Shown in pieces: positions 1 to 64,000 of a stretch of DNA of 64,000 bases. The position numbers and the translations under genes were made by a program. The notes beneath the pieces were generated by a model that did not search any database, was not told the DNA's origin, and saw only the letters and a program-made list of their open reading frames with translations. How positions within the stretch are numbered: the stretch's first letter is position 1; every line of letters starts with the position of its first letter. The DNA comes from Isoptericola jiangsuensis (lineage in GTDB: Bacteria > Actinomycetota > Actinomycetes > Actinomycetales > Cellulomonadaceae), in the NCBI RefSeq assembly GCF_002563715.1, contig NZ_PDJJ01000001.1:3348001-3412000 (forward strand), read 5' to 3'.

Positions 1-1
1 C

Positions 2-976
2 GGGCAGGTGCCGCCCAACCGGCGGCTCGCCGTGTCGTCGACCAACCGTGCGGGGCGGGCCATCACCACCCCCGGGGACGTCCGCCCCAGCTGGGCCGGC
101 GCGGACGACGGCTGGGTCCTGGACGCCGGCGACGGCGGGGTGCTCGCCCGCTGCTCGCGCGGCGACGACCTGCCGGGCGTGCACAGCCCCCGGCCGTTCC
201 TGCACCCCGTGCGGTCGCTGGCGGGCGTAGCGATGACGGTGGTGAGCCCCGTCGACCACCGGCACCACTACGGGGTCTCGACCGCGGTGGCGGACGTCGA
301 CGGCACCACCCACTGGGGCGGACGGACCTTCGTGCGGGACCGCGGCTCCACGCTGCTCGCGAACCACGGACGGCAGCGGGTCGCGGGGTCGTCGGTGCAG
401 GACGCCGGGGCGACCCTGCGCCTGGACGTGCACTGGCTGGACGAGCACGGCGGGCAGCAGCTCGCCGAGCGTCGCCTGCTCACCGCCGTCGCGATCCCCG
501 AGGTCGACGCGTGGGCGCTGCGCTGGGACGGCGAGCTGCGGGCCGGTGCCACCGACGTGACGATCGGCAGCCCCGCCACGAACGGCCGCCCGGGCGCCGG
601 GTACGGGGGCATGTTCTGGCGGCTGCCGTCGGGCACGGACGCCGACGCGATCGGCCCCGAGGGGAACGTCGGCGAGGCCGTGCACGGCTCCACGGCGCCC
701 TGGGTGGCGGTCCGCCGCCGTGACGGGGACGCCTGGACCACCCTGGTGCTCGTCCAGACCGCCGAGCGACCGGACCCGTGGTTCACGCGCGTCGGCGACT
801 ACGTGGGCGTGGGGCCGGCACTGGCGTGGGACGCCGTCCGGACCGTGCCGGCGGGCGGGTCGCTCACGACGGACGTCGTGGCGGCCGTCGTGGACCGCCG
901 GCTGGAGCCGGCCGACGCGGCGGACGTCGCGGCGCTGGCCGTGGCCCGGCTCGCTGCCGCGCGGGCGGCGGCCTGA
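2..976 (+). CDS. DUF6807 (PmoA-like) family protein, 5' end cut by window
   Basis: The frame is open from base 2 to the stop at 976. The first in-window start is GTG at 8 (322 aa), which may or may not be the true start. The block PFLHPVRS, followed by a DHRHHYGVS stretch and a HWGG motif, is typical of the DUF6807/PmoA family, whose members often sit beside carbohydrate oxidoreductases. No signal peptide or membrane segment is visible in the part present. The biochemical role of the family is not established and I infer none. It converges with the serine hydrolase downstream; 12 bases separate the two stops. Confidence 0.75.
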   Translation, partial: GQVPPNRRLAVSSTNRAGRAITTPGDVRPSWAGADDGWVLDAGDGGVLARCSRGDDLPGVHSPRPFLHPVRSLAGVAMTVVSPVDHRHHYGVSTAVADVDGTTHWGGRTFVRDRGSTLLANHGRQRVAGSSVQDAGATLRLDVHWLDEHGGQQLAERRLLTAVAIPEVDAWALRWDGELRAGATDVTIGSPATNGRPGAGYGGMFWRLPSGTDADAIGPEGNVGEAVHGSTAPWVAVRRRDGDAWTTLVLVQTAERPDPWFTRVGDYVGVGPALAWDAVRTVPAGGSLTTDVVAAVVDRRLEPADAADVAALAVARLAAARAAA

Positions 977-987
977 CCCGTCCGGGT

Positions 988-1017
988 GTCAGCGGCGGGT
1001 GCTGGCCTGCCGCTGAC
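988..1017. terminator. stem-loop between convergent genes
   Basis: A perfect 9-bp inverted repeat, GTCAGCGGC (988-996) with GCCGCTGAC (1009-1017), has a 12-base loop. It overlaps the last codons of the serine hydrolase and could end transcription from both sides. No T-run follows, as is common in actinomycetes. Confidence 0.4.
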
Positions 1018-2455
1018 GCTCGAACTCGTCGGCGGGCCACGACGTCATCCCGCCGACGACGAGGCCGCTCGGCGTGCCGTCCGGGTCGCGCAGCACGTGC
1101 ACGGGCTCGCCGACGGGCCCGAACCCGGCGTGCGGCTCGGGGCGCAGCACGTCGCCGTCGACCCGCAGCCGCTCCGCCCCGTCGAACGGGTCGGCGCGGC
1201 GCGGGTCGACGAGCCAGAGGTGGTGGCCGAGCCGGACGACGTCGGTCGTGCCCCACAGGTTGGCGAACCGGCCGGTCCAGCGGTCGAGGTCGGCGAACCC
1301 GTCGTCGTCCCGACCGGTGGCCGTGCCGTCGTCCCGGGTCGCGGGACCGGCGTCGAGCGCGGCGACCACGAGGGCGAACAGGCCCGTGGCGATCGTGTCG
1401 GCGGGGCCGTCGACCGCGTTGGTCAGCACCGACACCGCGACCCGGGCGGACGGGTCGAACCACGTCCGGGTGATCTGTCCGGGGAACCCGCCGGAGTGGC
1501 CGACGAGCCGACGACCGTCGAGGTCGCGCAGCTCGAACCCGAGGCCGTAGCCGCGGCGCGGCGCGTGCGGCCGCTCGATCACGGACTCCTCCCGCTGGAG
1601 CAGGCGACGGGTCTCGGGGCGCAGCAGCGTCGACCCGTCGCAGTGCGCCATGGCCCAGCGCACCAGGTCCCGCGCCGTGGAGCAGAACCCGGTGGCGGCG
1701 GCGAGGGCGCCGGTGGTGGTCGCGGCGACGGGGAGACGGCCGTCGGCGAACACCACGGGCAGGCCGGGCGCGGCGGGTGCGGGGGCGCTGTGGCCGACGA
1801 CCGCGCGGCGCGCGACGGTCTCGTCGAGCTCGGCGGTGGTGTCGGCCAGGCCGAGGGGTTCGAGCAGCTCGCGCCGCACGTGGTCGTCGTACCGCTCCCC
1901 GGTGACGGCCTCGACGACGAGCCCGAGCAGGCCGTAGGCCAGGTTGGAGTACTTGAAGGCCTCGCCGCGGCCGAGGACCTCGCCGTCGGTGAGGACGGCG
2001 TCGAGCAGCGCCGCCCGGTCGGGGAACGGCAGGGCGAGCTGCCAGTGGTCGGCGTCGCGGCCGTCGCGCAGCAGGCCGCCGGAGTGGCCGAGGGCCTCGC
2101 GGACGGTGATCTCGCCGACGCTGGTGCGACCGAGCTCGGGGACGTGCCGGCCGAGCGGGTCGTCCCAGCGCAGCTCCCCGGCGTCGACGAGGCGGGCGAC
2201 GGCGGTGGCCGTGAAGGTCTTGGAGTGGGAGGCCACACGGAACACGTGGTCGGGGCGCAGCGGGGTGCCGGACGTGAGGTCGGTGACGCCCCACGCGCCG
2301 TCGAGCACCACCTCGTCGTCGACGGCGACGGCGAACTGCACGCCCGGGACCCGGTGGCGGGCGGCCTGGGTGGTGACCCAGTGCGCGAGGTACGCGGTGT
2401 TGAGGCGCGCCGACGTCGCGGCGGGGGTGCGCTCGGCGGCGCCGGTGAGGGTCAT
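989..2455 (-). CDS. serine hydrolase, beta-lactamase / class C penicillin-binding-protein-like family
   Basis: A 488-aa protein of the beta-lactamase fold family that includes class C beta-lactamases, D-aminopeptidases and esterases. The catalytic SxxK is S76-H-S-K79, the Y-x-N motif is Y169-S-N171, and a HSGG stretch at 320-323 takes the place of the KTG triad. No signal peptide is obvious, so a cytoplasmic esterase or peptidase is as likely as a penicillin-interacting enzyme. The C-terminal 110 residues resemble the extra domain often found in these enzymes. The ATG at 2455 is preceded by TATCGT exactly 6 bases upstream, so the mRNA is probably leaderless. Substrate unknown. Confidence 0.88.
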   Translation of the reverse strand: MTLTGAAERTPAATSARLNTAYLAHWVTTQAARHRVPGVQFAVAVDDEVVLDGAWGVTDLTSGTPLRPDHVFRVASHSKTFTATAVARLVDAGELRWDDPLGRHVPELGRTSVGEITVREALGHSGGLLRDGRDADHWQLALPFPDRAALLDAVLTDGEVLGRGEAFKYSNLAYGLLGLVVEAVTGERYDDHVRRELLEPLGLADTTAELDETVARRAVVGHSAPAPAAPGLPVVFADGRLPVAATTTGALAAATGFCSTARDLVRWAMAHCDGSTLLRPETRRLLQREESVIERPHAPRRGYGLGFELRDLDGRRLVGHSGGFPGQITRTWFDPSARVAVSVLTNAVDGPADTIATGLFALVVAALDAGPATRDDGTATGRDDDGFADLDRWTGRFANLWGTTDVVRLGHHLWLVDPRRADPFDGAERLRVDGDVLRPEPHAGFGPVGEPVHVLRDPDGTPSGLVVGGMTSWPADEFERQRQASTRR

Positions 2456-2461
2456 GGCGCC

Positions 2462-2467
2462 ACGATA
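2462..2467 (-). promoter_or_regulatory. -10 element of a leaderless promoter (serine hydrolase)
   Basis: TATCGT on the minus strand lies 6 bases before the ATG at 2455. Transcription would therefore begin at or next to the start codon, and no Shine-Dalgarno sequence is present. Confidence 0.6.
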
Positions 2468-2477
2468 GCCCGCGGGG

Positions 2478-2536
2478 TTGCCGTCCTCCGATCCCCTGGC
2501 TATGGTTCATTGAGTCAACACATTGGTTCAATGAAC
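2478..2536 (+). promoter_or_regulatory. promoter plus palindromic operator before membrane protein / GntR operon
   Basis: TTGCCG (2478-2483), a 17-base spacer and TATGGT (2501-2506) form a promoter. Overlapping the -10 and extending past the expected start is a perfect 9-bp inverted repeat, GTTCATTGA (2505-2513) and TCAATGAAC (2528-2536), with 14 bases between the arms. It is AT-rich against a GC-rich background. The placement suits repression by the YtrA-type regulator encoded second in this operon (inference). A Shine-Dalgarno GGAGGAG follows at 2538-2544. Confidence 0.7.
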
Positions 2537-2546
2537 TGGAGGAGCG

Positions 2547-3509
2547 ATGGCCGCGTTCGCCGTCGTCGTGCTGCTCGGGCTGGTCGTCGTCGTCCCCGCC
2601 CTCGTCGCCGGGGTCGTGCTCGCCACGACGGGACGGCACGACGCCGAACCCGTGCGCGCCGCCCGCCGGCACGACACCCTCATCACCCTCACCACCGTCC
2701 TCGCCGCGCTGCTCACCGCCGTCGGCGTCCTCTCCCTGCCGGTCACCTGGACCGCGTCGTACCTCCCGGCACCCCCGGCACCGGGCGCCCTGCTCGCGGC
2801 CGGTCCGTTCGCCGTCGCCGTCGCCGCCTGCCTCGTCCGCGTCGCGGGCGAGCTCACCTGGCCCCGACCGCGCGGGACGGTCCGCACCGCGCCGCTGACC
2901 CGCCGGACGGTCCGCGAGCTCGCCGGGTGGCGGCTCCTGCTGCTCCTCGCCACCGCCGCCCTGCTCGTCGTCGTCCTGGTCGTCACCGGGCTCACCGCCA
3001 CCGACAGCACCACCGTCGCCTCGCCCGAGCGCCCCCTGCCCGGCGGTGGCACGGTGTCCGGCGCCGCGGGACCGTACCCCGGCTGGCCCTACGGGGTGCC
3101 GATGCTCCTCGGCCTCGCCGTCGCGCTCGTCGCCGCGGCCGTCACGCTGGGCGTCGTCGCCCGTCGGGCCCCCCTGGAAGGGCTCGGGCACGCCGAGGAC
3201 GACGTCCTGCGGCGCGCCTCCACGGCACGGCTGCTCGCGGTGCTGCAGCTCTGCGTCGGCGGTGCGGCCGCCGTCGTGCTCGCCACCGCCGGAGGGGCAG
3301 CCCGGAACGCGGGAACCGCCCACTACGCCGTCGACGACCTCTGGCAGACGTCGACCGACCCCGCCCTGACCACGCTCGGCACCGCCGCACTCGTCATGGC
3401 GCTGCTCGTCGCCGTCGGATCAGCCGTCGCCGCGGTGACCGCCGTCGGCGCCGCACGACGACGCGAGCCACGCACCGCGCCCACCCCGACGACCACGGAG
3501 ACCCGGTGA
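2547..3509 (+). CDS. seven-segment membrane protein of unknown function, co-operonic with a GntR regulator
   Basis: A 320-aa protein with about seven hydrophobic segments (roughly residues 2-26, 45-68, 83-105, 128-152, 190-215, 232-255 and 280-306). There is no signal peptide separate from the first segment and no recognisable catalytic motif. The start is supported by GGAGGAG 3-9 bases upstream. Its TGA stop overlaps the GTG start of the GntR regulator (GTGA), so the two are translationally coupled. Small membrane proteins paired with YtrA-family regulators often accompany ABC exporters, and one follows here. I do not recognise the family. Confidence 0.8.
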   Translation: MAAFAVVVLLGLVVVVPALVAGVVLATTGRHDAEPVRAARRHDTLITLTTVLAALLTAVGVLSLPVTWTASYLPAPPAPGALLAAGPFAVAVAACLVRVAGELTWPRPRGTVRTAPLTRRTVRELAGWRLLLLLATAALLVVVLVVTGLTATDSTTVASPERPLPGGGTVSGAAGPYPGWPYGVPMLLGLAVALVAAAVTLGVVARRAPLEGLGHAEDDVLRRASTARLLAVLQLCVGGAAAVVLATAGGAARNAGTAHYAVDDLWQTSTDPALTTLGTAALVMALLVAVGSAVAAVTAVGAARRREPRTAPTPTTTETR

Positions 3510-3868
3510 CCGGGATCCGCGTCGACCTGCGCTCCCCCACCCCCGTCTACGAGCAGATCCGGAGCCAGGTCGCCGGGCTGGTCGCCGTCGGGGACCTCGC
3601 GCCCGGGGACCGGCTGCCCGCGTCCCGCACCCTGGCCCACGACCTGGGGATCGCCGTCGGCACCGTGCAGCGTGCCTACCGCGAGCTCGAGCAGTCGGGG
3701 GTCGTCGTCTCCCGCCGCCGCACCGGGACCGTCGTGGCCGGCACCCCCGACGCCGGGCACGGCGCCCTGGTCCGGTCGGTCCGCGCCCTGGTGGACCGGG
3801 CCCGGGCCGACGGTCTGGACGACGCCGCGATCCTCGATCTCGTCCGGGCCGTGCTGCGGGACCGATGA
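3506..3868 (+). CDS. GntR family transcriptional regulator, YtrA type
   Basis: A 120-aa protein consisting of a winged helix-turn-helix (residues about 10-75, with PVYEQIRSQV and LPASRTLAHDLGIAVGTVQRAYREL) and a short helical C-terminus with no ligand-binding domain, the layout of the YtrA subfamily. Such proteins usually repress their own operon and a neighbouring ABC exporter. The palindrome at 2505-2536 is a good operator candidate. The start is the GTG that overlaps the upstream stop; earlier in-frame starts would run back through the membrane-protein gene. The exporter genes begin 60 bp downstream. Confidence 0.9.
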   Translation: MTGIRVDLRSPTPVYEQIRSQVAGLVAVGDLAPGDRLPASRTLAHDLGIAVGTVQRAYRELEQSGVVVSRRRTGTVVAGTPDAGHGALVRSVRALVDRARADGLDDAAILDLVRAVLRDR

Positions 3869-3874
3869 AAAGCC

Positions 3875-3909
3875 TGTCGGTGGGCCGTCCTACGTTCTAG
3901 GTTGGACGG
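3875..3909 (+). promoter_or_regulatory. candidate promoter with inverted repeat before the ABC exporter
   Basis: TGTCGG (3875-3880), 17 bases, TAGGTT (3898-3903) can serve as a promoter. CCGTCC (3885-3890) and GGACGG (3904-3909) form an inverted repeat around the -10. It is unlike the palindrome at 2505-2536, so a shared regulator is not evident. Confidence 0.4.
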
Positions 3910-3928
3910 ACATCATCGAGGAGATCCC

Positions 3929-4951
3929 ATGAGCGACGCCACGGGCGGACCGCCCCTCGCGGTCGAGGCCACCGGCCTCGTCAAGCACTTCACCTCCGGC
4001 AAGAAGACCACCCGGGCCGTCGACGGCGTCGACCTCGCCGTCCCCGCGGGCAGCGTCTACGGGCTGCTCGGCCCCAACGGCGCCGGCAAGACGACGGTCG
4101 TGCGGATGCTCGCCACGCTGCTGCGCGCCGACGCCGGCACCGCGCGCGTGCTCGGGCACGACGTCGTCGCCGAGGCCGACGCCGTCCGCGCCGCCGTGGG
4201 TCTCACCGGCCAGTACGCGTCCGTGGACGAGGACCTCACCGGCACGGAGAACCTGCTCATGCTGGCCCGGCTGTACGGGTTCCGCGGCAGCGCCGCGAAG
4301 GGCCGCGTCGCCGACCTGCTCGAGGCGTTCAGCCTCACCGACGCAGGCTCCCGCCAGGTCAAGACCTACTCCGGCGGGATGCGGCGCCGCATCGACCTCG
4401 CCGCCTCCCTCGTGCTGTCCCCGCGCGTGCTGTTCCTCGACGAGCCGACCACCGGCCTCGACCCCCGCTCCCGCAACCAGGTGTGGGACATCGTCCGCGT
4501 CCTCGTCGACGACGGCGCGACCGTCCTGCTCACCACGCAGTACCTGGAGGAGGCCGACCAGCTCGCCGACCGCATCGGCGTCATCGACGCGGGCCGCCTC
4601 GTCGCGGAGGGCACGCCGACGGAGCTCAAACGGTCCGTCGGGCAGGGCACCGTCGACCTCCGCCTCGCCGACTCGTCCCGCCGGGCCGAGGCCGCCGACA
4701 TCCTCGCCCGCACCCTCGGCACCCGCCCGACCCTCCCCACCGACCCGTACGCCCTGAGCGCCCGCGTCCCCGACGACGGCGCGCACCTCGTGGCGCAGGT
4801 CCTGCCCGCCCTCGGCGAGGCCGGCATCGCCGTCCCCGAGCTCGCGCTCGGCCAGCCGAGCCTCGACGAGGTCTTCCTCACCCTGACGGGCAAGCCCCTG
4901 CCCGTCGACGACCCGGACGCCGAACCCGCCGCCGAGGAGGTCTCCCGATGA
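3929..4951 (+). CDS. ABC transporter ATP-binding protein, DrrA-like
   Basis: A 340-aa ATPase subunit of an ABC-2 type exporter. Walker A is GPNGAGKT (48-55), the signature is [12 protein letters not shown], Walker B is [13 protein letters not shown], and a DrrA-type C-terminal domain follows. The family exports hydrophobic drugs or lipids with a DrrB-type permease. ATG 3929 is chosen because GAGGAG lies 6-11 bases upstream; an earlier in-frame GTG at 3902 lacks a site. The stop overlaps the next start (ATGA). The nearby YtrA regulator suggests induction by a drug or envelope stress (inference). Confidence 0.93.
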
Positions 4952-5772
4952 CCACCGCCGACCTCAGCACCACCACCCTGCGCGACGCCGTCGCCCTCGA
5001 GGCGCGCCCGCCGCGGCCCGGCGCCGTGTCCTGCTCGCTGACGTTCGCCTGGCGGGCCCTGCTCAAGATCAAGCACGTCCCCGAGCAGCTCTTCGACGTG
5101 CTCGTCTCCCCCGTCATCTTCACGCTGATGTTCACGTACCTGTTCGGCGGGGCGCTGGCCGGGTCGACGCAGGCCTACATCCAGTTCCTGCTGCCGGGCA
5201 TCCTCGTGCAGACCATCGTCATCGTCACCGTGTACACGGGCTACACGCTCAACACCGACATCACCAAGGGCGTGTTCGACCGGTTCCGGTCCCTGCCGAT
5301 CTGGCGTCCGGCACCCATCGTCGGCGCCCTGCTCGGCGACACGGTGCGCTACTCGATCGCGTCGGTCATGTGCATCGGGCTCGGCCTCGTCCTCGGGTTC
5401 CGGCCCGACGGCGGCGTGGTCGGCGTCGTCGCGGGCGTCGCGCTGCTGCTCGTGTTCGCCTTCGCGCTGAGCTGGATCTTCACCATCCTCGGGCTGCTGC
5501 TGCGCACCCCGAACGCCGTCATGGGGGTGTCGATGATGGTCCTCATGCCGCTGACGTTCGCGTCGAACATCTTCGTGGACCCGTCCACCATGCCGTCGGG
5601 CCTGCAGCGGTTCGTCGAGCTCAACCCGGTCTCCCACCTCGTCACCGCGGTCCGTGGTCTCATGGCGGGCGTCGCGAGCACCGGGGAGATCGTCACCGTC
5701 CTCGTCTCCGCCGTGGTGATGACCGCGATCTTCGCGCCGATCACCATGCACCTGTACCGCACCCGGCACTGA
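4948..5772 (+). CDS. ABC-2 type transporter permease, DrrB-like
   Basis: A 274-aa inner-membrane permease with about six hydrophobic segments after a 35-residue cytoplasmic N-terminus, and the conserved region around [15 protein letters not shown] typical of DrrB/ABC2_membrane proteins. It pairs with the ATPase immediately upstream, whose TGA overlaps its ATG. The likely role is efflux of a hydrophobic compound; the substrate cannot be read from sequence. The gene ends 14 bases before a large hairpin at 5787-5858. Confidence 0.92.
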
Positions 5773-5786
5773 CCGCTCCACCCCCG

Positions 5787-5858
5787 GCCCCGCTGTGGGC
5801 AGGAGATCCGCCGTCGGGCGAGGCCTTCGCACCGCAGATCTCCTGCCCGCAGCGGGGC
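5787..5858. repeat. 22-bp-arm palindrome between convergent genes
   Basis: Left arm 5787-5808 pairs with right arm 5837-5858, with one mismatch that is a G-U pair in RNA. The 28-base loop contains a second small stem, GCGA (5819-5822) with TCGC (5827-5830). It sits between the permease (+) and the stress protein (-). It may end both transcripts, but the arms are longer than most terminators here and the form resembles a dispersed palindromic (REP-like) element. Confidence 0.75.
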
Positions 5859-5862
5859 TGGG

Positions 5863-6804
5863 TCAGGCGGCGGACTCCTCCTGGAGCTCCTTGTCGCACT
5901 TGCGGGTCACGACCAGCACCGGGCACTTCGCGTGGTGGAGCACCGCCTGGCTCGTCGAACCCAGCAGCAGGCCCCGGAACCCGCCCCGGCCTCGCGACCC
6001 CACGACGATGAGGTCGGCGGCCGTCGAGAACTCCGTGAGCAGCTCCGCCCCGGAACCGTCCAGGACGTGCCGCTTGATGGTCAGCCCGGGGTGGTCCGCC
6101 GCGACGCGGTCGACGATGACGTCGAGCCCGGCCTTGACGTCGTCCAGCACCTGCTCGTGGTCGATCTGGGACGGCAGCCAGGCCAGCATCCCGGCACCCG
6201 TGCCGAGCGGCACCCCGGCGACCGCGACGAGCTCCGCACCCCAGGTCTCCGCCTGCCGCACCGCGTGCCGCAGGGCGACCTCCGCCGACGGCGACCCGTC
6301 CACCCCCACGACGATCCGGTGCACGTCGTGCACCGAGTCGGCGTCACGGCGGTCGGGGTCGTCCGCACCGCCCCGGTACGGCACCACGACCGTGGGGCAG
6401 TGGGCGTGCGCCGGCAGCGCGGACGACACCGTCCCCAGGAGTCGCTCCGTAAAGCCGCCGCGCCCGCGCGTCCCCACGACGGCCAGGCTGTGCTCGGCGG
6501 ACAGCTCGACCAGCACCCCGGCGGCGTCGCCGGTCGCGACCGTGCCCTGCACGGCGACGGCACGGCCCGCCAGGCGCGCCTCCGCCTCCGCGAGGACGGC
6601 CTTCGCGCCCTCCGCGATGGCGGTGTCGTCGAGGGCCGCGTAGCCGCCGTCGAGGGAGGCGGCGGTGAACGACGGCAGCGAGTAGCTGCAGACCACGTGC
6701 ACGCCCCAGCCGACGCGTTCCGCGTACGCCGCGGCCCAGTCGAGGGCGTGCAGGCTCGCAGGGGATCCGTCGACCCCGACCAGAACCACCTCAGGACGTG
6801 TCAT
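5863..6804 (-). CDS. universal stress protein with two UspA domains
   Basis: A 313-aa cytoplasmic protein made of two tandem UspA domains (about 4-145 and 155-300). Each ends with the ATP-binding pattern G-x2-G-x9-G(S/T): GTRGRGGFTERLLGTVS in the first and GSRGRGGFRGLLLGSTS in the second, so both are predicted to bind ATP. Double-domain Usps of this type are common in actinomycetes and relate to hypoxia and dormancy in mycobacteria. The start is the ATG at 6804. It is transcribed alone, with the palindrome at its 3' end and the NlpC terminator upstream. Confidence 0.93.
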   Translation of the reverse strand: MTRPEVVLVGVDGSPASLHALDWAAAYAERVGWGVHVVCSYSLPSFTAASLDGGYAALDDTAIAEGAKAVLAEAEARLAGRAVAVQGTVATGDAAGVLVELSAEHSLAVVGTRGRGGFTERLLGTVSSALPAHAHCPTVVVPYRGGADDPDRRDADSVHDVHRIVVGVDGSPSAEVALRHAVRQAETWGAELVAVAGVPLGTGAGMLAWLPSQIDHEQVLDDVKAGLDVIVDRVAADHPGLTIKRHVLDGSGAELLTEFSTAADLIVVGSRGRGGFRGLLLGSTSQAVLHHAKCPVLVVTRKCDKELQEESAA

Positions 6805-6905
6805 CTCGCGCCTCCCGTCGTGACCGGACCTCGACGTCCGTCATTCCTGCTTCAAGGGTAGCGAAAGCAGGGCGAAAGGCGTAGCAAAGCACGCGGTCGG
6901 CGGGA

Positions 6906-6948
6906 CGACGAACGCCCTGGCACCGTGGAGGTGCCGGGGCGTTCGTCG
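6906..6948 (-). terminator. terminator of the first NlpC/P60 gene
   Basis: A 19-bp stem with one wobble pair (6906-6924 with 6930-6948) and a 5-base loop starts 14 bases after the NlpC stop codon at 6963. Confidence 0.85.
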
Positions 6949-6962
6949 GAGTGACGCGACGG

Positions 6963-7760
6963 TCAGCCGAGGACCCGGAGGAAGACCGGGCTGGACTGCC
7001 AGAGGCTCGACTGGCGGACGATCCAGCCGCCGGGGCGCGTGGCCTCGACCTGCTGGCCGCCACCGGCGTAGATCGAGATGTGGCCCGGGGACCAGATGAG
7101 GTCGCCCGGCTGGGCCTCCGCCTGGGACACGACCGCGACGTTGCTCGCGGTGCGGATCGCGCTGGACGACCGGGGCAGGGAGACGCCGAGCTGGGCGTAG
7201 GCGTAGGTGACCAGACCCGAGCAGTCGAAGCCCGACGGCGAGGCGCCGCCCACGACGTACTTCACGCCGATGTAGCGCGCCGCGATGGACACGGCCTGCG
7301 CGCCACGGGAGCCGTTCGAGGCGACGGGGGTCGCGGTCTCGGTGGACGACGACGAGGTGGAGACCTCGGTGCGCTCGGCGGAGCGCGACGGGGCGACCGT
7401 GCGCTCGACGACGGGCTCGGGCTCCGGGGCCGCCTTGATCTCCGCCTTCTTGGCGATCTTCGGCGTGATCTTCTCGACGTCGACCTTCGCGTCCGCGTCG
7501 ACCGTCACGACCGGAGCCGACTCCAGGGCCTCGCGGGCCTGGTCGGTCAGCGCACCCAGGTCCACGGTGCTGAGCTTCTTGGCGGCGTCGGAGTCGACCG
7601 GCGCGGCGTGCGCGGCGGTGGCGCCACCGATGGTCGAGACCAGGAGGCCACCGGCGGTGGCGACGACGGCGACCCGACGGCCGGCCGCGCCCGAGGGAGC
7701 AGCCATCAGGGGACGGCGTGCGGCGCGATGCCGTCCGCGCAGGGTGGTGCGTGCGTTCAA
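6963..7760 (-). CDS. secreted NlpC/P60 peptidoglycan endopeptidase (paralogue 1)
   Basis: A 265-aa C40-family cell-wall hydrolase. Residues 1-53 form a long twin-arginine-like/Sec signal region (RRV at 28-30, hydrophobic 31-50, ending AHAA). A linker follows, then the NlpC/P60 domain from about 152. Catalytic C180 lies in FDCSG and H227 in PGHISIY. Such enzymes cut D-Glu-diaminopimelate bonds in stem peptides. The start appears to be TTG at 7760 behind GGGAGAGG. Transcription runs through a c-di-AMP riboswitch. Residues 1-133 are almost identical to the second paralogue while the catalytic domains differ clearly. Confidence 0.93.
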   Translation of the reverse strand: MNARTTLRGRHRAARRPLMAAPSGAAGRRVAVVATAGGLLVSTIGGATAAHAAPVDSDAAKKLSTVDLGALTDQAREALESAPVVTVDADAKVDVEKITPKIAKKAEIKAAPEPEPVVERTVAPSRSAERTEVSTSSSSTETATPVASNGSRGAQAVSIAARYIGVKYVVGGASPSGFDCSGLVTYAYAQLGVSLPRSSSAIRTASNVAVVSQAEAQPGDLIWSPGHISIYAGGGQQVEATRPGGWIVRQSSLWQSSPVFLRVLG

Positions 7761-7777
7761 CAGTGTTCCTCTCCCGT

Positions 7778-7906
7778 CGCCTACGAGGTCAGCTGTCGGG
7801 TTCGGGTGGGAGAATCACCCGGCCTTCCAGGACTCTCGTCCTGTCCGGCTTCACCCCGAGGACACCGTCTCCGATGCCCAGAATTGGGTCCCCCGCTCCT
7901 GCCATG
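7778..7906 (-). ncRNA. c-di-AMP (ydaO-yuaA) riboswitch, copy 1
   Basis: On the minus strand the segment carries the hallmark blocks of the ydaO class: GGGGGACCCA near the 5' end, GGGGTGAAGCC in the middle, and CCCGAACCCGACAGCTGACC followed by CGTAGGCG at the 3' end. It lies directly before an NlpC/P60 gene, the classic actinobacterial target. c-di-AMP binding normally turns expression off. The ends are approximate. Confidence 0.93.
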
Positions 7907-7952
7907 GGTTCCGGCTCCCCGACCGGTGGCAGGACTCGGCGTCCGGTCGAGG

Positions 7953-7974
7953 GTCGGCGGAGTGCTCCGCCGAC
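7953..7974 (-). other. hairpin at the 5' end of the NlpC-1 leader
   Basis: A perfect 10-bp stem (7953-7962 with 7965-7974) lies at the predicted transcription start, upstream of the riboswitch. It may protect the 5' end of the RNA. The second copy lacks it. Confidence 0.5.
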
Positions 7975-7980
7975 GGATGA

Positions 7981-8020
7981 ACCGTATCGGATCGACGGGC
8001 TGATGTCACGTTTCGATCAC
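7981..8020 (-). promoter_or_regulatory. promoter and MtrA-like direct repeat of NlpC paralogue 1
   Basis: Minus strand: GTGACA (8004-8009), 17-base spacer, TACGGT (7981-7986). GTGAT (8016-8020) and GTGAC (8005-8009) form a direct repeat spaced 11 bp that overlaps the -35. The identical arrangement is found before paralogue 2. Direct pentamer repeats one helical turn apart before wall-hydrolase genes are the style of MtrA sites (inference). The rest of 7906-8127 shows no gene. Confidence 0.65.
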
Positions 8021-8127
8021 GACCTCGTGACGCGTCGTTCGCGCGGCCGTCAGCGGGGCGTCGGAGGCCGCTCACCAGCACCGGCAGGCCGCGGCCGAGC
8101 GCCCTGCGACGACGCGCCGGCAACGGC

Positions 8128-8167
8128 CGGAGGCCCGGTCCGCACCGTGGTGCGGACCGGGCCTCCG
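8128..8167 (-). terminator. terminator of the second NlpC/P60 gene
   Basis: An 18-bp perfect stem (8128-8145 with 8150-8167) and a 4-base loop lie 20 bases past the stop at 8187. The hairpin separates the two paralogues, so each is its own transcription unit. Confidence 0.88.
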
Positions 8168-8186
8168 AAGGCCGGGGCGGGCCGTC

Positions 8187-8969
8187 TCAGCCGACGCGGA
8201 TGAACGTCGGGTTGGACTGCCAGATGCTGCGGAACTGGATCGTCTTGCCCGGGCGGGGCGCGTCGATCTGCGTGTTGCCGCCCGCGTAGATCGCGATGTG
8301 GCCCGGGGTCCAGATGAGGTCGCCCGGCTGCGCGGCGGCACGCGACACGACGGTGCCGGCGTAGCGCTGGTCCGAGGAGGAGCGCGGCAGCGAGATGCCG
8401 ACCTGCGCGAAGACGTACTGGGTGAAGCCCGAGCAGTCGAAGCCCGAGGGGGTGGTGCCGCCCGAGACGTAGGGGACGCCCACGTAGCGCGACGCCACGG
8501 AGATCACCGACGAGCCGACGGCGGAGGCCGGGACCGAGGAGGCCTCGGTCGACGTCTCGGTGGAGGAGGAGACCTCGGTGCGCTCGGCGGAGCGCGACGG
8601 GGCGACCGTGCGCTCGACGACGGGCTCGGGCTCCGGGGCCGCCTTGATCTCCGCCTTCTTGGCGATCCTCGGCGTGATCTTCTCGACGTCGACCTTCGCG
8701 TCCGCGTCGACCGTCACGACCGGAGCCGACTCCAGGGCCTCGCGGGCCTGGTCGGTCAGCGCACCCAGGTCCACGGTGCTGAGCTTCTTGGCGGCGTCCG
8801 CATCGACCGGCGCGGCGTGCGCGGCGGTGGCGCCACCGATGGTCGAGACCAGGAGGCCACCGGCGGTGGCGACGACGGCGACCCGACGGCCGGCGGCGGC
8901 AGCGGTCGGCGCGGCCATCAGCGGACGGCGTGCGGCGCGGTGCTTGCCGAGCGTGGTGCGAGCAGTCAC
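8187..8969 (-). CDS. secreted NlpC/P60 peptidoglycan endopeptidase (paralogue 2)
   Basis: A 260-aa paralogue of the preceding hydrolase with the same order: signal region 1-53, charged linker to about 150, NlpC/P60 domain with C179 (FDCSG) and H224 (PGHIAIY). The start is GTG 8969 with GGAGGGG upstream. A 326-bp block (8569-8894) is almost identical in DNA to 7360-7685 of paralogue 1, only a few bases differing, whereas the catalytic halves are clearly diverged. This suggests recent gene conversion of the 5' half or selection for separate specificities. It has its own promoter, MtrA-like box, riboswitch and terminator. Confidence 0.93.
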   Translation of the reverse strand: MTARTTLGKHRAARRPLMAAPTAAAAGRRVAVVATAGGLLVSTIGGATAAHAAPVDADAAKKLSTVDLGALTDQAREALESAPVVTVDADAKVDVEKITPRIAKKAEIKAAPEPEPVVERTVAPSRSAERTEVSSSTETSTEASSVPASAVGSSVISVASRYVGVPYVSGGTTPSGFDCSGFTQYVFAQVGISLPRSSSDQRYAGTVVSRAAAQPGDLIWTPGHIAIYAGGNTQIDAPRPGKTIQFRSIWQSNPTFIRVG

Positions 8970-8985
8970 GGTGTACCCCTCCGGT

Positions 8986-9112
8986 CGCCTACGAGGTCAG
9001 CTGTCGGGTTCGGGTGGGAGATGCACCCGGCCTTCCAGGACTCACGTCCTGTCCGGCTTCACCCCGAGGACACCGTCTCCGATGCCCAGAATTGGGTCCC
9101 CCGCTCCTGCCG
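8986..9112 (-). ncRNA. c-di-AMP (ydaO-yuaA) riboswitch, copy 2
   Basis: It has the same conserved blocks and order as copy 1, with small changes in the variable stems (for example ACGTGAGTCC where copy 1 has ACGAGAGTCC). It lies 17 bases before the GTG of paralogue 2. The ends are approximate. Confidence 0.93.
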
Positions 9113-9197
9113 TACGGTCATCCGTGGGAACCGGGACGGTGGCAGGACTCGGCGTCCGACCCGGCACCCGCCCAGGACACCCGGGCGAGCGAGTCCG

Positions 9198-9237
9198 ACC
9201 GTACCGGAACCCGGGTGCGATGTCACGTTCCGGTCAC
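9198..9237 (-). promoter_or_regulatory. promoter and MtrA-like direct repeat of NlpC paralogue 2
   Basis: Minus strand: GTGACA (9221-9226), 17-base spacer, TACGGT (9198-9203), with GTGAC repeated at 9233-9237 and 9222-9226, 11 bp apart. Hexamers and spacing are the same as in copy 1 although the spacer sequences have diverged, which supports function. Confidence 0.68.
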
Positions 9238-9287
9238 GCCGGTGCCCGGCGGGACCGGACCGGGCGCCGCGACGCCCCCACCAGGGT

Positions 9288-9986
9288 TCAGACGCGGGCG
9301 ACGAACAGGTGCTTGGCCAGGTCCTCGGGCAGCTCGAGCGCCTCGTCCCCGTCCTCCGGCTGCACCACGAAGTCGTTGCCGGAGCGCTCCGCGGTGATCC
9401 GCACGCCCGGGAGCAGGCCCACGCCCGCCAGCCGCGCGAGGAACTCGTCGTCGACCTGCACCGGCTCCGCGATGCGCTGCAGCACGATCGTGCCGCCGTC
9501 GGGCTGCCCGGCCAGGAACGTCGGGAGCGACTGCACGCCGTCGAGGAAGGGCACCTCCTCGTACTGCTCCCCCAGCTCGGACAGGCCCGGGATCGGGTTG
9601 CCGTACGGGTCGTAGTGCGGGTGGTCCAGGAGCGTGACGAGCCGGCGCTCCACGAGGTCGCTCATCACGTGCTCCCAGCGGCACGCCTCGTTGTGCACGT
9701 GCTCCCAGTCGAGCTTGATGACGTCGGTGAGCAGCCGCTCGGCCAGCCGGTGCTTGCGCATCACGCGGGTGGCCTTGGCCTGGCCCGACCCGGTGAGCTC
9801 CAGGTGACGGTCGCCGGTGACCACGACCAGGCCGTCGCGCTCCATGCGCGCCACGGTCTGGGAGACGGTCGGCCCCGAGTGCCCCAGACGCTCCGCGATC
9901 CGGGCGCGCAGCGGGGGGATGCCCTCCTCGCCGAGCTCGTAGATCGTCTTGAGGTACATCTCGGTGGTGTCGATCAGGTCCGTCAC
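9288..9986 (-). CDS. dtxR: DtxR/IdeR-type iron-dependent transcriptional regulator
   Basis: A 232-aa regulator with an N-terminal winged helix (about 5-65), a dimerisation and metal-binding domain (66-140) and a C-terminal SH3-like domain (150-230). All ligands known from DtxR fall at the same numbers: H79, E83, H98 for the ancillary site and M10, C102, E105, H106 for the primary site. It should therefore be a true iron (or Mn) sensor that represses iron uptake when metal is bound. The start is GTG 9986 after GGGAG; TAGACT at 10015-10020 (minus strand) is a likely -10. No classical DtxR box was noticed in this window. Confidence 0.95.
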   Translation of the reverse strand: MTDLIDTTEMYLKTIYELGEEGIPPLRARIAERLGHSGPTVSQTVARMERDGLVVVTGDRHLELTGSGQAKATRVMRKHRLAERLLTDVIKLDWEHVHNEACRWEHVMSDLVERRLVTLLDHPHYDPYGNPIPGLSELGEQYEEVPFLDGVQSLPTFLAGQPDGGTIVLQRIAEPVQVDDEFLARLAGVGLLPGVRITAERSGNDFVVQPEDGDEALELPEDLAKHLFVARV

Positions 9987-10003
9987 GTCCGCTCCCGTCT
10001 TGA

Positions 10004-11221
<1,218 letters not shown>

Positions 11222-11228
11222 GCGGCGC

Positions 11229-11260
11229 ACGGCCCGCCCGGCACCCGCCGGGCGGGCCGT
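11229..11260. terminator. bidirectional terminator between serC and the MFS gene
   Basis: A perfect 14-bp GC stem (11229-11242 with 11247-11260) with a 4-base loop lies between the convergent stops at 11221 and 11289. Confidence 0.85.
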
Positions 11261-11288
11261 CCCGTGGTGGTGGGCCGCAGCGCCGCGC

Positions 11289-12578
11289 TCAGGCGGCGCG
11301 GACGTGCTCGACCGGTGCCGCGTCGAGGTAGACGACCTCCAGGTGGGGGCGGCGGCGCAGCCGGTAGCGGACCGTCACCCGCCAGTTCCGCATGGCCCAC
11401 ACGGTGGCGCCGACGGCCACGGCGAGCGTCGTCGCCGACCCGAGCAGGATCGCCGAGCGGGGGCCGAACACCTCGCCGACCCAGCCGACGACCGGCGAAC
11501 CGATCGGTGTCGCCCCGAGGAACACCATCATGTAGAGCGCCATCACCCGGCCGCGCATGACCGGGTCGACGGAGGTCTGGATGGTGGAGTTCGCGGCCGT
11601 CATCATCGTCAGGGCGGCCAGCCCGACGGGGATGGTGGTGAGCACGTAGCCCAGGTAGGTGGGCATGAGCGCGTTGACGGCGGTCGCCACGGCGAACGCG
11701 AACGCGGCGCCGATGACGAGCCGCACCCGGGGCCGGTCGCGACGCGCGGCGAGCAGGGCGCCGGTGAGCGACCCGATCGCGAGCACGGAGCCGAGGAGCC
11801 CGAACTCCCCGGCGCCGCGCCCGAACTCGACGCGCGCCATCATCGCGGACGTGAGCTGGAAGTTGAGGCCGAACGCGGACACCACGGCCATGACGACCAT
11901 GATGACGACGATGTCGGACCGGCTGCGCACGTAGCGGACGCCCTCGCGGATCTGCCCCTTGGCCCGGGGTGCGCGGGGCTTGGCCCACATCAGGGCGGGC
12001 TTCATGAGGGCGACGGCCGCGATCGTCGCGGCGAACGTGAGCCCGTTGACGACGAACACCCACCCGGACCCGACGGCGGCGATGAGCAGGCCGGCGGTGC
12101 CGGGCCCGACGAGGCGGGCGGCGTTGAACGACGCGCTGTTGAGGCCGACGGCGTTGGCGAGCCGCTCCGGCGGGACGAGCTCGGCGACGAACGTCTGCCG
12201 GACCGGGTTGTCGAACGCGGTGACGACGCCGAGGCCGAGGGCGAACGCGTACACGTGCCACAGCTCGGCGGCGCCGGACAGCACGAGGGCGCCGAGGCCG
12301 AGGGCGAGGAGGCCCATCGCGCCCTGGGTGCACATCAGCAGGCGCCGGCGCGGGAGGCGGTCGGCCAGGAGGCCCGTCCAGGGGCCGATGATGAGGAACG
12401 GCAGGAACTGCAGGGCCGTGGTGATCCCGACGGCGACGCCCGAGTCGTCGGTCAGCTCGGTGAGCACGAGCCAGTCCTGCGCGATGCGCTGCATCCACGT
12501 GCCGACGTTGGCGACCAGCGCAGCGCCGAACCACAGGCGGTAGTTCGGATAGGTCAGGGAGGAGAAGGTCGCACTCAT
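11289..12578 (-). CDS. MFS transporter, DHA3 (EntS-like) family
   Basis: A 429-aa protein with about twelve hydrophobic segments and a cytoplasmic loop in the middle. The motif GLLADRLPRRRLL after segment 2 is the MFS motif A. The opening LTYPNYRLWFGAALVANVGTWMQRIAQDWLV is characteristic in pattern of DHA3/MFS_3 exporters for siderophores or macrolides. The substrate is unknown. It is a single gene between serC and an unknown gene transcribed the other way. The iron regulator two genes away is suggestive only. Confidence 0.9.
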   Translation of the reverse strand: MSATFSSLTYPNYRLWFGAALVANVGTWMQRIAQDWLVLTELTDDSGVAVGITTALQFLPFLIIGPWTGLLADRLPRRRLLMCTQGAMGLLALGLGALVLSGAAELWHVYAFALGLGVVTAFDNPVRQTFVAELVPPERLANAVGLNSASFNAARLVGPGTAGLLIAAVGSGWVFVVNGLTFAATIAAVALMKPALMWAKPRAPRAKGQIREGVRYVRSRSDIVVIMVVMAVVSAFGLNFQLTSAMMARVEFGRGAGEFGLLGSVLAIGSLTGALLAARRDRPRVRLVIGAAFAFAVATAVNALMPTYLGYVLTTIPVGLAALTMMTAANSTIQTSVDPVMRGRVMALYMMVFLGATPIGSPVVGWVGEVFGPRSAILLGSATTLAVAVGATVWAMRNWRVTVRYRLRRRPHLEVVYLDAAPVEHVRAA

Positions 12579-12656
12579 CTGCCCCGGGCAACAGTGGCTT
12601 GCGCAGTTCTATTCCCACGCCCGAGAAGGAGGTTCTGTCCTTATCGTCCCATCCAC

Positions 12657-12662
12657 TACCCT
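12657..12662 (+). promoter_or_regulatory. -10 element of a leaderless promoter
   Basis: TACCCT lies 6 bases before the GTG at 12669. No ribosome-binding site lies directly before the gene; the AAGGAGG at about 12625 is too far away. Confidence 0.5.
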
Positions 12663-12668
12663 GTGCGC

Positions 12669-13136
12669 GTGCGCACCGAACTTACCCTCGCCGACACCCT
12701 CAAGACCCTCGGCCTCATCGGAGGATCGACCCTGCCGCGTTTCGTCACCGAGGTGGGTGGACGGGGAGACGTCCTGGAGGTCGTCGCGGATGCTCGCGCG
12801 GTACGGAGCCTGCCCGGACCACTCAAGGTGGCGACGCGCCTCGTCCCCGCAGTCCGCTCCCGCCTTCGCGTGGAGCGGTTCGACGGCGGCGTCGCAGTCC
12901 TTGACATCGACGCGTCCGCCGGCGGCCTGCCCGCCCACAAGCTCCTCGGCCTGGCCAAGAACCGGATCGAGTCCGTCCTGGCCGCCAAGGGTCTGCCGGC
13001 CGGGTCGGTCGAGATCCGGCCCGACGCAAAGATCGCGCTCGACGTCCAGCGTCTGGTCACCGCCCGCTTCCCCGGCACGGTCGTCACCGGCATGTCGTTC
13101 TCGAACGGCGTGGTCGCTCTCGACACCGCCGCCTGA
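12669..13136 (+). CDS. unknown 155-aa soluble protein
   Basis: No family recognised. The 155-aa product lacks a signal peptide and membrane segments, has no cysteine, and alternates short beta-like stretches (FDGGVAVLDIDA, VEIRPDAKIALDV, GTVVTGMSFSNGVVAL) with helices. Low-GC third positions at its start and a -10-like TACCCT 6 bases before the codon support GTG 12669 (GTG 12663 is possible). It stands alone between divergent MFS and convergent LCP genes. A regular codon pattern over the full length supports a real gene. Confidence 0.75.
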   Translation: MRTELTLADTLKTLGLIGGSTLPRFVTEVGGRGDVLEVVADARAVRSLPGPLKVATRLVPAVRSRLRVERFDGGVAVLDIDASAGGLPAHKLLGLAKNRIESVLAAKGLPAGSVEIRPDAKIALDVQRLVTARFPGTVVTGMSFSNGVVALDTAA

Positions 13137-13186
13137 GAGGCGGCCGAGAACGCCCGGGTGGCGTGACCGGCGCAGGCATTCTCCTC

Positions 13187-14284
13187 TTAATTGACGGTCG
13201 CGGGAAGCAGTTCGAGCTCCTCCCCGTGCTTCTCGAGGAACTCGGCCGCCTCGCCCTGCGAGATGGCCTTCATGAGCCGGCCGAAGGGCCTGTCGTCCAG
13301 CACGACGATCGACTGGCCGTCCGCCGAGCGGCCCGTACCTTCGTACGGTGCCGTCATGAAGACGACGTCGTTCGTCGACACCTCGCGGGCGCTCTCGAAC
13401 AGCTCGCGCATGCGGTCCATCGTGAGCTCGTCGTCGGTGGCAACCGACTTGCTGACCGTGTCGAAGAACTTGGTCATCGTCACGACGTTGCCGCGGTTGT
13501 TGTTGATCTTCCCCAGGATCGCGCGCATCCAGTTCTGCTGCCGCTGGACGCGCCCGAAGTCGCCGTTGGCCAATCCGTAGCGTTGGCGCGTGTACTTGAG
13601 CGCCTCCTCGCCGGACATCTGATGCACGCCGGCCGAGAAGAACACCTGGTCGCCGTCACCGATGTCCTCAGGGACCCGGATCTGCACGCCGCCGAGCGCG
13701 TCCGTCATCGACGTGAAGGACTCGAAGTCCGTCACCACGAAGTGATCGATCCGCACGTCGGTGAGGTTCTCGACGGTCTGGATCATCAACGACGGTCCGC
13801 CGTACGAGAAGGCCGCGTTGATCTTGGCCTGCCCGTACCCAGGCACCTCGACCCATGAATCACGGGGTATCGATACGACCACGGCTGACTTCCGGTCCGC
13901 CGGAAGGTGCACCAGCATGATCGCGTCGGTGCGCTGCGCTCCGGCTTCCCACTGTGACGGGTCTCCCGCCGAGATCCGCGAGTCAGATCCGAGGACGAGG
14001 ATGTTCACGTCCGCAAGTTCGGCCTCGGGGTCCGACGGCGCGGGGTCCGGACGATCGGTGATCTCCGCGAAAGGGTCGCCCAGCTTCTCGACGTTCGCGT
14101 CAAGGCTCTTCTGGAACCAGACCAGGGCGCCATAGCCCGCTCCTCCGAGCAGGGCGAGGAGGCAGACCACACCCACGAGCGCCTTGGCCGTCGGTCCCAG
14201 ACCGCGGCGACGGCGGGCGTGTCTCTGAGGTGCCGGGTCGCGGCTGTCGGGCACTCGGTGGCCGGTGGAGGTCCTGTGGGGCAC
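13187..14284 (-). CDS. LytR-CpsA-Psr (LCP) family protein, polymer-to-peptidoglycan ligase
   Basis: A 365-aa membrane-anchored enzyme: basic cytoplasmic tail (1-33), one membrane segment (34-56), then the LCP domain (about 90-250). The domain has VLGSDSR, a RTDAIMLVHL strand, SIPRDSWVEVPG and the KINAAFSYGG block that holds the conserved lipid-phosphate-binding arginines and aspartates. LCP enzymes move teichoic acids, capsules or arabinogalactan from a polyprenyl carrier to the wall. The frame stays open far upstream, but GTG 14284 is chosen because it precedes the membrane segment and TACGAT stands 6 bases before it. It is divergent from a glycosyltransferase pair. Confidence 0.92.
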   Translation of the reverse strand: MPHRTSTGHRVPDSRDPAPQRHARRRRGLGPTAKALVGVVCLLALLGGAGYGALVWFQKSLDANVEKLGDPFAEITDRPDPAPSDPEAELADVNILVLGSDSRISAGDPSQWEAGAQRTDAIMLVHLPADRKSAVVVSIPRDSWVEVPGYGQAKINAAFSYGGPSLMIQTVENLTDVRIDHFVVTDFESFTSMTDALGGVQIRVPEDIGDGDQVFFSAGVHQMSGEEALKYTRQRYGLANGDFGRVQRQQNWMRAILGKINNNRGNVVTMTKFFDTVSKSVATDDELTMDRMRELFESAREVSTNDVVFMTAPYEGTGRSADGQSIVVLDDRPFGRLMKAISQGEAAEFLEKHGEELELLPATVN

Positions 14285-14290
14285 GGGCAG

Positions 14291-14296
14291 ATCGTA
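14291..14296 (-). promoter_or_regulatory. -10 element of a leaderless promoter (LCP gene)
   Basis: TACGAT on the minus strand lies 6 bases before the GTG at 14284. The same TACGAT-N6-GTG layout is used by rfbD and the DUF2530 gene. A TGGGTGAATC (14314-14323, minus strand), a variant of the recurrent polysaccharide-promoter motif, lies just upstream. Confidence 0.6.
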
Positions 14297-14425
14297 GTGG
14301 GCGCAGCGACGACGATTCACCCACGTTTGCGAAGGGCTGGTGACGAAACGGTGTCTTGTTGCCCGTACGATCTTTCCGGGACTGGCTCCACCTGTCCCGC
14401 ACGACGATCGATCGAGAGTGGCGCC

Positions 14426-15847
14426 ATGCGCAACACCACCCCCCGAAACGTGCGTCGACATCTGCTGCTGGTCACGCACCACTACACGCCGGAACGGAAT
14501 GCGCCCCAACGGCGATGGGACGCACTCGCTCCACGCCTCATCGCAGCCGGTGTGGACGTCTCCGTCCTGGCCCCGCCGCCGCACTACCCGGACGGAGACC
14601 TCGCGGAGAGCCTCCCCGAGTACGCGCCCGGCCGGATCTCCCGAGGTGTCCACGGGGAACGGATCGTCAGGACGCGCTACCGCCGGCACACGGCAAGCCT
14701 GCGATCGCGTTCGATCGACCAGGCAGTCTCGGCCTGGAGCTCGATCCGACTCGGACTGCGCCTCTTCCGCCACCCCAGCATGCGTCCCGACATCGTCGTC
14801 GGCACAGTGCCAGGAATACCGTCGATGTTCGCCGCCTGGGTCCTTGCGCGCGGCCTGCGCGCTCGGTTCGTCGTCGAGATGCGCGACGCCTGGCCGGACC
14901 TGATCGAGCCCGCCGGCCTGCTCGAACCCCGCCGCACGGTCCGGGGCCGCATCGTCCGCACCGTGCGCGCCACGGTCCACCGCACGGTAAGTCGCCTGCA
15001 AGGCCGCGCCGATGCTGTCGTCACCACGACCGAGACATTCGCGGAAGTCCTCAGGAGCCGTGGCGTGGAGCAGGTCGCCGTCGTGCGGAACGGCACGTCG
15101 TTCACACCGGTCCGGCCGGAGGACGCAAACGAGTCCGGAGGGGACCAACCGTCAGACCGCCCGCTGCACCACCGCCCGTTGCGAGCGGCGTACGCCGGGA
15201 CGATCGGACGGGCCCAGGATCTCGCCACCGTGGTGCGCGCGGCCGCGCGCCTCCGCGATCGTGGCGTCGACGTCGACGTCAGAGTCGTCGGGACGGGCAC
15301 CGACGTCGAGCGTCTGCGCACCCTCGCGGCCGCGCTCGACGCTCCGGTCAGTATCAGCGGCCCCGTGACGCGCGCCGAGGTCCGGAAGCTGTACGCGTGG
15401 GCGGACACCCTGCTCATCTCGCTGCGCGATTGGCCCCCGCTGGAGTGGACCGTGCCGTCCAAGCTGTACGAGGTGATGGCGGCTGCTCGACCTGCGACCG
15501 CCTGCGTGGCCGGCGAGGCCGCCAGCCTCGTCGCAGAGAACGGGGCGGGCGCCGTCGTGATGCCGGGGGATGTCGACGGACTCATGTCCCTCTGGTCGAC
15601 CTGGGTCGCGGAGGGGGCGCCGCCCGAGGTGTCTTCCGCCGCCGCGCACTGGGTCGCCGAGAACGCCGACGACGACGTGCTCGGTTCGCGCTACGTGGAC
15701 CTCGTCGACCACATCTTGGCCCCGGCACGGCACGACGACGGCGACAAGGCCAGCGCGACGTGCCCCGCTTGCCTGCCCAGTTCCAGGCCCCCCGAGCATC
15801 AGGTCCCGCCGCACCAGGCCGCCGCCCCGCACGGAGCCCGCCGATGA
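14426..15847 (+). CDS. glycosyltransferase family 4 (WbuB-like)
   Basis: A 473-aa GT-B enzyme. The N-terminal half begins with LLLVTHHYTPERNAPQRRW and contains an aspartate-rich acceptor region; the C-terminal half has RAAYAGTIGRAQDL and the donor-binding EVMAAARPA motif. The family transfers a nucleotide-activated sugar to a lipid-linked acceptor at the cytoplasmic face. The last 40 residues are poorly conserved and Pro/His-rich. ATG 14426 is the first start after the divergent LCP promoter. The stop overlaps the next gene (ATGA), so the two glycosyltransferases form one unit. Confidence 0.88.
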   Translation: MRNTTPRNVRRHLLLVTHHYTPERNAPQRRWDALAPRLIAAGVDVSVLAPPPHYPDGDLAESLPEYAPGRISRGVHGERIVRTRYRRHTASLRSRSIDQAVSAWSSIRLGLRLFRHPSMRPDIVVGTVPGIPSMFAAWVLARGLRARFVVEMRDAWPDLIEPAGLLEPRRTVRGRIVRTVRATVHRTVSRLQGRADAVVTTTETFAEVLRSRGVEQVAVVRNGTSFTPVRPEDANESGGDQPSDRPLHHRPLRAAYAGTIGRAQDLATVVRAAARLRDRGVDVDVRVVGTGTDVERLRTLAAALDAPVSISGPVTRAEVRKLYAWADTLLISLRDWPPLEWTVPSKLYEVMAAARPATACVAGEAASLVAENGAGAVVMPGDVDGLMSLWSTWVAEGAPPEVSSAAAHWVAENADDDVLGSRYVDLVDHILAPARHDDGDKASATCPACLPSSRPPEHQVPPHQAAAPHGARR

Positions 15848-17457
15848 GGCGCGTTCGCGAGCTCGCGCGCAACGCGCGGTTCACTTCGTCATACCTGTTT
15901 CGAGCGATCTGCACCGACCCCTCATGGTTGGTGCTCCAAGCAGCGCGCAGGCTTCCGCCTTGGTCGAGCACCCTCGTCGTTCCCCGGGTTGAACGTGTTC
16001 TCGGCGACGGCACGCGGGGTCGCGCGGGCCGCCTTCGCGCTGCCTGGGCCTCCGGAGATGTCACGGCCATCCAGGAGTCACGCCCCCACGGTCGATCCAC
16101 AAGGCTGGTCCGAGAGGCGCTGATGGGCGAGATCTCTATGTTGCGCGCCCCCCAGCCGCCACGCCGCGACGTCACCCCCGGATCGGTCATGACAGGTGAC
16201 ACGGGCACAGGTGTCGTTGCCGTCCACCACCACCTCACCAACTCGTTGCCGCACACGCAGAGCGGCTACACCCTGCGGACCCATGCGATCCTCACCGCCC
16301 AGCGAGCGGCCGGACTCCGCGTGTCGGCCACCACGCGTCCGGGCTACCCGTTGACGATCGGTGTGCCCACCGCACGCCACACGGACGTCGTCGACGAGGT
16401 GGCCTATCAACGGCTCGTTCCGCGGGGCCTTCCCCTCGACAGGCGCCGGAGGGAAACGGAGTCCGCCGACCTGCTCGCGGCAGCCGCGCTTTCAGCGGGT
16501 GCCCGCCTGCTCCATGCGACCACGCCCTGGACGACGGGCCAGGCAGCCCATGACGCCGCGGATCGGCTGGGACTCCCCTGGGTGTACGAGGTGCGCGGGT
16601 TGCCGGAGGAGACCTGGGCCGCGTCCCACTCAAGCACAGCGGACCGCGAGGAGGCTGCGCGGTCGGAGCGCTACGCCCTGATTCGCGCCAAGGAGACGTC
16701 GCTCGCGCTGGCCGCCGATCACGTCGTCACCCTCAGCGCGACGATGCGCGACGAGCTGGTGTCGCGAGGCGTGCCCGGGTCCCGCATCTCCGTCGTCCCC
16801 AACGCTGTCGACAGCACGCTCCTCGGCCTCGACACCGTGACCCCCGGTCAAGCTCGCGCCCGCCTCGGACTGGCCGATCGGCCTCTGATCGGGACGGTGA
16901 CGTCGGTCGTCGGGTACGAAGGGCTGGACATGGTGCTGCACACCGTGGCACGGCTGCGGGCGGAGGGCCTGGACGTCGGAGCACTGGTGGTGGGTGACGG
17001 AGTCGCACGGCCCGGCCTGCAGCGTCTGGCGGACGATCTCGGGATCAGCCCGTTCGTGACCATGCCCGGTAGAGTGCCGCGCAGGACGGCCCGGACCTAC
17101 CTGGCCGCTCTCGACGTCGTGCTCGTCCCCCGCCGTCCCGACCGCGTGACCCGCCTGGTGACGCCGCTCAAGCCGGTCGAGGCGATGGCGATCGGCCGCC
17201 CCGTGGTGGCCAGCGACCTGCCTGCGCTGGCCGAGGTGTGCTCACCGCTGGATGGCGGCAGACCTGCGGCCCGGCTCGTCCTGCCCGGCGACGTCGACGG
17301 GTGGAAGACAGCTGTGACGGACCTCCTGCACGATGAGGCCGCCCGCACCGCGCTTGTCGCTGCCGGTCGGGAGGTGGCCAGCGGTCGGACGTGGGAGCGG
17401 ATCGTCTCCCGATACGACGCCGTGTACTCGGCAGCCCTCGCTCCGCGGTCCCGCTGA
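15844..17457 (+). CDS. glycosyltransferase family 4 with long N-terminal extension
   Basis: A 537-aa enzyme. Residues 1-115 are a family-poor extension. The GT4 core follows: an HHHLTNSLPHTQSGYTLR-type acceptor loop, then the donor domain with VPNAVDS, IGTVTSVVGYEGLD and the E-x7-E stretch EAMAIGRPVVASDLPALAE. The catalytic pattern is complete. ATG overlaps the stop of the preceding glycosyltransferase. The pair probably adds successive sugars to the wall polymer that the divergent LCP enzyme attaches (inference from context). Confidence 0.87.
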   Translation: MRRVRELARNARFTSSYLFRAICTDPSWLVLQAARRLPPWSSTLVVPRVERVLGDGTRGRAGRLRAAWASGDVTAIQESRPHGRSTRLVREALMGEISMLRAPQPPRRDVTPGSVMTGDTGTGVVAVHHHLTNSLPHTQSGYTLRTHAILTAQRAAGLRVSATTRPGYPLTIGVPTARHTDVVDEVAYQRLVPRGLPLDRRRRETESADLLAAAALSAGARLLHATTPWTTGQAAHDAADRLGLPWVYEVRGLPEETWAASHSSTADREEAARSERYALIRAKETSLALAADHVVTLSATMRDELVSRGVPGSRISVVPNAVDSTLLGLDTVTPGQARARLGLADRPLIGTVTSVVGYEGLDMVLHTVARLRAEGLDVGALVVGDGVARPGLQRLADDLGISPFVTMPGRVPRRTARTYLAALDVVLVPRRPDRVTRLVTPLKPVEAMAIGRPVVASDLPALAEVCSPLDGGRPAARLVLPGDVDGWKTAVTDLLHDEAARTALVAAGREVASGRTWERIVSRYDAVYSAALAPRSR

Positions 17458-17466
17458 GAGACCTAT

Positions 17467-17485
17467 CCGCGAGCGCGTTTCGCGG
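17467..17485. terminator. short stem-loop between convergent genes
   Basis: CCGCGA (17467-17472) and TCGCGG (17480-17485) with a 7-base loop lie in the 28-bp gap between the GT4 gene and the convergent methyltransferase. Confidence 0.4.
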
Positions 17486-18238
17486 TCAAGCCAGCCCCAT
17501 GGCCCCCGGGACACGTCCCCACGCCACCAGGGCCGGGCCGGAGCGCGGCAGCGCCCGCTGGACGACCCGGAACGGCCACGTCCCCGCCGCCACGCCCGCC
17601 CCCTGCACCGCCGACGACGGCTGGAACAGCCGCCCCGACCGGGCGGTGCGCTCCGCGGTCGTCGTGCCGTCGGCCGCCAGGCGCCGCTGCGCGACCCGGT
17701 TGCGGGCCGCCTCCAGCACGAACCCGAGCGGCGCGCCGTAGAGCCGCCCGCCGACGTCGGTCAGGCCGGCGCCCGCGAGCAGGGCCCGCATCTGGGGCGG
17801 GTCGTAGCGCCGGTGGTGCCCGACGGCCGCGTCCATGGGCCCGAACCGCCGCTGCCAGGCGGGCGTCGACACGAGCACGAGGCCACCGGGGCGCAGCAGG
17901 CCGAGCCAGGAGGCCAGCGCGCCCGCGTCGTCCTCCAGGTGCTCCAGCACCTCGAACGCGCACAGCACGTCGTAGCCGCCGTCCAGCCCCGCGGTCTCGA
18001 CCGAGCCGTGCACCACCGTGCCGGGCAGGCCCGCCGCGGTCAGCCGGGCCGCGGCCACCGCGGCGCTGTCCCCGTCGAGCTCGACACCCGTCCAGTCGTG
18101 GCCCGCGGCGGCGAGCCGCACCCCGACGGCACCCTGGCCGCACCCCACCTCCAGCACGCGGGACGCGGGCGGCACCAGCCGCCGGGTGACGTCCCAGCGC
18201 AGCGCGCCGAACGGGGTCAGGGGTGGGAGCGTCGCCAT
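17486..18238 (-). CDS. class I SAM-dependent methyltransferase
   Basis: A 250-aa methyltransferase. Motif I VLEVGCGQGAVGVRL (about 33-47), the acidic GVELDGD, a CAFEVLEHLEDD block and LRPGGLVLVSTPAW identify the Methyltransf_11/12 fold. The C-terminal region (QRRFGPMDAAVGHHRRYD, then APLGFVLEAARNR and the basic tail) is closely paralogous to the C-terminal half of the fusion protein encoded just upstream. ATG 18238 overlaps that gene by 22 bp. It probably methylates a glycan or lipid-linked intermediate. The last gene of the minus-strand polysaccharide group. Confidence 0.88.
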   Translation of the reverse strand: MATLPPLTPFGALRWDVTRRLVPPASRVLEVGCGQGAVGVRLAAAGHDWTGVELDGDSAAVAAARLTAAGLPGTVVHGSVETAGLDGGYDVLCAFEVLEHLEDDAGALASWLGLLRPGGLVLVSTPAWQRRFGPMDAAVGHHRRYDPPQMRALLAGAGLTDVGGRLYGAPLGFVLEAARNRVAQRRLAADGTTTAERTARSGRLFQPSSAVQGAGVAAGTWPFRVVQRALPRSGPALVAWGRVPGAMGLA

Positions 18239-19956
18239 CGTGAGCCTCCAACGGGGTCGGTGGTACGGACGGTGGAGCGGTCGGTGGGGGCGTGCGCGAC
18301 GGCGACGAGCCCGGTGCCGTGCCGGGGCAGGGCCCGCTGCCACAGCCGGAACGGGGCGACGCCGACGGCGATGAGGGTCCCGACGGTGCGGGACGACGGC
18401 TGGAGACGGCGCCCGCTGCCGGCGGTCTGCCGGGCGAGCTCGGCGCCGTCGGCCGACGGCCCGGGCCGGTGGGCCGTGGCGGCCCGCTCGCGGCGGCGCG
18501 CCAGCGGGTTGCGCACCGCCTCCAGCAGGTAGCCGAGAGGGGCGTCGTAGCAGCGCACGTCGACGTCCACGAGCCCCGCGGCACGCAGCCGCGCGGCGAG
18601 GTCGGCGGGGTCGTAGCGGCGGTAGTGGCCGGCGAGCACGTCCCACGGGCCGAACCGGTCCGGCCACGCCGGGGTGGACAGCAGCAGCATCCCGCCCGGG
18701 CGGAGCCGGCCCGCCCACGCCGCGAGCGCGGCGGCGTCGTCGTCGACGTGCTCGATGACCTCGAACGCGCAGACCACGTCGAACCGCTCGGCGGCGTCGA
18801 GCACCGACTCGTCGCCGTGCAGCACGCGGGCGTCCGGCGCCACGCCGGTGATCCGTCCGGTCGCGACGCGCCACGACGTCTCGTCGGTCTCGACCGCCGT
18901 GTAGTCGTGCCGCGCCGCGATGCGCATGCCCACGGCGCCCTGCCCGCTCCCGATCTCCAGGACGGTGGAGGGGCGACGCGGCAGGGCGCGCCGCACGACG
19001 TCCCAGCGCAGCCAGGCGTGCGGCGCGAGCGGGGCGAAGCCGCGGGCCCGGTGGCGGAACGCCGCGCCGACCCCCGCGTAGAGCAGGTCGGCGAGGGTGA
19101 CCAGGACCCGGCTGACCAGCACGACGAGCAGGACCTCGGCGTCGGGCAGGAGCCCCGCGAGGACGGCCAGCAGCACGATCTCGCGTGCCCCCGCGCCCGC
19201 GGGCACGACGACGACCAGGAACCCGACCGTCCAGGCCAGCGCGTACCCGCCGACGGTGAGCGCGAGGTTCGCGGCGTCCGCGGGCATGCCGAGCCCGGTG
19301 GCGAGCAGCCACACCTGCGCGCCCGCGCACACCCAGCCCGCGACCGCCCAGCCGGCGGCGGCCGCGAGGCCGCGCCAGGACAGGGGCGTGAGCGGGGAGC
19401 GTCGGGCGAGCCGGAACGCGAGGGCCAGCAGCCGGTTGAGGACGGGCGGCAGGAGGAGCACGGCGACGCACGGCAGGAGCCACAGCGCCCACGCCCAGGA
19501 CCCGAGGGCGTCGGCGGCGAGGAACGGCAGCGCGAGCACGCCGGTGACGGCGCCGGACACGACGCCGATCCCCGTGGCCACGGCCGTGGCGGTCATGGTG
19601 CGGGCGCGGGGGACGCCGTGGTCGGCACCGACCTCGGCCGCCGCGACGACGTTCCACACCCCGCCGGGCACGAACTTGCCGAGCTGGCTGATGCCGAAGA
19701 TCGAGACGGCGGCCCGTCCCCCGACGGGCGAGCCGAGGTCGGCCAGGACCGCGCGCCACGACAGCAGCGTGCTGCCGACGAACAGCAGGGAGAGGGCGAG
19801 CGCGGCGGCGAGCCGCGGCACGGGCAGCGCGGCGACGGCGTCCGCGAGGTCGTCGCGGACCGCCCAGACGGCGTAGGCCGCCAGGCCGACGGCGAGCAGG
19901 AGGAACGCCCAGCGCACCAACGGCGAGCGCAGCAGCGCGAGCAGGCGGGCGGTCAC
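18217..19956 (-). CDS. fusion: LPG-synthase/flippase-like membrane domain + SAM methyltransferase
   Basis: A 579-aa two-domain protein. Residues 1-315 carry eight or so hydrophobic segments with the signature blocks of the lysylphosphatidylglycerol-synthase TM (UPF0104/AglD-like) family: GISQLGKFVPGGVWNV and VPAGAGAREIVLLAVL. Residues about 325-560 are a class I methyltransferase with VLEIGSGQGAVGM, CAFEVIEHVDDD and LRPGGMLLLSTPAW, closely similar to the neighbouring free-standing enzyme. The reading frame is continuous across the junction, so the fusion is real. The start is GTG 19956 behind GGGAGGTG. A coupled transport-and-methylation role on a polyprenyl glycan is inferred. Confidence 0.9.
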   Translation of the reverse strand: MTARLLALLRSPLVRWAFLLLAVGLAAYAVWAVRDDLADAVAALPVPRLAAALALSLLFVGSTLLSWRAVLADLGSPVGGRAAVSIFGISQLGKFVPGGVWNVVAAAEVGADHGVPRARTMTATAVATGIGVVSGAVTGVLALPFLAADALGSWAWALWLLPCVAVLLLPPVLNRLLALAFRLARRSPLTPLSWRGLAAAAGWAVAGWVCAGAQVWLLATGLGMPADAANLALTVGGYALAWTVGFLVVVVPAGAGAREIVLLAVLAGLLPDAEVLLVVLVSRVLVTLADLLYAGVGAAFRHRARGFAPLAPHAWLRWDVVRRALPRRPSTVLEIGSGQGAVGMRIAARHDYTAVETDETSWRVATGRITGVAPDARVLHGDESVLDAAERFDVVCAFEVIEHVDDDAAALAAWAGRLRPGGMLLLSTPAWPDRFGPWDVLAGHYRRYDPADLAARLRAAGLVDVDVRCYDAPLGYLLEAVRNPLARRRERAATAHRPGPSADGAELARQTAGSGRRLQPSSRTVGTLIAVGVAPFRLWQRALPRHGTGLVAVAHAPTDRSTVRTTDPVGGSRWRRSHP

Positions 19957-20029
19957 CGGGCACCTCCCACGGGGCGGCGCGGCGTCCGACCGGTGCCCGC
20001 GCGGGCCACCGTGCCGCGGCGCGCCGCGC

Positions 20030-21208
20030 TCACGGGCGGATCCCCCGGGCGTCGAGGGCGGCCACCAGCGGCGCGACGACGGCCTCCGATGTGACGAGGT
20101 GCGCGGCGCCCCGGGCCCGCTCGCGGGCGGCGGCCAGCACGGTGGGGTCGGTGAGGTCGAGGAGCCGGTCGGCGAGCGCGGCCGGGTCGGCCGGGGGCAC
20201 GAGCTCGACGTGCCCGGCGAGCAGCCGTCGCTGCGGCGGGGTGTCGGACGTGACGACGACGCAGCCCGCGGCGAGCCCCTGGAACACCTTGTTGGGGACG
20301 ACCCGCAGCCCCTTGGGGGTGGCGGAGAAGATGCCGAGGCAGACGTCGGCGCGCGCCACGAGCGCGGGCAGGTCGGCGGGCTCGACCCAGTCGACCCAGG
20401 TCACGCCGTCGGTGCCCGCGAGGGCGGCGCGGGCGGCGGCGTGGTCCTGGCCGGAGCCGATCATCGTCGCGGTGACGGGCGTGCCCGTGGCGGCCGCGCG
20501 GGGCAGGGCGTCGGCGAGCGCCCGGGCGACGACCTCCGCCCCCTGCAACGGGGTGAACAGGCCGAAGAACACGACGTGCAGCGGCCGGGCGGCGGCGCCT
20601 CCGTCCGACCCGACGAACCAGGCGTCGGGCGCCCCGACCGGGACGACGACGACCTCGCGGCCCGTCGAGCGTCTCTGAAGGTCCGTCATCGGGCCGCCAG
20701 GACGGACTTTCAGAGACGCTCGACGGTCGAGGGCCGCGGCCATCCCCGCGTGCTCGTCGGTGTCGACCAGGACGACGTCGGCGCAGGCGAGGGCGAGCCG
20801 GTCGAGCCCGCGCAGGAGGCGGACGCGCAGGCCGCGGGCGCCGCGGTCGAGGGCCGTGTCGGCGGCGAACACGAGGTGGTCGAGCACGACCGGCGTGCGG
20901 GGGTGCAGCAGCCGCGCGAGGACGACGTCGAAGTGGCCGAGGTAGCCGACGAGCACCGCGCCGGGGGCGCCGTGGGCACGGCGGTGGGCGAGGTCGTCGC
21001 GCACGAGCAGCGCCCAGCACGCCATCAGGCGCAGCGCGAGCAGCGGCAGCCGCCACGGCTGGCGCAGCATGCGGACCCGGGCGGCGGTGCTGAACCCGAG
21101 CGGGTGGTTCACCTCGGTCACGGTCCACCCCCGGGCGCGCAGCCCGGCGACGAGGATGCCGGCGCGCGGGTGGCGGGCGGCGTCGTAGGTGCCGAGGGCG
21201 AGGATCAC
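20030..21208 (-). CDS. glycosyltransferase family 4 containing an in-frame palindromic insert
   Basis: A 392-aa GT-B enzyme: N-terminal domain from VILALGTYDAARHPRAG, then the donor domain with VVFFGLFTPLQGAEVV, ADVCLGIFSATPKGLRVVPNK and FQGLAAGCVVVTSDTPPQRR. GTG 21208 is preferred because its GTGA overlaps the stop of the GT2 gene; the longer frame upstream would invade that gene. Between the two domains lies a non-family segment encoded by a 65-bp palindrome (20662-20726), so about 22 residues look inserted without breaking the frame. If the loop is tolerated the enzyme is active; this cannot be told from sequence. Confidence 0.85.
   Translation of the reverse strand: MILALGTYDAARHPRAGILVAGLRARGWTVTEVNHPLGFSTAARVRMLRQPWRLPLLALRLMACWALLVRDDLAHRRAHGAPGAVLVGYLGHFDVVLARLLHPRTPVVLDHLVFAADTALDRGARGLRVRLLRGLDRLALACADVVLVDTDEHAGMAAALDRRASLKVRPGGPMTDLQRRSTGREVVVVPVGAPDAWFVGSDGGAAARPLHVVFFGLFTPLQGAEVVARALADALPRAAATGTPVTATMIGSGQDHAAARAALAGTDGVTWVDWVEPADLPALVARADVCLGIFSATPKGLRVVPNKVFQGLAAGCVVVTSDTPPQRRLLAGHVELVPPADPAALADRLLDLTDPTVLAAARERARGAAHLVTSEAVVAPLVAALDARGIRP
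20662..20726. repeat. 65-bp palindromic element inside a glycosyltransferase gene
   Basis: Left arm 20662-20687 and right arm 20701-20726 are 26-bp inverted repeats with one mismatch; the 13-base loop is 20688-20700. Each arm begins CCGTCGAGCGTC read inward. It lies fully within the coding frame and is translated. No second copy was noticed in this window. Confidence 0.85.
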
Positions 21209-22152
21209 GCGTCCCGCCCGTACTCGATCCGCTTGAGGCGTTCGAGGGAGTCCTCGATGAGGGTGCGGTTGGTGCGCTGGAGGTCGGCGATGACGAGCAG
21301 CGCGAGACACAGCAGCGCACCGACGAGCATCGCGGCGGCGAACACGAGGGACTGCACGTGCCCGTCACCCTCCCCCTGCGCGAAGTAGACGAGGAACCGC
21401 ACGGCGGGGATCGCCCCGGCGACGAAGAACACGCCGGCCAGCGTGAGGAACACCAGGTGGGGGCGGAACATGATGAAGCTGCGCACGATCGCCCGGCCGG
21501 AGCGGCCCATGTGCTGCCAGATGTTCGAGAAGAGCCGGGACTCGCGTGTCTTGGCGTTGGTGGTGACGGGGACGGACGCGATCCGCAGGTGCTTGTTGCC
21601 CGCCTGGATGATCGTCTCCATCGTGTAGCTGAACTGCGTGACGACGTTGAGGCGCAGCAGCGACGCGCGGGAGTAGGCGCGGAAGCCGCTGGCGGCGTCG
21701 GGCAGGTCGGCGTGCGCGGCGGCGGACACGACACGGCTGCCGAACCGCTGCATGCGCTTCTTGAACCCGCTGAAGTGCTCGATGGTGGCGGTCTGGCGGT
21801 CCCCCACGACGATGTCGGCCTCGCCGGCCACGATCGGGGCGACGAGCTCCGGGATCATCTCGGAGGGGTACTGGTTGTCGCCGTCGGTGTTCACGACGAC
21901 GTCCGCCCCGTGCGCCAGGGCGTGGTCGACGCCGTCGCGGAACGACCGGGCGAGGCCCATGGTGCGGGTGTGCCGCAGGACGTGGTGGACACCGAGGTCG
22001 CGTGCGACGTCGGCGGTGCCGTCGGTGGAGCCGTCGTCGACGACGAGGATCTCGACGACGTCGAACCCGGGGACCTCCCGCGGGATCGTGGCGAGGACGA
22101 GCGGCAGCGTCGTGGCCTCGTCGAGGCACGGGATCTGGACGACGAGCTTCAT
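21205..22152 (-). CDS. glycosyltransferase family 2, polyprenyl-phosphate sugar synthase-like
   Basis: A 315-aa enzyme. The N-terminal GT-A domain has VQIPCLDEATTLPLVL, VDDGSTDGT and NTDGDNQY (metal-binding DGD); the C-terminus has two hydrophobic segments (about 228-250 and 265-290) and a basic amphipathic tail. This is the layout of DPM1/ArnC/GtrB-like enzymes that move a sugar to polyprenyl phosphate. Start ATG 22152 follows GGAGAGGG. TAGACT at 22210-22215 (minus strand) may be a -10, giving this gene and the ones downstream their own promoter. Confidence 0.9.
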   Translation of the reverse strand: MKLVVQIPCLDEATTLPLVLATIPREVPGFDVVEILVVDDGSTDGTADVARDLGVHHVLRHTRTMGLARSFRDGVDHALAHGADVVVNTDGDNQYPSEMIPELVAPIVAGEADIVVGDRQTATIEHFSGFKKRMQRFGSRVVSAAAHADLPDAASGFRAYSRASLLRLNVVTQFSYTMETIIQAGNKHLRIASVPVTTNAKTRESRLFSNIWQHMGRSGRAIVRSFIMFRPHLVFLTLAGVFFVAGAIPAVRFLVYFAQGEGDGHVQSLVFAAAMLVGALLCLALLVIADLQRTNRTLIEDSLERLKRIEYGRDA

Positions 22153-22275
22153 CGAGCCCTCTCCGGTTCGGCGGCGTCGCGGGAGGTCGGCGCGGGGCCG
22201 ACCGCGGCGAGTCTAGCGACGCGGGTGGGTGGGCGGTCGGACGTACCGGGGGCGGTGCGCCGCGCCGGGCGGTGG

Positions 22276-23910
22276 TCAGACGCCGGCACGGACGGGCAGG
22301 TCCGGGGCGGTCCGGCGGGGCGGCGGGGGTGTCGCGGCGCGGGGCCACACCGCGGAGGCGACGACCGCGGCGACCAGGCCGATCCCGACGACGACCAGGA
22401 CGGCGGTGAGCGCGCCCGTACCGAGCGGGCTCCATGCGACCCAGCGGTGCCACGCGTCGGCGACGGTGTCCCCCGGGCCGCGGTACATGGCGCCGAAGGC
22501 CCAGACGAGACCGGCGGCCCCCGCGACGACGGCGAGGACGGTCGCCACGGGCACGGCGCGGGCGAGGCGGCGCTCCCGGTGGCGCAGCACCTGCCACACG
22601 GCGATCCCGACGAGGGTGGCCAGCGCCGCGAGCCCGCCGTACACGTACCGGCCCTGGAGGGCGACGAGGACGCCGGTCTGCGACCAGTGCTGGATCGCGT
22701 TGAGCACGACGCCGCCGAACAGACCCGCCGGCAGCAGCGCCAGGGCGACGGCGCCGCGGCGGGCACCGGGCAGGGTGACGGCGACCAGCCCGGCGACGAG
22801 CAGCACGGTCGAGCCGACGACGACGAACGTGCCCGGCAGGCGCACCTCGAGCCAGGACAGGTTGCCGAAGAACGCCTGCGCGGTGCGGCCGATCGCGTCG
22901 GACAGCACCTCGTCGGCGGGGACGTGCGTCATGCCGGTGTAGTCGCGGGGCAGGCCCACGGGCTGCACGGCGCCGTCGACGACCCAGTTGCGCGCCCACC
23001 ACCAGCCGCCGACGACGAACGCGACGGCGAGCGCGGCGAGGCCGCGCAGCGTGCGGACGCCCGGGGCGGGGCCGGCGCGCGGCGTGCTGCGGGGCCCGGG
23101 GGCGAGCAGGTAGGCGGCCACCACGGTGGGGATCGCGAACGCGAGCATCACCTTGGTGAGCAGCCCGACGCCGAGCACGAGCCCGATCCCGACGGCGGTG
23201 CGCCACCGCAGGTCGCCCGTGACGACGCGGGCCGCGAGGTAGGTGACACCGGCGCCGGCGAGCACGACCAGCGCGTCGTTGTTCGCGGCGCCGAGGATGT
23301 GGCCCACCTGCGGCACGAGCATCGGCAGGGGCGCGACGAGCAGCGCCACGGACCGGGAGCCGGTGAGAAGGCGGGCGGTGGCGGCGGCGAGCGGGACGGT
23401 CGCGGCGAACAGCAGGGCGTCGAGCAGGCGCAGCACGAGCAGCGCCTGGTCCCAGCGGGCGTCCGCGGTGCCGGTGAGGTGCAGGGCGGCCGCGCCGAGC
23501 GCGTACCAGGCGGGCGGGTGCTGCGTCATCTGGTCGACGTCGGCGCTCGTCCCGGGGGCCGGCAGCGCGTTCCCGGCGTCGATCCGGGTCCGGTCGTCGT
23601 CGGGCACGGGCGTGACGTCGACGAACTGCGTCTGGTCGGGCCGGTGCTGCCAGCGGCCCGGCAGGTCCGCCGGGTAGGCGGCCTCGGCGACGGCCTGCAC
23701 CGTCACGGGCGCGAAGTGCGCCTCGCCGGGGGCGGGCCAGCCGCCGCCGTAGGCGAGGCGGACCACGGAGTTGAGGTGGTTCTGCTCGTCCGGCGAGCGC
23801 AGCACGGGCGTGAGCACGGCCCAGGCCGTGGTCCACAGGGCCACGGCGAGGGTGACCAGGGCGAGGGTGCGGCGATAGGCACGCTCGCACGGCGGCGTGT
23901 CACGCGTCAC
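22276..23910 (-). CDS. DUF2142-like polytopic membrane protein (GT-C type)
   Basis: A 544-aa protein with about twelve hydrophobic segments. An extracytoplasmic loop after segment 1 carries [12 protein letters not shown], whose D-E pair recalls the catalytic acid motif of GT-C glycosyltransferases, and [12 protein letters not shown], as in DUF2142 proteins. Members sit in wall-polysaccharide loci and probably use polyprenyl-phosphate sugars outside the membrane, which fits the GT2 sugar-carrier synthase 123 bp downstream (inference). GTG 23910 has CACAAT 6 bases upstream, so the transcript is likely leaderless. Divergent from rfbA. Confidence 0.82.
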
Positions 23911-23916
23911 CAGGGC

Positions 23917-23922
23917 ATTGTG
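23917..23922 (-). promoter_or_regulatory. -10 element of a leaderless promoter (DUF2142 gene)
   Basis: CACAAT on the minus strand, 6 bases before GTG 23910. Confidence 0.5.
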
Positions 23923-23940
23923 ACAAACGATCCCGCCCGG

Positions 23941-23950
23941 CGGGTGAATC
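23941..23950. promoter_or_regulatory. CGGGTGAATC motif in divergent DUF2142/rfbA promoter
   Basis: A ten-base match, identical to 27594-27603, between the two divergent starts. It belongs to the recurrent TTCACCCG family described in the findings. Confidence 0.45.
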
Positions 23951-23995
23951 TCGGCCGAACATCCGCCCGTCCGCCCCGGCGCGACCCGTTCGTGC

Positions 23996-24001
23996 CATTC
24001 T
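23996..24001 (+). promoter_or_regulatory. -10 element of a leaderless promoter (rfbA)
   Basis: CATTCT lies 7 bases before ATG 24009; no Shine-Dalgarno sequence is visible. Confidence 0.45.
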
Positions 24002-24008
24002 CGGGACC

Positions 24009-24872
24009 ATGCGCGGCATCATCCTGGCCGGCGGTTCCGGCACCCGGTTGCACCCGATCACTCTCGGCGTGAGCAAGCAGCTCGTGCCCGTCTACGACAA
24101 GCCGATGATCTACTACCCGCTGTCGACGCTGATGCTCGCCGGGATCCGGGACGTGCTGGTCATCACGACGCCGCACGACGCCGACCAGTTCCGCCGCCTG
24201 CTGGGCGACGGCTCCCAGTTCGGCATCTCGATCCGGTACACGGTGCAGGCCGTGCCGAACGGGCTCGCGCAGGCGTTCGTGCTCGGCGAGGAGTTCCTCG
24301 ACGGGGACGCGGCCGCGCTCGTCCTGGGCGACAACATCTTCTACGGGCAGGGTCTCGGCGACCAGCTCCAGCGGTACACCCAGGTCGACGGCGGGTCGAT
24401 CTTCGCCTACCGGGTGGCCGACCCGACGGCGTACGGCGTCGTCGAGTTCGACGCCGACGGCCGCGCGCTGTCCCTGGAGGAGAAGCCGGAGCGGCCGCGG
24501 TCCCGCTACGCGGTGCCCGGGCTGTACTTCTACGACGCGGACGTCGTGGAGATCGCGAAGGGGCTCGCACCGTCGGCCCGCGGCGAGTACGAGATCACCG
24601 ACGTCAACCGCGCCTACCTCGACCAGGGTCGCCTGCACGTGGAGGTGCTGCCGCGCGGCACCGCCTGGCTGGACACCGGCACGTTCGACTCCCTCATCGA
24701 CGCGGGCGACTTCGTCCGCACGGTCGAGCTGCGCCAGGGGCTCAAGGTGGGCGCCCCCGAGGAGGTGGCGTGGCGCCGCGGGTTCCTCACCGACGACGAG
24801 CTGCGGGTGCGGGCCGAGAAGCTCGTGAAGTCCGGGTACGGCCGCTACCTGCTGGGCCTGCTGGACGACTGA
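24009..24872 (+). CDS. rfbA: glucose-1-phosphate thymidylyltransferase
   Basis: A 287-aa enzyme that makes dTDP-glucose from dTTP and glucose 1-phosphate, the first step to dTDP-L-rhamnose. The nucleotide loop is [13 protein letters not shown] (6-18), the substrate lysine is in [10 protein letters not shown], the metal aspartate is in LGDNIFYG, and the EITDVN block lies near 200. Length and motifs are standard for RmlA. It converges with rfbD, 19 bp apart. All four dTDP-rhamnose genes lie within 3.5 kb but in four separate orientations, so they are not one operon. Confidence 0.97.
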
Positions 24873-24891
24873 CCCGCCCGTCCCGCACGCG

Positions 24892-25758
24892 TCAGGCCAG
24901 GACCTCGGCCGCGGCGGCGTCCCACCGCCGGGCCCAGTCCCCGATCGGTGCCACGCCCGCGGCGTGCAGGGCGTCGTGCCCGAGGACGGAGTACGCGGGG
25001 CGCGGGGCAGGGCGGGGGAACCGGTCGCTCGTCGTCGGCTCGACCGTGGTGGCGAGGCCCGCGCTCGCGAGGACCCGCCGCGTGAACCCGTACCATGACG
25101 TCTGCCCCGACGACGTGCCGTGGTACGTGCCCGCCGGTGCGGCGGCGGCGACGAGCCGGACGACGAGGTCGGCGAGGTCGCGGGTCCAGGTGGGCTGGCC
25201 GACCTGGTCGTCGACGACGGTGAGCAGGTCCCGGTCGGCGGCGAGCCGCGCCATCGTCTTCGGGAAGCAGCCGCCGTGGGCGCCGTAGAGCCACGCGGTC
25301 CGCACGACCAGGTGGTCCGGGGCCTCGGCGCGCGCCGCCCACTCGCCGGCCGCCTTCGTCCGCCCGTAGGCCGAGCGCGGCGCGACCGGGGCGTCCTCGG
25401 CGTAGGGCGTCGAGGCGGTGCCGTCGAACACGTAGTCCGTGGAGACGTGCACGAACCGCGCGCCGGTGGCGTGCGCGGCCCGCGCGAGGTGCGCGACCGC
25501 GGTCGCGTTGACGGCGAACGCCTCGGCCTCGCGGGTCTCCGCGTCGTCGACGGCGGTCCACGCGGTCGCGTTGACGACCACGTCGTACCCGGCCACGACC
25601 CGCGCGACGGCGTCGGGGTCGGTGACGTCGAGGTCGGCGCGCCGCAGCCCGGTCGCCGCCACGCCGGCCTCGGCGAGGCGCGCCACGAGGTCCGTACCGA
25701 GCATGCCGCCCGCGCCGACCACGGCCCAGCGGGCGAACTGCGGGTTATCGTCCGTCAC
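24892..25758 (-). CDS. rfbD: dTDP-4-dehydrorhamnose reductase
   Basis: A 288-aa NAD(P)H-dependent reductase that completes dTDP-L-rhamnose. The dinucleotide fold begins VVGAGGMLGTDLV; the catalytic tyrosine-lysine pair is in YGRTKAAGE; STDYVFDG holds the catalytic threonine. The frame is open far upstream, but GTG 25758 is selected: homology begins directly after it and TACGAT lies exactly 6 bases before it (leaderless). A regulatory overlap with the divergent rfbC promoter is described separately. Confidence 0.95.
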   Translation of the reverse strand: MTDDNPQFARWAVVGAGGMLGTDLVARLAEAGVAATGLRRADLDVTDPDAVARVVAGYDVVVNATAWTAVDDAETREAEAFAVNATAVAHLARAAHATGARFVHVSTDYVFDGTASTPYAEDAPVAPRSAYGRTKAAGEWAARAEAPDHLVVRTAWLYGAHGGCFPKTMARLAADRDLLTVVDDQVGQPTWTRDLADLVVRLVAAAAPAGTYHGTSSGQTSWYGFTRRVLASAGLATTVEPTTSDRFPRPAPRPAYSVLGHDALHAAGVAPIGDWARRWDAAAAEVLA

Positions 25759-25764
25759 GGGGCG

Positions 25765-25782
25765 ATCGTAGGGCGCTACGGT
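25765..25782. promoter_or_regulatory. back-to-back -10 elements of rfbD (-) and rfbC (+)
   Basis: TACGAT for rfbD (25765-25770, minus strand) and TACGGT for rfbC (25777-25782, plus strand) are only 6 bases apart, so the two polymerases would compete for the same DNA. Confidence 0.6.
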
Positions 25783-25815
25783 GCTCCTGGCCCACCCGTC
25801 GACCTGGGAGTCCCC

Positions 25816-26433
25816 GTGCAGATCCGCGAGCTGTCCGTGCCCGGCGCCTACGAGTTCACCCCCCGCCAGCACGGCGACCCGCGCGGGGTGTTCCTCGAAT
25901 GGTTCAAGGCGGATCCGTTCGCCGAGGCCGTCGGGCACCCCCTGGACCTGCGGCAGGCCAACTGCTCGGTGTCCGCGGCGGGCGTGCTGCGCGGCGTCCA
26001 CTTCGCGGACGTCCCGCCCGGCCAGGCCAAGTACGTCACCTGCACGAAGGGCGCCGTGCTCGACGTGGTCGTCGACGTGCGCGTCGGCTCCCCGACGTTC
26101 GGGCGGTGGGACGCCGTGCTGCTCGACGACGTCGACCGCCGCGCGATCTACCTCGGGGAGGGGCTCGGGCACTCGTTCCTGTCGCTCGAGGACGACTCGA
26201 CGGTCCTCTACCTGTGCTCCACCGGCTACAACCCGGGCGGCGAGCACGGCGTCCACCCGCTCGACCCCGCGATCGGGATCGACTGGCCGACGACCGCGCG
26301 CGACGGGTCGCCGCTCACCCCGCAGCTGTCCGACAAGGACGCGGCGGCCCCCACCCTGGCCGAGGCGGAGCGGCAGGGGCTCCTGCCGACGCACGCAGCC
26401 GTCGAGGCGTACCTGGCGTCGCTGCGCGGCTGA
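25816..26433 (+). CDS. rfbC: dTDP-4-dehydrorhamnose 3,5-epimerase
   Basis: A 205-aa cupin-fold enzyme. The catalytic histidine is H62 in LRGVHFADVP, with K73 in AKYVTCTKG, and the tyrosine region is YLCSTGYNP. It converts dTDP-4-keto-6-deoxyglucose to the L-lyxo form. GTG 25816 is preceded by GGGAG, and unlike its divergent neighbour rfbD it has a leader of about 27 bases. It converges with rfbB across a strong hairpin. Confidence 0.96.
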   Translation: MQIRELSVPGAYEFTPRQHGDPRGVFLEWFKADPFAEAVGHPLDLRQANCSVSAAGVLRGVHFADVPPGQAKYVTCTKGAVLDVVVDVRVGSPTFGRWDAVLLDDVDRRAIYLGEGLGHSFLSLEDDSTVLYLCSTGYNPGGEHGVHPLDPAIGIDWPTTARDGSPLTPQLSDKDAAAPTLAEAERQGLLPTHAAVEAYLASLRG

Positions 26434-26447
26434 CGCCCCCCGGACGG

Positions 26448-26487
26448 CCCAGGGCCGCCGCTCCCCGCGGGGAACGGCGGCCCTGGG
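26448..26487. terminator. bidirectional terminator between rfbC and rfbB
   Basis: A 13-bp perfect stem (26448-26460 with 26475-26487) is topped by a second TCCCC/GGGGA stem, lying between convergent stops at 26433 and 26509. Confidence 0.85.
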
Positions 26488-26508
26488 TCGGTTGCTCACC
26501 GTGACGGC

Positions 26509-27549
<1,041 letters not shown>

Positions 27550-27562
27550 TCACATGCGCCGT

Positions 27563-27619
27563 TCTCACCCGGCTTCGGAGGCGCACCCGTCCCCGGGTGA
27601 ATCGGGGACAAACTAAGAT
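27563..27619 (+). promoter_or_regulatory. promoter region of the Wzm/Wzt operon with CGGGTGA motifs
   Basis: TCTCACCCGG (27563-27572) and CGGGTGAATC (27594-27603) face each other; TAAGAT (27614-27619) lies 7 bases before ATG 27627, as in other leaderless genes here. The motif is identical to that before rfbA. Confidence 0.5.
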
Positions 27620-27626
27620 GCCGACG

Positions 27627-28568
27627 ATGAAGGCCCAAGCCTCCGCGCCGTCGGACGCCTCTGCCACAACCCGGGCAGAGGCGTCCGACCTGTACGCGGA
27701 GGTCTTTCGTAAGCAGGCCACGTCCGTCGAGATCGTGTCGGCGGGGCGGCTCTCCCTCGTCGGAGCGCGTCCTGCCATCCCCGTTTACCTGAAGCAGTTG
27801 TGGCGGCGTCGCTACTTCCTCTGGGCCGAGGCACGGGCCAAGGTCACCAGCGGGACCCGCGAGACTCTTCTCGGACAGGCATGGCTCGTCGTCAACCCCG
27901 TGCTGAACGGGTTGGCTTACTACCTCATCTTCGGACTCGTCCTCGGCGCTCGTGACGGCATCCCCAACTTCCTCGGCTATCTCATCATCGGGGTGTTCCT
28001 CTTCCAGTTCACCACGCAGTGCGCGACCGGCGGCGCAAAATCCATCTCCAGCGGCCGCAACCTCATCCGGGCATTTACCTTTCCCCGTGCGTCGCTGCCG
28101 ATCTCCGTCGTACTTCGCGGGCTCCTCAACCTCGCGCCGACGCTCGCCGCCATGTTCGCCCTGCTCCTCGCGCTCCCCGAAGACGAGAACTGGACACTTG
28201 CGGCGCTGCTCTTTCCCGCCGTGATCGTCCTCCAGGTCGTCTTCAGTACCGGGCTGGCACTGCTCCTCGCGCGGATCGCCTCAGCGCTGCCCGATCTCAA
28301 CCAGCTCATCGGCGTCCTCATGCGGTTCTGGCTCTACGGGTCTGCCGTGTTCTTCTCCATCGAGAAGTTCACGGCCTACCCCTGGATCGTCGGGATCATG
28401 GAGGCCAATCCCATGTACATGGTGCTCGACGCGGCTCGCGACACCCTGCTCTACGGTGTCTACCCCGCACTAAGCACCTGGCTCGGGCTCGGCGCCTGGT
28501 CGATCGGAATGCTCGTCGTCGGCTTCGCCGTGTTCTGGCGGGCGGAGGAGACGTATGGTCGCGTCTGA
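27627..28568 (+). CDS. ABC transporter permease, polysaccharide export (Wzm/TagG type)
   Basis: A 313-aa ABC-2 permease with six hydrophobic segments after a 75-residue cytoplasmic tail. The block ETLLGQAWLVVNPVLNGLAYYLIFG is typical of Wzm/TagG/RfbA permeases that export undecaprenyl-linked O-antigens or teichoic acids. ATG 27627 is preferred because TAAGAT lies 7 bases before it; ATG 27618 and GTG 27597 are in frame alternatives. It overlaps its ATPase partner by 14 bp. Confidence 0.92.
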   Translation: MKAQASAPSDASATTRAEASDLYAEVFRKQATSVEIVSAGRLSLVGARPAIPVYLKQLWRRRYFLWAEARAKVTSGTRETLLGQAWLVVNPVLNGLAYYLIFGLVLGARDGIPNFLGYLIIGVFLFQFTTQCATGGAKSISSGRNLIRAFTFPRASLPISVVLRGLLNLAPTLAAMFALLLALPEDENWTLAALLFPAVIVLQVVFSTGLALLLARIASALPDLNQLIGVLMRFWLYGSAVFFSIEKFTAYPWIVGIMEANPMYMVLDAARDTLLYGVYPALSTWLGLGAWSIGMLVVGFAVFWRAEETYGRV

Positions 28569-29505
28569 ACCCGTCGTCCTGGATCCCTTCGCGCAGGCCA
28601 CCGTGGCCGTCGAGAACGTCCACGTCCGCTACAAGGTCCCGTCGACCGACGCCGCCGAACGCAAGCGCCGCAGCAACCCGCTCGCCCGCGCCGCGCGCAC
28701 CGTGTTCGGCAACGACCCCAAGGTCGTCGTCCGCGCCCTCTCCGGTATCTCCTTCGTCGCCCGGTCCGGCGAGCAGATCGGCCTCGTCGGGCAGAACGGC
28801 TCCGGCAAGAGCACCCTGCTGCGCATCATCGCGGGCCTCGAGAACCCTGCCAAGGGCCGCGTCCTCGCCGAAAGCACCCCCGTCCTCATCGGCGTCAACG
28901 CCGCCCTGGTCCCTGACCTCTCGGGCGAGCAGAACATCCGGCTGGGCTGCCTCGCCATGGGACTGAACCCCGAACAGGCCGAGGCCGCCGTGCCCGAGGT
29001 CAAGGAGCTCGCAGGACTGGGGAAGTCCATCTACCTGCCGATGAAGACCTATTCCTCCGGCATGGGTGCGAGGCTCCGCTTCGCGATCGCGACCGCGTCC
29101 AACCCGCACATCCTGCTCATCGACGAAGCTCTCGCCACCGGCGACGCCGCCTTCAAGGAACGTAGCGAAGCCCGCATGCAGGGACTTCGCCGGAGCGCCG
29201 GCACCGTTTTCCTCGTCTCACACGCCGCCCAGACCATCGAGGAGACCTGCACCCGAGCCATCTGGCTCAACCACGGCCGTCTCGTCCTCGACGGACCCGC
29301 CGAGGACGTCGCACTTCGCTATCGCAAGTGGGCGTGGGCCGTGGCCAAAGACAAGCCCGACGAGGCCCGCGCCATCATCGAACGCGCCTTCTCTGAACGT
29401 GAACAGACCCACGTCCAGGTCGAAGACCCCGTCCGCCCCCGTCTGTACACTGCCCGACACGTGCGGCCGTCGATGGCCGCACGGCGCAACCAGAAGAGCG
29501 AGTAG
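28555..29505 (+). CDS. ABC transporter ATP-binding protein, polysaccharide export (Wzt/TagH type)
   Basis: A 316-aa ATPase. Walker A GQNGSGKST (79-87), signature YSSGMGARLRFA, Walker B ILLIDEALATGD. The 50-residue insertion before the nucleotide fold (with RYKVPST and a basic stretch) is the Wzt/TagH hallmark. The C-terminus extends only about 60 residues beyond the ATPase, so it lacks the carbohydrate-binding domain that recognises capped O-antigens. Export is therefore probably of the uncapped TagH/K. pneumoniae type (inference). Confidence 0.93.
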   Translation: MVASEPVVLDPFAQATVAVENVHVRYKVPSTDAAERKRRSNPLARAARTVFGNDPKVVVRALSGISFVARSGEQIGLVGQNGSGKSTLLRIIAGLENPAKGRVLAESTPVLIGVNAALVPDLSGEQNIRLGCLAMGLNPEQAEAAVPEVKELAGLGKSIYLPMKTYSSGMGARLRFAIATASNPHILLIDEALATGDAAFKERSEARMQGLRRSAGTVFLVSHAAQTIEETCTRAIWLNHGRLVLDGPAEDVALRYRKWAWAVAKDKPDEARAIIERAFSEREQTHVQVEDPVRPRLYTARHVRPSMAARRNQKSE

Positions 29506-29510
29506 AACAC

Positions 29511-30677
29511 GTGGTAAGCACGCGCCCCCGCATCATGACCGTCTACGGGACCCGCCCCGAGGCGATCAAGGTGGCACCGGTCATCAAGGCCCTCGAGGTG
29601 AGCGACCGCCTCGACTCCGTCACCGTCGTCACCGGCCAGCACCGCGAGATGCTCGACCAGGTGAACGAGATCTTCGGGATCGTTCCCGACCACGACCTCG
29701 ACATCTTCCAGCACGGGTCGTCGCTGTCGACGATCGTCGCTCGAGTCTTGGAGCGCCTCGACCCCGTACTCGAGGCAGAGAAGCCCGCCGCGGTCGTCGT
29801 ACAGGGCGACACGTCCACCTCGACTGCGGCAGCCCTTGCCGCCTTCCACCGCGGCATCCCCGTGGTGCACGTCGAGGCGGGCCTACGTTCCGGCGATATC
29901 CTCTCCCCCTTCCCGGAGGAGGCGAACCGCAAGATCACGTCGCAGATCGCCGCGATCCATCTCGCCCCGACCTCCACGAGCAAAGCCAACCTCCTTCGTG
30001 AGTCCGTCTCGCCGGACGACATCGTCGTCACCGGCAACACCGTCATCGACGCGCTGCTCATGACCGTGGAGAAGAAGGCCCTGTTCACCGACCCCCGGCT
30101 CGAGGACCTCGCCGACTCCGGACGCCGCATCCTCCTCGTCACCACCCACCGCCGCGAGAACTGGGGCGGCGCCATGGAAAGCGTCGGCCGGGCCCTCGCC
30201 CGCCTCGCGCGCACGTTCCCCGACATAGAGATCGTGCTGCCCGCGCACCGCAACCCCGTCGTCCGCGAAGCCGTGCTCCCCCACCTCGACGGCCTCGACA
30301 ACGTCACGGTCACCGAGCCCCTCGCGTACGGCGAGTTCACCCGCATGCTCGCCCTCGCGACCGTCGTCCTCACCGACTCCGGAGGCGTCCAGGAAGAAGC
30401 CCCCAGCCTCGGCAAGCCGGTGCTCGTCATGCGCGAGAACACCGAGCGCCCCGAAGCCGTCCACGCCGGCACCGTCAAGCTCATCGGCACCAACGAGGAC
30501 CGAATCGTCGGCGAGGTCACCACCCTCCTCACGGACCAGGGCGCCTACGAGACCATGGCCCGGGCGACCAACCCCTACGGCGACGGCCTCGCCGCCGAGC
30601 GCTCCGTCCGTGCCATCGGGCACCTGCTCAGCGTCGACACCCTCGTCGCCGACTGGGACGCGGTGCCCGTCCGATGA
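29511..30677 (+). CDS. wecB: UDP-N-acetylglucosamine 2-epimerase (non-hydrolysing)
   Basis: A 388-aa GT-B-fold enzyme that makes UDP-ManNAc from UDP-GlcNAc. MTVYGTRPEAIKVAPVI opens the protein; VQGDTSTS, VEAGLRSGD, PEEANRKI and DSGGVQEEAPSLGKPVL hold the conserved active-site residues. GTG 29511 starts 5 bases after the Wzt stop. UDP-ManNAc is then oxidised by WecC, encoded on the other strand 4.7 kb on. The stop overlaps the next gene (ATGA). Confidence 0.96.
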   Translation: MVSTRPRIMTVYGTRPEAIKVAPVIKALEVSDRLDSVTVVTGQHREMLDQVNEIFGIVPDHDLDIFQHGSSLSTIVARVLERLDPVLEAEKPAAVVVQGDTSTSTAAALAAFHRGIPVVHVEAGLRSGDILSPFPEEANRKITSQIAAIHLAPTSTSKANLLRESVSPDDIVVTGNTVIDALLMTVEKKALFTDPRLEDLADSGRRILLVTTHRRENWGGAMESVGRALARLARTFPDIEIVLPAHRNPVVREAVLPHLDGLDNVTVTEPLAYGEFTRMLALATVVLTDSGGVQEEAPSLGKPVLVMRENTERPEAVHAGTVKLIGTNEDRIVGEVTTLLTDQGAYETMARATNPYGDGLAAERSVRAIGHLLSVDTLVADWDAVPVR

Positions 30678-32314
30678 CGAAGCACCGCGTCTTCATCTAC
30701 GGCTCCTGCGTGTCGCGCGACACGTTCGAGCACTTCGAGCCCAGCCAGTTCGAGCTCGTGCAGTACGTGGCACGCCAGTCCGCGATCAGCGCGTACACGC
30801 GCCCTGTCACCCTCGTCGAGCCCCCGGCCCTCAACTCCTCGTTCCAGCAGCGCATGGTCACCGGGGACTACGACTCCAGTCTGCGCACACTCATCCCCGA
30901 GTCCGCAGCTCAGACCGACCTCGTCCTCGTCGACCTCACCGACGAACGCCTCGGCGTCTACGTCCTGCCCGACGGGTCCGTCGTCACCCGGTCGAACGAG
31001 CTGGTCGGCTCAGGCGCGGAGCAGTACCTGCCCGCAGGCTCGCAGCACCTGCCCTTCGGCAGCGAGCAGCATTTCCAGTACTGGTCTCACGGCATCGCCG
31101 CCGTCGGCGACCTCCTCCGCCAGCACATGCCGCGAGCCGCGATCGTCCTGCTCGACGTCCCCTGGGCGGAGCGGTCCGAGAACGGCGCTCCCACCCCCGA
31201 AAGCTTCGGGATCAGCGCGGCCGAGGCCAACCCGGTGTTCGACGCCTACGTCGACGTCGCCGCCCAAGCCCTCCAGGCCGAGGTCATCTCGCTTCGACCG
31301 GACGAAGTCCTGTCGGGTCCCGACCACCCCTGGGGGGACGCACCCTTCCACTACGCGGGCAGCGTCTATCGCAAGCTGGTCACCACGATCACCGGCGGCG
31401 AGGGTCGCGATCCATGGAGCCAGCAGGAGGAGGCCGTATCCCAGGTCACCCCGACGGCACGAGGGCCTCGCTCCTCGGGGACTCGTGCCGCCTCGGGCTC
31501 ACTGACAGGTCCCCCCACGGACACGGGCGCTCCTAACCTCATCCTCGCGGGCACACAGCGTGGCGGAGCGGAGTGGCTCAGCAGACAGCTCGGGAAGCTC
31601 TCCGAAGTCTTCGTCGCTCCGGACGGCGCTGCCAACTTCTACAACCGGCCGGATCGCCTGGGCGATGAAGGTTCCCGTGGGAAGCACCAGGAGTTCTTCG
31701 CGGGCCGGGGCGAGACCTGGCGAGCGGAATGTTCGCCCAACTACTTCTGGCACGCGACCGACGGACCCTTCTCGAAGAAGTCCTCGAGCGCCGCCTCCGC
31801 AATCAGGGAGCACGGCGACCCTTCAGCGCAGATCCTCTTGTCACTGCGCAACCCCGTCGAACGAGCCCTCTCCGCCTATTGGGTTCATTTCTCGGCCGGC
31901 AAGTTCGACCTCCCGACCAGCATCTTCCGCCTCCCCTCCAATCTCGGCGTGATCGACCTCGGCTTCTACCGCAAGCACTACACGCACTGGTCTGACCACC
32001 TCGGCCCAGACCGTCTCCACGTCGTCCTGCACGACGAGATGGCAGACCCGGCCGCACTCCTCGCAAGGGTGCGCCGGGACATTCTCGGCATCACGCGAGA
32101 CGTCGAAGCGACGGAGCTCGGCGACCTCTCGGTACCGGACGAGCACGCCGCGTGGCTGACGTTGTTCAAGAAGCGCTGGCCCGTCCCTGCCGCTGAAGTC
32201 GCCGCACTGCACGCGCTCTATCGGGATGACATCGCCTTCGTCGAGGATCTGATGGGCTGCTCCCTCCCCGAGTGGTCGGACCTCGACCTCGTACTCGAGC
32301 GCCTGGGGGTCTGA
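30674..32314 (+). CDS. fusion: DUF6270 (SGNH-like) domain + sulfotransferase domain
   Basis: A 546-aa protein in one frame. Residues 1-245 match DUF6270: VFIYGSCVSRDTF (7-19) resembles block I of SGNH esterases with S11 as possible nucleophile, and D222/H226 in HPWGDAPFHY resemble block V. A Ser/Thr/Pro linker (246-286) joins a sulfotransferase: phosphosulfate loop GTQRGGAEWL (293-302) in place of the usual G-x-x-K-x-G-T, and 3'-phosphate site LRNPVERALSAYW (391-403). The usual lysine of the loop is an arginine here. It probably decorates the exported polymer; activity is inferred. Confidence 0.85.
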   Translation: MTKHRVFIYGSCVSRDTFEHFEPSQFELVQYVARQSAISAYTRPVTLVEPPALNSSFQQRMVTGDYDSSLRTLIPESAAQTDLVLVDLTDERLGVYVLPDGSVVTRSNELVGSGAEQYLPAGSQHLPFGSEQHFQYWSHGIAAVGDLLRQHMPRAAIVLLDVPWAERSENGAPTPESFGISAAEANPVFDAYVDVAAQALQAEVISLRPDEVLSGPDHPWGDAPFHYAGSVYRKLVTTITGGEGRDPWSQQEEAVSQVTPTARGPRSSGTRAASGSLTGPPTDTGAPNLILAGTQRGGAEWLSRQLGKLSEVFVAPDGAANFYNRPDRLGDEGSRGKHQEFFAGRGETWRAECSPNYFWHATDGPFSKKSSSAASAIREHGDPSAQILLSLRNPVERALSAYWVHFSAGKFDLPTSIFRLPSNLGVIDLGFYRKHYTHWSDHLGPDRLHVVLHDEMADPAALLARVRRDILGITRDVEATELGDLSVPDEHAAWLTLFKKRWPVPAAEVAALHALYRDDIAFVEDLMGCSLPEWSDLDLVLERLGV

Positions 32315-32365
32315 CGGCGCACGCTGCGTCGCCCGCGCCACCTCTAGATCTGACGGCACGCACAG

Positions 32366-32401
32366 GAGCCGTGCCTCCACGAACCGGTGGAGGCACGGCT
32401 C
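32366..32401. terminator. bidirectional terminator between the fusion gene and the GT gene
   Basis: A perfect 15-bp stem (32366-32380 with 32387-32401) with a 6-base loop lies between convergent stops 32314 and 32416. Confidence 0.88.
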
Positions 32402-32415
32402 ACTGACAGCGACGT

Positions 32416-34647
32416 TCAGACTCCGGTCACGCGACCGGAACGCGCTTCATCACGGTCACGAACAATTGCCTCGATCACCGCTCTTGCGCCGTTGCCATCG
32501 CCGACTCGACTCACGTAGTCGAGCTCACACTCAGACAGCGGTGACGAATCCTCGACGATCCCCCAGACCGACGCGCCCGAGCCGCGATAATCAGAGTACT
32601 TGGACGGCAGGAAGGGATTCCGCTCGAAGTCACCCGCCGAATCGACATCCTTGACGATCAGGGCATCAAACTTGGTAGAGGCGTTGAGGAACTCCATGTA
32701 GGAAAGATAAGAGTTCACGATGACGTTTCCGCCTAGACCATAGCGCCGCACTTCTTCGCGGAACTCCACCGGCTTGTTGCAGAAGATGTGGACACGGACC
32801 TGCGCCCGCACCTTCGGTTGGAGATTAACGATACCGAACAGCACCTCGTCCAAGGTCCTGTTGCCGTAGAAGCTACCGAAGTAGGCGATGTTGACGGCGC
32901 TCTCAGGAACCTGATATCTCGTCTCCTTGGCGGTGTAGGCGGCCTGGATAGGTGTCGGATGGGCCCGCACGACCGACTTCTCACGAGCAAGCGCGGCAAC
33001 CTTGGGATCGACCAGGGACAGCATGTAATCACGCTGGTTGGCGTTGGTGAAGATGAGCTCGTCGGCAAGGACGTAGGTGACCAACTCAATGAACTCGAAG
33101 AGGGTCGCATCCTCCGGGCTCTGCACTCCGTGAAGGTCGAGCACCCTGCGCAACCGCTCGGTCACACCGTTGTGCGACAGGGTCCCCGGTCGACGCGAGC
33201 CGTCCACGCCCCGCCCCAGAGGGTCCGAGAACTCCGCTGTCCAGCGGACGTTCCAGTGGGACTGCTTGAAGAGCGCCCCGGCGACATGGCTACCCACCCA
33301 CAACGCTCGGGTGTAGAGGGTCTCGTATCCGCCACGCTCGGCGTGCCATACCTCGGCTTGAGCGGCAGCCTTCGTAGCGAAGTCGCTGATGGCCTTCCAG
33401 TCGCCGAACGAGGCACGTCCCGGAACGATCTGTCGACGGTCGATCCATCGACTGGCAAGGACGTCAACCGCATCGTCCCGCCCTCGGACATCCGCCATGT
33501 CGGCGCTGATGACGTCCACGACCCGATCGCGCTCAGCAAGGGCCTTTGCCGCAACCACGCCACTCGAGTCAAGAAACGGCGCGAAACAGTAGAGAATCGC
33601 AAGGTCGCGAGCCCGCCCGCGGTTGACCAGCGCCCAGGGGAAGTCGGCGATCTCCAGTTTGTCGATCTCCGCTGCGACTCGTTCGACCTGCTCAGGATTC
33701 TCGTCCAGGTACCTGCGAATGAAGTTCGCCTGTGCGAGGAGCAGGTGCCGCTGCGCGGACGCGGCCTTCGCATTGAGCGGCTCCGGCAGGTTCCGGATCA
33801 CTGCGAGCCGGTCACGTACGGCGAAGTCGAAGGTCATCTCGCGCCTAGAGACCGACTCCCCTCGAAGCGTGCGCAGGTAGGCATTCTCGTCGTCAGCGTC
33901 ACGCGCTCCCACCACGACAAGATCCCGACCCAGCAGACTCGCCATATAGGCGACGTCCTCACCGGATCGCAGGTCGGTCGCATAGGTCGCCATTCGAGCG
34001 ATGCTCGTGGGGATCAACTTGCACGCGTTGAATCCGAGCAGCCAGGTGACCTGTTCGATCGGGGTGGCACCAGACCGGGACACGAGCTCCCGGAGCCGCG
34101 AGGCGAGGACCGAGTCCACCTGGGGCTCACCCTCCGGTGGAAGATCCTTGATCGGAGCCACCACCACCCGGCCGAGCCCCGCCTGTTCGAGGAGCGCAGA
34201 GAGATAGTTACGCTCGATGCGGTCATCGTCGTCGACGAAGGTCACGTACGACTTCCGCGCTGCTGCGATTCCCAGGTTGCGGGCCGCTCCGGCGCTCGGC
34301 TGCCGAGCATGGATGAGGCGAGTCGGCACGGACGTGCCTGCTGCCAGCTCGCGGACGATCTCCAGGGTTCCGTCTGGCTCGCCGTTGGCCACCACGATGA
34401 CCTCGAACAGCTCAGGATCCAAGGCCTGCGCATGTACCGAGTCCAGCGTTCCGACGATCCGGTCGCGGCCTCGATACGTCGGGATGATGACCGAGACACC
34501 ATGCGCAGAGTGGCTACTCCTCTGCCGGGCCTGGTCTTCGGAATCTCGAATATGGGACTTGAGGCGATTGATCTCCCGCTGTCGAAAGGTCGAGTCGTTC
34601 AGGATCCAGCGACCATAGTCGTCGTCGCGGTCGATGAGTTCACCCAC
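32416..34647 (-). CDS. bifunctional glycosyltransferase: GT2 domain + GT-B-like domain
   Basis: A 743-aa protein. After a charged N-terminus comes a GT2 domain (about 48-270): VSVIIPTYRGRD (51-62), VVANGEPDGT, and DDDD at 139-142 for metal and donor binding. A helical middle (300-350) leads to a second, GT-B-like part (about 350-740) with FAPFLDSSGVVAAKAL and IAYFGSFYGNRTLDEVL. The two-domain layout suggests addition of two sugars or an alternating repeat, as in polymerising teichoic or capsule enzymes (inference). GTG 34647 overlaps the upstream gene by 8 bp. GC is lower than the neighbours', a possible sign of transfer. Confidence 0.85.
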   Translation of the reverse strand: MGELIDRDDDYGRWILNDSTFRQREINRLKSHIRDSEDQARQRSSHSAHGVSVIIPTYRGRDRIVGTLDSVHAQALDPELFEVIVVANGEPDGTLEIVRELAAGTSVPTRLIHARQPSAGAARNLGIAAARKSYVTFVDDDDRIERNYLSALLEQAGLGRVVVAPIKDLPPEGEPQVDSVLASRLRELVSRSGATPIEQVTWLLGFNACKLIPTSIARMATYATDLRSGEDVAYMASLLGRDLVVVGARDADDENAYLRTLRGESVSRREMTFDFAVRDRLAVIRNLPEPLNAKAASAQRHLLLAQANFIRRYLDENPEQVERVAAEIDKLEIADFPWALVNRGRARDLAILYCFAPFLDSSGVVAAKALAERDRVVDVISADMADVRGRDDAVDVLASRWIDRRQIVPGRASFGDWKAISDFATKAAAQAEVWHAERGGYETLYTRALWVGSHVAGALFKQSHWNVRWTAEFSDPLGRGVDGSRRPGTLSHNGVTERLRRVLDLHGVQSPEDATLFEFIELVTYVLADELIFTNANQRDYMLSLVDPKVAALAREKSVVRAHPTPIQAAYTAKETRYQVPESAVNIAYFGSFYGNRTLDEVLFGIVNLQPKVRAQVRVHIFCNKPVEFREEVRRYGLGGNVIVNSYLSYMEFLNASTKFDALIVKDVDSAGDFERNPFLPSKYSDYRGSGASVWGIVEDSSPLSECELDYVSRVGDGNGARAVIEAIVRDRDEARSGRVTGV

Positions 34648-35365
34648 CAGTGTTCCTCATTGCCTTCCGAAGGTTCCAATAACGCAGCGTCATCCGCCCG
34701 AGAACTGAGGCAGAGAGCGACTGATACTTACGTTCAAGAATGTCGTGCTGCCTGCGCAGGCGAACCAGCTCGTCGCGATCGTCTACCGGCTCCGGGCTTG
34801 GCTCTTGCTCCGGCATCCGAGGCAACAGCTCGATGTGATCCATCGCCCCGAGAGTCTCGACGAGCAGGTTCGCGAGACCGAGCTCTGCACGGTGACTTTC
34901 CGTGGCCGCCGCGTGCTCACCGATCAGGCATTGGACGAGTTCCAGAACTCCGCCCCCGGGCACGTCGGATGCCTGTGTACTCCTGAAGTCGAAGGCGATC
35001 AGGTGCTCGCCGACAGTGACGCTGTCCAAGGTCCCGAACGGATGGTCGTCGTCTGAGAGGAGGCGGCGAGCGAGATGACCATCACGTTCCGTGACGACGG
35101 TGTCGATTCTCTCGGCCAAGCCCCATGCACGTGCCTCCCCGTCAAGGTCACCGACACGGGTGGTCGCCATGACGATGGGAACCCCTAGCGGCACAGGGTC
35201 CCCGGGCCGGACGACAGTGACGTCGGAACCCACGAACTCCAGACCGAGGCAACCGATCTCAGCGTCATCGATCAGCAGGCAGCACTGGTTGATCTCCACG
35301 GGCCCCGTGAGCGCGGAGAAGTCTGCCGTGACGGAGAGCGCTGACCCTCCTCGTGGGCCGGTCAC
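34640..35365 (-). CDS. unknown protein with C-terminal coiled coil, coupled to wecC and a glycosyltransferase
   Basis: A 241-aa protein I do not recognise. Residues 1-165 look like a mixed beta domain (FVGSDVTVVRPGDPVPLG, HLIAFDFRSTQ) without signal peptide. Residues 195-240 (DELVRLRRQHDILERKYQ, then GRMTLRYWNLRK) form a coiled coil ending in an amphipathic Arg/Trp/Tyr-rich tail like those at the ends of membrane-associated glycosyltransferases. GTG start overlaps the wecC stop (GTGA), and its own stop overlaps the next glycosyltransferase. It may tether or organise the polymerising enzyme (inference). Confidence 0.75.
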   Translation of the reverse strand: MTGPRGGSALSVTADFSALTGPVEINQCCLLIDDAEIGCLGLEFVGSDVTVVRPGDPVPLGVPIVMATTRVGDLDGEARAWGLAERIDTVVTERDGHLARRLLSDDDHPFGTLDSVTVGEHLIAFDFRSTQASDVPGGGVLELVQCLIGEHAAATESHRAELGLANLLVETLGAMDHIELLPRMPEQEPSPEPVDDRDELVRLRRQHDILERKYQSLSASVLGRMTLRYWNLRKAMRNTGG

Positions 35366-36609
35366 CAGATTCCCCGCGTGTCGACGACGCGGAGGTCCTC
35401 GGCGCCCGCGCCGGCGAGGTCGAACGACTTGAACTCCTGGTGGTCGACCAGCAGAACCAGCGTGTCGGCCTCATCCACCGCGTCGGCGAGGTTCGCGAGG
35501 CGCACGTTGCGGCGGTTCGCGAGCTCCGGGGGCAGGGCGTCGACGTGCGGCTCAACGACGACGACGTCCGAGCCGGGGAGCACGTCGGCGAGGTCGGCGA
35601 CGATCTTGCGGGCGGGCGACTCGCGCAGGTCGTCGATGTCGGCCTTGAAGGCGAGGCCGAGCGCGGCGACGGTCGGGGTCTCGATGCCGGCGACGGCCTT
35701 GCGGACCTGCTCGATGACCCACGCGGGCTTTGCGTCGTTCACCTCGCGGGCGGTGCGGATGAGGCGGGCCTGCTCGGGGTCGGCGTCGACGATGAACCAG
35801 GGGTCGACGGCGATGCAGTGGCCGCCGACGCCGGGACCGGGCTGGAGGATGTTGACGCGCGGGTGGTGGTTGGCGAGCCGGATGAGCTCCCAGACGTCGA
35901 TGTCGAGCTTGTCGGCGATGAGGGAGAGCTCGTTGGCGAACGCGATGTTGACGTCGCGGAAGGAGTTCTCGACGAGCTTCGCCATCTCGGCGGTGACGGC
36001 GTCGGTGAGGAGGATCTCGCCCTGGCAGAAGACGGCGTAGAGCTCCTTGGCGCGCTCGGCGGCCTCCGGGGTGAGCCCGCCGACGATGCGGTCGTTGGTG
36101 ACGAGCTCGATCATGACGCGGCCGGGCAGCACCCGCTCGGGGCAGTGCGCGACGTGGATCTGCGCGGTGCCATCGGCGCCGTCGAGGCTGAGGTCGGGGC
36201 GTGTGGCGAGGATCCAGTCCGCCATCTTCTCGGTGGCCCGGGGCGGGGACGTGGACTCGAGGATGAGAAGTTCGCCGCCGCGCAGCTGCGGCGCGACGGC
36301 CTCGGCGGCGGCCTTGATGTAGGACAGGTCCGGCTCGTGGTCGCCGGCGAACGGCGTGGGTACGGCGATGATGAACGCGTCGGCGGGCTCGGGGGTGCTC
36401 GTGGCGCGCAGCGTCCCCTGAGTGACGGCACCGGCGACGTAGGTCGCGAGGTCAGGCTCGACGAACGGCACGTCCCCACGGTTGACCGCCTCGACAGTCG
36501 CGGGGTTAACGTCCACACCGACGACCTTGATGTCCTTGGACGCGAGGATCGCAGCCGTCGGCAGACCGATGTAGCCCAGGCCGATCACACCGACCGTGGA
36601 GATTTCCAT
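35362..36609 (-). CDS. wecC: UDP-N-acetyl-D-mannosamine dehydrogenase
   Basis: A 415-aa NAD-dependent dehydrogenase that oxidises UDP-ManNAc to UDP-ManNAcA. VGVIGLGYIGLPTAA binds NAD, the catalytic cysteine lies in GPGVGGHCIAVDPWF, and EMAKLVENSFRDVNIAFANEL is the UDP-sugar dehydrogenase centre. VAHCPERVLPGR supports the WecC/CapL class. With wecB on the other strand it supplies the acidic sugar. First member of a three-gene overlapping unit (wecC, unknown, GT). Confidence 0.95.
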   Translation of the reverse strand: MEISTVGVIGLGYIGLPTAAILASKDIKVVGVDVNPATVEAVNRGDVPFVEPDLATYVAGAVTQGTLRATSTPEPADAFIIAVPTPFAGDHEPDLSYIKAAAEAVAPQLRGGELLILESTSPPRATEKMADWILATRPDLSLDGADGTAQIHVAHCPERVLPGRVMIELVTNDRIVGGLTPEAAERAKELYAVFCQGEILLTDAVTAEMAKLVENSFRDVNIAFANELSLIADKLDIDVWELIRLANHHPRVNILQPGPGVGGHCIAVDPWFIVDADPEQARLIRTAREVNDAKPAWVIEQVRKAVAGIETPTVAALGLAFKADIDDLRESPARKIVADLADVLPGSDVVVVEPHVDALPPELANRRNVRLANLADAVDEADTLVLLVDHQEFKSFDLAGAGAEDLRVVDTRGIW

Positions 36610-36627
36610 GCCAGAAGGTTCCCTTGC

Positions 36628-38511
36628 TCAGATCATGACGTGCCGGTCGGCACGTCCGTAGAAGGCCACGTCGCCGGTGGCGAGCAGCGCTGTCTCGGTG
36701 ACGCCCCAGGTGTGCCGGCTCGCACCGGAGCGCACCTGGACGAAGTTGAAGCGGTCGGCGGAGTAGATCCGCGCGCCGGCGTCGACGACGCCGCGCAGGA
36801 AGGCGGTGTCCTCGCCGCGGGAGGTTTCGCCGAACCGGACGGCAGAGGCGACGTCTCGGCGCGCGACGATGGTCGGCCCCATGACGAAGTCGGTGAAGCG
36901 GTGCTCGCGCTCGGCGAAGCGCAGCAAGGTCGCGTCGTGCGCCTCGAGGTACATGTAGTGGGCCTGCTTGCCGACGACGTCGACGCCCGAGTAGTCGAGG
37001 GCGTACAGCTGGTCGCTGAGGTACGAGGCGCCGTAGAGGTCGTCGTCGTCGATCTTGGCGACGACGTCACCGTCGGCGGCCTCGAGCAGTCGGTTGAGGC
37101 AGGCGCCGAGGGGGACGTCCGTCCCTGCGGTCAGCAGGAGCAGGTCGTCGACGCCAGCACGCTTGGCCTCGAGCCGCAGCTCGGCCTCGTCGACGACATC
37201 GAAGCCGTGGGTGAGGAGCGCAAGCTGGACCTCGACGCCTTCCTGCGCCCCGATAGTCGCCAGGACGTGGCGCAGCTGGTGGGGCCGGTTGGAAGAGACG
37301 AGCGCAGTGACGGTGGGGCGTGCGGGCGTCAGGGAGTCGGCGAGACCGACGTCGTGCAGCACCTGCTGGACGCGCGCGCCGTAGCTGTGCTCGCGCCAGA
37401 TGCGGCGCTGGCCGAGGTGCGCGGCGCGGTCCCGGAGCTGGGGCGACCGGTGCAGGGCCCGCAGGGTGTCGCGGGCCTCCTCGCGGGTAGTGACGGCGAA
37501 GACCTCGTCGCCAGGGAAGAACTCGCCGGTGGCGGCACTGAGCGCGGTGACGACCGGCGTCCCGCACGCCGTGATCTCGAAGATGCGGCGGGCGCACATG
37601 CTGGGCGAGTCGACGACGGAGTTCACGTTGAGGAACGCTGTGTAGTCACGGTAGGCGGTGAGCATCTGCGCGTAGTCGAGTGATCCGACGACGCGGGACG
37701 CGAATGGCTCGGGAAACTCGTACTGGATGCCCTGGCCGCGGAATCGGGAGAAGATCTCTAGCCCGATGTCCATGTGCGGCGAGGCGTCCAGTGCTCCGCC
37801 GAGCAGCATCTCTGCCTGCTCTCGCCGTTCCGGGTACTTGTGGGCGAACCAGGAGCCCGCGAAAGCGACGTCCCGGCCGGGACCGTCCCCGTGGGCGCGA
37901 ACGGGGTTGTGGATCGCGGGCTGGGCGCCGAACGGCAGCACACCGACGCGGTCGTGGCCGAGCACCTCGCGGTAGGCGTCGAGGCGTCCGACGTCGGTGG
38001 TATAGACGTGGTCGAAGAGCCGCGCAACGTCGAGGAAGTCCTCGAAGTGGACCGGGTCCTCCTTGTTCCAGAACACCGTGGGCACGCCGGCGTCCCGTGC
38101 GACGGCGAGCATCTCGGTCACGGCGGGTCGGGGGGCCGAGGCTCCGGTGAGGTGGTACTGCCACGCACCGCCGTTGCCCCTCCACGCGGACTCCACGAAC
38201 ACGAGGTCGAGGCCGACGAGCTGCTCGCGCCAGGTGAGCGGCTCGAGAAGCACCTGGTCCCATTCGTAGGAAAGTGCTAGCCGGGTGAAGTCGTCGAGGA
38301 TCACGCCGACGCGCAACGGCCGGGCCGGGGCGCGAGGGGGCAGGGGCCACGCGGCGTAGGTGAGGCCGTCCGCCGTGCTGGTCGCTCCGCCGTCCGGCCG
38401 GCCGAAGATCGCCCGTCGACGCAGGTGGGTGCGCAACTGCTCAGGGCCACCGTGCCGCAGGTGCCACAGCGCGGTGCGGACAGAACGGAACCGCCCACCG
38501 CCCGCTCCCAT
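36628..38511 (-). CDS. bifunctional glycosyltransferase: CgeB-like domain + GT2-like domain
   Basis: A 627-aa protein. Residues about 65-385 resemble CgeB/Glyco_trans_1_2 enzymes: VGVILDDFTRLAL, VPTVFWNKEDPVHFEDF, FAGSWFAHKYPERR and SMCARRIFEITACGTPVV. Residues about 405-627 are GT2-like: VTALVSSNRPHQLRHVLATI and the metal site KIDDDDLYG, then FGETSRGEDTAFL. The order (GT-B then GT-A) is the reverse of the 743-aa enzyme in the same locus. It ends 18 bp before wecC and is probably co-transcribed with it. Confidence 0.85.
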   Translation of the reverse strand: MGAGGGRFRSVRTALWHLRHGGPEQLRTHLRRRAIFGRPDGGATSTADGLTYAAWPLPPRAPARPLRVGVILDDFTRLALSYEWDQVLLEPLTWREQLVGLDLVFVESAWRGNGGAWQYHLTGASAPRPAVTEMLAVARDAGVPTVFWNKEDPVHFEDFLDVARLFDHVYTTDVGRLDAYREVLGHDRVGVLPFGAQPAIHNPVRAHGDGPGRDVAFAGSWFAHKYPERREQAEMLLGGALDASPHMDIGLEIFSRFRGQGIQYEFPEPFASRVVGSLDYAQMLTAYRDYTAFLNVNSVVDSPSMCARRIFEITACGTPVVTALSAATGEFFPGDEVFAVTTREEARDTLRALHRSPQLRDRAAHLGQRRIWREHSYGARVQQVLHDVGLADSLTPARPTVTALVSSNRPHQLRHVLATIGAQEGVEVQLALLTHGFDVVDEAELRLEAKRAGVDDLLLLTAGTDVPLGACLNRLLEAADGDVVAKIDDDDLYGASYLSDQLYALDYSGVDVVGKQAHYMYLEAHDATLLRFAEREHRFTDFVMGPTIVARRDVASAVRFGETSRGEDTAFLRGVVDAGARIYSADRFNFVQVRSGASRHTWGVTETALLATGDVAFYGRADRHVMI

Positions 38512-38604
38512 GAAACACCCCCGTGAAACAAATGAACTGTCCAGAATCCTACGTTGCCCGGGGCATGCCCTCTTACCCCTGGTTCGTCACACCGGCAACC
38601 ACTC

Positions 38605-38615
38605 CGGGTGAAATC
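38605..38615. promoter_or_regulatory. CGGGTGAAATC motif upstream of the CgeB-type glycosyltransferase
   Basis: A further member of the TTCACCCG family, 94 bases before the glycosyltransferase start. The 185-bp gap also holds the NCS2 terminator. Confidence 0.4.
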
Positions 38616-38636
38616 TCGGATCCTCGACTAACTGCG

Positions 38637-38680
38637 CGACGATGCCCACCACTCCGTGACCGGTGCGGCGGGCATCGTCG
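38637..38680 (-). terminator. terminator of the NCS2 permease gene
   Basis: An 11-bp perfect stem, 38637-38647 with 38670-38680, and a 22-base loop lie 17 bases past the stop at 38697. Confidence 0.7.
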
Positions 38681-38696
38681 ACGTGCGGTCGTCCAG

Positions 38697-40154
38697 TCAG
38701 CCGATGGCGTTCTGGATCGGCTCCATGAGGAAGTACACGACGAACATCAGGGACGCGACCCACATGAGCCAGTGGAGCTCGCGGACCTTGCCGAGCGCGA
38801 GCTTGATGACGACGAACGCGAGGAAGCCCGCGCCGATGCCGTCCGCGATGGAGTACGTGAACGGCATGAGCACGATCGTGAGGAACGCGGGGATCGCGAT
38901 CTCGACGTTCCGCCAGGAGATGTTCGCGACCTGCATCATCATGAGGTAGCCGACGAACACGAGCGCGGGCGCGGCGGCCTCGTAGGGCACGAGCGCGACG
39001 AGCGGCGCGAGGAACGTCGCGAGCAGGAACGCCGCACCGGTGGTGACGGACGCGAGGCCGGTGCGGGCGCCGTCACCGACGCCGGACGTGGACTCGACGT
39101 ACGCGGTGTTGGAGGACACCGAGCCCATGCCGCCGAGGGTCGCGGCGAGGGAGTCGACGACGAGGATGGCGCGGGTGCGCGGCGGGTTCCCCTTCTCGTC
39201 GAGCAGGTCGGCCTCGGCACCGACGGCGACCATGGTGCCCATCGTGTCGAAGAAGTCCGCGATGAGGAGCGAGAAGACGAGCAGGACGACGGTGACGATC
39301 GCGATGTTGTCGAACGAGCCCAGCAGCGAGAACTGGCCGAGCAGGCCGAAGTCGGGGACGTTCACGACGCCGTCGAACGTGGGCGCGTTGAGGTTGAAGC
39401 CGTTCGGGTTGCCGCCGGCCTTGGTGCCGATGTGCAGCGTGTTCTCCAGGACCACGGCGAGCACGGTCGCGGCGAGGATGCCCCAGAACATGGCGCCGCG
39501 GATCTTGCGGACGAACAGCGCGATGACGAGCAGCAGGCCCACGACGAACACGAGGATCGGCCAGGTGCCGAGGTTGCCGAGCGCGAGCGGCGTGCCGGCG
39601 CCGGGGACGACGAAGCCGGCGTTGACGAACCCGATGAGGGCGATGAACAGGCCGATGCCGACGGAGATCGCGGTCTTCAGCTCGAACGGGACGGCGTTGA
39701 ACACGGCCTCCCGGAACCCGGTGAGGACGAGCACGAGGATGATGAGGCCCTCGATGACCACGAGGCCCATCGCGTCGGCCCAGGTGACGTCCGGCAGGCC
39801 GGCGATGGAGAACGCGACGACCGCGTTGAGGCCGAGGCCGGCGGCGAGCGCGATCGGGAAGTTCGCGAACACGCCCATGAGGATCGTCACGAGGCCCGCG
39901 ACGAGCGCCGTGGCGGCGGCCACCATGCCGAGCGAGTCCGGCGTGGCCTCGGTGCCGCCGCCGAGCACCTGCCCGGTGCCGTCCTGGACGGTGCCGATGA
40001 TGAGCGGGTTCAGCACGATGATGTAGCTCATCGCGAAGAAGGTGACGAGCCCGCCGCGGATCTCGCGGCCGACGGTCGAGCCTCGCTCGGTGATCTTGAA
40101 GAAGCGGTCGATGCCGCTCCGCCCGGGCGCGGGCGCTGTGGTCTGGTTCGCCAT
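38697..40154 (-). CDS. NCS2 family purine permease (AzgA/guanine-hypoxanthine type)
   Basis: A 485-aa membrane protein with about fourteen hydrophobic segments. The N-terminal FFKITERGSTVGREIRGGLVTFFAMSYIIVLNP pattern, DFFDTMGTMVAVGAEADL and SVSSNTAYVESTSGVGDGARTG identify the AzgA subgroup of proton-coupled adenine/guanine/hypoxanthine transporters. ATG 40154 follows CACGAT by 7 bases, suggesting a leaderless message. It splits the polysaccharide region from tagD and has no link to it. Confidence 0.94.
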   Translation of the reverse strand: MANQTTAPAPGRSGIDRFFKITERGSTVGREIRGGLVTFFAMSYIIVLNPLIIGTVQDGTGQVLGGGTEATPDSLGMVAAATALVAGLVTILMGVFANFPIALAAGLGLNAVVAFSIAGLPDVTWADAMGLVVIEGLIILVLVLTGFREAVFNAVPFELKTAISVGIGLFIALIGFVNAGFVVPGAGTPLALGNLGTWPILVFVVGLLLVIALFVRKIRGAMFWGILAATVLAVVLENTLHIGTKAGGNPNGFNLNAPTFDGVVNVPDFGLLGQFSLLGSFDNIAIVTVVLLVFSLLIADFFDTMGTMVAVGAEADLLDEKGNPPRTRAILVVDSLAATLGGMGSVSSNTAYVESTSGVGDGARTGLASVTTGAAFLLATFLAPLVALVPYEAAAPALVFVGYLMMMQVANISWRNVEIAIPAFLTIVLMPFTYSIADGIGAGFLAFVVIKLALGKVRELHWLMWVASLMFVVYFLMEPIQNAIG

Positions 40155-40161
40155 GGCGCCA

Positions 40162-40167
40162 ATCGTG
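40162..40167 (-). promoter_or_regulatory. -10 element of a leaderless promoter (NCS2 permease)
   Basis: CACGAT on the minus strand lies 7 bases before ATG 40154. Confidence 0.4.
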
Positions 40168-40225
40168 CCAGAGGTGTGAAGGTTCTCCGGAGGTCGGCGT
40201 GTCGGAATGTGACCGAGCCGACGGC

Positions 40226-40257
40226 CCGTCGGGCGTGAGTCCCGTCACGCCCGACGG
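40226..40257 (-). terminator. terminator of tagD
   Basis: A perfect 13-bp stem (40226-40238 with 40245-40257) and a 6-base loop start 9 bases past the tagD stop at 40266. Confidence 0.85.
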
Positions 40258-40265
40258 CGCGCGGA

Positions 40266-40658
40266 TCAGCCCTTCGCGGCCAGCCCGGCCTTGATCTGCG
40301 TCGTCGAGATCTCCGGCGTGCGCGGCAGGTAGACGACCTCGCACAGCTCCTTGAGCTCGTCGAACTTGCCCGTCCAGTCGTCACCGATGACGAACGTGTC
40401 GACGTGGTACAGCTGGATGTCGGTGGCCTTCTGCTCCCAGGTGTGCTCCGGGATGACGAGGTCGACGTGCCGGATCGCCTCGAGCATGCGGCGACGCTCC
40501 TCGAACGTGAAGTACGACTTCTTGCCCTTGCCCGCGTTGAACTCGTCCGAGGACAGCGCCACGATCAGGTAGTCACCCAGCGCCTTGGCACGGCGCAGCA
40601 GCTCGATGTGCCCGTAGTGCAGCAGGTCGTAGGTGCCGTAGGTGATGACTCGCTTCAT
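40266..40658 (-). CDS. tagD: glycerol-3-phosphate cytidylyltransferase
   Basis: A 130-aa nucleotidyltransferase. YGTYDLLHYGHIELL holds the HxGH nucleotide motif and STTQIK is the C-terminal CTP-binding signature; the length equals B. subtilis TagD. It makes CDP-glycerol, the donor for glycerol-phosphate wall polymers. ATG 40658 is the start of homology and is preceded by an AAGGACGAGG-like purine stretch. No TagB/TagF polymerase is seen nearby, so its partner lies elsewhere or a glycosyltransferase here accepts the donor. Confidence 0.92.
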   Translation of the reverse strand: MKRVITYGTYDLLHYGHIELLRRAKALGDYLIVALSSDEFNAGKGKKSYFTFEERRRMLEAIRHVDLVIPEHTWEQKATDIQLYHVDTFVIGDDWTGKFDELKELCEVVYLPRTPEISTTQIKAGLAAKG

Positions 40659-40818
40659 GCCTCGTCCTTCGTCGCAGGGGCGTGCGTCACGTGCTGTTCG
40701 CCGCACGTTCATCCTAGGCGCCCCGCGGTGCCCCGCCCAGGTGCCGCACGTGCACGGGTTCCACGACGACGCGCCCGTCGGGAGGGCGGACCGCCGGACG
40801 TCCCGACGGCCCGCGGCG

Positions 40819-40824
40819 TACGAT
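40819..40824 (+). promoter_or_regulatory. -10 element of a leaderless promoter (DUF2530 gene)
   Basis: TACGAT lies 6 bases before GTG 40831. Confidence 0.6.
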
Positions 40825-40830
40825 CGGCCC

Positions 40831-41076
40831 GTGCCCTCCGTCGTCTCGCTGCTGCTGCACCCCGAGCGGCGCCGCACCGCGCCCGATCCGCCGCGCGGCG
40901 ACCTGCGCCGGGCGGTCCTCGCGGGGATCGCCGCGTGGGCGGTCGCGCTCGTGGTCGTCGTCGTGCGCCTCGCCGCCGGCGCCGGGACGCTCGCCGACGT
41001 CCTCACCTGCGCGACGGGCGTCGTCCTCGGCGGTCTCGGCCTGGTCTGGGCTCACCGCCACCGCGACCAGGTCTAG
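40831..41076 (+). CDS. DUF2530 small membrane protein
   Basis: An 81-aa protein with a basic, proline-rich N-terminus and two hydrophobic segments (about 29-50 and 55-75, LAGIAAWAVALVVVVVRLAA and TGVVLGGLGLVWA), ending in a basic tail. This is the DUF2530 pattern of actinobacteria; function unknown. A longer frame exists upstream, but GTG 40831 follows TACGAT by exactly 6 bases. It converges with the large ATPase gene, 7 bp apart. Confidence 0.85.
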   Translation: MPSVVSLLLHPERRRTAPDPPRGDLRRAVLAGIAAWAVALVVVVVRLAAGAGTLADVLTCATGVVLGGLGLVWAHRHRDQV

Positions 41077-41083
41077 GCGCCGG

Positions 41084-44000
41084 TCAGCCCCAGGCGGTCG
41101 TCGCCCACAGGGCGACCGCGCGCTCCGGCTCGGCCAGCACGGCCGACAGCAGCACGGTCCGGTCCGGACGACCCAGGACGTCCGCCAGCGCCGCCGCGAG
41201 CCCCGCCGTCGAGGTCGCGTGCACCCGCCCCGCGGAGTCGACCCACCACGGGACGGGACGCCCCGCCACGGACAGTCGCTCGTGCTGCGACCAGCGCTCC
41301 GGCATCCGGTGGTCCAGGGCGACCACCCGCGGGTCCAGCGGTCGCTCCACCCCGGACAGGTCGGGTGCGGGCATGCCGTCCTGGCCGGCCAGGGGCAGGT
41401 CCAGGAGGTCGGCCAGCGCGTCCGCCTCCCCCGCCGGGGCCGGGAGCACCGCGCCGAGCGCCGCCCAGCGGGCCGTCCCCGCCACCTCGACGTCGTCCGC
41501 GCGGTGCACGACGACGGCGCTCGCGTCGAGCGCGGGCAGCCGGTCGGGCAGCGGGTCGAGCGCGGCCGCGCGGTCGGAGGCGTCGAGCCGGACCGCGACG
41601 TTCGCCAGGCCGCGCCACACCACGAGCGCGTCCCGCAGCGGCAGGGTCGAGCCGACCGGCGGGAGCCGGTCCAGCGCGGCGGGCCAGTCCGCGACGTCGA
41701 GGTCGCCGAGCGCGTCCACGCCACCGAGCGCGCGCAGGACCGGGGCGTCGAGGCCGGTCGTCTCCGGGGGCGCGGCAGGCAGCAGCGGGACCCCGTCGTG
41801 CAGCGCGAAGGGGGCCCCGAGCCGCTCGCGCAGCCACCACGCGGTGTACGACGGCGCGCTCGTGCGGCCCCGCCGCACCGGGGTGAGCAGCGCCCGCCGG
41901 GTCGCCGGGTCGCCCGCGACCCGGGCGAGGACGTCCGGCCAGGCGTCGTCCGCGACGGCGTCCAGGTCCGCGACGGCCTCCAGGTCGCCCAGCACCGTGC
42001 CCGCGCCGAACCGGGCGGCCAGCAGCTCCAGGTAGTCCGCCCACCCGGCCAGCCACCCCGCCGGCTGGTCGGGTCCGTCGTCCTCGGGATCGCCCGGCTC
42101 CGGCGTCACGACGTCCGCGACGACGTACACCTCCGGCTGGGTGCGGGCCCCCGCCGCGGCGAGCACCGGCGCGCCGTAGCGGGCCACCTGCTCGGTGGCG
42201 ACGGTCGCCAGGCCGTCCAGCACCCCGGCGGCCCAGGTGCCGGGCAGCGTGGTCTCGCGCAGCGCCGCCTGCTCGCCCTCGGTCGTCGGGACGGGCAGCT
42301 CGCCCACCCAGAACGGCGCGGCCGCGCCGGGCGTGAGCCGCACGAGCGCGAGCACGGACGCGACGACCTCGACGGCGTGGGGGTCGTCGTCCCCGTCGAG
42401 CAGGGTGCGGGCGGCCTCCAGCGCCGCCGCGCGCACGTCGGGGTCGTGCAGCATCCGCTGCGCGTCGGTCGCCACGGCACCCGCCCGCACCAGCAGCGGG
42501 TGCGCGACGTCCGGGTGCACGACCCGCAGGCCGAGCACGCGCGCGGTCGCCGCGAGGGACGCCTCGTCGCCGTCGTCGTCGTCCTCCAGCAGCACGACGG
42601 CGCCGCGGACCCCCGCGGCGCGGCCGTCGGCGAGCGGCACCCGGGCACCCGCGAGGGCCTCCAGGACGCCGGGCTCGTGGGCGTGCGCCTCCAGGGCGTC
42701 GAGCAGTGCGTGCCAGCGCCCGGCGGGCAGCCCCGCGGGCAGCTCGTCCACGACGTCGGCGAGCGGGACCACGGTCCCGCCGAGCGAGCGGACCGTCGCC
42801 TGGTGCCGCGCGGCGACCCGGACCAGGCCCGGCAGCACGGGGGCGAGGGCCGCCACCAGGGCAGGGTCGTCGCCCGCGTCACCGGCCAGGACGTGCGCGT
42901 CCCGGGGGGCCACGAGCCGCGGGTCGGCGTCGGCGTCGAGCGCGGCCTCGTCCGCCGGGTCCCCCTGCGGGGCCGGCAGCAGCGGGGTGCCGCGCAGCGC
43001 GTCGGCGGCCGCCCGGCGGACCGCCGCGTCGAGGTCCGAGCCGGGCAGCCCGCCCGGGACCAGGCCGAGCACGTCCACGGTGGGGTCGGGCTCGGTGGCG
43101 AGGTCGCCCAGCAGGTCCGCCCACGCCTGCCCCGCCTGCGCGGCGAGCAGGTCGGTGGCGGGCCCGGGCAGGACGCCGCGCCGCCCGGCGTCCACGGGGA
43201 ACGTCGCCACCAGGACGCCCGGCAGGTCCAGCACGACGTCCGTGGGGGTCGGGGCGCGCAGCACCCGCCGCACGGGCGGCACGCCGTCGGGCGGCAGCGT
43301 CCACGTCAGGGACCAGTCGGTACGGCGGTGCTCGCGCGGCAGGTCCGCGACCTCGTGCGCGGAGAACGTCCCGGACCTCGTCCGCGCGGGCCAGCCGACC
43401 GGTCGGCGCACCTCACGCACCGCGTCCCCGGCACCGGGGTCCACGGTGACGACGTCGAGGCCGCCGAACGCGAGCAGCAGCACCTCGTCGACGTCGTCGA
43501 GCTGGGCGCGCACCGCGGCGAGGGCCGCGTCGTCGCGCAGCAGCACCTCCACCGCCGTGACGTGCCGGTCGTCGACCAGGGCGGGGGCGGGGAACGGCAG
43601 GCGCAGCACGGGCAGGTCGTCGCCGCGGGCGGCGACGTCCGCGGCCAGGCGGCGCACGGGCAGCGGCGCGTCCGGCAGGTCCGCGCGCGAGGTCGCCTCG
43701 CGCAGCACCCTGCGGGTGCCGTCGAGCCCGAACCGCACGCCGCCGTCACGGGACGCGACGACGACCTCGTCGGACACCGCGCGCACGGCCGCGAACCCGA
43801 CACCGAACCGACCCACGACCCCCGGGTGCGCGGACTTCGCCGACGCCCGCAGCGACGCGAGCGACGCCACGCCGTCGGCGTCCAGCGGGGCGCCGTCGTT
43901 CGCGACCCGCAGCACGCGGGCCCCCGGGTCGAGGGTGATCAGCACCCGGCCGGGAGCACCGGCGCGCGCGGCGGCGTCGGCCGCGTTCTGCAGGAGCTCC

Positions 44001-44140
44001 ACGACGACACGGTCACGGTAGTGACCCCGGGCATGGTCCTCCTCGGCGTTCGCGTCCTCACGGAAGCGTGTGGCCGACCCGAGCCACGACTCCGTGACCG
44101 CGTGCCGCAGCGCGGCGGTCCCGAAGACGTCGTCGCTCAC
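41084..44140 (-). CDS. sacsin-like GHKL ATPase-domain protein
   Basis: A 1018-aa protein. Residues 1-170 are a GHKL (Hsp90/histidine-kinase-type) ATPase as found in sacsin repeats: VELLQNAADAAARAG supplies the Mg-binding asparagine, RVANDGAPLDADG the adenine-binding aspartate, and GRFGVGFAAVRAVSD the glycine-rich lid. The remaining 850 residues are Ala/Asp/Leu-rich with no family recognised by eye. Such proteins are common in actinomycetes and have an uncertain chaperone-like role. Its start overlaps the DUF3027 stop (ATGA), so they are translated together. Confidence 0.85.
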   Translation of the reverse strand: MSDDVFGTAALRHAVTESWLGSATRFREDANAEEDHARGHYRDRVVVELLQNAADAAARAGAPGRVLITLDPGARVLRVANDGAPLDADGVASLASLRASAKSAHPGVVGRFGVGFAAVRAVSDEVVVASRDGGVRFGLDGTRRVLREATSRADLPDAPLPVRRLAADVAARGDDLPVLRLPFPAPALVDDRHVTAVEVLLRDDAALAAVRAQLDDVDEVLLLAFGGLDVVTVDPGAGDAVREVRRPVGWPARTRSGTFSAHEVADLPREHRRTDWSLTWTLPPDGVPPVRRVLRAPTPTDVVLDLPGVLVATFPVDAGRRGVLPGPATDLLAAQAGQAWADLLGDLATEPDPTVDVLGLVPGGLPGSDLDAAVRRAAADALRGTPLLPAPQGDPADEAALDADADPRLVAPRDAHVLAGDAGDDPALVAALAPVLPGLVRVAARHQATVRSLGGTVVPLADVVDELPAGLPAGRWHALLDALEAHAHEPGVLEALAGARVPLADGRAAGVRGAVVLLEDDDDGDEASLAATARVLGLRVVHPDVAHPLLVRAGAVATDAQRMLHDPDVRAAALEAARTLLDGDDDPHAVEVVASVLALVRLTPGAAAPFWVGELPVPTTEGEQAALRETTLPGTWAAGVLDGLATVATEQVARYGAPVLAAAGARTQPEVYVVADVVTPEPGDPEDDGPDQPAGWLAGWADYLELLAARFGAGTVLGDLEAVADLDAVADDAWPDVLARVAGDPATRRALLTPVRRGRTSAPSYTAWWLRERLGAPFALHDGVPLLPAAPPETTGLDAPVLRALGGVDALGDLDVADWPAALDRLPPVGSTLPLRDALVVWRGLANVAVRLDASDRAAALDPLPDRLPALDASAVVVHRADDVEVAGTARWAALGAVLPAPAGEADALADLLDLPLAGQDGMPAPDLSGVERPLDPRVVALDHRMPERWSQHERLSVAGRPVPWWVDSAGRVHATSTAGLAAALADVLGRPDRTVLLSAVLAEPERAVALWATTAWG

Positions 44141-44955
44141 CCGGCCCGGTCACCCGCCGGCTCGTCGGTGGCGGCCGGGTCGACCGGCTCGATGACGACC
44201 TCGTCGATCAGCGGGGCGCGGTCCGGCCAGTCGCTGGGCCGCTCCTCGACGTCGGTCTCCGAGTGCGCGCCGCAGCCGTGGTCGAGGGAGACCACCTTGC
44301 CGTCGTCGGGCGACCACGCGTTGGTGCACACCCCGAAGAGCTGGCCGAGCGGACCCTGCAGCGGGACCAGGAAGCCGCACGCCAGGCACTCCGACGCCGA
44401 CGCGACGGCGCCCGGCGCGGTCGGGCCACGGGACCCGCGGTACCAGCGCTCGGCGGCCTCGTCACGCCCCTGGGGGGACAGCACCCGGGCGCGGGCGAGC
44501 GCGAGCTCGTCGATGGCGACGGAGTCGAGCTCCTCGTCGCCGGTGGGGGTCCACCCGGGCTCGAGGCGCGGGTCGTCGGCGCGGAAGGGCAGGGTGTCCC
44601 CGGGACGGACGTCACCGGGGCGCAGGCGCTCCGACCACGGCACCCACTGCGGGGCGAGGATCGCGTCGTCGCCGGGAAGCAGCTCGATCTCGCACACGGT
44701 GGCGACCTTGCCGCGCGGCACCCGCGCGAGCGTCACCGTCCAGTGCCAGCCGTGGTAGCCCTTCATGGTCGCGGCGAAGTGGTGCGACATGAGGCGTTCC
44801 GCCTCGGCCGTGGTGCCCAGGTGCTCGCCGACGTCGTCGGGCGAGCCCGCGACCTCCTGCGCGGCGGCGCGCGCCACGTCGACGGCGCCGACCAGGACGG
44901 CGTCGTTGCGGGCGCGCGAGCTCACGCGGCGAGGCTTCGCGTCGGCGGGTGCCAT
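44137..44955 (-). CDS. DUF3027 domain-containing protein
   Basis: A 272-aa cytoplasmic protein. HHFAATMKGYHGWHWTVTLARVPR and the block WVPWSERLRPGDVRPGDTLP are typical of DUF3027. A CLACG pair and a GVCTNAW/DHGCGAH pair could bind a metal (observation, not established). Function unknown; it is widely conserved in actinobacteria next to a cold-shock gene, as here. The stop overlaps the sacsin-like ATPase. Confidence 0.88.
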   Translation of the reverse strand: MAPADAKPRRVSSRARNDAVLVGAVDVARAAAQEVAGSPDDVGEHLGTTAEAERLMSHHFAATMKGYHGWHWTVTLARVPRGKVATVCEIELLPGDDAILAPQWVPWSERLRPGDVRPGDTLPFRADDPRLEPGWTPTGDEELDSVAIDELALARARVLSPQGRDEAAERWYRGSRGPTAPGAVASASECLACGFLVPLQGPLGQLFGVCTNAWSPDDGKVVSLDHGCGAHSETDVEERPSDWPDRAPLIDEVVIEPVDPAATDEPAGDRAG

Positions 44956-44968
44956 GTTGGTCTCGCTC

Positions 44969-45352
44969 TCAGGATTCGAGGTTGTCGGCGACCGCGCGCA
45001 GCATCGTGGCGACCCGTCGACCGGCGTCGCCCTCGGGGTACTTGCCGCGCTTGAGCTGGTCGCCCGTGCGGTCGAGGACCTTGATGAGGTCCTCGACGAT
45101 GCCCGCCATCTCGGAGGCCGGCTTCCGCTTGGCCCGGACGACGGACGGGGCGGCGTCCAGGACCTTCACCGCGAGGGCGGAGGGGCCGCGACGCCCGTCC
45201 GCGACGCCGTACTCGACGCGCGTGCCGGGCTTGGGGCCGGGCGCGTCCGCGGGCAGCGCAGAGGCGTGCAGGAAGACCTCTGCGCCGTCCTCGCCCGCGA
45301 TGAATCCGAATCCGCGCTCCGCGTCGTACCACTTGACCTTGCCGGTGGGCAC
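44969..45352 (-). CDS. cold-shock domain protein with C-terminal extension
   Basis: A 127-aa protein. Residues 1-62 form the cold-shock domain with RNA-binding motifs KVKWYDAERGFGFI and VFLHASAL. The extra 65 residues (RAKRKPASEMAGIVEDL, then GDQLKRGKYPEGDAGRR) are helical and basic, longer than the 67-aa CspA. GTG 45352 is chosen as it immediately precedes the domain and follows AGAGG. It ends 13 bp before DUF3027, so the three minus-strand genes are likely one operon. Confidence 0.9.
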   Translation of the reverse strand: MPTGKVKWYDAERGFGFIAGEDGAEVFLHASALPADAPGPKPGTRVEYGVADGRRGPSALAVKVLDAAPSVVRAKRKPASEMAGIVEDLIKVLDRTGDQLKRGKYPEGDAGRRVATMLRAVADNLES

Positions 45353-45465
45353 CTGAACCTCTTCGTGCTCGTTCGTCCGTGCGCTCGACGGGTGTCGAGG
45401 CAGTGTCCCAGGGTACCGGGGCGCCCGGGCTGACGCCGCATCGGGTCGCGGCGCGGGACGGCCGG

Positions 45466-46164
45466 TCAGGCGGGTCGGACACCGGCGTCCGCGCCGAGGC
45501 GGGTCGCGACGGCGTCGAACCAGTCGGCGTGGTCCGCGACGGCGTTCGTGAGATGGCCGAACAGCTCGAACGAGATGGTGCCGAAGATCCCCGACCAGGC
45601 CATGAGCGTGCGGGCGACGAGCTCGGGCGCGGGCTCGTCGCCGCCCCGCTCCACGAGGTACCGACCGGCGTCGGCGACGAGGGCGGTCACGTCGGTCGGC
45701 CCGGGCGGCACCTCCCCGCCGGCCTCCGCGGCGACCGACGCGAGGGCGAGCACCACCCGCACCGCGGGCTCGATCGTGTCCTGCGGTGCGGCGTAGCCGG
45801 GCACGGGGGTGCCGTACAGGAGCGCGAACTCGCCGGGGTGGGTGACGCACCAGGTGCGGGCGGCCCGGCAGGCGGCGAGCCAGCGGGCGGCGTGGTCGGT
45901 GTCGTCCTGCGCCGCGACGGCGGCCTCCACGGCGGCGCCGAGCTCGTCGTAGCACTCGACGAGCAGCGCGGTGAGCAGGGCGTCGCGGCTGGCGACGTAC
46001 CGGTAGACGGCGGAGGACACCATGCCGACGTCGCGGGCGACGGCGCGCAGGGAGAGTCCGCCGGGCCCGTCGGTGGCGAGGCGGGCGCGGGCGGCGTCGA
46101 GGATCTCGCGGGTGATGGTCTCGCGGGCGATCTCGCGGGCGGTCCGGGCGGTCCGGGCGGTCAT
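45466..46164 (-). CDS. TetR family regulator with WHG-type C-terminal domain
   Basis: A 232-aa regulator. The helix-turn-helix is LSLRAVARDVGMVSSAVYRYVASRDALL (about 31-58, quoted in part); the C-terminus has the WHG (TetR_C_33) pattern with WLAACRAARTWCVTHPGEFALLYGTP. ATG 46164 is chosen over ATG 46176 because CATGCT is 7 bases before it. An AGAGCAGCGCTCC site lies at 46204-46216, and close copies flank the epimerase promoter 1.7 kb away, so those are its probable operators. Confidence 0.92.
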   Translation of the reverse strand: MTARTARTAREIARETITREILDAARARLATDGPGGLSLRAVARDVGMVSSAVYRYVASRDALLTALLVECYDELGAAVEAAVAAQDDTDHAARWLAACRAARTWCVTHPGEFALLYGTPVPGYAAPQDTIEPAVRVVLALASVAAEAGGEVPPGPTDVTALVADAGRYLVERGGDEPAPELVARTLMAWSGIFGTISFELFGHLTNAVADHADWFDAVATRLGADAGVRPA

Positions 46165-46171
46165 GCCGCCG

Positions 46172-46216
46172 AGCATGCCATCCGCGACGGGTGCTCGCGA
46201 AGCAGAGCAGCGCTCC
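46172..46216 (-). promoter_or_regulatory. tetR promoter with candidate operator
   Basis: CATGCT (46172-46177, minus strand) as -10, 7 bases before ATG 46164. AGAGCAGCGCTCC (46204-46216) just upstream matches the two epimerase-promoter palindromes at 11 of 13 positions. Confidence 0.55.
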
Positions 46217-46228
46217 GGGGTGCGCGGG

Positions 46229-47728
46229 TCAGTAGGCGCCGTGCCCGGTGAGGACCACCTTGGCGGTCCGCGCCAGGATCAGCAGGTCGCCGAACGGCGT
46301 CCAGTTCTCCGCGTAGTAGACGTCCAGGCGGACCGCTTCCTTCCAGGGGAGGTCCGAGCGTCCCCCCACCTGCCACAGCCCCGTGATGCCCGGCTTGACG
46401 AGGAGCCGGCGGCGCATGCGCGCCTCGTACCGCGAGACCTCCTGGGGCAGCGGCGGCCGCGGTCCGACGAGCGACATCTGGCCGGCGAGCACGTTGAACA
46501 GCTGCGGCAGCTCGTCGATGCTGTACTTGCGCAGGAACCGGCCCACCGTGGTGACGCGCGGGTCGTCGTGCAGCTTGAACAGCACGCCGTCGGCGTGGTT
46601 CTCGCCGTCGAGCACCACGGCCTCGGCGTCCGCCCCCACCCGCATCGACCGGAACTTCAGCATGCGGAACGTGGCACCGTGCCGGCCCACGCGGTCCTGG
46701 CTGTAGAGCACGGGGCCCTTGCTCGTCACCGCGACGGCCACGCCCACCACGACGATGACCGGCAGCGCCAGCAGGGTCAGCAGCAGGGCGCCGGTCCAGT
46801 CCATGATCGTCTTGGCCACGTACTTGGGTCCCGAGAAGCGCGGGGCGTCGACGTGGAGCAGCGAGACCGACTGCTCCGGGGTCACCGTGATGCGCGGTCC
46901 GGCGACGTCCGCGAGCTCGGCGGTGAGCAGGAGGTCGACCCCGATGGGCTCGAGCTCCCAGCCGAGGGAGCGCACCACGTCCGCGGTGATGACGTCCGAC
47001 CCGCTGACCGCCACGCAGTCGGCCCCGCAGGCGGTGGCGACGGCGGCGGCGTCGCGGGCGTCGCCGAGGATCGGCACGCCGAGGATGTGCTCGCCGGGGC
47101 GGATCTCGTCGCCCGCGACGCAGACGCCGACGACGCGGTAGCCGGAGGTGCGGGTGTGCATCTCCTCGATGAGCCGCTCGGCCTGGTCGCGGAGCCCGAC
47201 GGCCAGCATCGCCGTGGTGTAGCGGCCCCCGGCGCGGCCGCGCACGAGCGTGCGGCGCCAGGCCCAGCGGGAGGCGAGCAGCAGGACGAGGGCGGCGGGG
47301 GCCGCGACGAGCAGCACCTCGCGCAGCCCGTGCCAGCCGGCGATCACCGTCAGCAGGGCGAGACCGGCGCCGAGGTGCCAGGTGGCGTCGAACACCCGCT
47401 GGAACTCCTGCGGGCCGGAGCCGAAGACGCGCGGGTCGTAGCCCTTGCTGCGGGCGACGGACACGGGGAGCGCGACGGCGAGCGCGATCGCGACGACGAG
47501 CCCGCCGACGTCGAGCAGCCCGCCGCTCGTGGGGAACAGGGTGGGCGCGAGTGCCACGGCGAGGGCGACGGCGAGGATCGCGACGACGGCGTCGGTGACC
47601 ATGAGGCGGCGGCGGTAGCCGTCCTGCCAGCGCTCCCGGCGGAAGGTGTCGCGGACCTCCTCGAACCGCTGCACGCGCGCACCGGTCAGGACACCGAGGG
47701 TGTGCTCCCGAACTTCGGCGATCGACAC
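46229..47728 (-). CDS. polyprenyl glycosylphosphotransferase (WbaP/CpsE-type initiating sugar transferase)
   Basis: A 499-aa membrane enzyme that starts polymer synthesis by moving a sugar 1-phosphate to undecaprenyl phosphate. Residues 40-165 have four or five hydrophobic segments, a CoA-binding-like domain follows (YRVVGVCVAGDE), then the Bac_transf domain (about 305-499): GPVLYSQDRVGRHGATFRMLKFRSM (in part), LRKYSIDELPQLFNVL, GPRPPLPQEV and the terminal GITGLWQV. GTG 47728 follows GAGGAG. The promoter region upstream carries four TTTCACCCG copies. Confidence 0.94.
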   Translation of the reverse strand: MSIAEVREHTLGVLTGARVQRFEEVRDTFRRERWQDGYRRRLMVTDAVVAILAVALAVALAPTLFPTSGGLLDVGGLVVAIALAVALPVSVARSKGYDPRVFGSGPQEFQRVFDATWHLGAGLALLTVIAGWHGLREVLLVAAPAALVLLLASRWAWRRTLVRGRAGGRYTTAMLAVGLRDQAERLIEEMHTRTSGYRVVGVCVAGDEIRPGEHILGVPILGDARDAAAVATACGADCVAVSGSDVITADVVRSLGWELEPIGVDLLLTAELADVAGPRITVTPEQSVSLLHVDAPRFSGPKYVAKTIMDWTGALLLTLLALPVIVVVGVAVAVTSKGPVLYSQDRVGRHGATFRMLKFRSMRVGADAEAVVLDGENHADGVLFKLHDDPRVTTVGRFLRKYSIDELPQLFNVLAGQMSLVGPRPPLPQEVSRYEARMRRRLLVKPGITGLWQVGGRSDLPWKEAVRLDVYYAENWTPFGDLLILARTAKVVLTGHGAY

Positions 47729-47761
47729 GACTGGCTCCTCGCGACGGCTGGCGACTTCACG

Positions 47762-47863
47762 ATGGTAGGAGCGCGGGAGCCGCGTTCGATGACCCTTCGG
47801 GGGGCTTTCACCCGCCTTTTCACCCGCGCCCGGTACGGGTGTCTTTCACCCGTCTTTCACCCG
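47762..47863 (-). promoter_or_regulatory. sugar-transferase promoter with four TTTCACCCG repeats
   Basis: TACCAT (47762-47767, minus strand) may be the -10. Upstream, TTTCACCCG occurs at 47806-47814, 47818-47826, 47844-47852 and 47855-47863 (plus-strand reading), with an inverted CGGGTG at 47836-47841. Regularly repeated copies before one gene suggest cooperative binding by a regulator. Confidence 0.55.
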
Positions 47864-47926
47864 GGTCGGGTCTTGCGCCCGAGGGGCGCCGGTGCGTTCT
47901 CGGGGAACGGGTCCCGAAGGCCGTCG

Positions 47927-47987
47927 AGAGCACTGCTCTTGCCATCGCCGGCAGCGGGTGCGAGACTCGCGACGAGAGCAGTGCTCA
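47927..47987 (+). promoter_or_regulatory. epimerase promoter flanked by two 13-bp palindromes
   Basis: AGAGCACTGCTCT (47927-47939) and AGAGCAGTGCTCA (47975-47987) surround TTGCCA (47939-47944), 17 bases, GAGACT (47962-47967). One site touches the -35 and the other the expected start. This fits repression, most probably by the nearby TetR protein (inference). Confidence 0.65.
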
Positions 47988-48005
47988 CAACAAGGAGCGA
48001 TGATC

Positions 48006-48920
48006 ATGGAACGTCACCTCGTCGTCGGCGCCGGCCCCGTCGGCCGTCGGCTCGCCGCCCACCTCGCCGCCGCCGGTCACGACGTCACCGTCGCCACCCG
48101 GTCCGGCCGCGACACCGGCGTCCCCGGTGTGCGGCACGTGTCCGCCGACGCCTCCGACGCCGACGCGCTCCTCGCGGCCGCCGGCTCCCCCGACGTCCTC
48201 TACAACTGCGCGAACCCCGCCGACTACACCCGCTGGGACGCCGTCTGGCCCCCGCTGGCCGCCGGCCTCCTCGCCGCCGCCGAACGCTCCGGGGCGGTCT
48301 ACGCCATCACCGGCAACCTCTACCCCTACGGGCCCGTCGACGGCCCCATGACCGAGGACCTCCCCGACGCCGCCACCGACCACAAGGGCCGGCTCCGCGC
48401 CCGCCTCTGGGCCGACGCGCTCGCCGCCCACGACGCCGGCCGGGTCCGGGCCGTCGAGGTGCGCGGCTCGGACTACGTGGGGCCCGGCGTCGGCGCGGGC
48501 GGGCACGTGTCCCGCGTCGTCCCCGCCGCCCGCCGGGGCCGCACCGCCTGGATGATGGGCCGCAGCGACCAGCCGCACACCTTCACCGACGTGCGCGACG
48601 TCGCCCGCACCCTCGCCGCCGCCGCCGCGGACGCCGGCGCGCACGGCCGGACCTGGCACGTGCCGTCCAACCCGCCGCGCACCCAGGCCCAGGCGCTCAC
48701 CGACGTGCTGGCCTCCGTCGACCTGCCGCCCGTGCGCGTCCGCACCCTGCGCGGGCCCGTCCTCGCGACCGCCGCGACCGTCTCCCCCCTGATGCGCGAG
48801 CTGCGCGAGCTCCGCTACCAGTGGGAGCGGCCCTACGTCCTCGACGACACCGCGGCGCGGGCGCGGTTCGGCATCGCCCCGACCCCGTGGGCGGAGGTCT
48901 GCCGGGCCACCGCGGGCTGA
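48006..48920 (+). CDS. NAD-dependent epimerase/dehydratase family protein
   Basis: A 304-aa SDR-type protein. VVGAGPVGRRLAAHLAAAGHDV binds the dinucleotide (in part: GAGPVGRR), but the usual Y-x3-K of epimerases is not in its standard place. Closest overall to atypical SDRs (NmrA/YwnB-like) used as redox or regulatory enzymes. Start ATG 48006 has AAGGAG 9-14 bases upstream; ATG 48000 is only 2 bases from that site. Regulated by the two palindromes described above. Substrate unknown. Confidence 0.86.
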   Translation: MERHLVVGAGPVGRRLAAHLAAAGHDVTVATRSGRDTGVPGVRHVSADASDADALLAAAGSPDVLYNCANPADYTRWDAVWPPLAAGLLAAAERSGAVYAITGNLYPYGPVDGPMTEDLPDAATDHKGRLRARLWADALAAHDAGRVRAVEVRGSDYVGPGVGAGGHVSRVVPAARRGRTAWMMGRSDQPHTFTDVRDVARTLAAAAADAGAHGRTWHVPSNPPRTQAQALTDVLASVDLPPVRVRTLRGPVLATAATVSPLMRELRELRYQWERPYVLDDTAARARFGIAPTPWAEVCRATAG

Positions 48921-48971
48921 CCCGGCCGACCCCGACCGCCGCGCGGCACCGGGACGGGCGCCGCGGACGCG

Positions 48972-48977
48972 TAGCAT
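48972..48977 (+). promoter_or_regulatory. -10 element of a leaderless promoter (helicase-associated gene)
   Basis: TAGCAT lies 7 bases before ATG 48985. Confidence 0.5.
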
Positions 48978-48984
48978 CGATCAG

Positions 48985-51324
48985 ATGGCCGGTACCTACA
49001 CCGAGTGGGTGCGGCAGCGCGGCGACGACGACCTCGTCGCCCTGCTCGCGGCTCGCCCCGACCTCGGCACCCCCGCCCCGTCGTCGCTGCGCTCCCTGGC
49101 GGCACGCGCGGCGAGCCGCACCAGCACCGAGCGCGCCGTCGCCCACCTCGACGCCGGCGCGCTCGCCGTGCTCGAGTCCCTCGTCGCGCTCGGTGCCGAC
49201 GGCACCCCCGTCCCCGTCGACGCCCTGACGACGGCCCTCGGCACCCCCGACGCCGCCGCGGCGGTGCGCCGCGTGCTCGACCGGGCCCGCCCCGCCGCGC
49301 TCGTGTGGGACGACGGCGACGGCCTGCGCCCGGCCCCCGGGCTCGCGGAGGTGCTCGGCCCCTATCCCGCCGGGCTCGGTCCCCTCCGCCCGGCGGACGG
49401 CCCCGACGCCACCGCTCCGCCCCCCGCACCGCCCCTCGACCTGCCCCGCGCCGACCCCGCCGAGCAGCAGGTCCTCGACGCCCTCGCCTGGGGACCGCCC
49501 GTCGGCGTCGTCCCCGCCCCCGGCACCACGGCCCGCGCCGCCGTCGACGGCCTCGTCGCGGCGGGTCTGCTGCTGCGCAGCGACGCGCGCCACGTCCTGC
49601 TCCCGCACGACGTCGGCCTCGCGCTGCGCGCCGGACGCACCCACCGCGACCCCCCGCTCGTCGCCCCCCGCCCCCACGGACGGCACGTGCCCGCCGCCGT
49701 CGTCGACGCCGAGTCCGCGAGCGCCGCCCTCGAGGCGGTCCGCCTCGTCGCGCGGCTCGTCACCGCGTGGGACGACGACCCGCCCCGCACGCTGCGCGCC
49801 GGTGGCCTGACCGTGCGGGACCTGCGCCGCCTCGCGGCCGACCTCGAGACGGACGAGACGACGGCGTCGGTCGTCGTCGAGCTCGCCGCCGGCGCCGGGC
49901 TCGTCGCGGACGACGGCGACTCCCCCGCCTCCTACGTGGCGACCCTCGCCGCGGACCGCTGGGAGGAGGTCGACGACGCGGACCGCTGGGCGACGCTGGC
50001 GCTGGCGTGGTCGGCGTCGCGCCGCACCCCGTGGCAGGTGGGTTCCCGCGACGAGAAGGGCACGGTCCGGGCGCCGCTGTCGCCCGACCTGCACCGCCCG
50101 TGGGTGCCGCGGCTGCGCGCGGACGTGCTGGACGTGCTCGCGGCCCAGCCGGGCACGGCCCTGGACGTGGGCGCGGTCATGGAGGTGCTGCGGTGGCGCT
50201 CGCCGCGGTCGGTGCCGCCGGAGGCGGCCGTCGCGGGGCTGCTGCGGGAGGCCGCGCTGCTCGGTGTGACGGGCGCGGGGGTGCTGTCGACGCCGGGGGC
50301 CGTCCTGACGGGCGGGACGCCCGGGACGGGGCAGGAGGCCGGGGCGGAGGTCGCGCGGGCGGTGCTCGCGGAGCACCTGCGCGCGGCGCTGCCCGCCGAG
50401 GTGCACGAGGTCCTGCTCCAGGGCGACCTCACGGGGATCGTGCCGGGGCGTCCGGACGCGGAGCTGGCGCGGCTCCTGGCCGCGGTGGCGGACGTGGAGT
50501 CGCGGGGGGCGGCGACGACGGTCCGGTTCAGCACGGCGTCGGTGACGCGAGCGCTGGACCACGGGACGTCGGGCGACGAGCTGCTGGCGGAGCTCGCACG
50601 GCGGTCCCCCGTGCCGGTGCCGCAGCCGCTGGAGTACCTCGTGCGGGACACCGCGCGGCGGCACGAGGCGTTGCGCGTGGGTGCGGTGCAGGCGTACGTG
50701 CGGGCCGCGGACCCGGCGGTGCTGGCGGGTCTGGTGGAGGACCCGCGGCTCGCGGGGCTCGGCCTGGTGCGGCTGGCCCCGACGGTGCTGGGGGCGGCGG
50801 TGCCGGCCGCGGAGCTGCACGAGGTGCTGCGCGGGCGCGGCCTGCTGTCGGCGCTGGAGGGTCCGGACGGCCGCGCGGTGGGTCGTCGTGCCCGTCCGTC
50901 GCGGGTCGACCGCCGCGCGCCCCGGGCGCCGGCCGCCGTGGTGCGGGGCACCGACGACGCGGCCCGCGCGGCCGTGGTCGCGCGGATGCGCGGCACGGCG
51001 GTGCCGCCCGAGGCGTCCGCGACACCCGGCCCGGGCGGCGCCCCGTCGTCGGACGGTGCGCCGGTCGACACCGGACCCGCCGCGACGGCGGGGACGCCGT
51101 CGGACCCGGTGACGTCCCCCGGTGACGCCCTGGCCCTGCTGCACGAGGCCATCCGGGACGGCCGCCAGGTGTGGATCGAGATGGCGGGTCGCACCGGCGC
51201 CCTGGAACGCCGGGCGCTGCGACCCCTGCGGCTCGACGGCGGGCGGCTGCGCGCGCTCGACGCGGACCGGGAGGCCGAGCTGACGGTGGCGGTGCACCGG
51301 ATCGCGTCCGTGGAACCTGTCTGA
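48985..51324 (+). CDS. helicase-associated domain protein (partner of XPB)
   Basis: A 779-aa protein: N-terminal half with winged-helix-like segments (TSTERAVAHLDAGALAVLESL), a middle helicase_C_3/XPB-Ssl2 N-terminal-like domain (VLLQGDLTGIVPGRPD, FSTASVTRALDHGTSGDELL), a disordered stretch (985-1115 of the coding bases) and a short WYL-like C-terminus (VWIEMAGRTGALERRALRPLRL). It is the usual neighbour of the bacterial XPB helicase, 69 bp downstream. The precise repair role is not established. TAGCAT precedes ATG 48985 by 7 bases. Confidence 0.88.
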   Translation: MAGTYTEWVRQRGDDDLVALLAARPDLGTPAPSSLRSLAARAASRTSTERAVAHLDAGALAVLESLVALGADGTPVPVDALTTALGTPDAAAAVRRVLDRARPAALVWDDGDGLRPAPGLAEVLGPYPAGLGPLRPADGPDATAPPPAPPLDLPRADPAEQQVLDALAWGPPVGVVPAPGTTARAAVDGLVAAGLLLRSDARHVLLPHDVGLALRAGRTHRDPPLVAPRPHGRHVPAAVVDAESASAALEAVRLVARLVTAWDDDPPRTLRAGGLTVRDLRRLAADLETDETTASVVVELAAGAGLVADDGDSPASYVATLAADRWEEVDDADRWATLALAWSASRRTPWQVGSRDEKGTVRAPLSPDLHRPWVPRLRADVLDVLAAQPGTALDVGAVMEVLRWRSPRSVPPEAAVAGLLREAALLGVTGAGVLSTPGAVLTGGTPGTGQEAGAEVARAVLAEHLRAALPAEVHEVLLQGDLTGIVPGRPDAELARLLAAVADVESRGAATTVRFSTASVTRALDHGTSGDELLAELARRSPVPVPQPLEYLVRDTARRHEALRVGAVQAYVRAADPAVLAGLVEDPRLAGLGLVRLAPTVLGAAVPAAELHEVLRGRGLLSALEGPDGRAVGRRARPSRVDRRAPRAPAAVVRGTDDAARAAVVARMRGTAVPPEASATPGPGGAPSSDGAPVDTGPAATAGTPSDPVTSPGDALALLHEAIRDGRQVWIEMAGRTGALERRALRPLRLDGGRLRALDADREAELTVAVHRIASVEPV

Positions 51325-51393
51325 CGCCCCCCGGAACAGCGGACGCCCCGCGCACGTTGACACCGAGGTTCCCTGCCATCCGGAAGGACGCCC

Positions 51394-53073
51394 ATGCCCG
51401 ACGGTCCCCTCATCGTCCAGAGCGACAAGTCGATCCTGCTGGAGGTCGACCACCCGGCCTCCGGTGCCGCGCGCCGCGCCATCGCGCCGTTCGCGGAGCT
51501 GGAGCGCGCCCCCGAGCACGTCCACACGTACCGGCTGACCGACCTGGGACTGTGGAACGCCCGTGCGGCGGGCCACGACGCCGAGCAGGTCGTCAACACC
51601 CTCATCGAGTACTCGCGCTACCCGGTGCCGCACGCGCTGCTCGTGGACGTCGCCGAGACGATGGGGCGCTACGGGCGGCTCACCCTGCACGCGCACCCCG
51701 TGCACGGGCTGGTGCTGGAGTCGACGGACCGCGCGGTGCTCGCCGAGGTGCTGAAGTCGAAGCGCACCACGGGCCTCGTGGGCGAGCGGATCGACGACAC
51801 CTCCGTGGTCGTGCACGCGTCCGAGCGCGGCAACCTCAAGCAGGCGCTGGTCAAGCTGGGCTGGCCCGCCGAGGACCTCGCCGGGTACGTCGACGGTGAG
51901 GCGCACCCCATCGCCCTGTCGCCCGTCACGCACCCGGTGGACCCGGGCGAGCAGGCCAAGGAGTGGGCGCCCCGCGCCTACCAGCAGCAGGCCGTCGACG
52001 GGTTCTTCCACGGCGGATCGGGCGTCGTGGTGCTGCCCTGCGGCGCCGGCAAGACGATCGTCGGCGCGGGCGCGATGGCGCAGTCCTCCACGACGACCCT
52101 CATCCTCGTGACGAACACCGTGAGCGCGAGGCAGTGGCGCGACGAGCTGGTGCGCCGCACCACGCTCACCGAGGACGAGATCGGCGAGTACTCCGGTGCC
52201 CGCAAGGAGATCCGCCCGGTCACGATCGCGACCTACCAGGTGCTCACCACGAAGCGGAAGGGCGTCTACTCCCACCTGGAGCTGCTGGACGCCCGCGACT
52301 GGGGCCTCATCGTCTACGACGAGGTCCACCTCCTGCCCGCGCCCATCTTCCGCATGACCGCCGACCTGCAGGCGCGTCGCCGGCTCGGCCTCACCGCGAC
52401 CCTGGTGCGGGAGGACGGCCGCGAGGACGAGGTGTTCTCCCTCATCGGGCCCAAGCGGTTCGACGCGCCGTGGAAGGACATCGAGGCGCAGGGGTACATC
52501 GCGCCCGCCGACTGCGTGGAGGTGCGCCTCACCCTGCCGGAGCACGAGCGGATGACGTACGCGACCGCCGAGCCGGAGGACAAGTACCGGCTCGCCGCGT
52601 GCGCGCCGGGCAAGAACCGTGTCGTGGAGCGCATCGTCGCCGACCACCCGGACGACCAGGTGCTCGTCATCGGCCAGTACATCGACCAGCTGGAGGAGCT
52701 CGCCGCGCACCTCGACGCGCCCCTCATCACGGGCGCCACGACCGTCAAGGAGCGGCAGCGCCTGTTCGGCGCGTTCCGCTCGGGGGAGATCTCCCGCCTC
52801 GTGGTGTCGAAGGTCGCGAACTTCTCCATCGACCTGCCGGAGGCGTCCGTGGCCGTGCAGGTGTCGGGGTCGTTCGGCTCCCGCCAGGAGGAGGCGCAGC
52901 GCCTGGGTCGCGTGATGCGCCCGAAGGCGGACGGCCGCACGGCGCACTTCTACGCCGTGGTCGCCCGGGACACGGTGGACCAGGACTTCGCGGCCCACCG
53001 GCAGCGGTTCCTGGCGGAGCAGGGGTACGCCTACCGCATCGTCGACGCGGAGGACCTGGACGCAGTGCAGTGA
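51394..53073 (+). CDS. DNA repair helicase XPB (ERCC3-like)
   Basis: A 559-aa superfamily 2 helicase. An N-terminal DNA-binding domain (1-180) leads to RecA domain 1 with Walker A PCGAGKT (215-221), DEVH (309-312) and a LGLTATLVRED motif III, then domain 2 with motif VI QEEAQRLGRVMRPK. Length matches mycobacterial XPB. It unwinds 3'-5' in nucleotide-excision repair. ATG 51394 has GGAAGGA 6-12 bases upstream. The last 24 bases belong to the 55-bp duplicated block described below. Confidence 0.95.
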   Translation: MPDGPLIVQSDKSILLEVDHPASGAARRAIAPFAELERAPEHVHTYRLTDLGLWNARAAGHDAEQVVNTLIEYSRYPVPHALLVDVAETMGRYGRLTLHAHPVHGLVLESTDRAVLAEVLKSKRTTGLVGERIDDTSVVVHASERGNLKQALVKLGWPAEDLAGYVDGEAHPIALSPVTHPVDPGEQAKEWAPRAYQQQAVDGFFHGGSGVVVLPCGAGKTIVGAGAMAQSSTTTLILVTNTVSARQWRDELVRRTTLTEDEIGEYSGARKEIRPVTIATYQVLTTKRKGVYSHLELLDARDWGLIVYDEVHLLPAPIFRMTADLQARRRLGLTATLVREDGREDEVFSLIGPKRFDAPWKDIEAQGYIAPADCVEVRLTLPEHERMTYATAEPEDKYRLAACAPGKNRVVERIVADHPDDQVLVIGQYIDQLEELAAHLDAPLITGATTVKERQRLFGAFRSGEISRLVVSKVANFSIDLPEASVAVQVSGSFGSRQEEAQRLGRVMRPKADGRTAHFYAVVARDTVDQDFAAHRQRFLAEQGYAYRIVDAEDLDAVQ

Positions 53074-53197
53074 CGGGAGAGGGCTGAGGGACGAAGCACT
53101 CGCCCGGCACGGAGCGCAGTCCAGGTCCGACCACCGGGCACCGAGGACCTGGACGCAGTGCAGTGACGGGAGAGGGCTGAGGGACGAAGCACTCGCC
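53050..53197 (+). repeat. perfect 55-bp direct repeat at the XPB 3' end
   Basis: 53050-53104 is repeated without change at 53143-53197, an offset of 93 bp. The first copy contains the XPB stop codon. The intervening 38 bp holds GTCCAGGTCC (53119-53128), the reverse complement of part of the repeat. Confidence 0.9.
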
Positions 53198-53217
53198 ACG
53201 CCCCCGGCTGGCGAGTG
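53190..53217 (+). terminator. terminator of the XPB unit
   Basis: CACTCGCCA (53190-53198) pairs with TGGCGAGTG (53209-53217), with a 10-base loop. The left arm lies in the second repeat copy; the first copy has no such partner. Confidence 0.65.
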
Positions 53218-53461
53218 GGTTCCGGTCGCGTCAGCCTGACGGTGGCGACGACGCCCGGGCCGTCCGCCGGTGCGGGCGGTGGGCCGTCGACGCGGGCTGC
53301 CGCTCGTGCGCGTCGCCTCCCCGGTCGGTGCGTGGCGCGTCGGGGGTCGCCGCTGGACGGGGGTCACGATGTCGGTCGACGAGCCGGGTGCGGGTGACGG
53401 CGCGTGCTGCCCTGCGGCCGTCGGCGTCGCATCCCGGCGGCTGTGAGCGGGTGGGCGGGCG
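53218..53461. other. gap without recognisable gene
   Basis: About 240 bp between the XPB terminator and the DUF4239 gene. Only a 60-codon frame with no gene-like features was seen; I find no RNA or repeat in it. It may hold the DUF4239 promoter. Confidence 0.4.
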
Positions 53462-54268
53462 ATGCAGGTCTCGACGACCACGACGATCCTGCTGACGACG
53501 GCGGTGGTCGCGGCGGTCCTGTGCCTGCTGGTGCGGCGGCTGGTGCGCGGGGTCGAGGTCGACGTGGGCCCGTGGTCGTCGACGTTGTCGTACGTGGCGA
53601 CGGCGTACGGCATCGTCCTGGGTTTCTCCATCATCTTCCTGTTCGGGGAGTTCTCCGCGGCGCGCGCCGCGGTCGGTGACGAGGCGACGTCGATCGGCAC
53701 GGCGTTCGACGAGGCGCAGCTGTTCCCGGCCGCGGAGCCCGCGATCCAGCACGCGCTGATCTGCTACGCGCGGGCGGTGCCGCTGCACGACTGGCCGGCG
53801 CTGCAGGCGGGCGGGTCGTCGCCGGAGGTGGACGCGGCGTACCGCGACCTGTTCACGACGTTGGCCGGGGCGTCGGGGGCGACGGACGGGACGTTCCAGC
53901 CGGCGACGGCGACGAACCTGGTGGCGCAGCTGGGCGCCATCTCGACCGCGCGCGAGACACGGCTGGTGGCGGCGGAGATCCAGACGCCGCCGCTGCTGTG
54001 GGTGCTGCTGATCTTCGGCGGGGCTCTCATCGTGGTGCTGCTGTTCGTGCTGACGATGCGGGCGCACGTCGCGGTGCAGGCGGCGCTGGTCTCGGTCTCG
54101 GCGGTGTTCACGGTGGTGATGCTGCTGATCGTCGTGGCTCTGAGCACGCCGTTCAGTGCCGGGCCGGGGCGTCTCTCCCCCGCGCTGATCGTGCAGACGA
54201 CGGAGTCGATGGAGGCCGCGGCTCCGGACCAGGCGGCGCTGCCCTGCGACGTCGAGACGGACACCTGA
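53462..54268 (+). CDS. DUF4239 family membrane protein
   Basis: A 268-aa protein with two hydrophobic segments near the N-terminus (7-27 and about 46-66), a 120-residue extracytoplasmic or cytoplasmic domain, and two more near the C-terminus (180-200 and 207-230). SYVATAYGIVLGFSIIFLF and VGDEATSIGTAFDEAQLFP are the DUF4239 hallmarks; function unknown. It is 18 bp from the decarboxylase gene and likely co-transcribed. Confidence 0.82.
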   Translation: MQVSTTTTILLTTAVVAAVLCLLVRRLVRGVEVDVGPWSSTLSYVATAYGIVLGFSIIFLFGEFSAARAAVGDEATSIGTAFDEAQLFPAAEPAIQHALICYARAVPLHDWPALQAGGSSPEVDAAYRDLFTTLAGASGATDGTFQPATATNLVAQLGAISTARETRLVAAEIQTPPLLWVLLIFGGALIVVLLFVLTMRAHVAVQAALVSVSAVFTVVMLLIVVALSTPFSAGPGRLSPALIVQTTESMEAAAPDQAALPCDVETDT

Positions 54269-54286
54269 CGGACGAAGGAGACTGCG

Positions 54287-55696
54287 ATGCACGACGATCC
54301 CACGGGGCCGATCCACGGCGCGGCGGCGTTCCGCGAGCACATCGACCCGTTCACGTTCCCGGCGTCGGGGATGACGCCGGGCACGGCGTACGAGCTGTTG
54401 CACACCGGTCTGATGCTGGACGGCCGGGAGACGTTGAACCTGGCGTCGTTCGTGACGACGTGGATGGAGCCGGAGGCGGAGCGGCTCATCATGGGTTCGC
54501 TGCGCAAGAACCACATCGACCACGAGGAGTACCCGGCGGCGTCGTTGATGGAGGAGGCCTGCGTCCACATGCTGGGTGACCTGTTCCACGCGCCGGACCC
54601 GGCGGAGGTGGTGGGGGTCGGCACGATCGGGTCGTCGGAGGCGATCATGCTGGGGCTGCTGGCGCACAAGCGCAGCTGGCGGGACCGGCGGCGCGCGGCG
54701 GGTCTGCCCACGGACCGTCCGAACGTGGTCTACGGGGCGGAGACGCACGTGGTGTGGGACAAGTTCGCGAACTACTTCGACGTGGAGATGCGCAAGATCC
54801 CGATGAAGCCGGACCGGTTCGTCGTGAGCGCCGACGAGGTCGCGGAGCAGGTCGACGAGAACACGATCGCGGTGGGGGTGGTGCTGGGCACGACCCACAT
54901 CGGCGAGGCGGACCCGATCGCGGAGATCGACGAGCGGCTGGTGCGGATCAAGGCGGAGCGGGGGTGGGACGTCCCGATCCACGTCGACGGGGCCAGCGGC
55001 GCGTTCGTGGCGCCGTTCGCGGAGCCCGACCTGGAGTTCGACTTCCGGCTGGAGCAGGTGGCGTCGATCAACGCCTCGGGGCACAAGTACGGGCTGGTGT
55101 ACCCGGGGGTGGGGTGGCTCGTGTTCCGGGACCGGACCAAGCTGCCCGAGGACCTCGTGTTCAGCGTGAACTACCTCGGCGGCGCGCAGCCCACGTACAC
55201 GTTCAACTTCTCGCGCGGGTCGGCGATGATCCAGGCGCAGCTGTACAACTTCCTGCGGCTCGGGCGCCGGGGGTACGAGGAGATCGTGACGACGATGCTC
55301 GCGAACGCCCGCCACCTCAACGAGGAGCTGGCGGGGGGCGACTGGTTCGAGATCCTCAACCCGGGGCTCAGCGAGCCGGTCGTCACGTTCCGGCTGCGCG
55401 GCGACCCGGGGTTCGACGTCTACCACCTGTCCGCCCGCCTGCGGGAGCACGGCTGGATCGTCCCGGCCTACAGCCTCCCCCCGGACGCCGAGGACGTGCA
55501 CCTGCTGCGGGTCGTGGTGCGCGTCGACCTGAGCCGACAGATGGTCGACCTGCTGCTGCGCGACCTGGACGACGCCTGCCGGCACCTCGCGCAGGAGCGG
55601 CCCGGGGCGCGCCGGCGCCCCGCGCCGGACGTGTGGACGGCGCCGGCGCTCATGGCGGCGCACCAGAAGGAGCGCACGGGGCAGCGGCGACCCTGA
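54287..55696 (+). CDS. gadB: glutamate decarboxylase
   Basis: A 469-aa PLP enzyme that converts glutamate to GABA and consumes a proton. IGSSEAIMLGLLAHKR, VHVDGASGAFVAPF (as HVDGASGAFVAPF) and the PLP lysine K267 in ASGHKYGLVYPGVGW match bacterial GadA/B closely in length and order. No GABA antiporter is near, so an acid-resistance role is not evident here. ATG 54287 has GAAGGAG upstream. Confidence 0.95.
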   Translation: MHDDPTGPIHGAAAFREHIDPFTFPASGMTPGTAYELLHTGLMLDGRETLNLASFVTTWMEPEAERLIMGSLRKNHIDHEEYPAASLMEEACVHMLGDLFHAPDPAEVVGVGTIGSSEAIMLGLLAHKRSWRDRRRAAGLPTDRPNVVYGAETHVVWDKFANYFDVEMRKIPMKPDRFVVSADEVAEQVDENTIAVGVVLGTTHIGEADPIAEIDERLVRIKAERGWDVPIHVDGASGAFVAPFAEPDLEFDFRLEQVASINASGHKYGLVYPGVGWLVFRDRTKLPEDLVFSVNYLGGAQPTYTFNFSRGSAMIQAQLYNFLRLGRRGYEEIVTTMLANARHLNEELAGGDWFEILNPGLSEPVVTFRLRGDPGFDVYHLSARLREHGWIVPAYSLPPDAEDVHLLRVVVRVDLSRQMVDLLLRDLDDACRHLAQERPGARRRPAPDVWTAPALMAAHQKERTGQRRP

Positions 55697-55735
55697 CGTC
55701 CCCGTCGCCGCCGCGACAAGCGCGACGGCGCGCCA

Positions 55736-55741
55736 TACGGT
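55736..55741 (+). promoter_or_regulatory. -10 element of a leaderless promoter (AI-2E family gene)
   Basis: TACGGT lies 6 bases before ATG 55748. Confidence 0.5.
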
Positions 55742-55747
55742 GCGAGC

Positions 55748-57031
55748 ATGGCCGACGACGACGCCACGCCGCGCGCCACGCGCGGCGTGCCTGCCGGGGC
55801 GGGCCCGGGCGAGCCCGCGGACGGCGGGGCCGACGTGCGCGGGCCGGTGCCGGACCGCCCGCTGCAGCACGACTCGAAGCGCCCTCCCCGCTGGGTGCCG
55901 CGCGTGCTGGTGATGGGCGCGGTGGCGGTGTTCGTCGCGGCGTGGACGTGGACGGCGCTGGGTCAGCTCTCGACGATCTTCGTGTACCTGCTCATCTCGT
56001 TCTTCGTGGCCCTGGCGCTGGAGCCGATGGTGGTGTGGCTGGTGCGGCACGGCTGGCGGCGCGGCGTGGCGGCGGGGGTGGCCCTGTTCGGGTCGGTGAT
56101 CGTCGGGATCGCGGTGATGGCGATGTTCGGCAACCTGTTCGTGCAGCAGCTCGTGCAGCTCGTGGAGTCGCTGCCGGCGCTGTACGCGACGGTGCGCGAG
56201 TGGGCCCAGAGCACGTTCGAGGTGACGTGGCCGCCGTCGGACGAGCTGCTGGCGCAGCTGCTGGACCGGTACGGGTCGGACGTCGCGTCGGGGACGATCG
56301 CCGTGGGCGCCACGATCGTGGGGTTCGTGTTCGCGGCGCTGACGATCGGTCTGGTCACCTACTACCTGATGGCGGCGGGCCCGCAGTTCCGGGTGGCGGT
56401 GTGCCGGTGGCTGCCCCCGGAGCAGCAGACGGAGGTGCTGCGCCTCTGGGAGATCACGCAGGTGAAGGTGTCCGACTTCATCAGCTCCCGCGTGGTCCTG
56501 GCCGCGTTGTCGGCGGCGTTCACGGCCGTGTTCCTCGTGATCATGGGGACGCCGTACGCGCTGCCGCTCGCCCTGTTCACCGGGGTCGTGTCGCAGTTCG
56601 TGCCGACGATCGGCACGTACATCGGCGGGGCGCTGCCCGTCGCGGTGGCGCTGACCTCCCAGGGGTTGCCGCAGGCGCTGGGGGTGCTGGCGTTCATCAT
56701 CGCCTACCAGCAGCTGGAGAACCTGTACTTCTCCCCGAAGGTGTCGGCGCGGGCCCTGGAGATGAACCCGGCGGTCAGCTTCGTGGCGGTGCTGGCGTTC
56801 GGTGCCGTGTTCGGGGCGCTGGGCGCGTTCCTGGCGCTGCCGATCGCGGCGACGATCCAGGCGGTGGGGAACACGTACCTGCAACGCCACGAGCTGGTCG
56901 ACTCCGACATGCTGCGCGACCCGGTGCCGGACGACGGCCAGGAGCCGCGGGGGCGACGGGCCCGCAACCAGCGGGCGGCGCGCGAGGCGGCGCGCACCGT
57001 GGACGAGCGCCGGGCCGACGGCCTGGACTGA
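55748..57031 (+). CDS. AI-2E family transporter
   Basis: A 427-aa membrane protein with about eight hydrophobic segments between disordered charged ends. The block VSQFVPTIGTYIGGALPVAVAL, GVLAFIIAYQQLENLYFSPKV and PAVSFVAVLAFGAVFGALGAFLALP are typical of the AI-2E/YhhQ (UPF0118) family. Substrates vary (autoinducer, Na+/H+); none can be inferred. TACGGT 6 bases before ATG 55748 suggests a leaderless message. Confidence 0.92.
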   Translation: MADDDATPRATRGVPAGAGPGEPADGGADVRGPVPDRPLQHDSKRPPRWVPRVLVMGAVAVFVAAWTWTALGQLSTIFVYLLISFFVALALEPMVVWLVRHGWRRGVAAGVALFGSVIVGIAVMAMFGNLFVQQLVQLVESLPALYATVREWAQSTFEVTWPPSDELLAQLLDRYGSDVASGTIAVGATIVGFVFAALTIGLVTYYLMAAGPQFRVAVCRWLPPEQQTEVLRLWEITQVKVSDFISSRVVLAALSAAFTAVFLVIMGTPYALPLALFTGVVSQFVPTIGTYIGGALPVAVALTSQGLPQALGVLAFIIAYQQLENLYFSPKVSARALEMNPAVSFVAVLAFGAVFGALGAFLALPIAATIQAVGNTYLQRHELVDSDMLRDPVPDDGQEPRGRRARNQRAAREAARTVDERRADGLD

Positions 57032-57117
57032 CTCCGTGCGCGACCGGATCGCCAAAGCACCCAGAAGCGGACGAAATCGGCCACGCCGGATTGCGACCGC
57101 GCGGGCGGCACGCGACG

Positions 57118-59205
57118 ATGACTCGCGTGAAGCCGTCCCTCCGCGCCGGGCGGCGACGCCGGGCCACCCCGCCCGCCGTCGTGCTGCTGCTGGCGCTGCT
57201 GCTCGGCCTGCCCGGCGCCGCCGCGCACGCCGACCCGCCGCTGACGGACCTCGAGGGCCCGGTGACGGACGTCGCGGGGGTGCTCGACGCGGCCGGCACG
57301 GCCGAGGTCCAGGCGGCGCTGGACGAGCTGGCCGACCGGACGCCGTTCCAGCTGTTCGTCGTGTACGTCGAGAGGTTCGACGGGATGGACGGCCGGGCGT
57401 GGGCCGACCAGACGGCGAACTACGCCCGCCTCGGCACCTCCGACCTGCTGCTCGCCGTGGCCACGGAGGACCGGCTGTACGGGGTGAGCGTGGACCAGAA
57501 CGTCCCCCTCGACGACGAGACCCTGGACGCCGTGCGCGACGCCGCGGTCGACGAGCTGCGCGCCGACGACTGGGCGGGGGCGACCGTCGCGGCGGTGGAC
57601 GCGGTCCTGGCGGTCTCCGAGGAGGACGCCTCCGGCTCGGGCGGCGGCATCCCGGTGGGCTGGCTGCTGGCCGCCGGCGGGCTCGCGCTCGTGGTGGTCG
57701 TCGTCGTGGTGGCGCGTCGCTCGCGCCGCCGGGACCGGGACCTCACGGCACGGGGCGCGGAGGCGGCCCGGCGCCGCGCCGGTCGACAGGCGGACCCGCT
57801 GGCCGGCCTGGACCTGGACGAGCTGCGCCGCCGGGCGGGCAGCGCGCTGGTCGCCGTGGACGACGCCGTGCGGTCGTCGGCGCAGGAGCTCGCGTTCGCC
57901 GAGGCCGAGTTCGGCGTCGACGCGACCCGGGAGTTCGCCGTGGCGCTGGACGCCGCGCGCGAGCAGGTCGCGGCGGCGTTCACGCTGCGGCAGTCGGTGA
58001 CGGACGGCACGGCCGGTCCGGCACCGGACCCGGCGCACGAGCACGCGGTGCTGCGGGACGTCGTCGGTCGGTGCGAGGCGGCGTCGGCGACGCTGGAGGC
58101 GCAGGCCCGCGCGTTCGACGAGCTGCGCGCCCTCCAGGCGCGCGCCCCCCAGGTGCTCGACGAGGCGGCCGCCCGGGCCGGGGAGCTGGAGGCGCGGGTC
58201 GAGGTCGCACGCGCGACCCTCACGGGCCTGGCCCGGACCTACCCCGCCACCGCGCTCGCGTCGGTGCAGGACAACCCCGACCACGCCACCGCGCTGGTGG
58301 AGGGTGCGCGGACCGCCGTCGAGGCAGGACGGGCGGCGCTCGGGCGGCGCGCGAAGGGCGTCGCGGTCGCGGAGGCGCGGGCCGCACAGGCCGCGCTCGA
58401 CCAGGCCGGCGCGCTGCTCGACGCCGTCGACTCCGCCGACCAGGACCTCGCGCACGCGGCCGCCTCCCTCGACAAGGCCGTCGCGTCGATCACGCAGGAC
58501 CTCGTCGACGCCGACCGTCTCGCGCCCGACGAGCCCGTCGTGCGGGCCGCCGCCGCGGAGGCGCGCGAGGCCGCGGCGCAGGCGCAGGCGGCCCGGGACG
58601 GCGGCGACCCGCTCGCCGCGCTGTCCCGGCTCGCCACCGCCGAGGCGGCGCTCGACGCGACGCTCTCCCCCCTGCGGCAGCAGGCCGAGTCGGACGCCCG
58701 GGCCCGTGCCCTCGTCCGGGACGTCCTCGGGCGCGTCGACGTCCGGCTGCGCACCGCGCAGGACTACGTGACGACCCGTCGCGGTGCCGTCGGGCCCGAC
58801 GCCCGCACGCTGCTCGCCGAGGCCGCGCGGCTCGCCGCCGACGCCCGCACGCAGCCCGACCCGCACGTCGCCCTCGGCGTCGCGCAGCAGGCCGAACGGC
58901 TCGCCGACCAGGCCGCGGCAGCGGCCCGCGCCGACGCCGACGCCTGGTCGGCCCGGCAGTCCGGGCCCTCCCGCTCCCGCGCCGCCCAGCAGCCCGGCGT
59001 CGGCGGCATGGTCCTCGGCGGGATCCTCCTCGACTCCGTGCTGTCGGGCGGCGGCGGGCGGGGCCGACGTCCCGCCCCGCCCCGCGGGTACGGTGGCGCC
59101 CGGGGCATGGGGAGCGCCGGCCGCGGGTCCGCCCGCGGCGGTCGCAGCGGTGGCCGTGGCGGCAGCGGAGGCCGCGGAGGCCGCAGCAGCGGCGGCCGGT
59201 TCTGA
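57118..59205 (+). CDS. TPM-domain envelope protein with long coiled coil and Gly-rich tail
   Basis: A 695-aa protein: signal peptide (1-40, ending AHA), TPM domain (about 48-165, with VTDVAGVLDAAGTAEVQAAL and FQLFVVYVERF), one membrane segment (about 178-198), a long Ala/Glu-rich helical cytoplasmic region (215-620) and a Gly/Arg-rich C-terminus. ATG 57118 precedes the signal peptide and fits the frame. It is followed by pspA 69 bp on, a pairing known in actinomycetes that suggests envelope stress. Role inferred. Confidence 0.88.
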   Translation: MTRVKPSLRAGRRRRATPPAVVLLLALLLGLPGAAAHADPPLTDLEGPVTDVAGVLDAAGTAEVQAALDELADRTPFQLFVVYVERFDGMDGRAWADQTANYARLGTSDLLLAVATEDRLYGVSVDQNVPLDDETLDAVRDAAVDELRADDWAGATVAAVDAVLAVSEEDASGSGGGIPVGWLLAAGGLALVVVVVVVARRSRRRDRDLTARGAEAARRRAGRQADPLAGLDLDELRRRAGSALVAVDDAVRSSAQELAFAEAEFGVDATREFAVALDAAREQVAAAFTLRQSVTDGTAGPAPDPAHEHAVLRDVVGRCEAASATLEAQARAFDELRALQARAPQVLDEAAARAGELEARVEVARATLTGLARTYPATALASVQDNPDHATALVEGARTAVEAGRAALGRRAKGVAVAEARAAQAALDQAGALLDAVDSADQDLAHAAASLDKAVASITQDLVDADRLAPDEPVVRAAAAEAREAAAQAQAARDGGDPLAALSRLATAEAALDATLSPLRQQAESDARARALVRDVLGRVDVRLRTAQDYVTTRRGAVGPDARTLLAEAARLAADARTQPDPHVALGVAQQAERLADQAAAAARADADAWSARQSGPSRSRAAQQPGVGGMVLGGILLDSVLSGGGGRGRRPAPPRGYGGARGMGSAGRGSARGGRSGGRGGSGGRGGRSSGGRF

Positions 59206-59274
59206 AACCACCCGGGGCTCTCGGACGTCGAGACCTGTGACAGCACGCACGGACCAAGGAAGGCACGGCACGAC

Positions 59275-60012
59275 ATGACGCAGAAGCAGAGCATCCTCGG
59301 GCGCATGAGCCAGCTCGCGAAGGCCAACATCAACGCGCTCCTGGACCGCGCCGAGGACCCGGGCAAGATGATCGACCAGCTCATCCGGGACTACACGAAC
59401 AACATCGCGGAGGCCGAGCAGGCCATCGCCCAGACCATCGGCAACCTGCGCCTGGCCGAGCAGGACTACCACGAGGACGTCCAGTCCGTGCAGGAGTGGG
59501 GCGCCAAGGCGCTGGCCGCGTCCCGCAAGGCGGACGAGTACCGCTCGGCCGGCGACCCGGTCAACGCCGACAAGTTCGACCAGCTCGCCAAGGTGGCGCT
59601 GCGCAAGCAGCTCGACGCCGAGGGCGAGGTGCGCAGCGCGCAGCCCATGATCGAGCAGCAGCGCGTCACGGTCGACAAGCTCAAGGCCGGCCTCGCGCAG
59701 ATGAAGGACCGTCTCGTCGAGCTGAAGAACAAGCGCGACCAGCTCGTCGCCCGGCAGAAGGCCGCGCAGGCCCAGCAGGCCGTGCAGGGCGCGATCAGCT
59801 CGATCAACGTCATGGACCCCACCAGCGAGTTGTCCCGCTTCGAGGAGGCGGTGCGTCGCGAGGAGGCCCAGGCCATGGGTCAGGCGGAGATCGCCGCGTC
59901 GTCCCTGGAGTCGCAGTTCGCCGAGCTCGAGGGCTCCATGCAGGACGTCGAGCTCGAGGCGCGCCTCGCCGCACTGAAGTCGGGCACCCCGACGCCGCAG
60001 ATCGAGTCCTGA
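59275..60012 (+). CDS. pspA: PspA/IM30 family membrane-stress protein
   Basis: A 245-aa almost wholly helical protein. An amphipathic N-terminal helix (1-20) is followed by the PspA/IM30 coiled coil: LLDRAEDPGKMIDQLIRDYT, and the conserved DPTSELSRFEEAVRREEAQA. It assembles on stressed membranes. Length matches actinobacterial PspA. AAGGAAGG lies upstream of ATG 59275. The 20-bp repeat array starts directly after its stop. Confidence 0.93.
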   Translation: MTQKQSILGRMSQLAKANINALLDRAEDPGKMIDQLIRDYTNNIAEAEQAIAQTIGNLRLAEQDYHEDVQSVQEWGAKALAASRKADEYRSAGDPVNADKFDQLAKVALRKQLDAEGEVRSAQPMIEQQRVTVDKLKAGLAQMKDRLVELKNKRDQLVARQKAAQAQQAVQGAISSINVMDPTSELSRFEEAVRREEAQAMGQAEIAASSLESQFAELEGSMQDVELEARLAALKSGTPTPQIES

Positions 60013-60020
60013 CCCTCGTC

Positions 60021-60176
60021 CCGCGAGTCAGCGCTGGTTCCCGCGAGTCAGCGCGGATCTCTGCGCTGACTCGCGGGACCCTGCGCTGAGTCGCGAGGAA
60101 CTGCGCTGACTCGCGGGGACCTGCGCCGACTGACCGCCTTCGGCGCTGACTCGCGGAGACCTGCGCTGACCCGCGT
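60021..60176. repeat. array of eight 20-bp-period units, two inverted against six
   Basis: The core CCGCGAGTCAGCGC starts at 60021 and 60041; its reverse complement GCGCTGACTCGCGG, exact or with up to a few changes, starts at 60063, 60083, 60103, 60123, 60143 and 60163. Period is 20 bp throughout. The most degenerate unit is 60123. The units fill the gap between convergent pspA and the amidotransferase gene. Confidence 0.9.
60040..60077. terminator. hairpin at the centre of the repeat array
   Basis: 60040-60054 pairs perfectly with 60063-60077 (15 bp, 8-base loop). It can terminate pspA and the convergent amidotransferase. Other unit pairs could form alternatives. Confidence 0.7.
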
Positions 60177-60952
60177 CAGGCGGCGGTCGCCTCGGGGCCG
60201 ACGGCGGCCCGCACCTGGTCGAGGAACCCTGCGGCGAGGAGCTCGCCGGTGACGGCCAGCGCCGCGTCGTGCTCCACGACCTGCGCGTGCACGGCGGCCG
60301 TGTCGACGTCCGTGTGGCCGAGGGCCCAGCGCACCGCGAGCGACGGGCTCGCCTCCGGGTGGAACTGCACGCCCAGCGCGGAGCCCCAGCGGAACGCCTG
60401 GTACGGGTAGGTGTCGGAGAAGCCGAGCCACTGCGCGCCGTGCGGCGGCTCGATGACGGCGTCGGCGTGCATCGACACGACGGGCGTGGTGCGGGCCGGG
60501 TGCTCGAGGTCGTCGGGCCGCTGCGCCCCGGTGGCGCGGGCGACGGCGCCGAGCACCGGGTCGTCCCAGGCCTCGCGCCGCCAGCGGACGCCGACGACGC
60601 CGGCCTCGCGCCCGGGAGGTGCGGCGACCGCCACGCTGCCGCCACCGGCGACGGCGAGGAGCTGCGCGCCGAGGCAGATCCCGAGGGTGGGCAGGCCGGC
60701 GCCGACGGCGCGCGCGAGCAGCGACCGCACGGCCGGGAGCCAGGGTGCGACGTCGTCGGCGTAGGCGTTCATCTGGCCGCCGAGGACGACGAGTCCGTCG
60801 CCGCACGCGTCGAGCGCGGGGACGGGGTCGCCGTCGTGGAGGCGGACGAGCCGGACGTCGCCGAGGAGGCGGCCGAAGCGGTCCAGCGGGACGTCGGAGG
60901 AGTGCTGCAGCACCGTGATGCGGGGCGCCGCGGCCGGAGAGGTCTCGTGCAC
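60176..60952 (-). CDS. class I glutamine amidotransferase-like protein
   Basis: A 258-aa protein of the GATase1 fold. The nucleophile lies in GICLGAQLLA, the catalytic histidine in GVQFHPEAS and the paired glutamate two residues later. No synthase subunit is fused, as in GuaA-like stand-alone amidotransferases and gamma-glutamyl hydrolases; the partner is unknown. GTG 60952 is chosen since TAGCGT precedes it by 8 bases and homology begins there. Divergent from the NYN gene. Confidence 0.87.
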   Translation of the reverse strand: MHETSPAAAPRITVLQHSSDVPLDRFGRLLGDVRLVRLHDGDPVPALDACGDGLVVLGGQMNAYADDVAPWLPAVRSLLARAVGAGLPTLGICLGAQLLAVAGGGSVAVAAPPGREAGVVGVRWRREAWDDPVLGAVARATGAQRPDDLEHPARTTPVVSMHADAVIEPPHGAQWLGFSDTYPYQAFRWGSALGVQFHPEASPSLAVRWALGHTDVDTAAVHAQVVEHDAALAVTGELLAAGFLDQVRAAVGPEATAA

Positions 60953-60960
60953 GGTCGCCC

Positions 60961-60966
60961 ACGCTA
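60961..60966 (-). promoter_or_regulatory. -10 element of a probable leaderless promoter (amidotransferase)
   Basis: TAGCGT on the minus strand, 8 bases before GTG 60952. This is the widest spacing of the set. Confidence 0.4.
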
Positions 60967-61016
60967 CTCCGGGCGTGCCGCGTCGATCCACCCCCTCGCC
61001 CCGGTCGGGGCGCGCG

Positions 61017-61022
61017 TACGCT
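61017..61022 (+). promoter_or_regulatory. -10 element of a leaderless promoter (NYN gene)
   Basis: TACGCT lies 6 bases before ATG 61029. Confidence 0.55.
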
Positions 61023-61028
61023 GTGGGC

Positions 61029-61631
61029 ATGGCCTCCCTCTTCACCGAGGCGTCCGCCGCCCCGGCGCAGCGCCCCGCCCGTGTCACCTACCTCCTGGTG
61101 GACGGCGAGAACATCGACGCGACCCTCGGGATGAACGTCCTCAACCGTCGTCCGAACCCGGAGGAGCGTCCCCGCTGGGACCGCATCACGGGCTTCGCGC
61201 AGAAGGTGTGGGGGCAGGACGTCGTCCCGCTGTTCTTCCTCAACGCGACGAGCGGGCAGATGCCGATGCCGTTCGTGCAGGCGCTGATGGCGATGGGCTA
61301 CCGGCCGATCCCGCTGGCGGCCAACGGTGACGAGAAGGTCGTCGACCTCGGTATCCAGATGACGCTGGACGCGATCGTGGACCGCGACGCGGACGTCCTG
61401 CTGGCGAGCCACGACGGCGACTTCCTGCCGCAGGTGGAGCGTCTGGTGGGTCAGGACCGCCGGGTGGGCCTGCTCGCGTTCCGGGAGTTCGTCAACCTGC
61501 AGCTGTCGGCCCTGGTGCCGGACGGTCTGGAGATCTTCGACCTCGAGGGCGACGCGGACGCGTTCACGAGCCCGCTGCCGCGCGTGCGGATCATCCCGAT
61601 CGACGAGTTCGACCCGCTGCGCTACCTCTGA
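61029..61631 (+). CDS. NYN-domain (PIN-like) nuclease
   Basis: A 200-aa protein of the NYN/LabA-like family. TYLLVDGENIDATLG supplies the first acidic residue, DVLLASHDGDFLPQVERL the second pair, and a NGDEKVVDLGIQMTLDAIV stretch the third, the set used by PIN-fold metal-dependent RNases. Targets unknown. Its stop overlaps the convergent membrane gene by 10 bp, so antisense transcripts may form there. Confidence 0.87.
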   Translation: MASLFTEASAAPAQRPARVTYLLVDGENIDATLGMNVLNRRPNPEERPRWDRITGFAQKVWGQDVVPLFFLNATSGQMPMPFVQALMAMGYRPIPLAANGDEKVVDLGIQMTLDAIVDRDADVLLASHDGDFLPQVERLVGQDRRVGLLAFREFVNLQLSALVPDGLEIFDLEGDADAFTSPLPRVRIIPIDEFDPLRYL

Positions 61632-63022
61632 GGGGTCTGCTCGGGCTCGACGTCGGCGGACGTGCCGGGGTCGAGCCCGCGCTCGCCCGGGAGCGCGGCG
61701 GTGCGGGCGACGCTCGCGATCGCCCAGAGGGCGAGCCCGCCGAGGAGCAGCACGACCAGCAGGCCTTCCCACGTGAACCCGGTGAGCACGACGACGAGCA
61801 CCCCGGCGGCGAGGAGGAGGACGCGCAGCAGGTCGGCGTGCTCCGCGACGCCGCGCGCGAGCCGCCCGTCCTGGCCGGAGACGGCGCGCGCCCACGACCA
61901 CCGGTCCTCGGCCGCGCGCAACCACCGGGGGCGCCCGGTGAGCAGGGCGGCCACGGCCGCGACGGCGGCGAGGATGCCGACGAGCCAGAAGATGGCGTGC
62001 ACCTCGCCCGACACGGTGTCGTAGAGGGTCCCGGCGACGCGTTCCCCGTCGGGGGTGCGGGCGACGTCGACGACGAGGTCCCGCAGCCGGGAGACGAGCG
62101 CGACGACGATGACGAGGGCGGCGACGACGCCGATCCCGAGCTGGATGGTGCCGCGCCGCGGGTCGGGCGAGACCCAGACGGTGCCGATGATCGCGAGGAT
62201 CGTGACGGCGACGAGCGCCCACACGGCCCGGTCGACGGTGCGGACGGTGTCCTGCACGAGGTCGAACGTGGCCCGGTCCAGGAGCTCGACCTGCCCGAAG
62301 TCGTCGGGCAGCCGGGTGCCGAGCGCGGTGGCGAGCCGGTCGCGGGCCTCGGGCGCCCGGTCGGCCACCGCGTCGGGGAGCTGCACGTCCCCGACGACGC
62401 CGTCCAGCCCGGACAGCGACTCGCGCAGGGCCTCGGTGACCAGGGGCACGGTGTCGAGGACGACGGCGTCGTCGGTGAGGTAGACGTTCGGGTGGTCGGC
62501 GCCGTCGGCCCGGGCGAGGCCGACGGCGGCGGCGTGGGCGCGCTCGACGAGGTCCGGGACGCGGTCGCGGAGCGCGCCGGAGGTGACGAGGCGGTGGACG
62601 ACGGCGTCGACGCGCTCCTCGACGGGGCCGACGAGGACGGGCGTGAGCGCGGACAGGGACGGTCGGTCCACCTGGCCGAGGACGGCGTCGAGCAGGGGGC
62701 GGGAGTCGACGTCGAGCCGGGTGAGCGCGGCGGCGGTGACGGCGTCGTCGAGCTGGTCGAGGCGCGCGGACACGCGGGCGTCGAGGTCGAGGGCCTCCAG
62801 CGCCTGGGCGGACACGATGTCGGCGACGGCCTCGTACAGCGCCGGGTCGTCGAGGGCGGGCTGCACCGTCTTCATGAACTGGTCGGTGTCCAGCACGGTG
62901 CGGTGCGCCCAGACGGCGACGCAGGAGGCCACGACGAGCAGCGTGGTGATGACGACGAGGAACCCGGCGACGACGCGGCGCACGGCGTGGGCGCGGGGGT
63001 GCACTTCCTGCTGCTCGCTCAT
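61622..63022 (-). CDS. polytopic membrane protein of unknown function
   Basis: A 466-aa protein. One segment near the N-terminus (about 17-40) is followed by a 180-residue Ala/Asp/Val-rich domain (FMKTVQPALDDPALYEAVAD), then about five hydrophobic segments between residues 245 and 435. Actinobacterial proteins with this layout are annotated only as hypothetical membrane proteins. ATG 63022 has GGGAGGA upstream. Divergent from the response regulator. Confidence 0.78.
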   Translation of the reverse strand: MSEQQEVHPRAHAVRRVVAGFLVVITTLLVVASCVAVWAHRTVLDTDQFMKTVQPALDDPALYEAVADIVSAQALEALDLDARVSARLDQLDDAVTAAALTRLDVDSRPLLDAVLGQVDRPSLSALTPVLVGPVEERVDAVVHRLVTSGALRDRVPDLVERAHAAAVGLARADGADHPNVYLTDDAVVLDTVPLVTEALRESLSGLDGVVGDVQLPDAVADRAPEARDRLATALGTRLPDDFGQVELLDRATFDLVQDTVRTVDRAVWALVAVTILAIIGTVWVSPDPRRGTIQLGIGVVAALVIVVALVSRLRDLVVDVARTPDGERVAGTLYDTVSGEVHAIFWLVGILAAVAAVAALLTGRPRWLRAAEDRWSWARAVSGQDGRLARGVAEHADLLRVLLLAAGVLVVVLTGFTWEGLLVVLLLGGLALWAIASVARTAALPGERGLDPGTSADVEPEQTPQR

Positions 63023-63152
63023 CGGGCGTCCTCCCTGGTGGCGCGGTCGCGGCGAGCGTATCCACGGGGCGCGGTTCCTGCCCGTCGAGCGTCGTGCGCG
63101 CGCTGACACCCTGCACCGAGACTGCTCCCAGGCGTCTCCCAGCCCGCGGTTG

Positions 63153-63158
63153 CAGACT
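63153..63158 (+). promoter_or_regulatory. -10-like element before the response regulator
   Basis: CAGACT lies 7 bases before ATG 63166. Confidence 0.35.
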
Positions 63159-63165
63159 GGACGGC

Positions 63166-63897
63166 ATGAACGAACCCGAGGCCCGGCTGGTCGTCGTCGA
63201 CGACGAGCCCAACATCCGTGAGCTGCTGTCCACGTCCCTGCGCTTCGCGGGCTTCGAGGTGCACGCCGCCGGTGACGGCAACACGGCGCTCCAGCTCGTG
63301 CGGGACACCGAGCCCGACCTGGTGGTGCTGGACGTCATGCTGCCCGACATGGACGGGTTCACGGTGACGCGGCGGATGCGGTCGACGGGCCGGCACACCC
63401 CGGTGCTGTTCCTCACCGCCCGGGACGACACGCAGGACAAGGTGCAGGGCCTCACGGTGGGCGGCGACGACTACGTGACCAAACCGTTCAGCCTGGAGGA
63501 GGTCGTGGCACGCATCCGCGCGGTGCTGCGCCGCACGGCGGGCGCGGCACCCGACGACGAGGCCGTGGTGCGCGTGGGCGACCTGGAGCTCGACGAGGAC
63601 TCGCACGAGGTGCGGCGCGCAGGCGTGGAGATCGACCTGTCCCCCACCGAGTTCAAGCTGCTGCGCTACCTCATGCTGAACGCGGGCCGCGTGCTGTCGA
63701 AGGCGCAGATCCTCGACCACGTGTGGCAGTACGACTGGGGCGGCGACGCGAACATCGTCGAGTCGTACATCTCGTACCTGCGTCGCAAGATCGACCACCT
63801 GTCGGTGCCCGGCCCGGACGGCACGGAGGTCGAGCTGCCGCCGCTCATCCACACCAAGCGAGGCGTGGGCTACCTGCTGCGAGCGTCCCAGCGATGA
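63166..63897 (+). CDS. OmpR/PhoB family response regulator
   Basis: A 243-aa two-component regulator. The receiver (1-120) has the acidic pair D12/D13, phospho-acceptor D56 in VVLDVMLP and the lysine in VTKPFSLEE. The winged-helix output domain (about 140-240) ends in HTKRGVGYLLR. Its stop overlaps a downstream start (ATGA), where a kinase probably begins. TcrX/PrrA/MprA-like regulators of this type act in envelope and phosphate stress; the exact class is not decided. Confidence 0.95.
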   Translation: MNEPEARLVVVDDEPNIRELLSTSLRFAGFEVHAAGDGNTALQLVRDTEPDLVVLDVMLPDMDGFTVTRRMRSTGRHTPVLFLTARDDTQDKVQGLTVGGDDYVTKPFSLEEVVARIRAVLRRTAGAAPDDEAVVRVGDLELDEDSHEVRRAGVEIDLSPTEFKLLRYLMLNAGRVLSKAQILDHVWQYDWGGDANIVESYISYLRRKIDHLSVPGPDGTEVELPPLIHTKRGVGYLLRASQR

Positions 63898-64000
63898 CGT
63901 CGGGTCGCCGCGGGTCGGACGAGCCGGTGTTCGCCGCGCCCGGTGACGTCCCGTCGGGGGCGTCGCCGGCGGCCGCGCCGTCGTCCACCGTCCCGGCCCC
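63894..64000 (+). CDS. start of a probable sensor histidine kinase (cut by window end)
   Basis: ATG 63894 overlaps the response-regulator stop (ATGA) and the frame stays open to the window end. The 35 residues visible are Ser/Pro/Ala-rich with no domain. The kinase identity is inferred only from the coupling to the regulator. Confidence 0.6.
   Translation, partial: MTSGRRGSDEPVFAAPGDVPSGASPAAAPSSTVPA

Follow-up and report, generated by a model that had tools for sequence, protein, structure and literature searches.

A dispersed family of fixed-length palindromes in Isoptericola and its association with genes for AbiEi-like, probable Vsr-type nucleases

A palindrome within a glycosyltransferase gene

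The window analysed here is a stretch of 64,000 nucleotides from the genome of Isoptericola jiangsuensis (G000; 4.04 Mb, one contig). A GT4-type glycosyltransferase gene on its minus strand contains a near-perfect palindrome, which is read in frame and without a stop codon (Table 1). The two 26-nt palindrome arms (20662–20687 and 20701–20726) are 96% complementary and separated by a 13-nt spacer. The residues encoded by the palindrome lie immediately N-terminal to the Glyco_trans_1_4 domain, matched by Pfam at residues 211–352. When folded as single-stranded DNA, the palindrome reaches −33.2 kcal/mol on one strand and −31.3 kcal/mol on the other (z-scores of −10.8 and −8.4, respectively), and none of 200 shuffles was as stable on either strand.

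An initial sequence-only reading had taken this palindrome for an inserted, dispersed element and pointed to orthologues and to further copies of the arm in the genome as places to look. Both bear it out. The site is occupied in four of the 18 genomes of the genus (G000, G003, G001 and G006) and empty in the glycosyltransferase orthologues of the other 14. At up to three mismatches, a 17-nt arm sequence is matched 34 times in forward and 26 times in reverse orientation in G000, against 1 and 2 for a reversed control pattern. A known RNA family is rejected as the identity of the palindrome, since Rfam searches of 13 loci and of window positions 20500–20900 gave only matches below the gathering score, nearly all of them to generic miRNA hairpin models.

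The window also contains two more strong palindromes, at 5783–5862 and 8128–8167, with arms of 32 nt (88%) and 19 nt (100%), respectively. A separate cluster of inverted GCGAGTCAGCGC-type repeats at 60022–60131 is unlike the glycosyltransferase palindrome family in sequence.

Table 1. Coordinates of the glycosyltransferase gene, the palindromic element and its parts in the window.
Feature	Position	Strand	Remarks
GT4-type glycosyltransferase gene, element host	20030..21208	-	392 aa; element residues precede Glyco_trans_1_4 domain
Palindromic element	20662..20726	.	65 bp as seen; 63-bp unit 20663-20725; in frame in glycosyltransferase gene
Family core	20666..20722	.	57 bp; CGAGCGTCTCTG-n33-CAGAGACGCTCG
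Outer arm, left, conserved	20666..20677	.	12 nt; per-position conservation, 87 copies
Inner stem and loop, variable, genome-specific	20678..20710	.	33 nt, fixed length
Outer arm, right, conserved	20711..20722	.	12 nt; per-position conservation, 87 copies

Structure and distribution of the palindrome family

A set of 87 distinct copies was gathered through the 12-nt ends of the core, allowing up to three mismatches. It comprises all 19 copies found in G000 and all 23 in G003, and is partial for the other genomes, which contribute mostly copies with exact ends; two chance loci (L144 and L145) were left out before counting. The 12-nt ends are nearly invariant, partly as a product of this search, and the inner 33 nt are variable. 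The consensus ends are CGAG, preceded by a loosely conserved and partly paired CGT (C in 119, G in 116 and T in 89 of 174 arms), and the first pairs of the palindrome are G-C rich. Outside the core, the three outermost positions on either side are paired in only 64% of cells over the 87 copies. The first 18 copies extracted from G000 are all 63 bp long and run from CGTCGAG to CTCGACG or variants thereof.

The length of the element is fixed. A scan allowing gaps of 31–39 nt between the ends returned 35 stretches that hold 38 places, all in Isoptericola records, and the gap is 33 nt in 38/38; a pattern with a gap of 35 nt, used as spacing control, found no match in 221 genomes, G000 included. 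Pairing is likewise maintained within the variable part. Inner positions 16–24 form Watson-Crick pairs in a fraction of 0.87 of cells in register, compared with 0.18–0.35 after a shift of one arm by 1–4 positions. All 13 pairs at positions 16–28 occur as at least two Watson-Crick types, each seen at least three times, with all four types in use at positions 16 to 18, which reveals compensatory changes.

In a scan of 221 genomes of the taxonomic family, copies are present in 13 of the 18 genus genomes: 23 in G003, at least 19 in G000 (at up to three end mismatches), 13 each in G001, G006 and G007, eight in G014, four each in G004, G010 and G012, three in G002, two each in G008 and G011, and one in G009. 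At the same threshold, zero copies were found in G005, G013, G015, G016 and G017. Among the 203 genomes outside the genus, two have a single three-mismatch match each, and the reversed control pattern matches once in each of three genomes. These numbers are minimum counts, because two degenerate 57-bp copies turned up when G000 and G003 were compared. Of the 19 G000 copies, 17 are no more than about 0.86 Mb away from contig position 1.

Genomic location of the copies

Most copies reside next to gene ends. According to gene calls by our own codon-usage script, rather than annotation, the genes on either side are tandem for 29 of the 87 copies, convergent for 28 and divergent for 12, while nine copies overlap the 3′ end of a gene, eight are intragenic and one is at a locus edge. 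Thus 66/87 copies fall into the tandem, convergent and 3′-overlap classes, and 55 of the 58 copies for which the distance could be measured lie 1–39 bp downstream of a stop codon. The view of the palindrome as a coding-sequence element therefore holds for the glycosyltransferase gene, where it is in frame, but not for the family, whose main habitat is noncoding. The eight intragenic copies represent three host genes: the glycosyltransferase (four genomes), an NAD-dependent epimerase (two genomes) and an alpha/beta-hydrolase plus AMP-binding protein (two genomes). The intragenic copies share their codon phase in all three host genes, and G000 has two of these genes occupied besides the glycosyltransferase.

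Comparison of both flanks shows that 12 of the 19 sites with a copy in G000 are also occupied in another genome. Nine sites were compared between G000 and G003; seven are without a family-like palindrome in the other genome, and two have a degenerate one (copies 70 and 19) that is still 57 bp long, with 4/24 end mismatches. For these nine sites and the glycosyltransferase site, a comparison for target-site duplications met with highly diverged flanks in which the element ends could not be placed.

At some sites an element, 0.8 to 2.1 kb of cargo and a second element are found where the other species has a single element (G000 354823–357045, L059; AK164, L134 5349–7099; chiayiensis, L126 6480–7371), as if the elements marked points of gene gain or loss.

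Association with a nuclease gene

In five genomes, one gene is bracketed by two palindromes of the family. The G000 gene lies outside the window, at about G000:C1:3554081–3555055, with the same palindrome on both sides. Its product combines an AbiEi-like region with a probable Vsr-type PD-(D/E)XK nuclease domain, as judged from profile matches. The MTES_1575 profile scores 21.8, 23.6 and 23.5 bits in three of the proteins, below its curated cut-off of 38.2 (E-values of 2e-4 to 5e-5). Of 27 proteins of the nuclease family, 27 match PADLOC AbiEi models and 20 match AbiEi_4, with no NCBIfam match for the 27; a PDB sequence search with the nuclease protein found no relatives at E-values up to 1. 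The three tested neighbours of the G000 cassette encode DAHP synthase, a sigma factor and RskA, and none is an AbiEii toxin gene.

Within the genus the protein is matched 48 times, some matches being pieces of one gene, and these are spread over 16 of the 18 genomes; in a sample of 246 genomes from the phylum, 55 have the protein family. The nuclease motif adjoins the DAHP synthase gene in eight of 16 genomes examined. At the nuclease gene, three of the eight (G004, G005 and G009) show either other palindromes or a poor one, and G010 has a lone palindrome at the DAHP synthase position. A different palindrome flanks the homologous nuclease that G005 has at the same locus, and this genome has no copy of the glycosyltransferase palindrome family.

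The association of palindromes with these genes extends beyond the family in the window. Among 44 scored homologues in the genus, a palindrome is found upstream of 26, downstream of 33, on both sides of 22 and on neither side of seven, and in 22/22 of the genes with palindromes on both sides the two match each other. Two nuclease loci with an in-frame stop (L203 and L221) are left out of these matched-pair counts. Among 465 control genes, 37 have a palindrome upstream, 86 downstream and seven on both sides, with a single matched pair, and this control rate is itself raised, as the regions that supplied the genes had been selected for the presence of element copies. Matched pairs at 22/44 nuclease genes versus 1/465 controls correspond to a Fisher probability of 2e-25, calculated over genes that are not independent; when homologues are clustered at 65% identity, 14 of the 26 clusters include a gene with a matched pair. 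Relaxing the match rule from 14/16 to 13/16 positions gives 2/465 controls. Outside the genus, the same rule finds matched pairs at 5/28 scored loci, leaving out L239 (a truncated locus) and L232 (own genome); the palindromes at L233, L242 and L256 look matched to the eye, beyond the limits of the rule, and the remaining loci fail.

Palindromes and nucleases also diverge together. The palindromes differ among nuclease paralogues and track the distance between the nucleases (35 genes; Mantel r 0.39, 0/2000 permutations). G000 itself contains a second such family of palindromes, which has a nuclease paralogue of its own and is found at five places, two of which bracket the gene. Two palindromes of the GAGCGTGCTGG/GAGCGTGCCGG type occur at L056 (6307–6372 and 325–386; G000, same coordinates) and are perhaps further copies of this second nuclease-linked family.

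In G370, one of the genomes outside the genus with the nuclease, arms of the palindrome beside the nuclease gene are matched 89 times in forward and 81 times in reverse orientation at up to two mismatches (control, 0), and among the matches listed, 35 adjacent arm pairs have a spacing of 36 in 31 cases, 35 in three and 37 in one. Two types of insertion sequence (IS) of about 1.69–1.71 kb lie inside G370 palindromes and split their arms, one type at L314, L316, L318 and L319 and the other at L315 and L317. One has an ISL3 and the other an IS110 transposase, as seen in the one copy of each that was scanned, and the palindromes seem to serve as IS targets.

Copy number and stem sequence follow the nuclease

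The five genomes with the cognate nuclease have the five highest copy counts (19, 23, 13, 13 and 13), compared with 0–8 in the other 13 genomes. In a two-protein tree these five genomes are not one clade. G013, which is without the nuclease motif at the locus and has 0 copies, groups with G006 (13 copies) at a weak support of 0.32, and both fall, with support of 1.0, inside a clade that includes G001 (13 copies). G008 and G012, with no nuclease at the locus and two and four copies, respectively, are sister to G007 (13 copies; support 0.99). Copies are thus fewer where the nuclease is missing at the locus.

Stem sequences are similar within genomes. Over the 6-nt inner stem, copies from the same genome differ by 1.16 mismatches, compared with 2.77 for orthologous sites in different genomes and 2.93 for unrelated copies. 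The 9-nt loop retains some memory of the site, with 3.91 mismatches between orthologous sites versus 4.64 and 4.75. Stems are alike within a genome and unlike between orthologous sites, and therefore old sites appear to have been kept while their stems were overwritten or selected genome-wide. Of 63 dispersed copies, 41 have their closest match among the copies that flank the nuclease in the same genome and five are tied, which was equalled in 0/5000 permutations. The proportion varies between genomes, from 16/17 in G000 and 7/8 in halotolerans through 5/8 in chiayiensis and 11/21 in G003 to 2/9 in AK164. A trans-acting factor of changing specificity, and in particular the bracketed nuclease, best explains this homogenisation.

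A proposed mechanism and its alternatives

On balance, we favour the interpretation that the glycosyltransferase palindrome is a non-autonomous member of a REPIN-like population of fixed-length hairpins, which probably depends on a cognate nuclease that is not a RAYT. The AbiEi-like part of the protein would recognise the palindrome or its hairpin, and the nuclease part would cut at palindrome hairpins. Repair off another copy could then both place the element at new sites and overwrite stems at old ones, by spread or conversion of copies. Sites just past stop codons, some with an ordinary hairpin in a relative, would be most tolerant of new copies. A 57-bp copy corresponds to 19 codons and, if open in one frame, could persist within a gene, as in the glycosyltransferase.

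A different and rather unlikely explanation is regulatory. The AbiEi-like protein would regulate its own gene, with the upstream palindrome as operator and the downstream palindrome as terminator, and the dispersed copies would be a regulon or co-opted bidirectional terminators, rather than mobile DNA. AbiEi antitoxins bind inverted repeats at their own promoter. The copies are held tightly to gene ends, most of them within the 39 bp past a stop codon and nine more overlapping a 3′ end, and at three of the nine sites compared between G000 and G003 (copies 6, 78 and 82, all among the seven empty sites) the element-free relative has an ordinary hairpin of 33–40 bp after the same gene. However, a terminator has no need of a conserved 12-nt end or of a stem specific to the genome, copies within three genes make little regulatory sense, and matched palindromes on both sides are typical of nuclease genes only. 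Of the 12 copies between divergent genes, five lie upstream of the nuclease gene. A strict terminator reading is rejected, as the 12 divergent and eight intragenic copies do not fit it.

It is very unlikely that the palindromes are inert and kept perfect by template-switch correction. Such quasipalindrome correction can give paired changes without selection and would account for the compensatory changes in the stem, but it leaves unexplained the fixed length, the conserved ends, the many sites, the similarity of stems within genomes and the matched pairs at nuclease genes. A miniature inverted-repeat element (MITE) that shares its inverted ends with an ordinary insertion sequence is similarly disfavoured and has little to recommend it beyond the two IS types between split arms in G370. 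These IS differ in type and sit inside the palindrome, and therefore look like insertions into it. In G000, all arms with zero or one mismatch are paired at the fixed spacing, so that no longer element with near-identical ends is seen, and no target duplication is demonstrable at the compared, diverged sites. Membership of the RAYT/REPIN or CGTC-REP families, suggested by the fixed length, conserved ends, compensatory spacer and gene-end location that are features of these repeats as described in the portions of PMC3116915 and PMC3733652 drawn on here, is the least credible, as the unit structure differs from that of CGTC REPs and the Y1_Tnp domain (PF01797) occurs in 0/18 genus genomes versus 5/14 control genomes. 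With no Y1_Tnp in the 18 genus genomes, a RAYT is rejected as the mobiliser.

Beyond the single family, the palindromes and their nucleases may constitute an unnamed actinobacterial class of systems, in which AbiEi-Vsr-type nucleases would recognise hairpin DNA and drive its copying and concerted evolution, with one palindrome family per nuclease; we regard the chances of this wider proposal as evenly balanced. If true, the class would have evolved independently as a counterpart of RAYT/REPIN, relying on restriction-type chemistry and on other copies for repair, and ordinary terminator hairpins would be possible entry points for palindromes. Were another, unrelated protein family to have palindromes of its own, this would point to more than one origin of the repeat lifestyle. 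The observations suggest a kind of selfish or co-opted repeat that has been little explored, and would offer a testable role for the nuclease protein family as well as a natural example of 57-bp repeats that evolve in concert.

Comparison with known systems

In the portions of PMC3733652 and PMC3116915 drawn on here, Y1 transposases (RAYTs and their relatives) are the sole enzymes linked with dispersed palindromic repeats, and none is linked with CGTC repeats. CGTC-type REPs, which include the Rickettsia elements RPE-4 and RPE-6, have stems of 8–9 bp with A-T first pairs and loops of 4–5 nt, and are defined by an unpaired CGTC tag and a CCA-like tail; the same portions of PMC3733652 list five phyla, Actinobacteria not among them, and report no transposase association. 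The Isoptericola palindromes resemble the CGTC REPs described there in being palindromic, in lying after genes and sometimes in frame within genes, and in having no RAYT. They depart from the definition given there (PMC3733652) in the CGT that precedes CGAG, which shows loose conservation and partial pairing and stands at the head of a long palindrome whose first pairs are G-C rich. A kinship with Rickettsia palindromic elements, raised by the sequence-only reading, is not borne out for RPE-4 and RPE-6, which are of the CGTC type with 8–9-bp stems as opposed to a 57-bp palindrome; the comparison covers these two elements, RPE-1 being a longer palindrome inserted in genes.

The AbiEi models place the nuclease proteins close to the antitoxin AbiEi of the AbiE type IV toxin-antitoxin system, from which they are set apart by an extra C-terminal, probably nuclease, domain and by tested G000 cassette neighbours other than AbiEii. 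Proteins with MTES_1575 or DUF559 Vsr-type REase domains (PMC3710099, as far as its account extends here) provide a further comparison. An open-access literature search, in which absence is weak evidence, found no link between these domains or the nuclease protein family and dispersed palindromes, a link that the Isoptericola systems display.

The closest parallel in working is with REPINs and their RAYTs. As in the parts of PMC3116915 considered, the ends are conserved and inverted, the spacer is variable in sequence while its length and hairpin capacity matter, and compensatory changes occur; several types are found per genome, each beside its own enzyme gene, and the copies are mostly extragenic. 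In contrast to the elements portrayed there (PMC3116915), the enzyme in Isoptericola is an AbiEi-like protein with a probable Vsr-type nuclease domain instead of Y1, two copies bracket its gene, the consensus ends are CGAG with no GTAG tag, and the hosts are Actinobacteria. The palindrome family is therefore not a member of RAYT/REPIN, because the defining Y1 enzyme is absent, though it is REPIN-like in its working.
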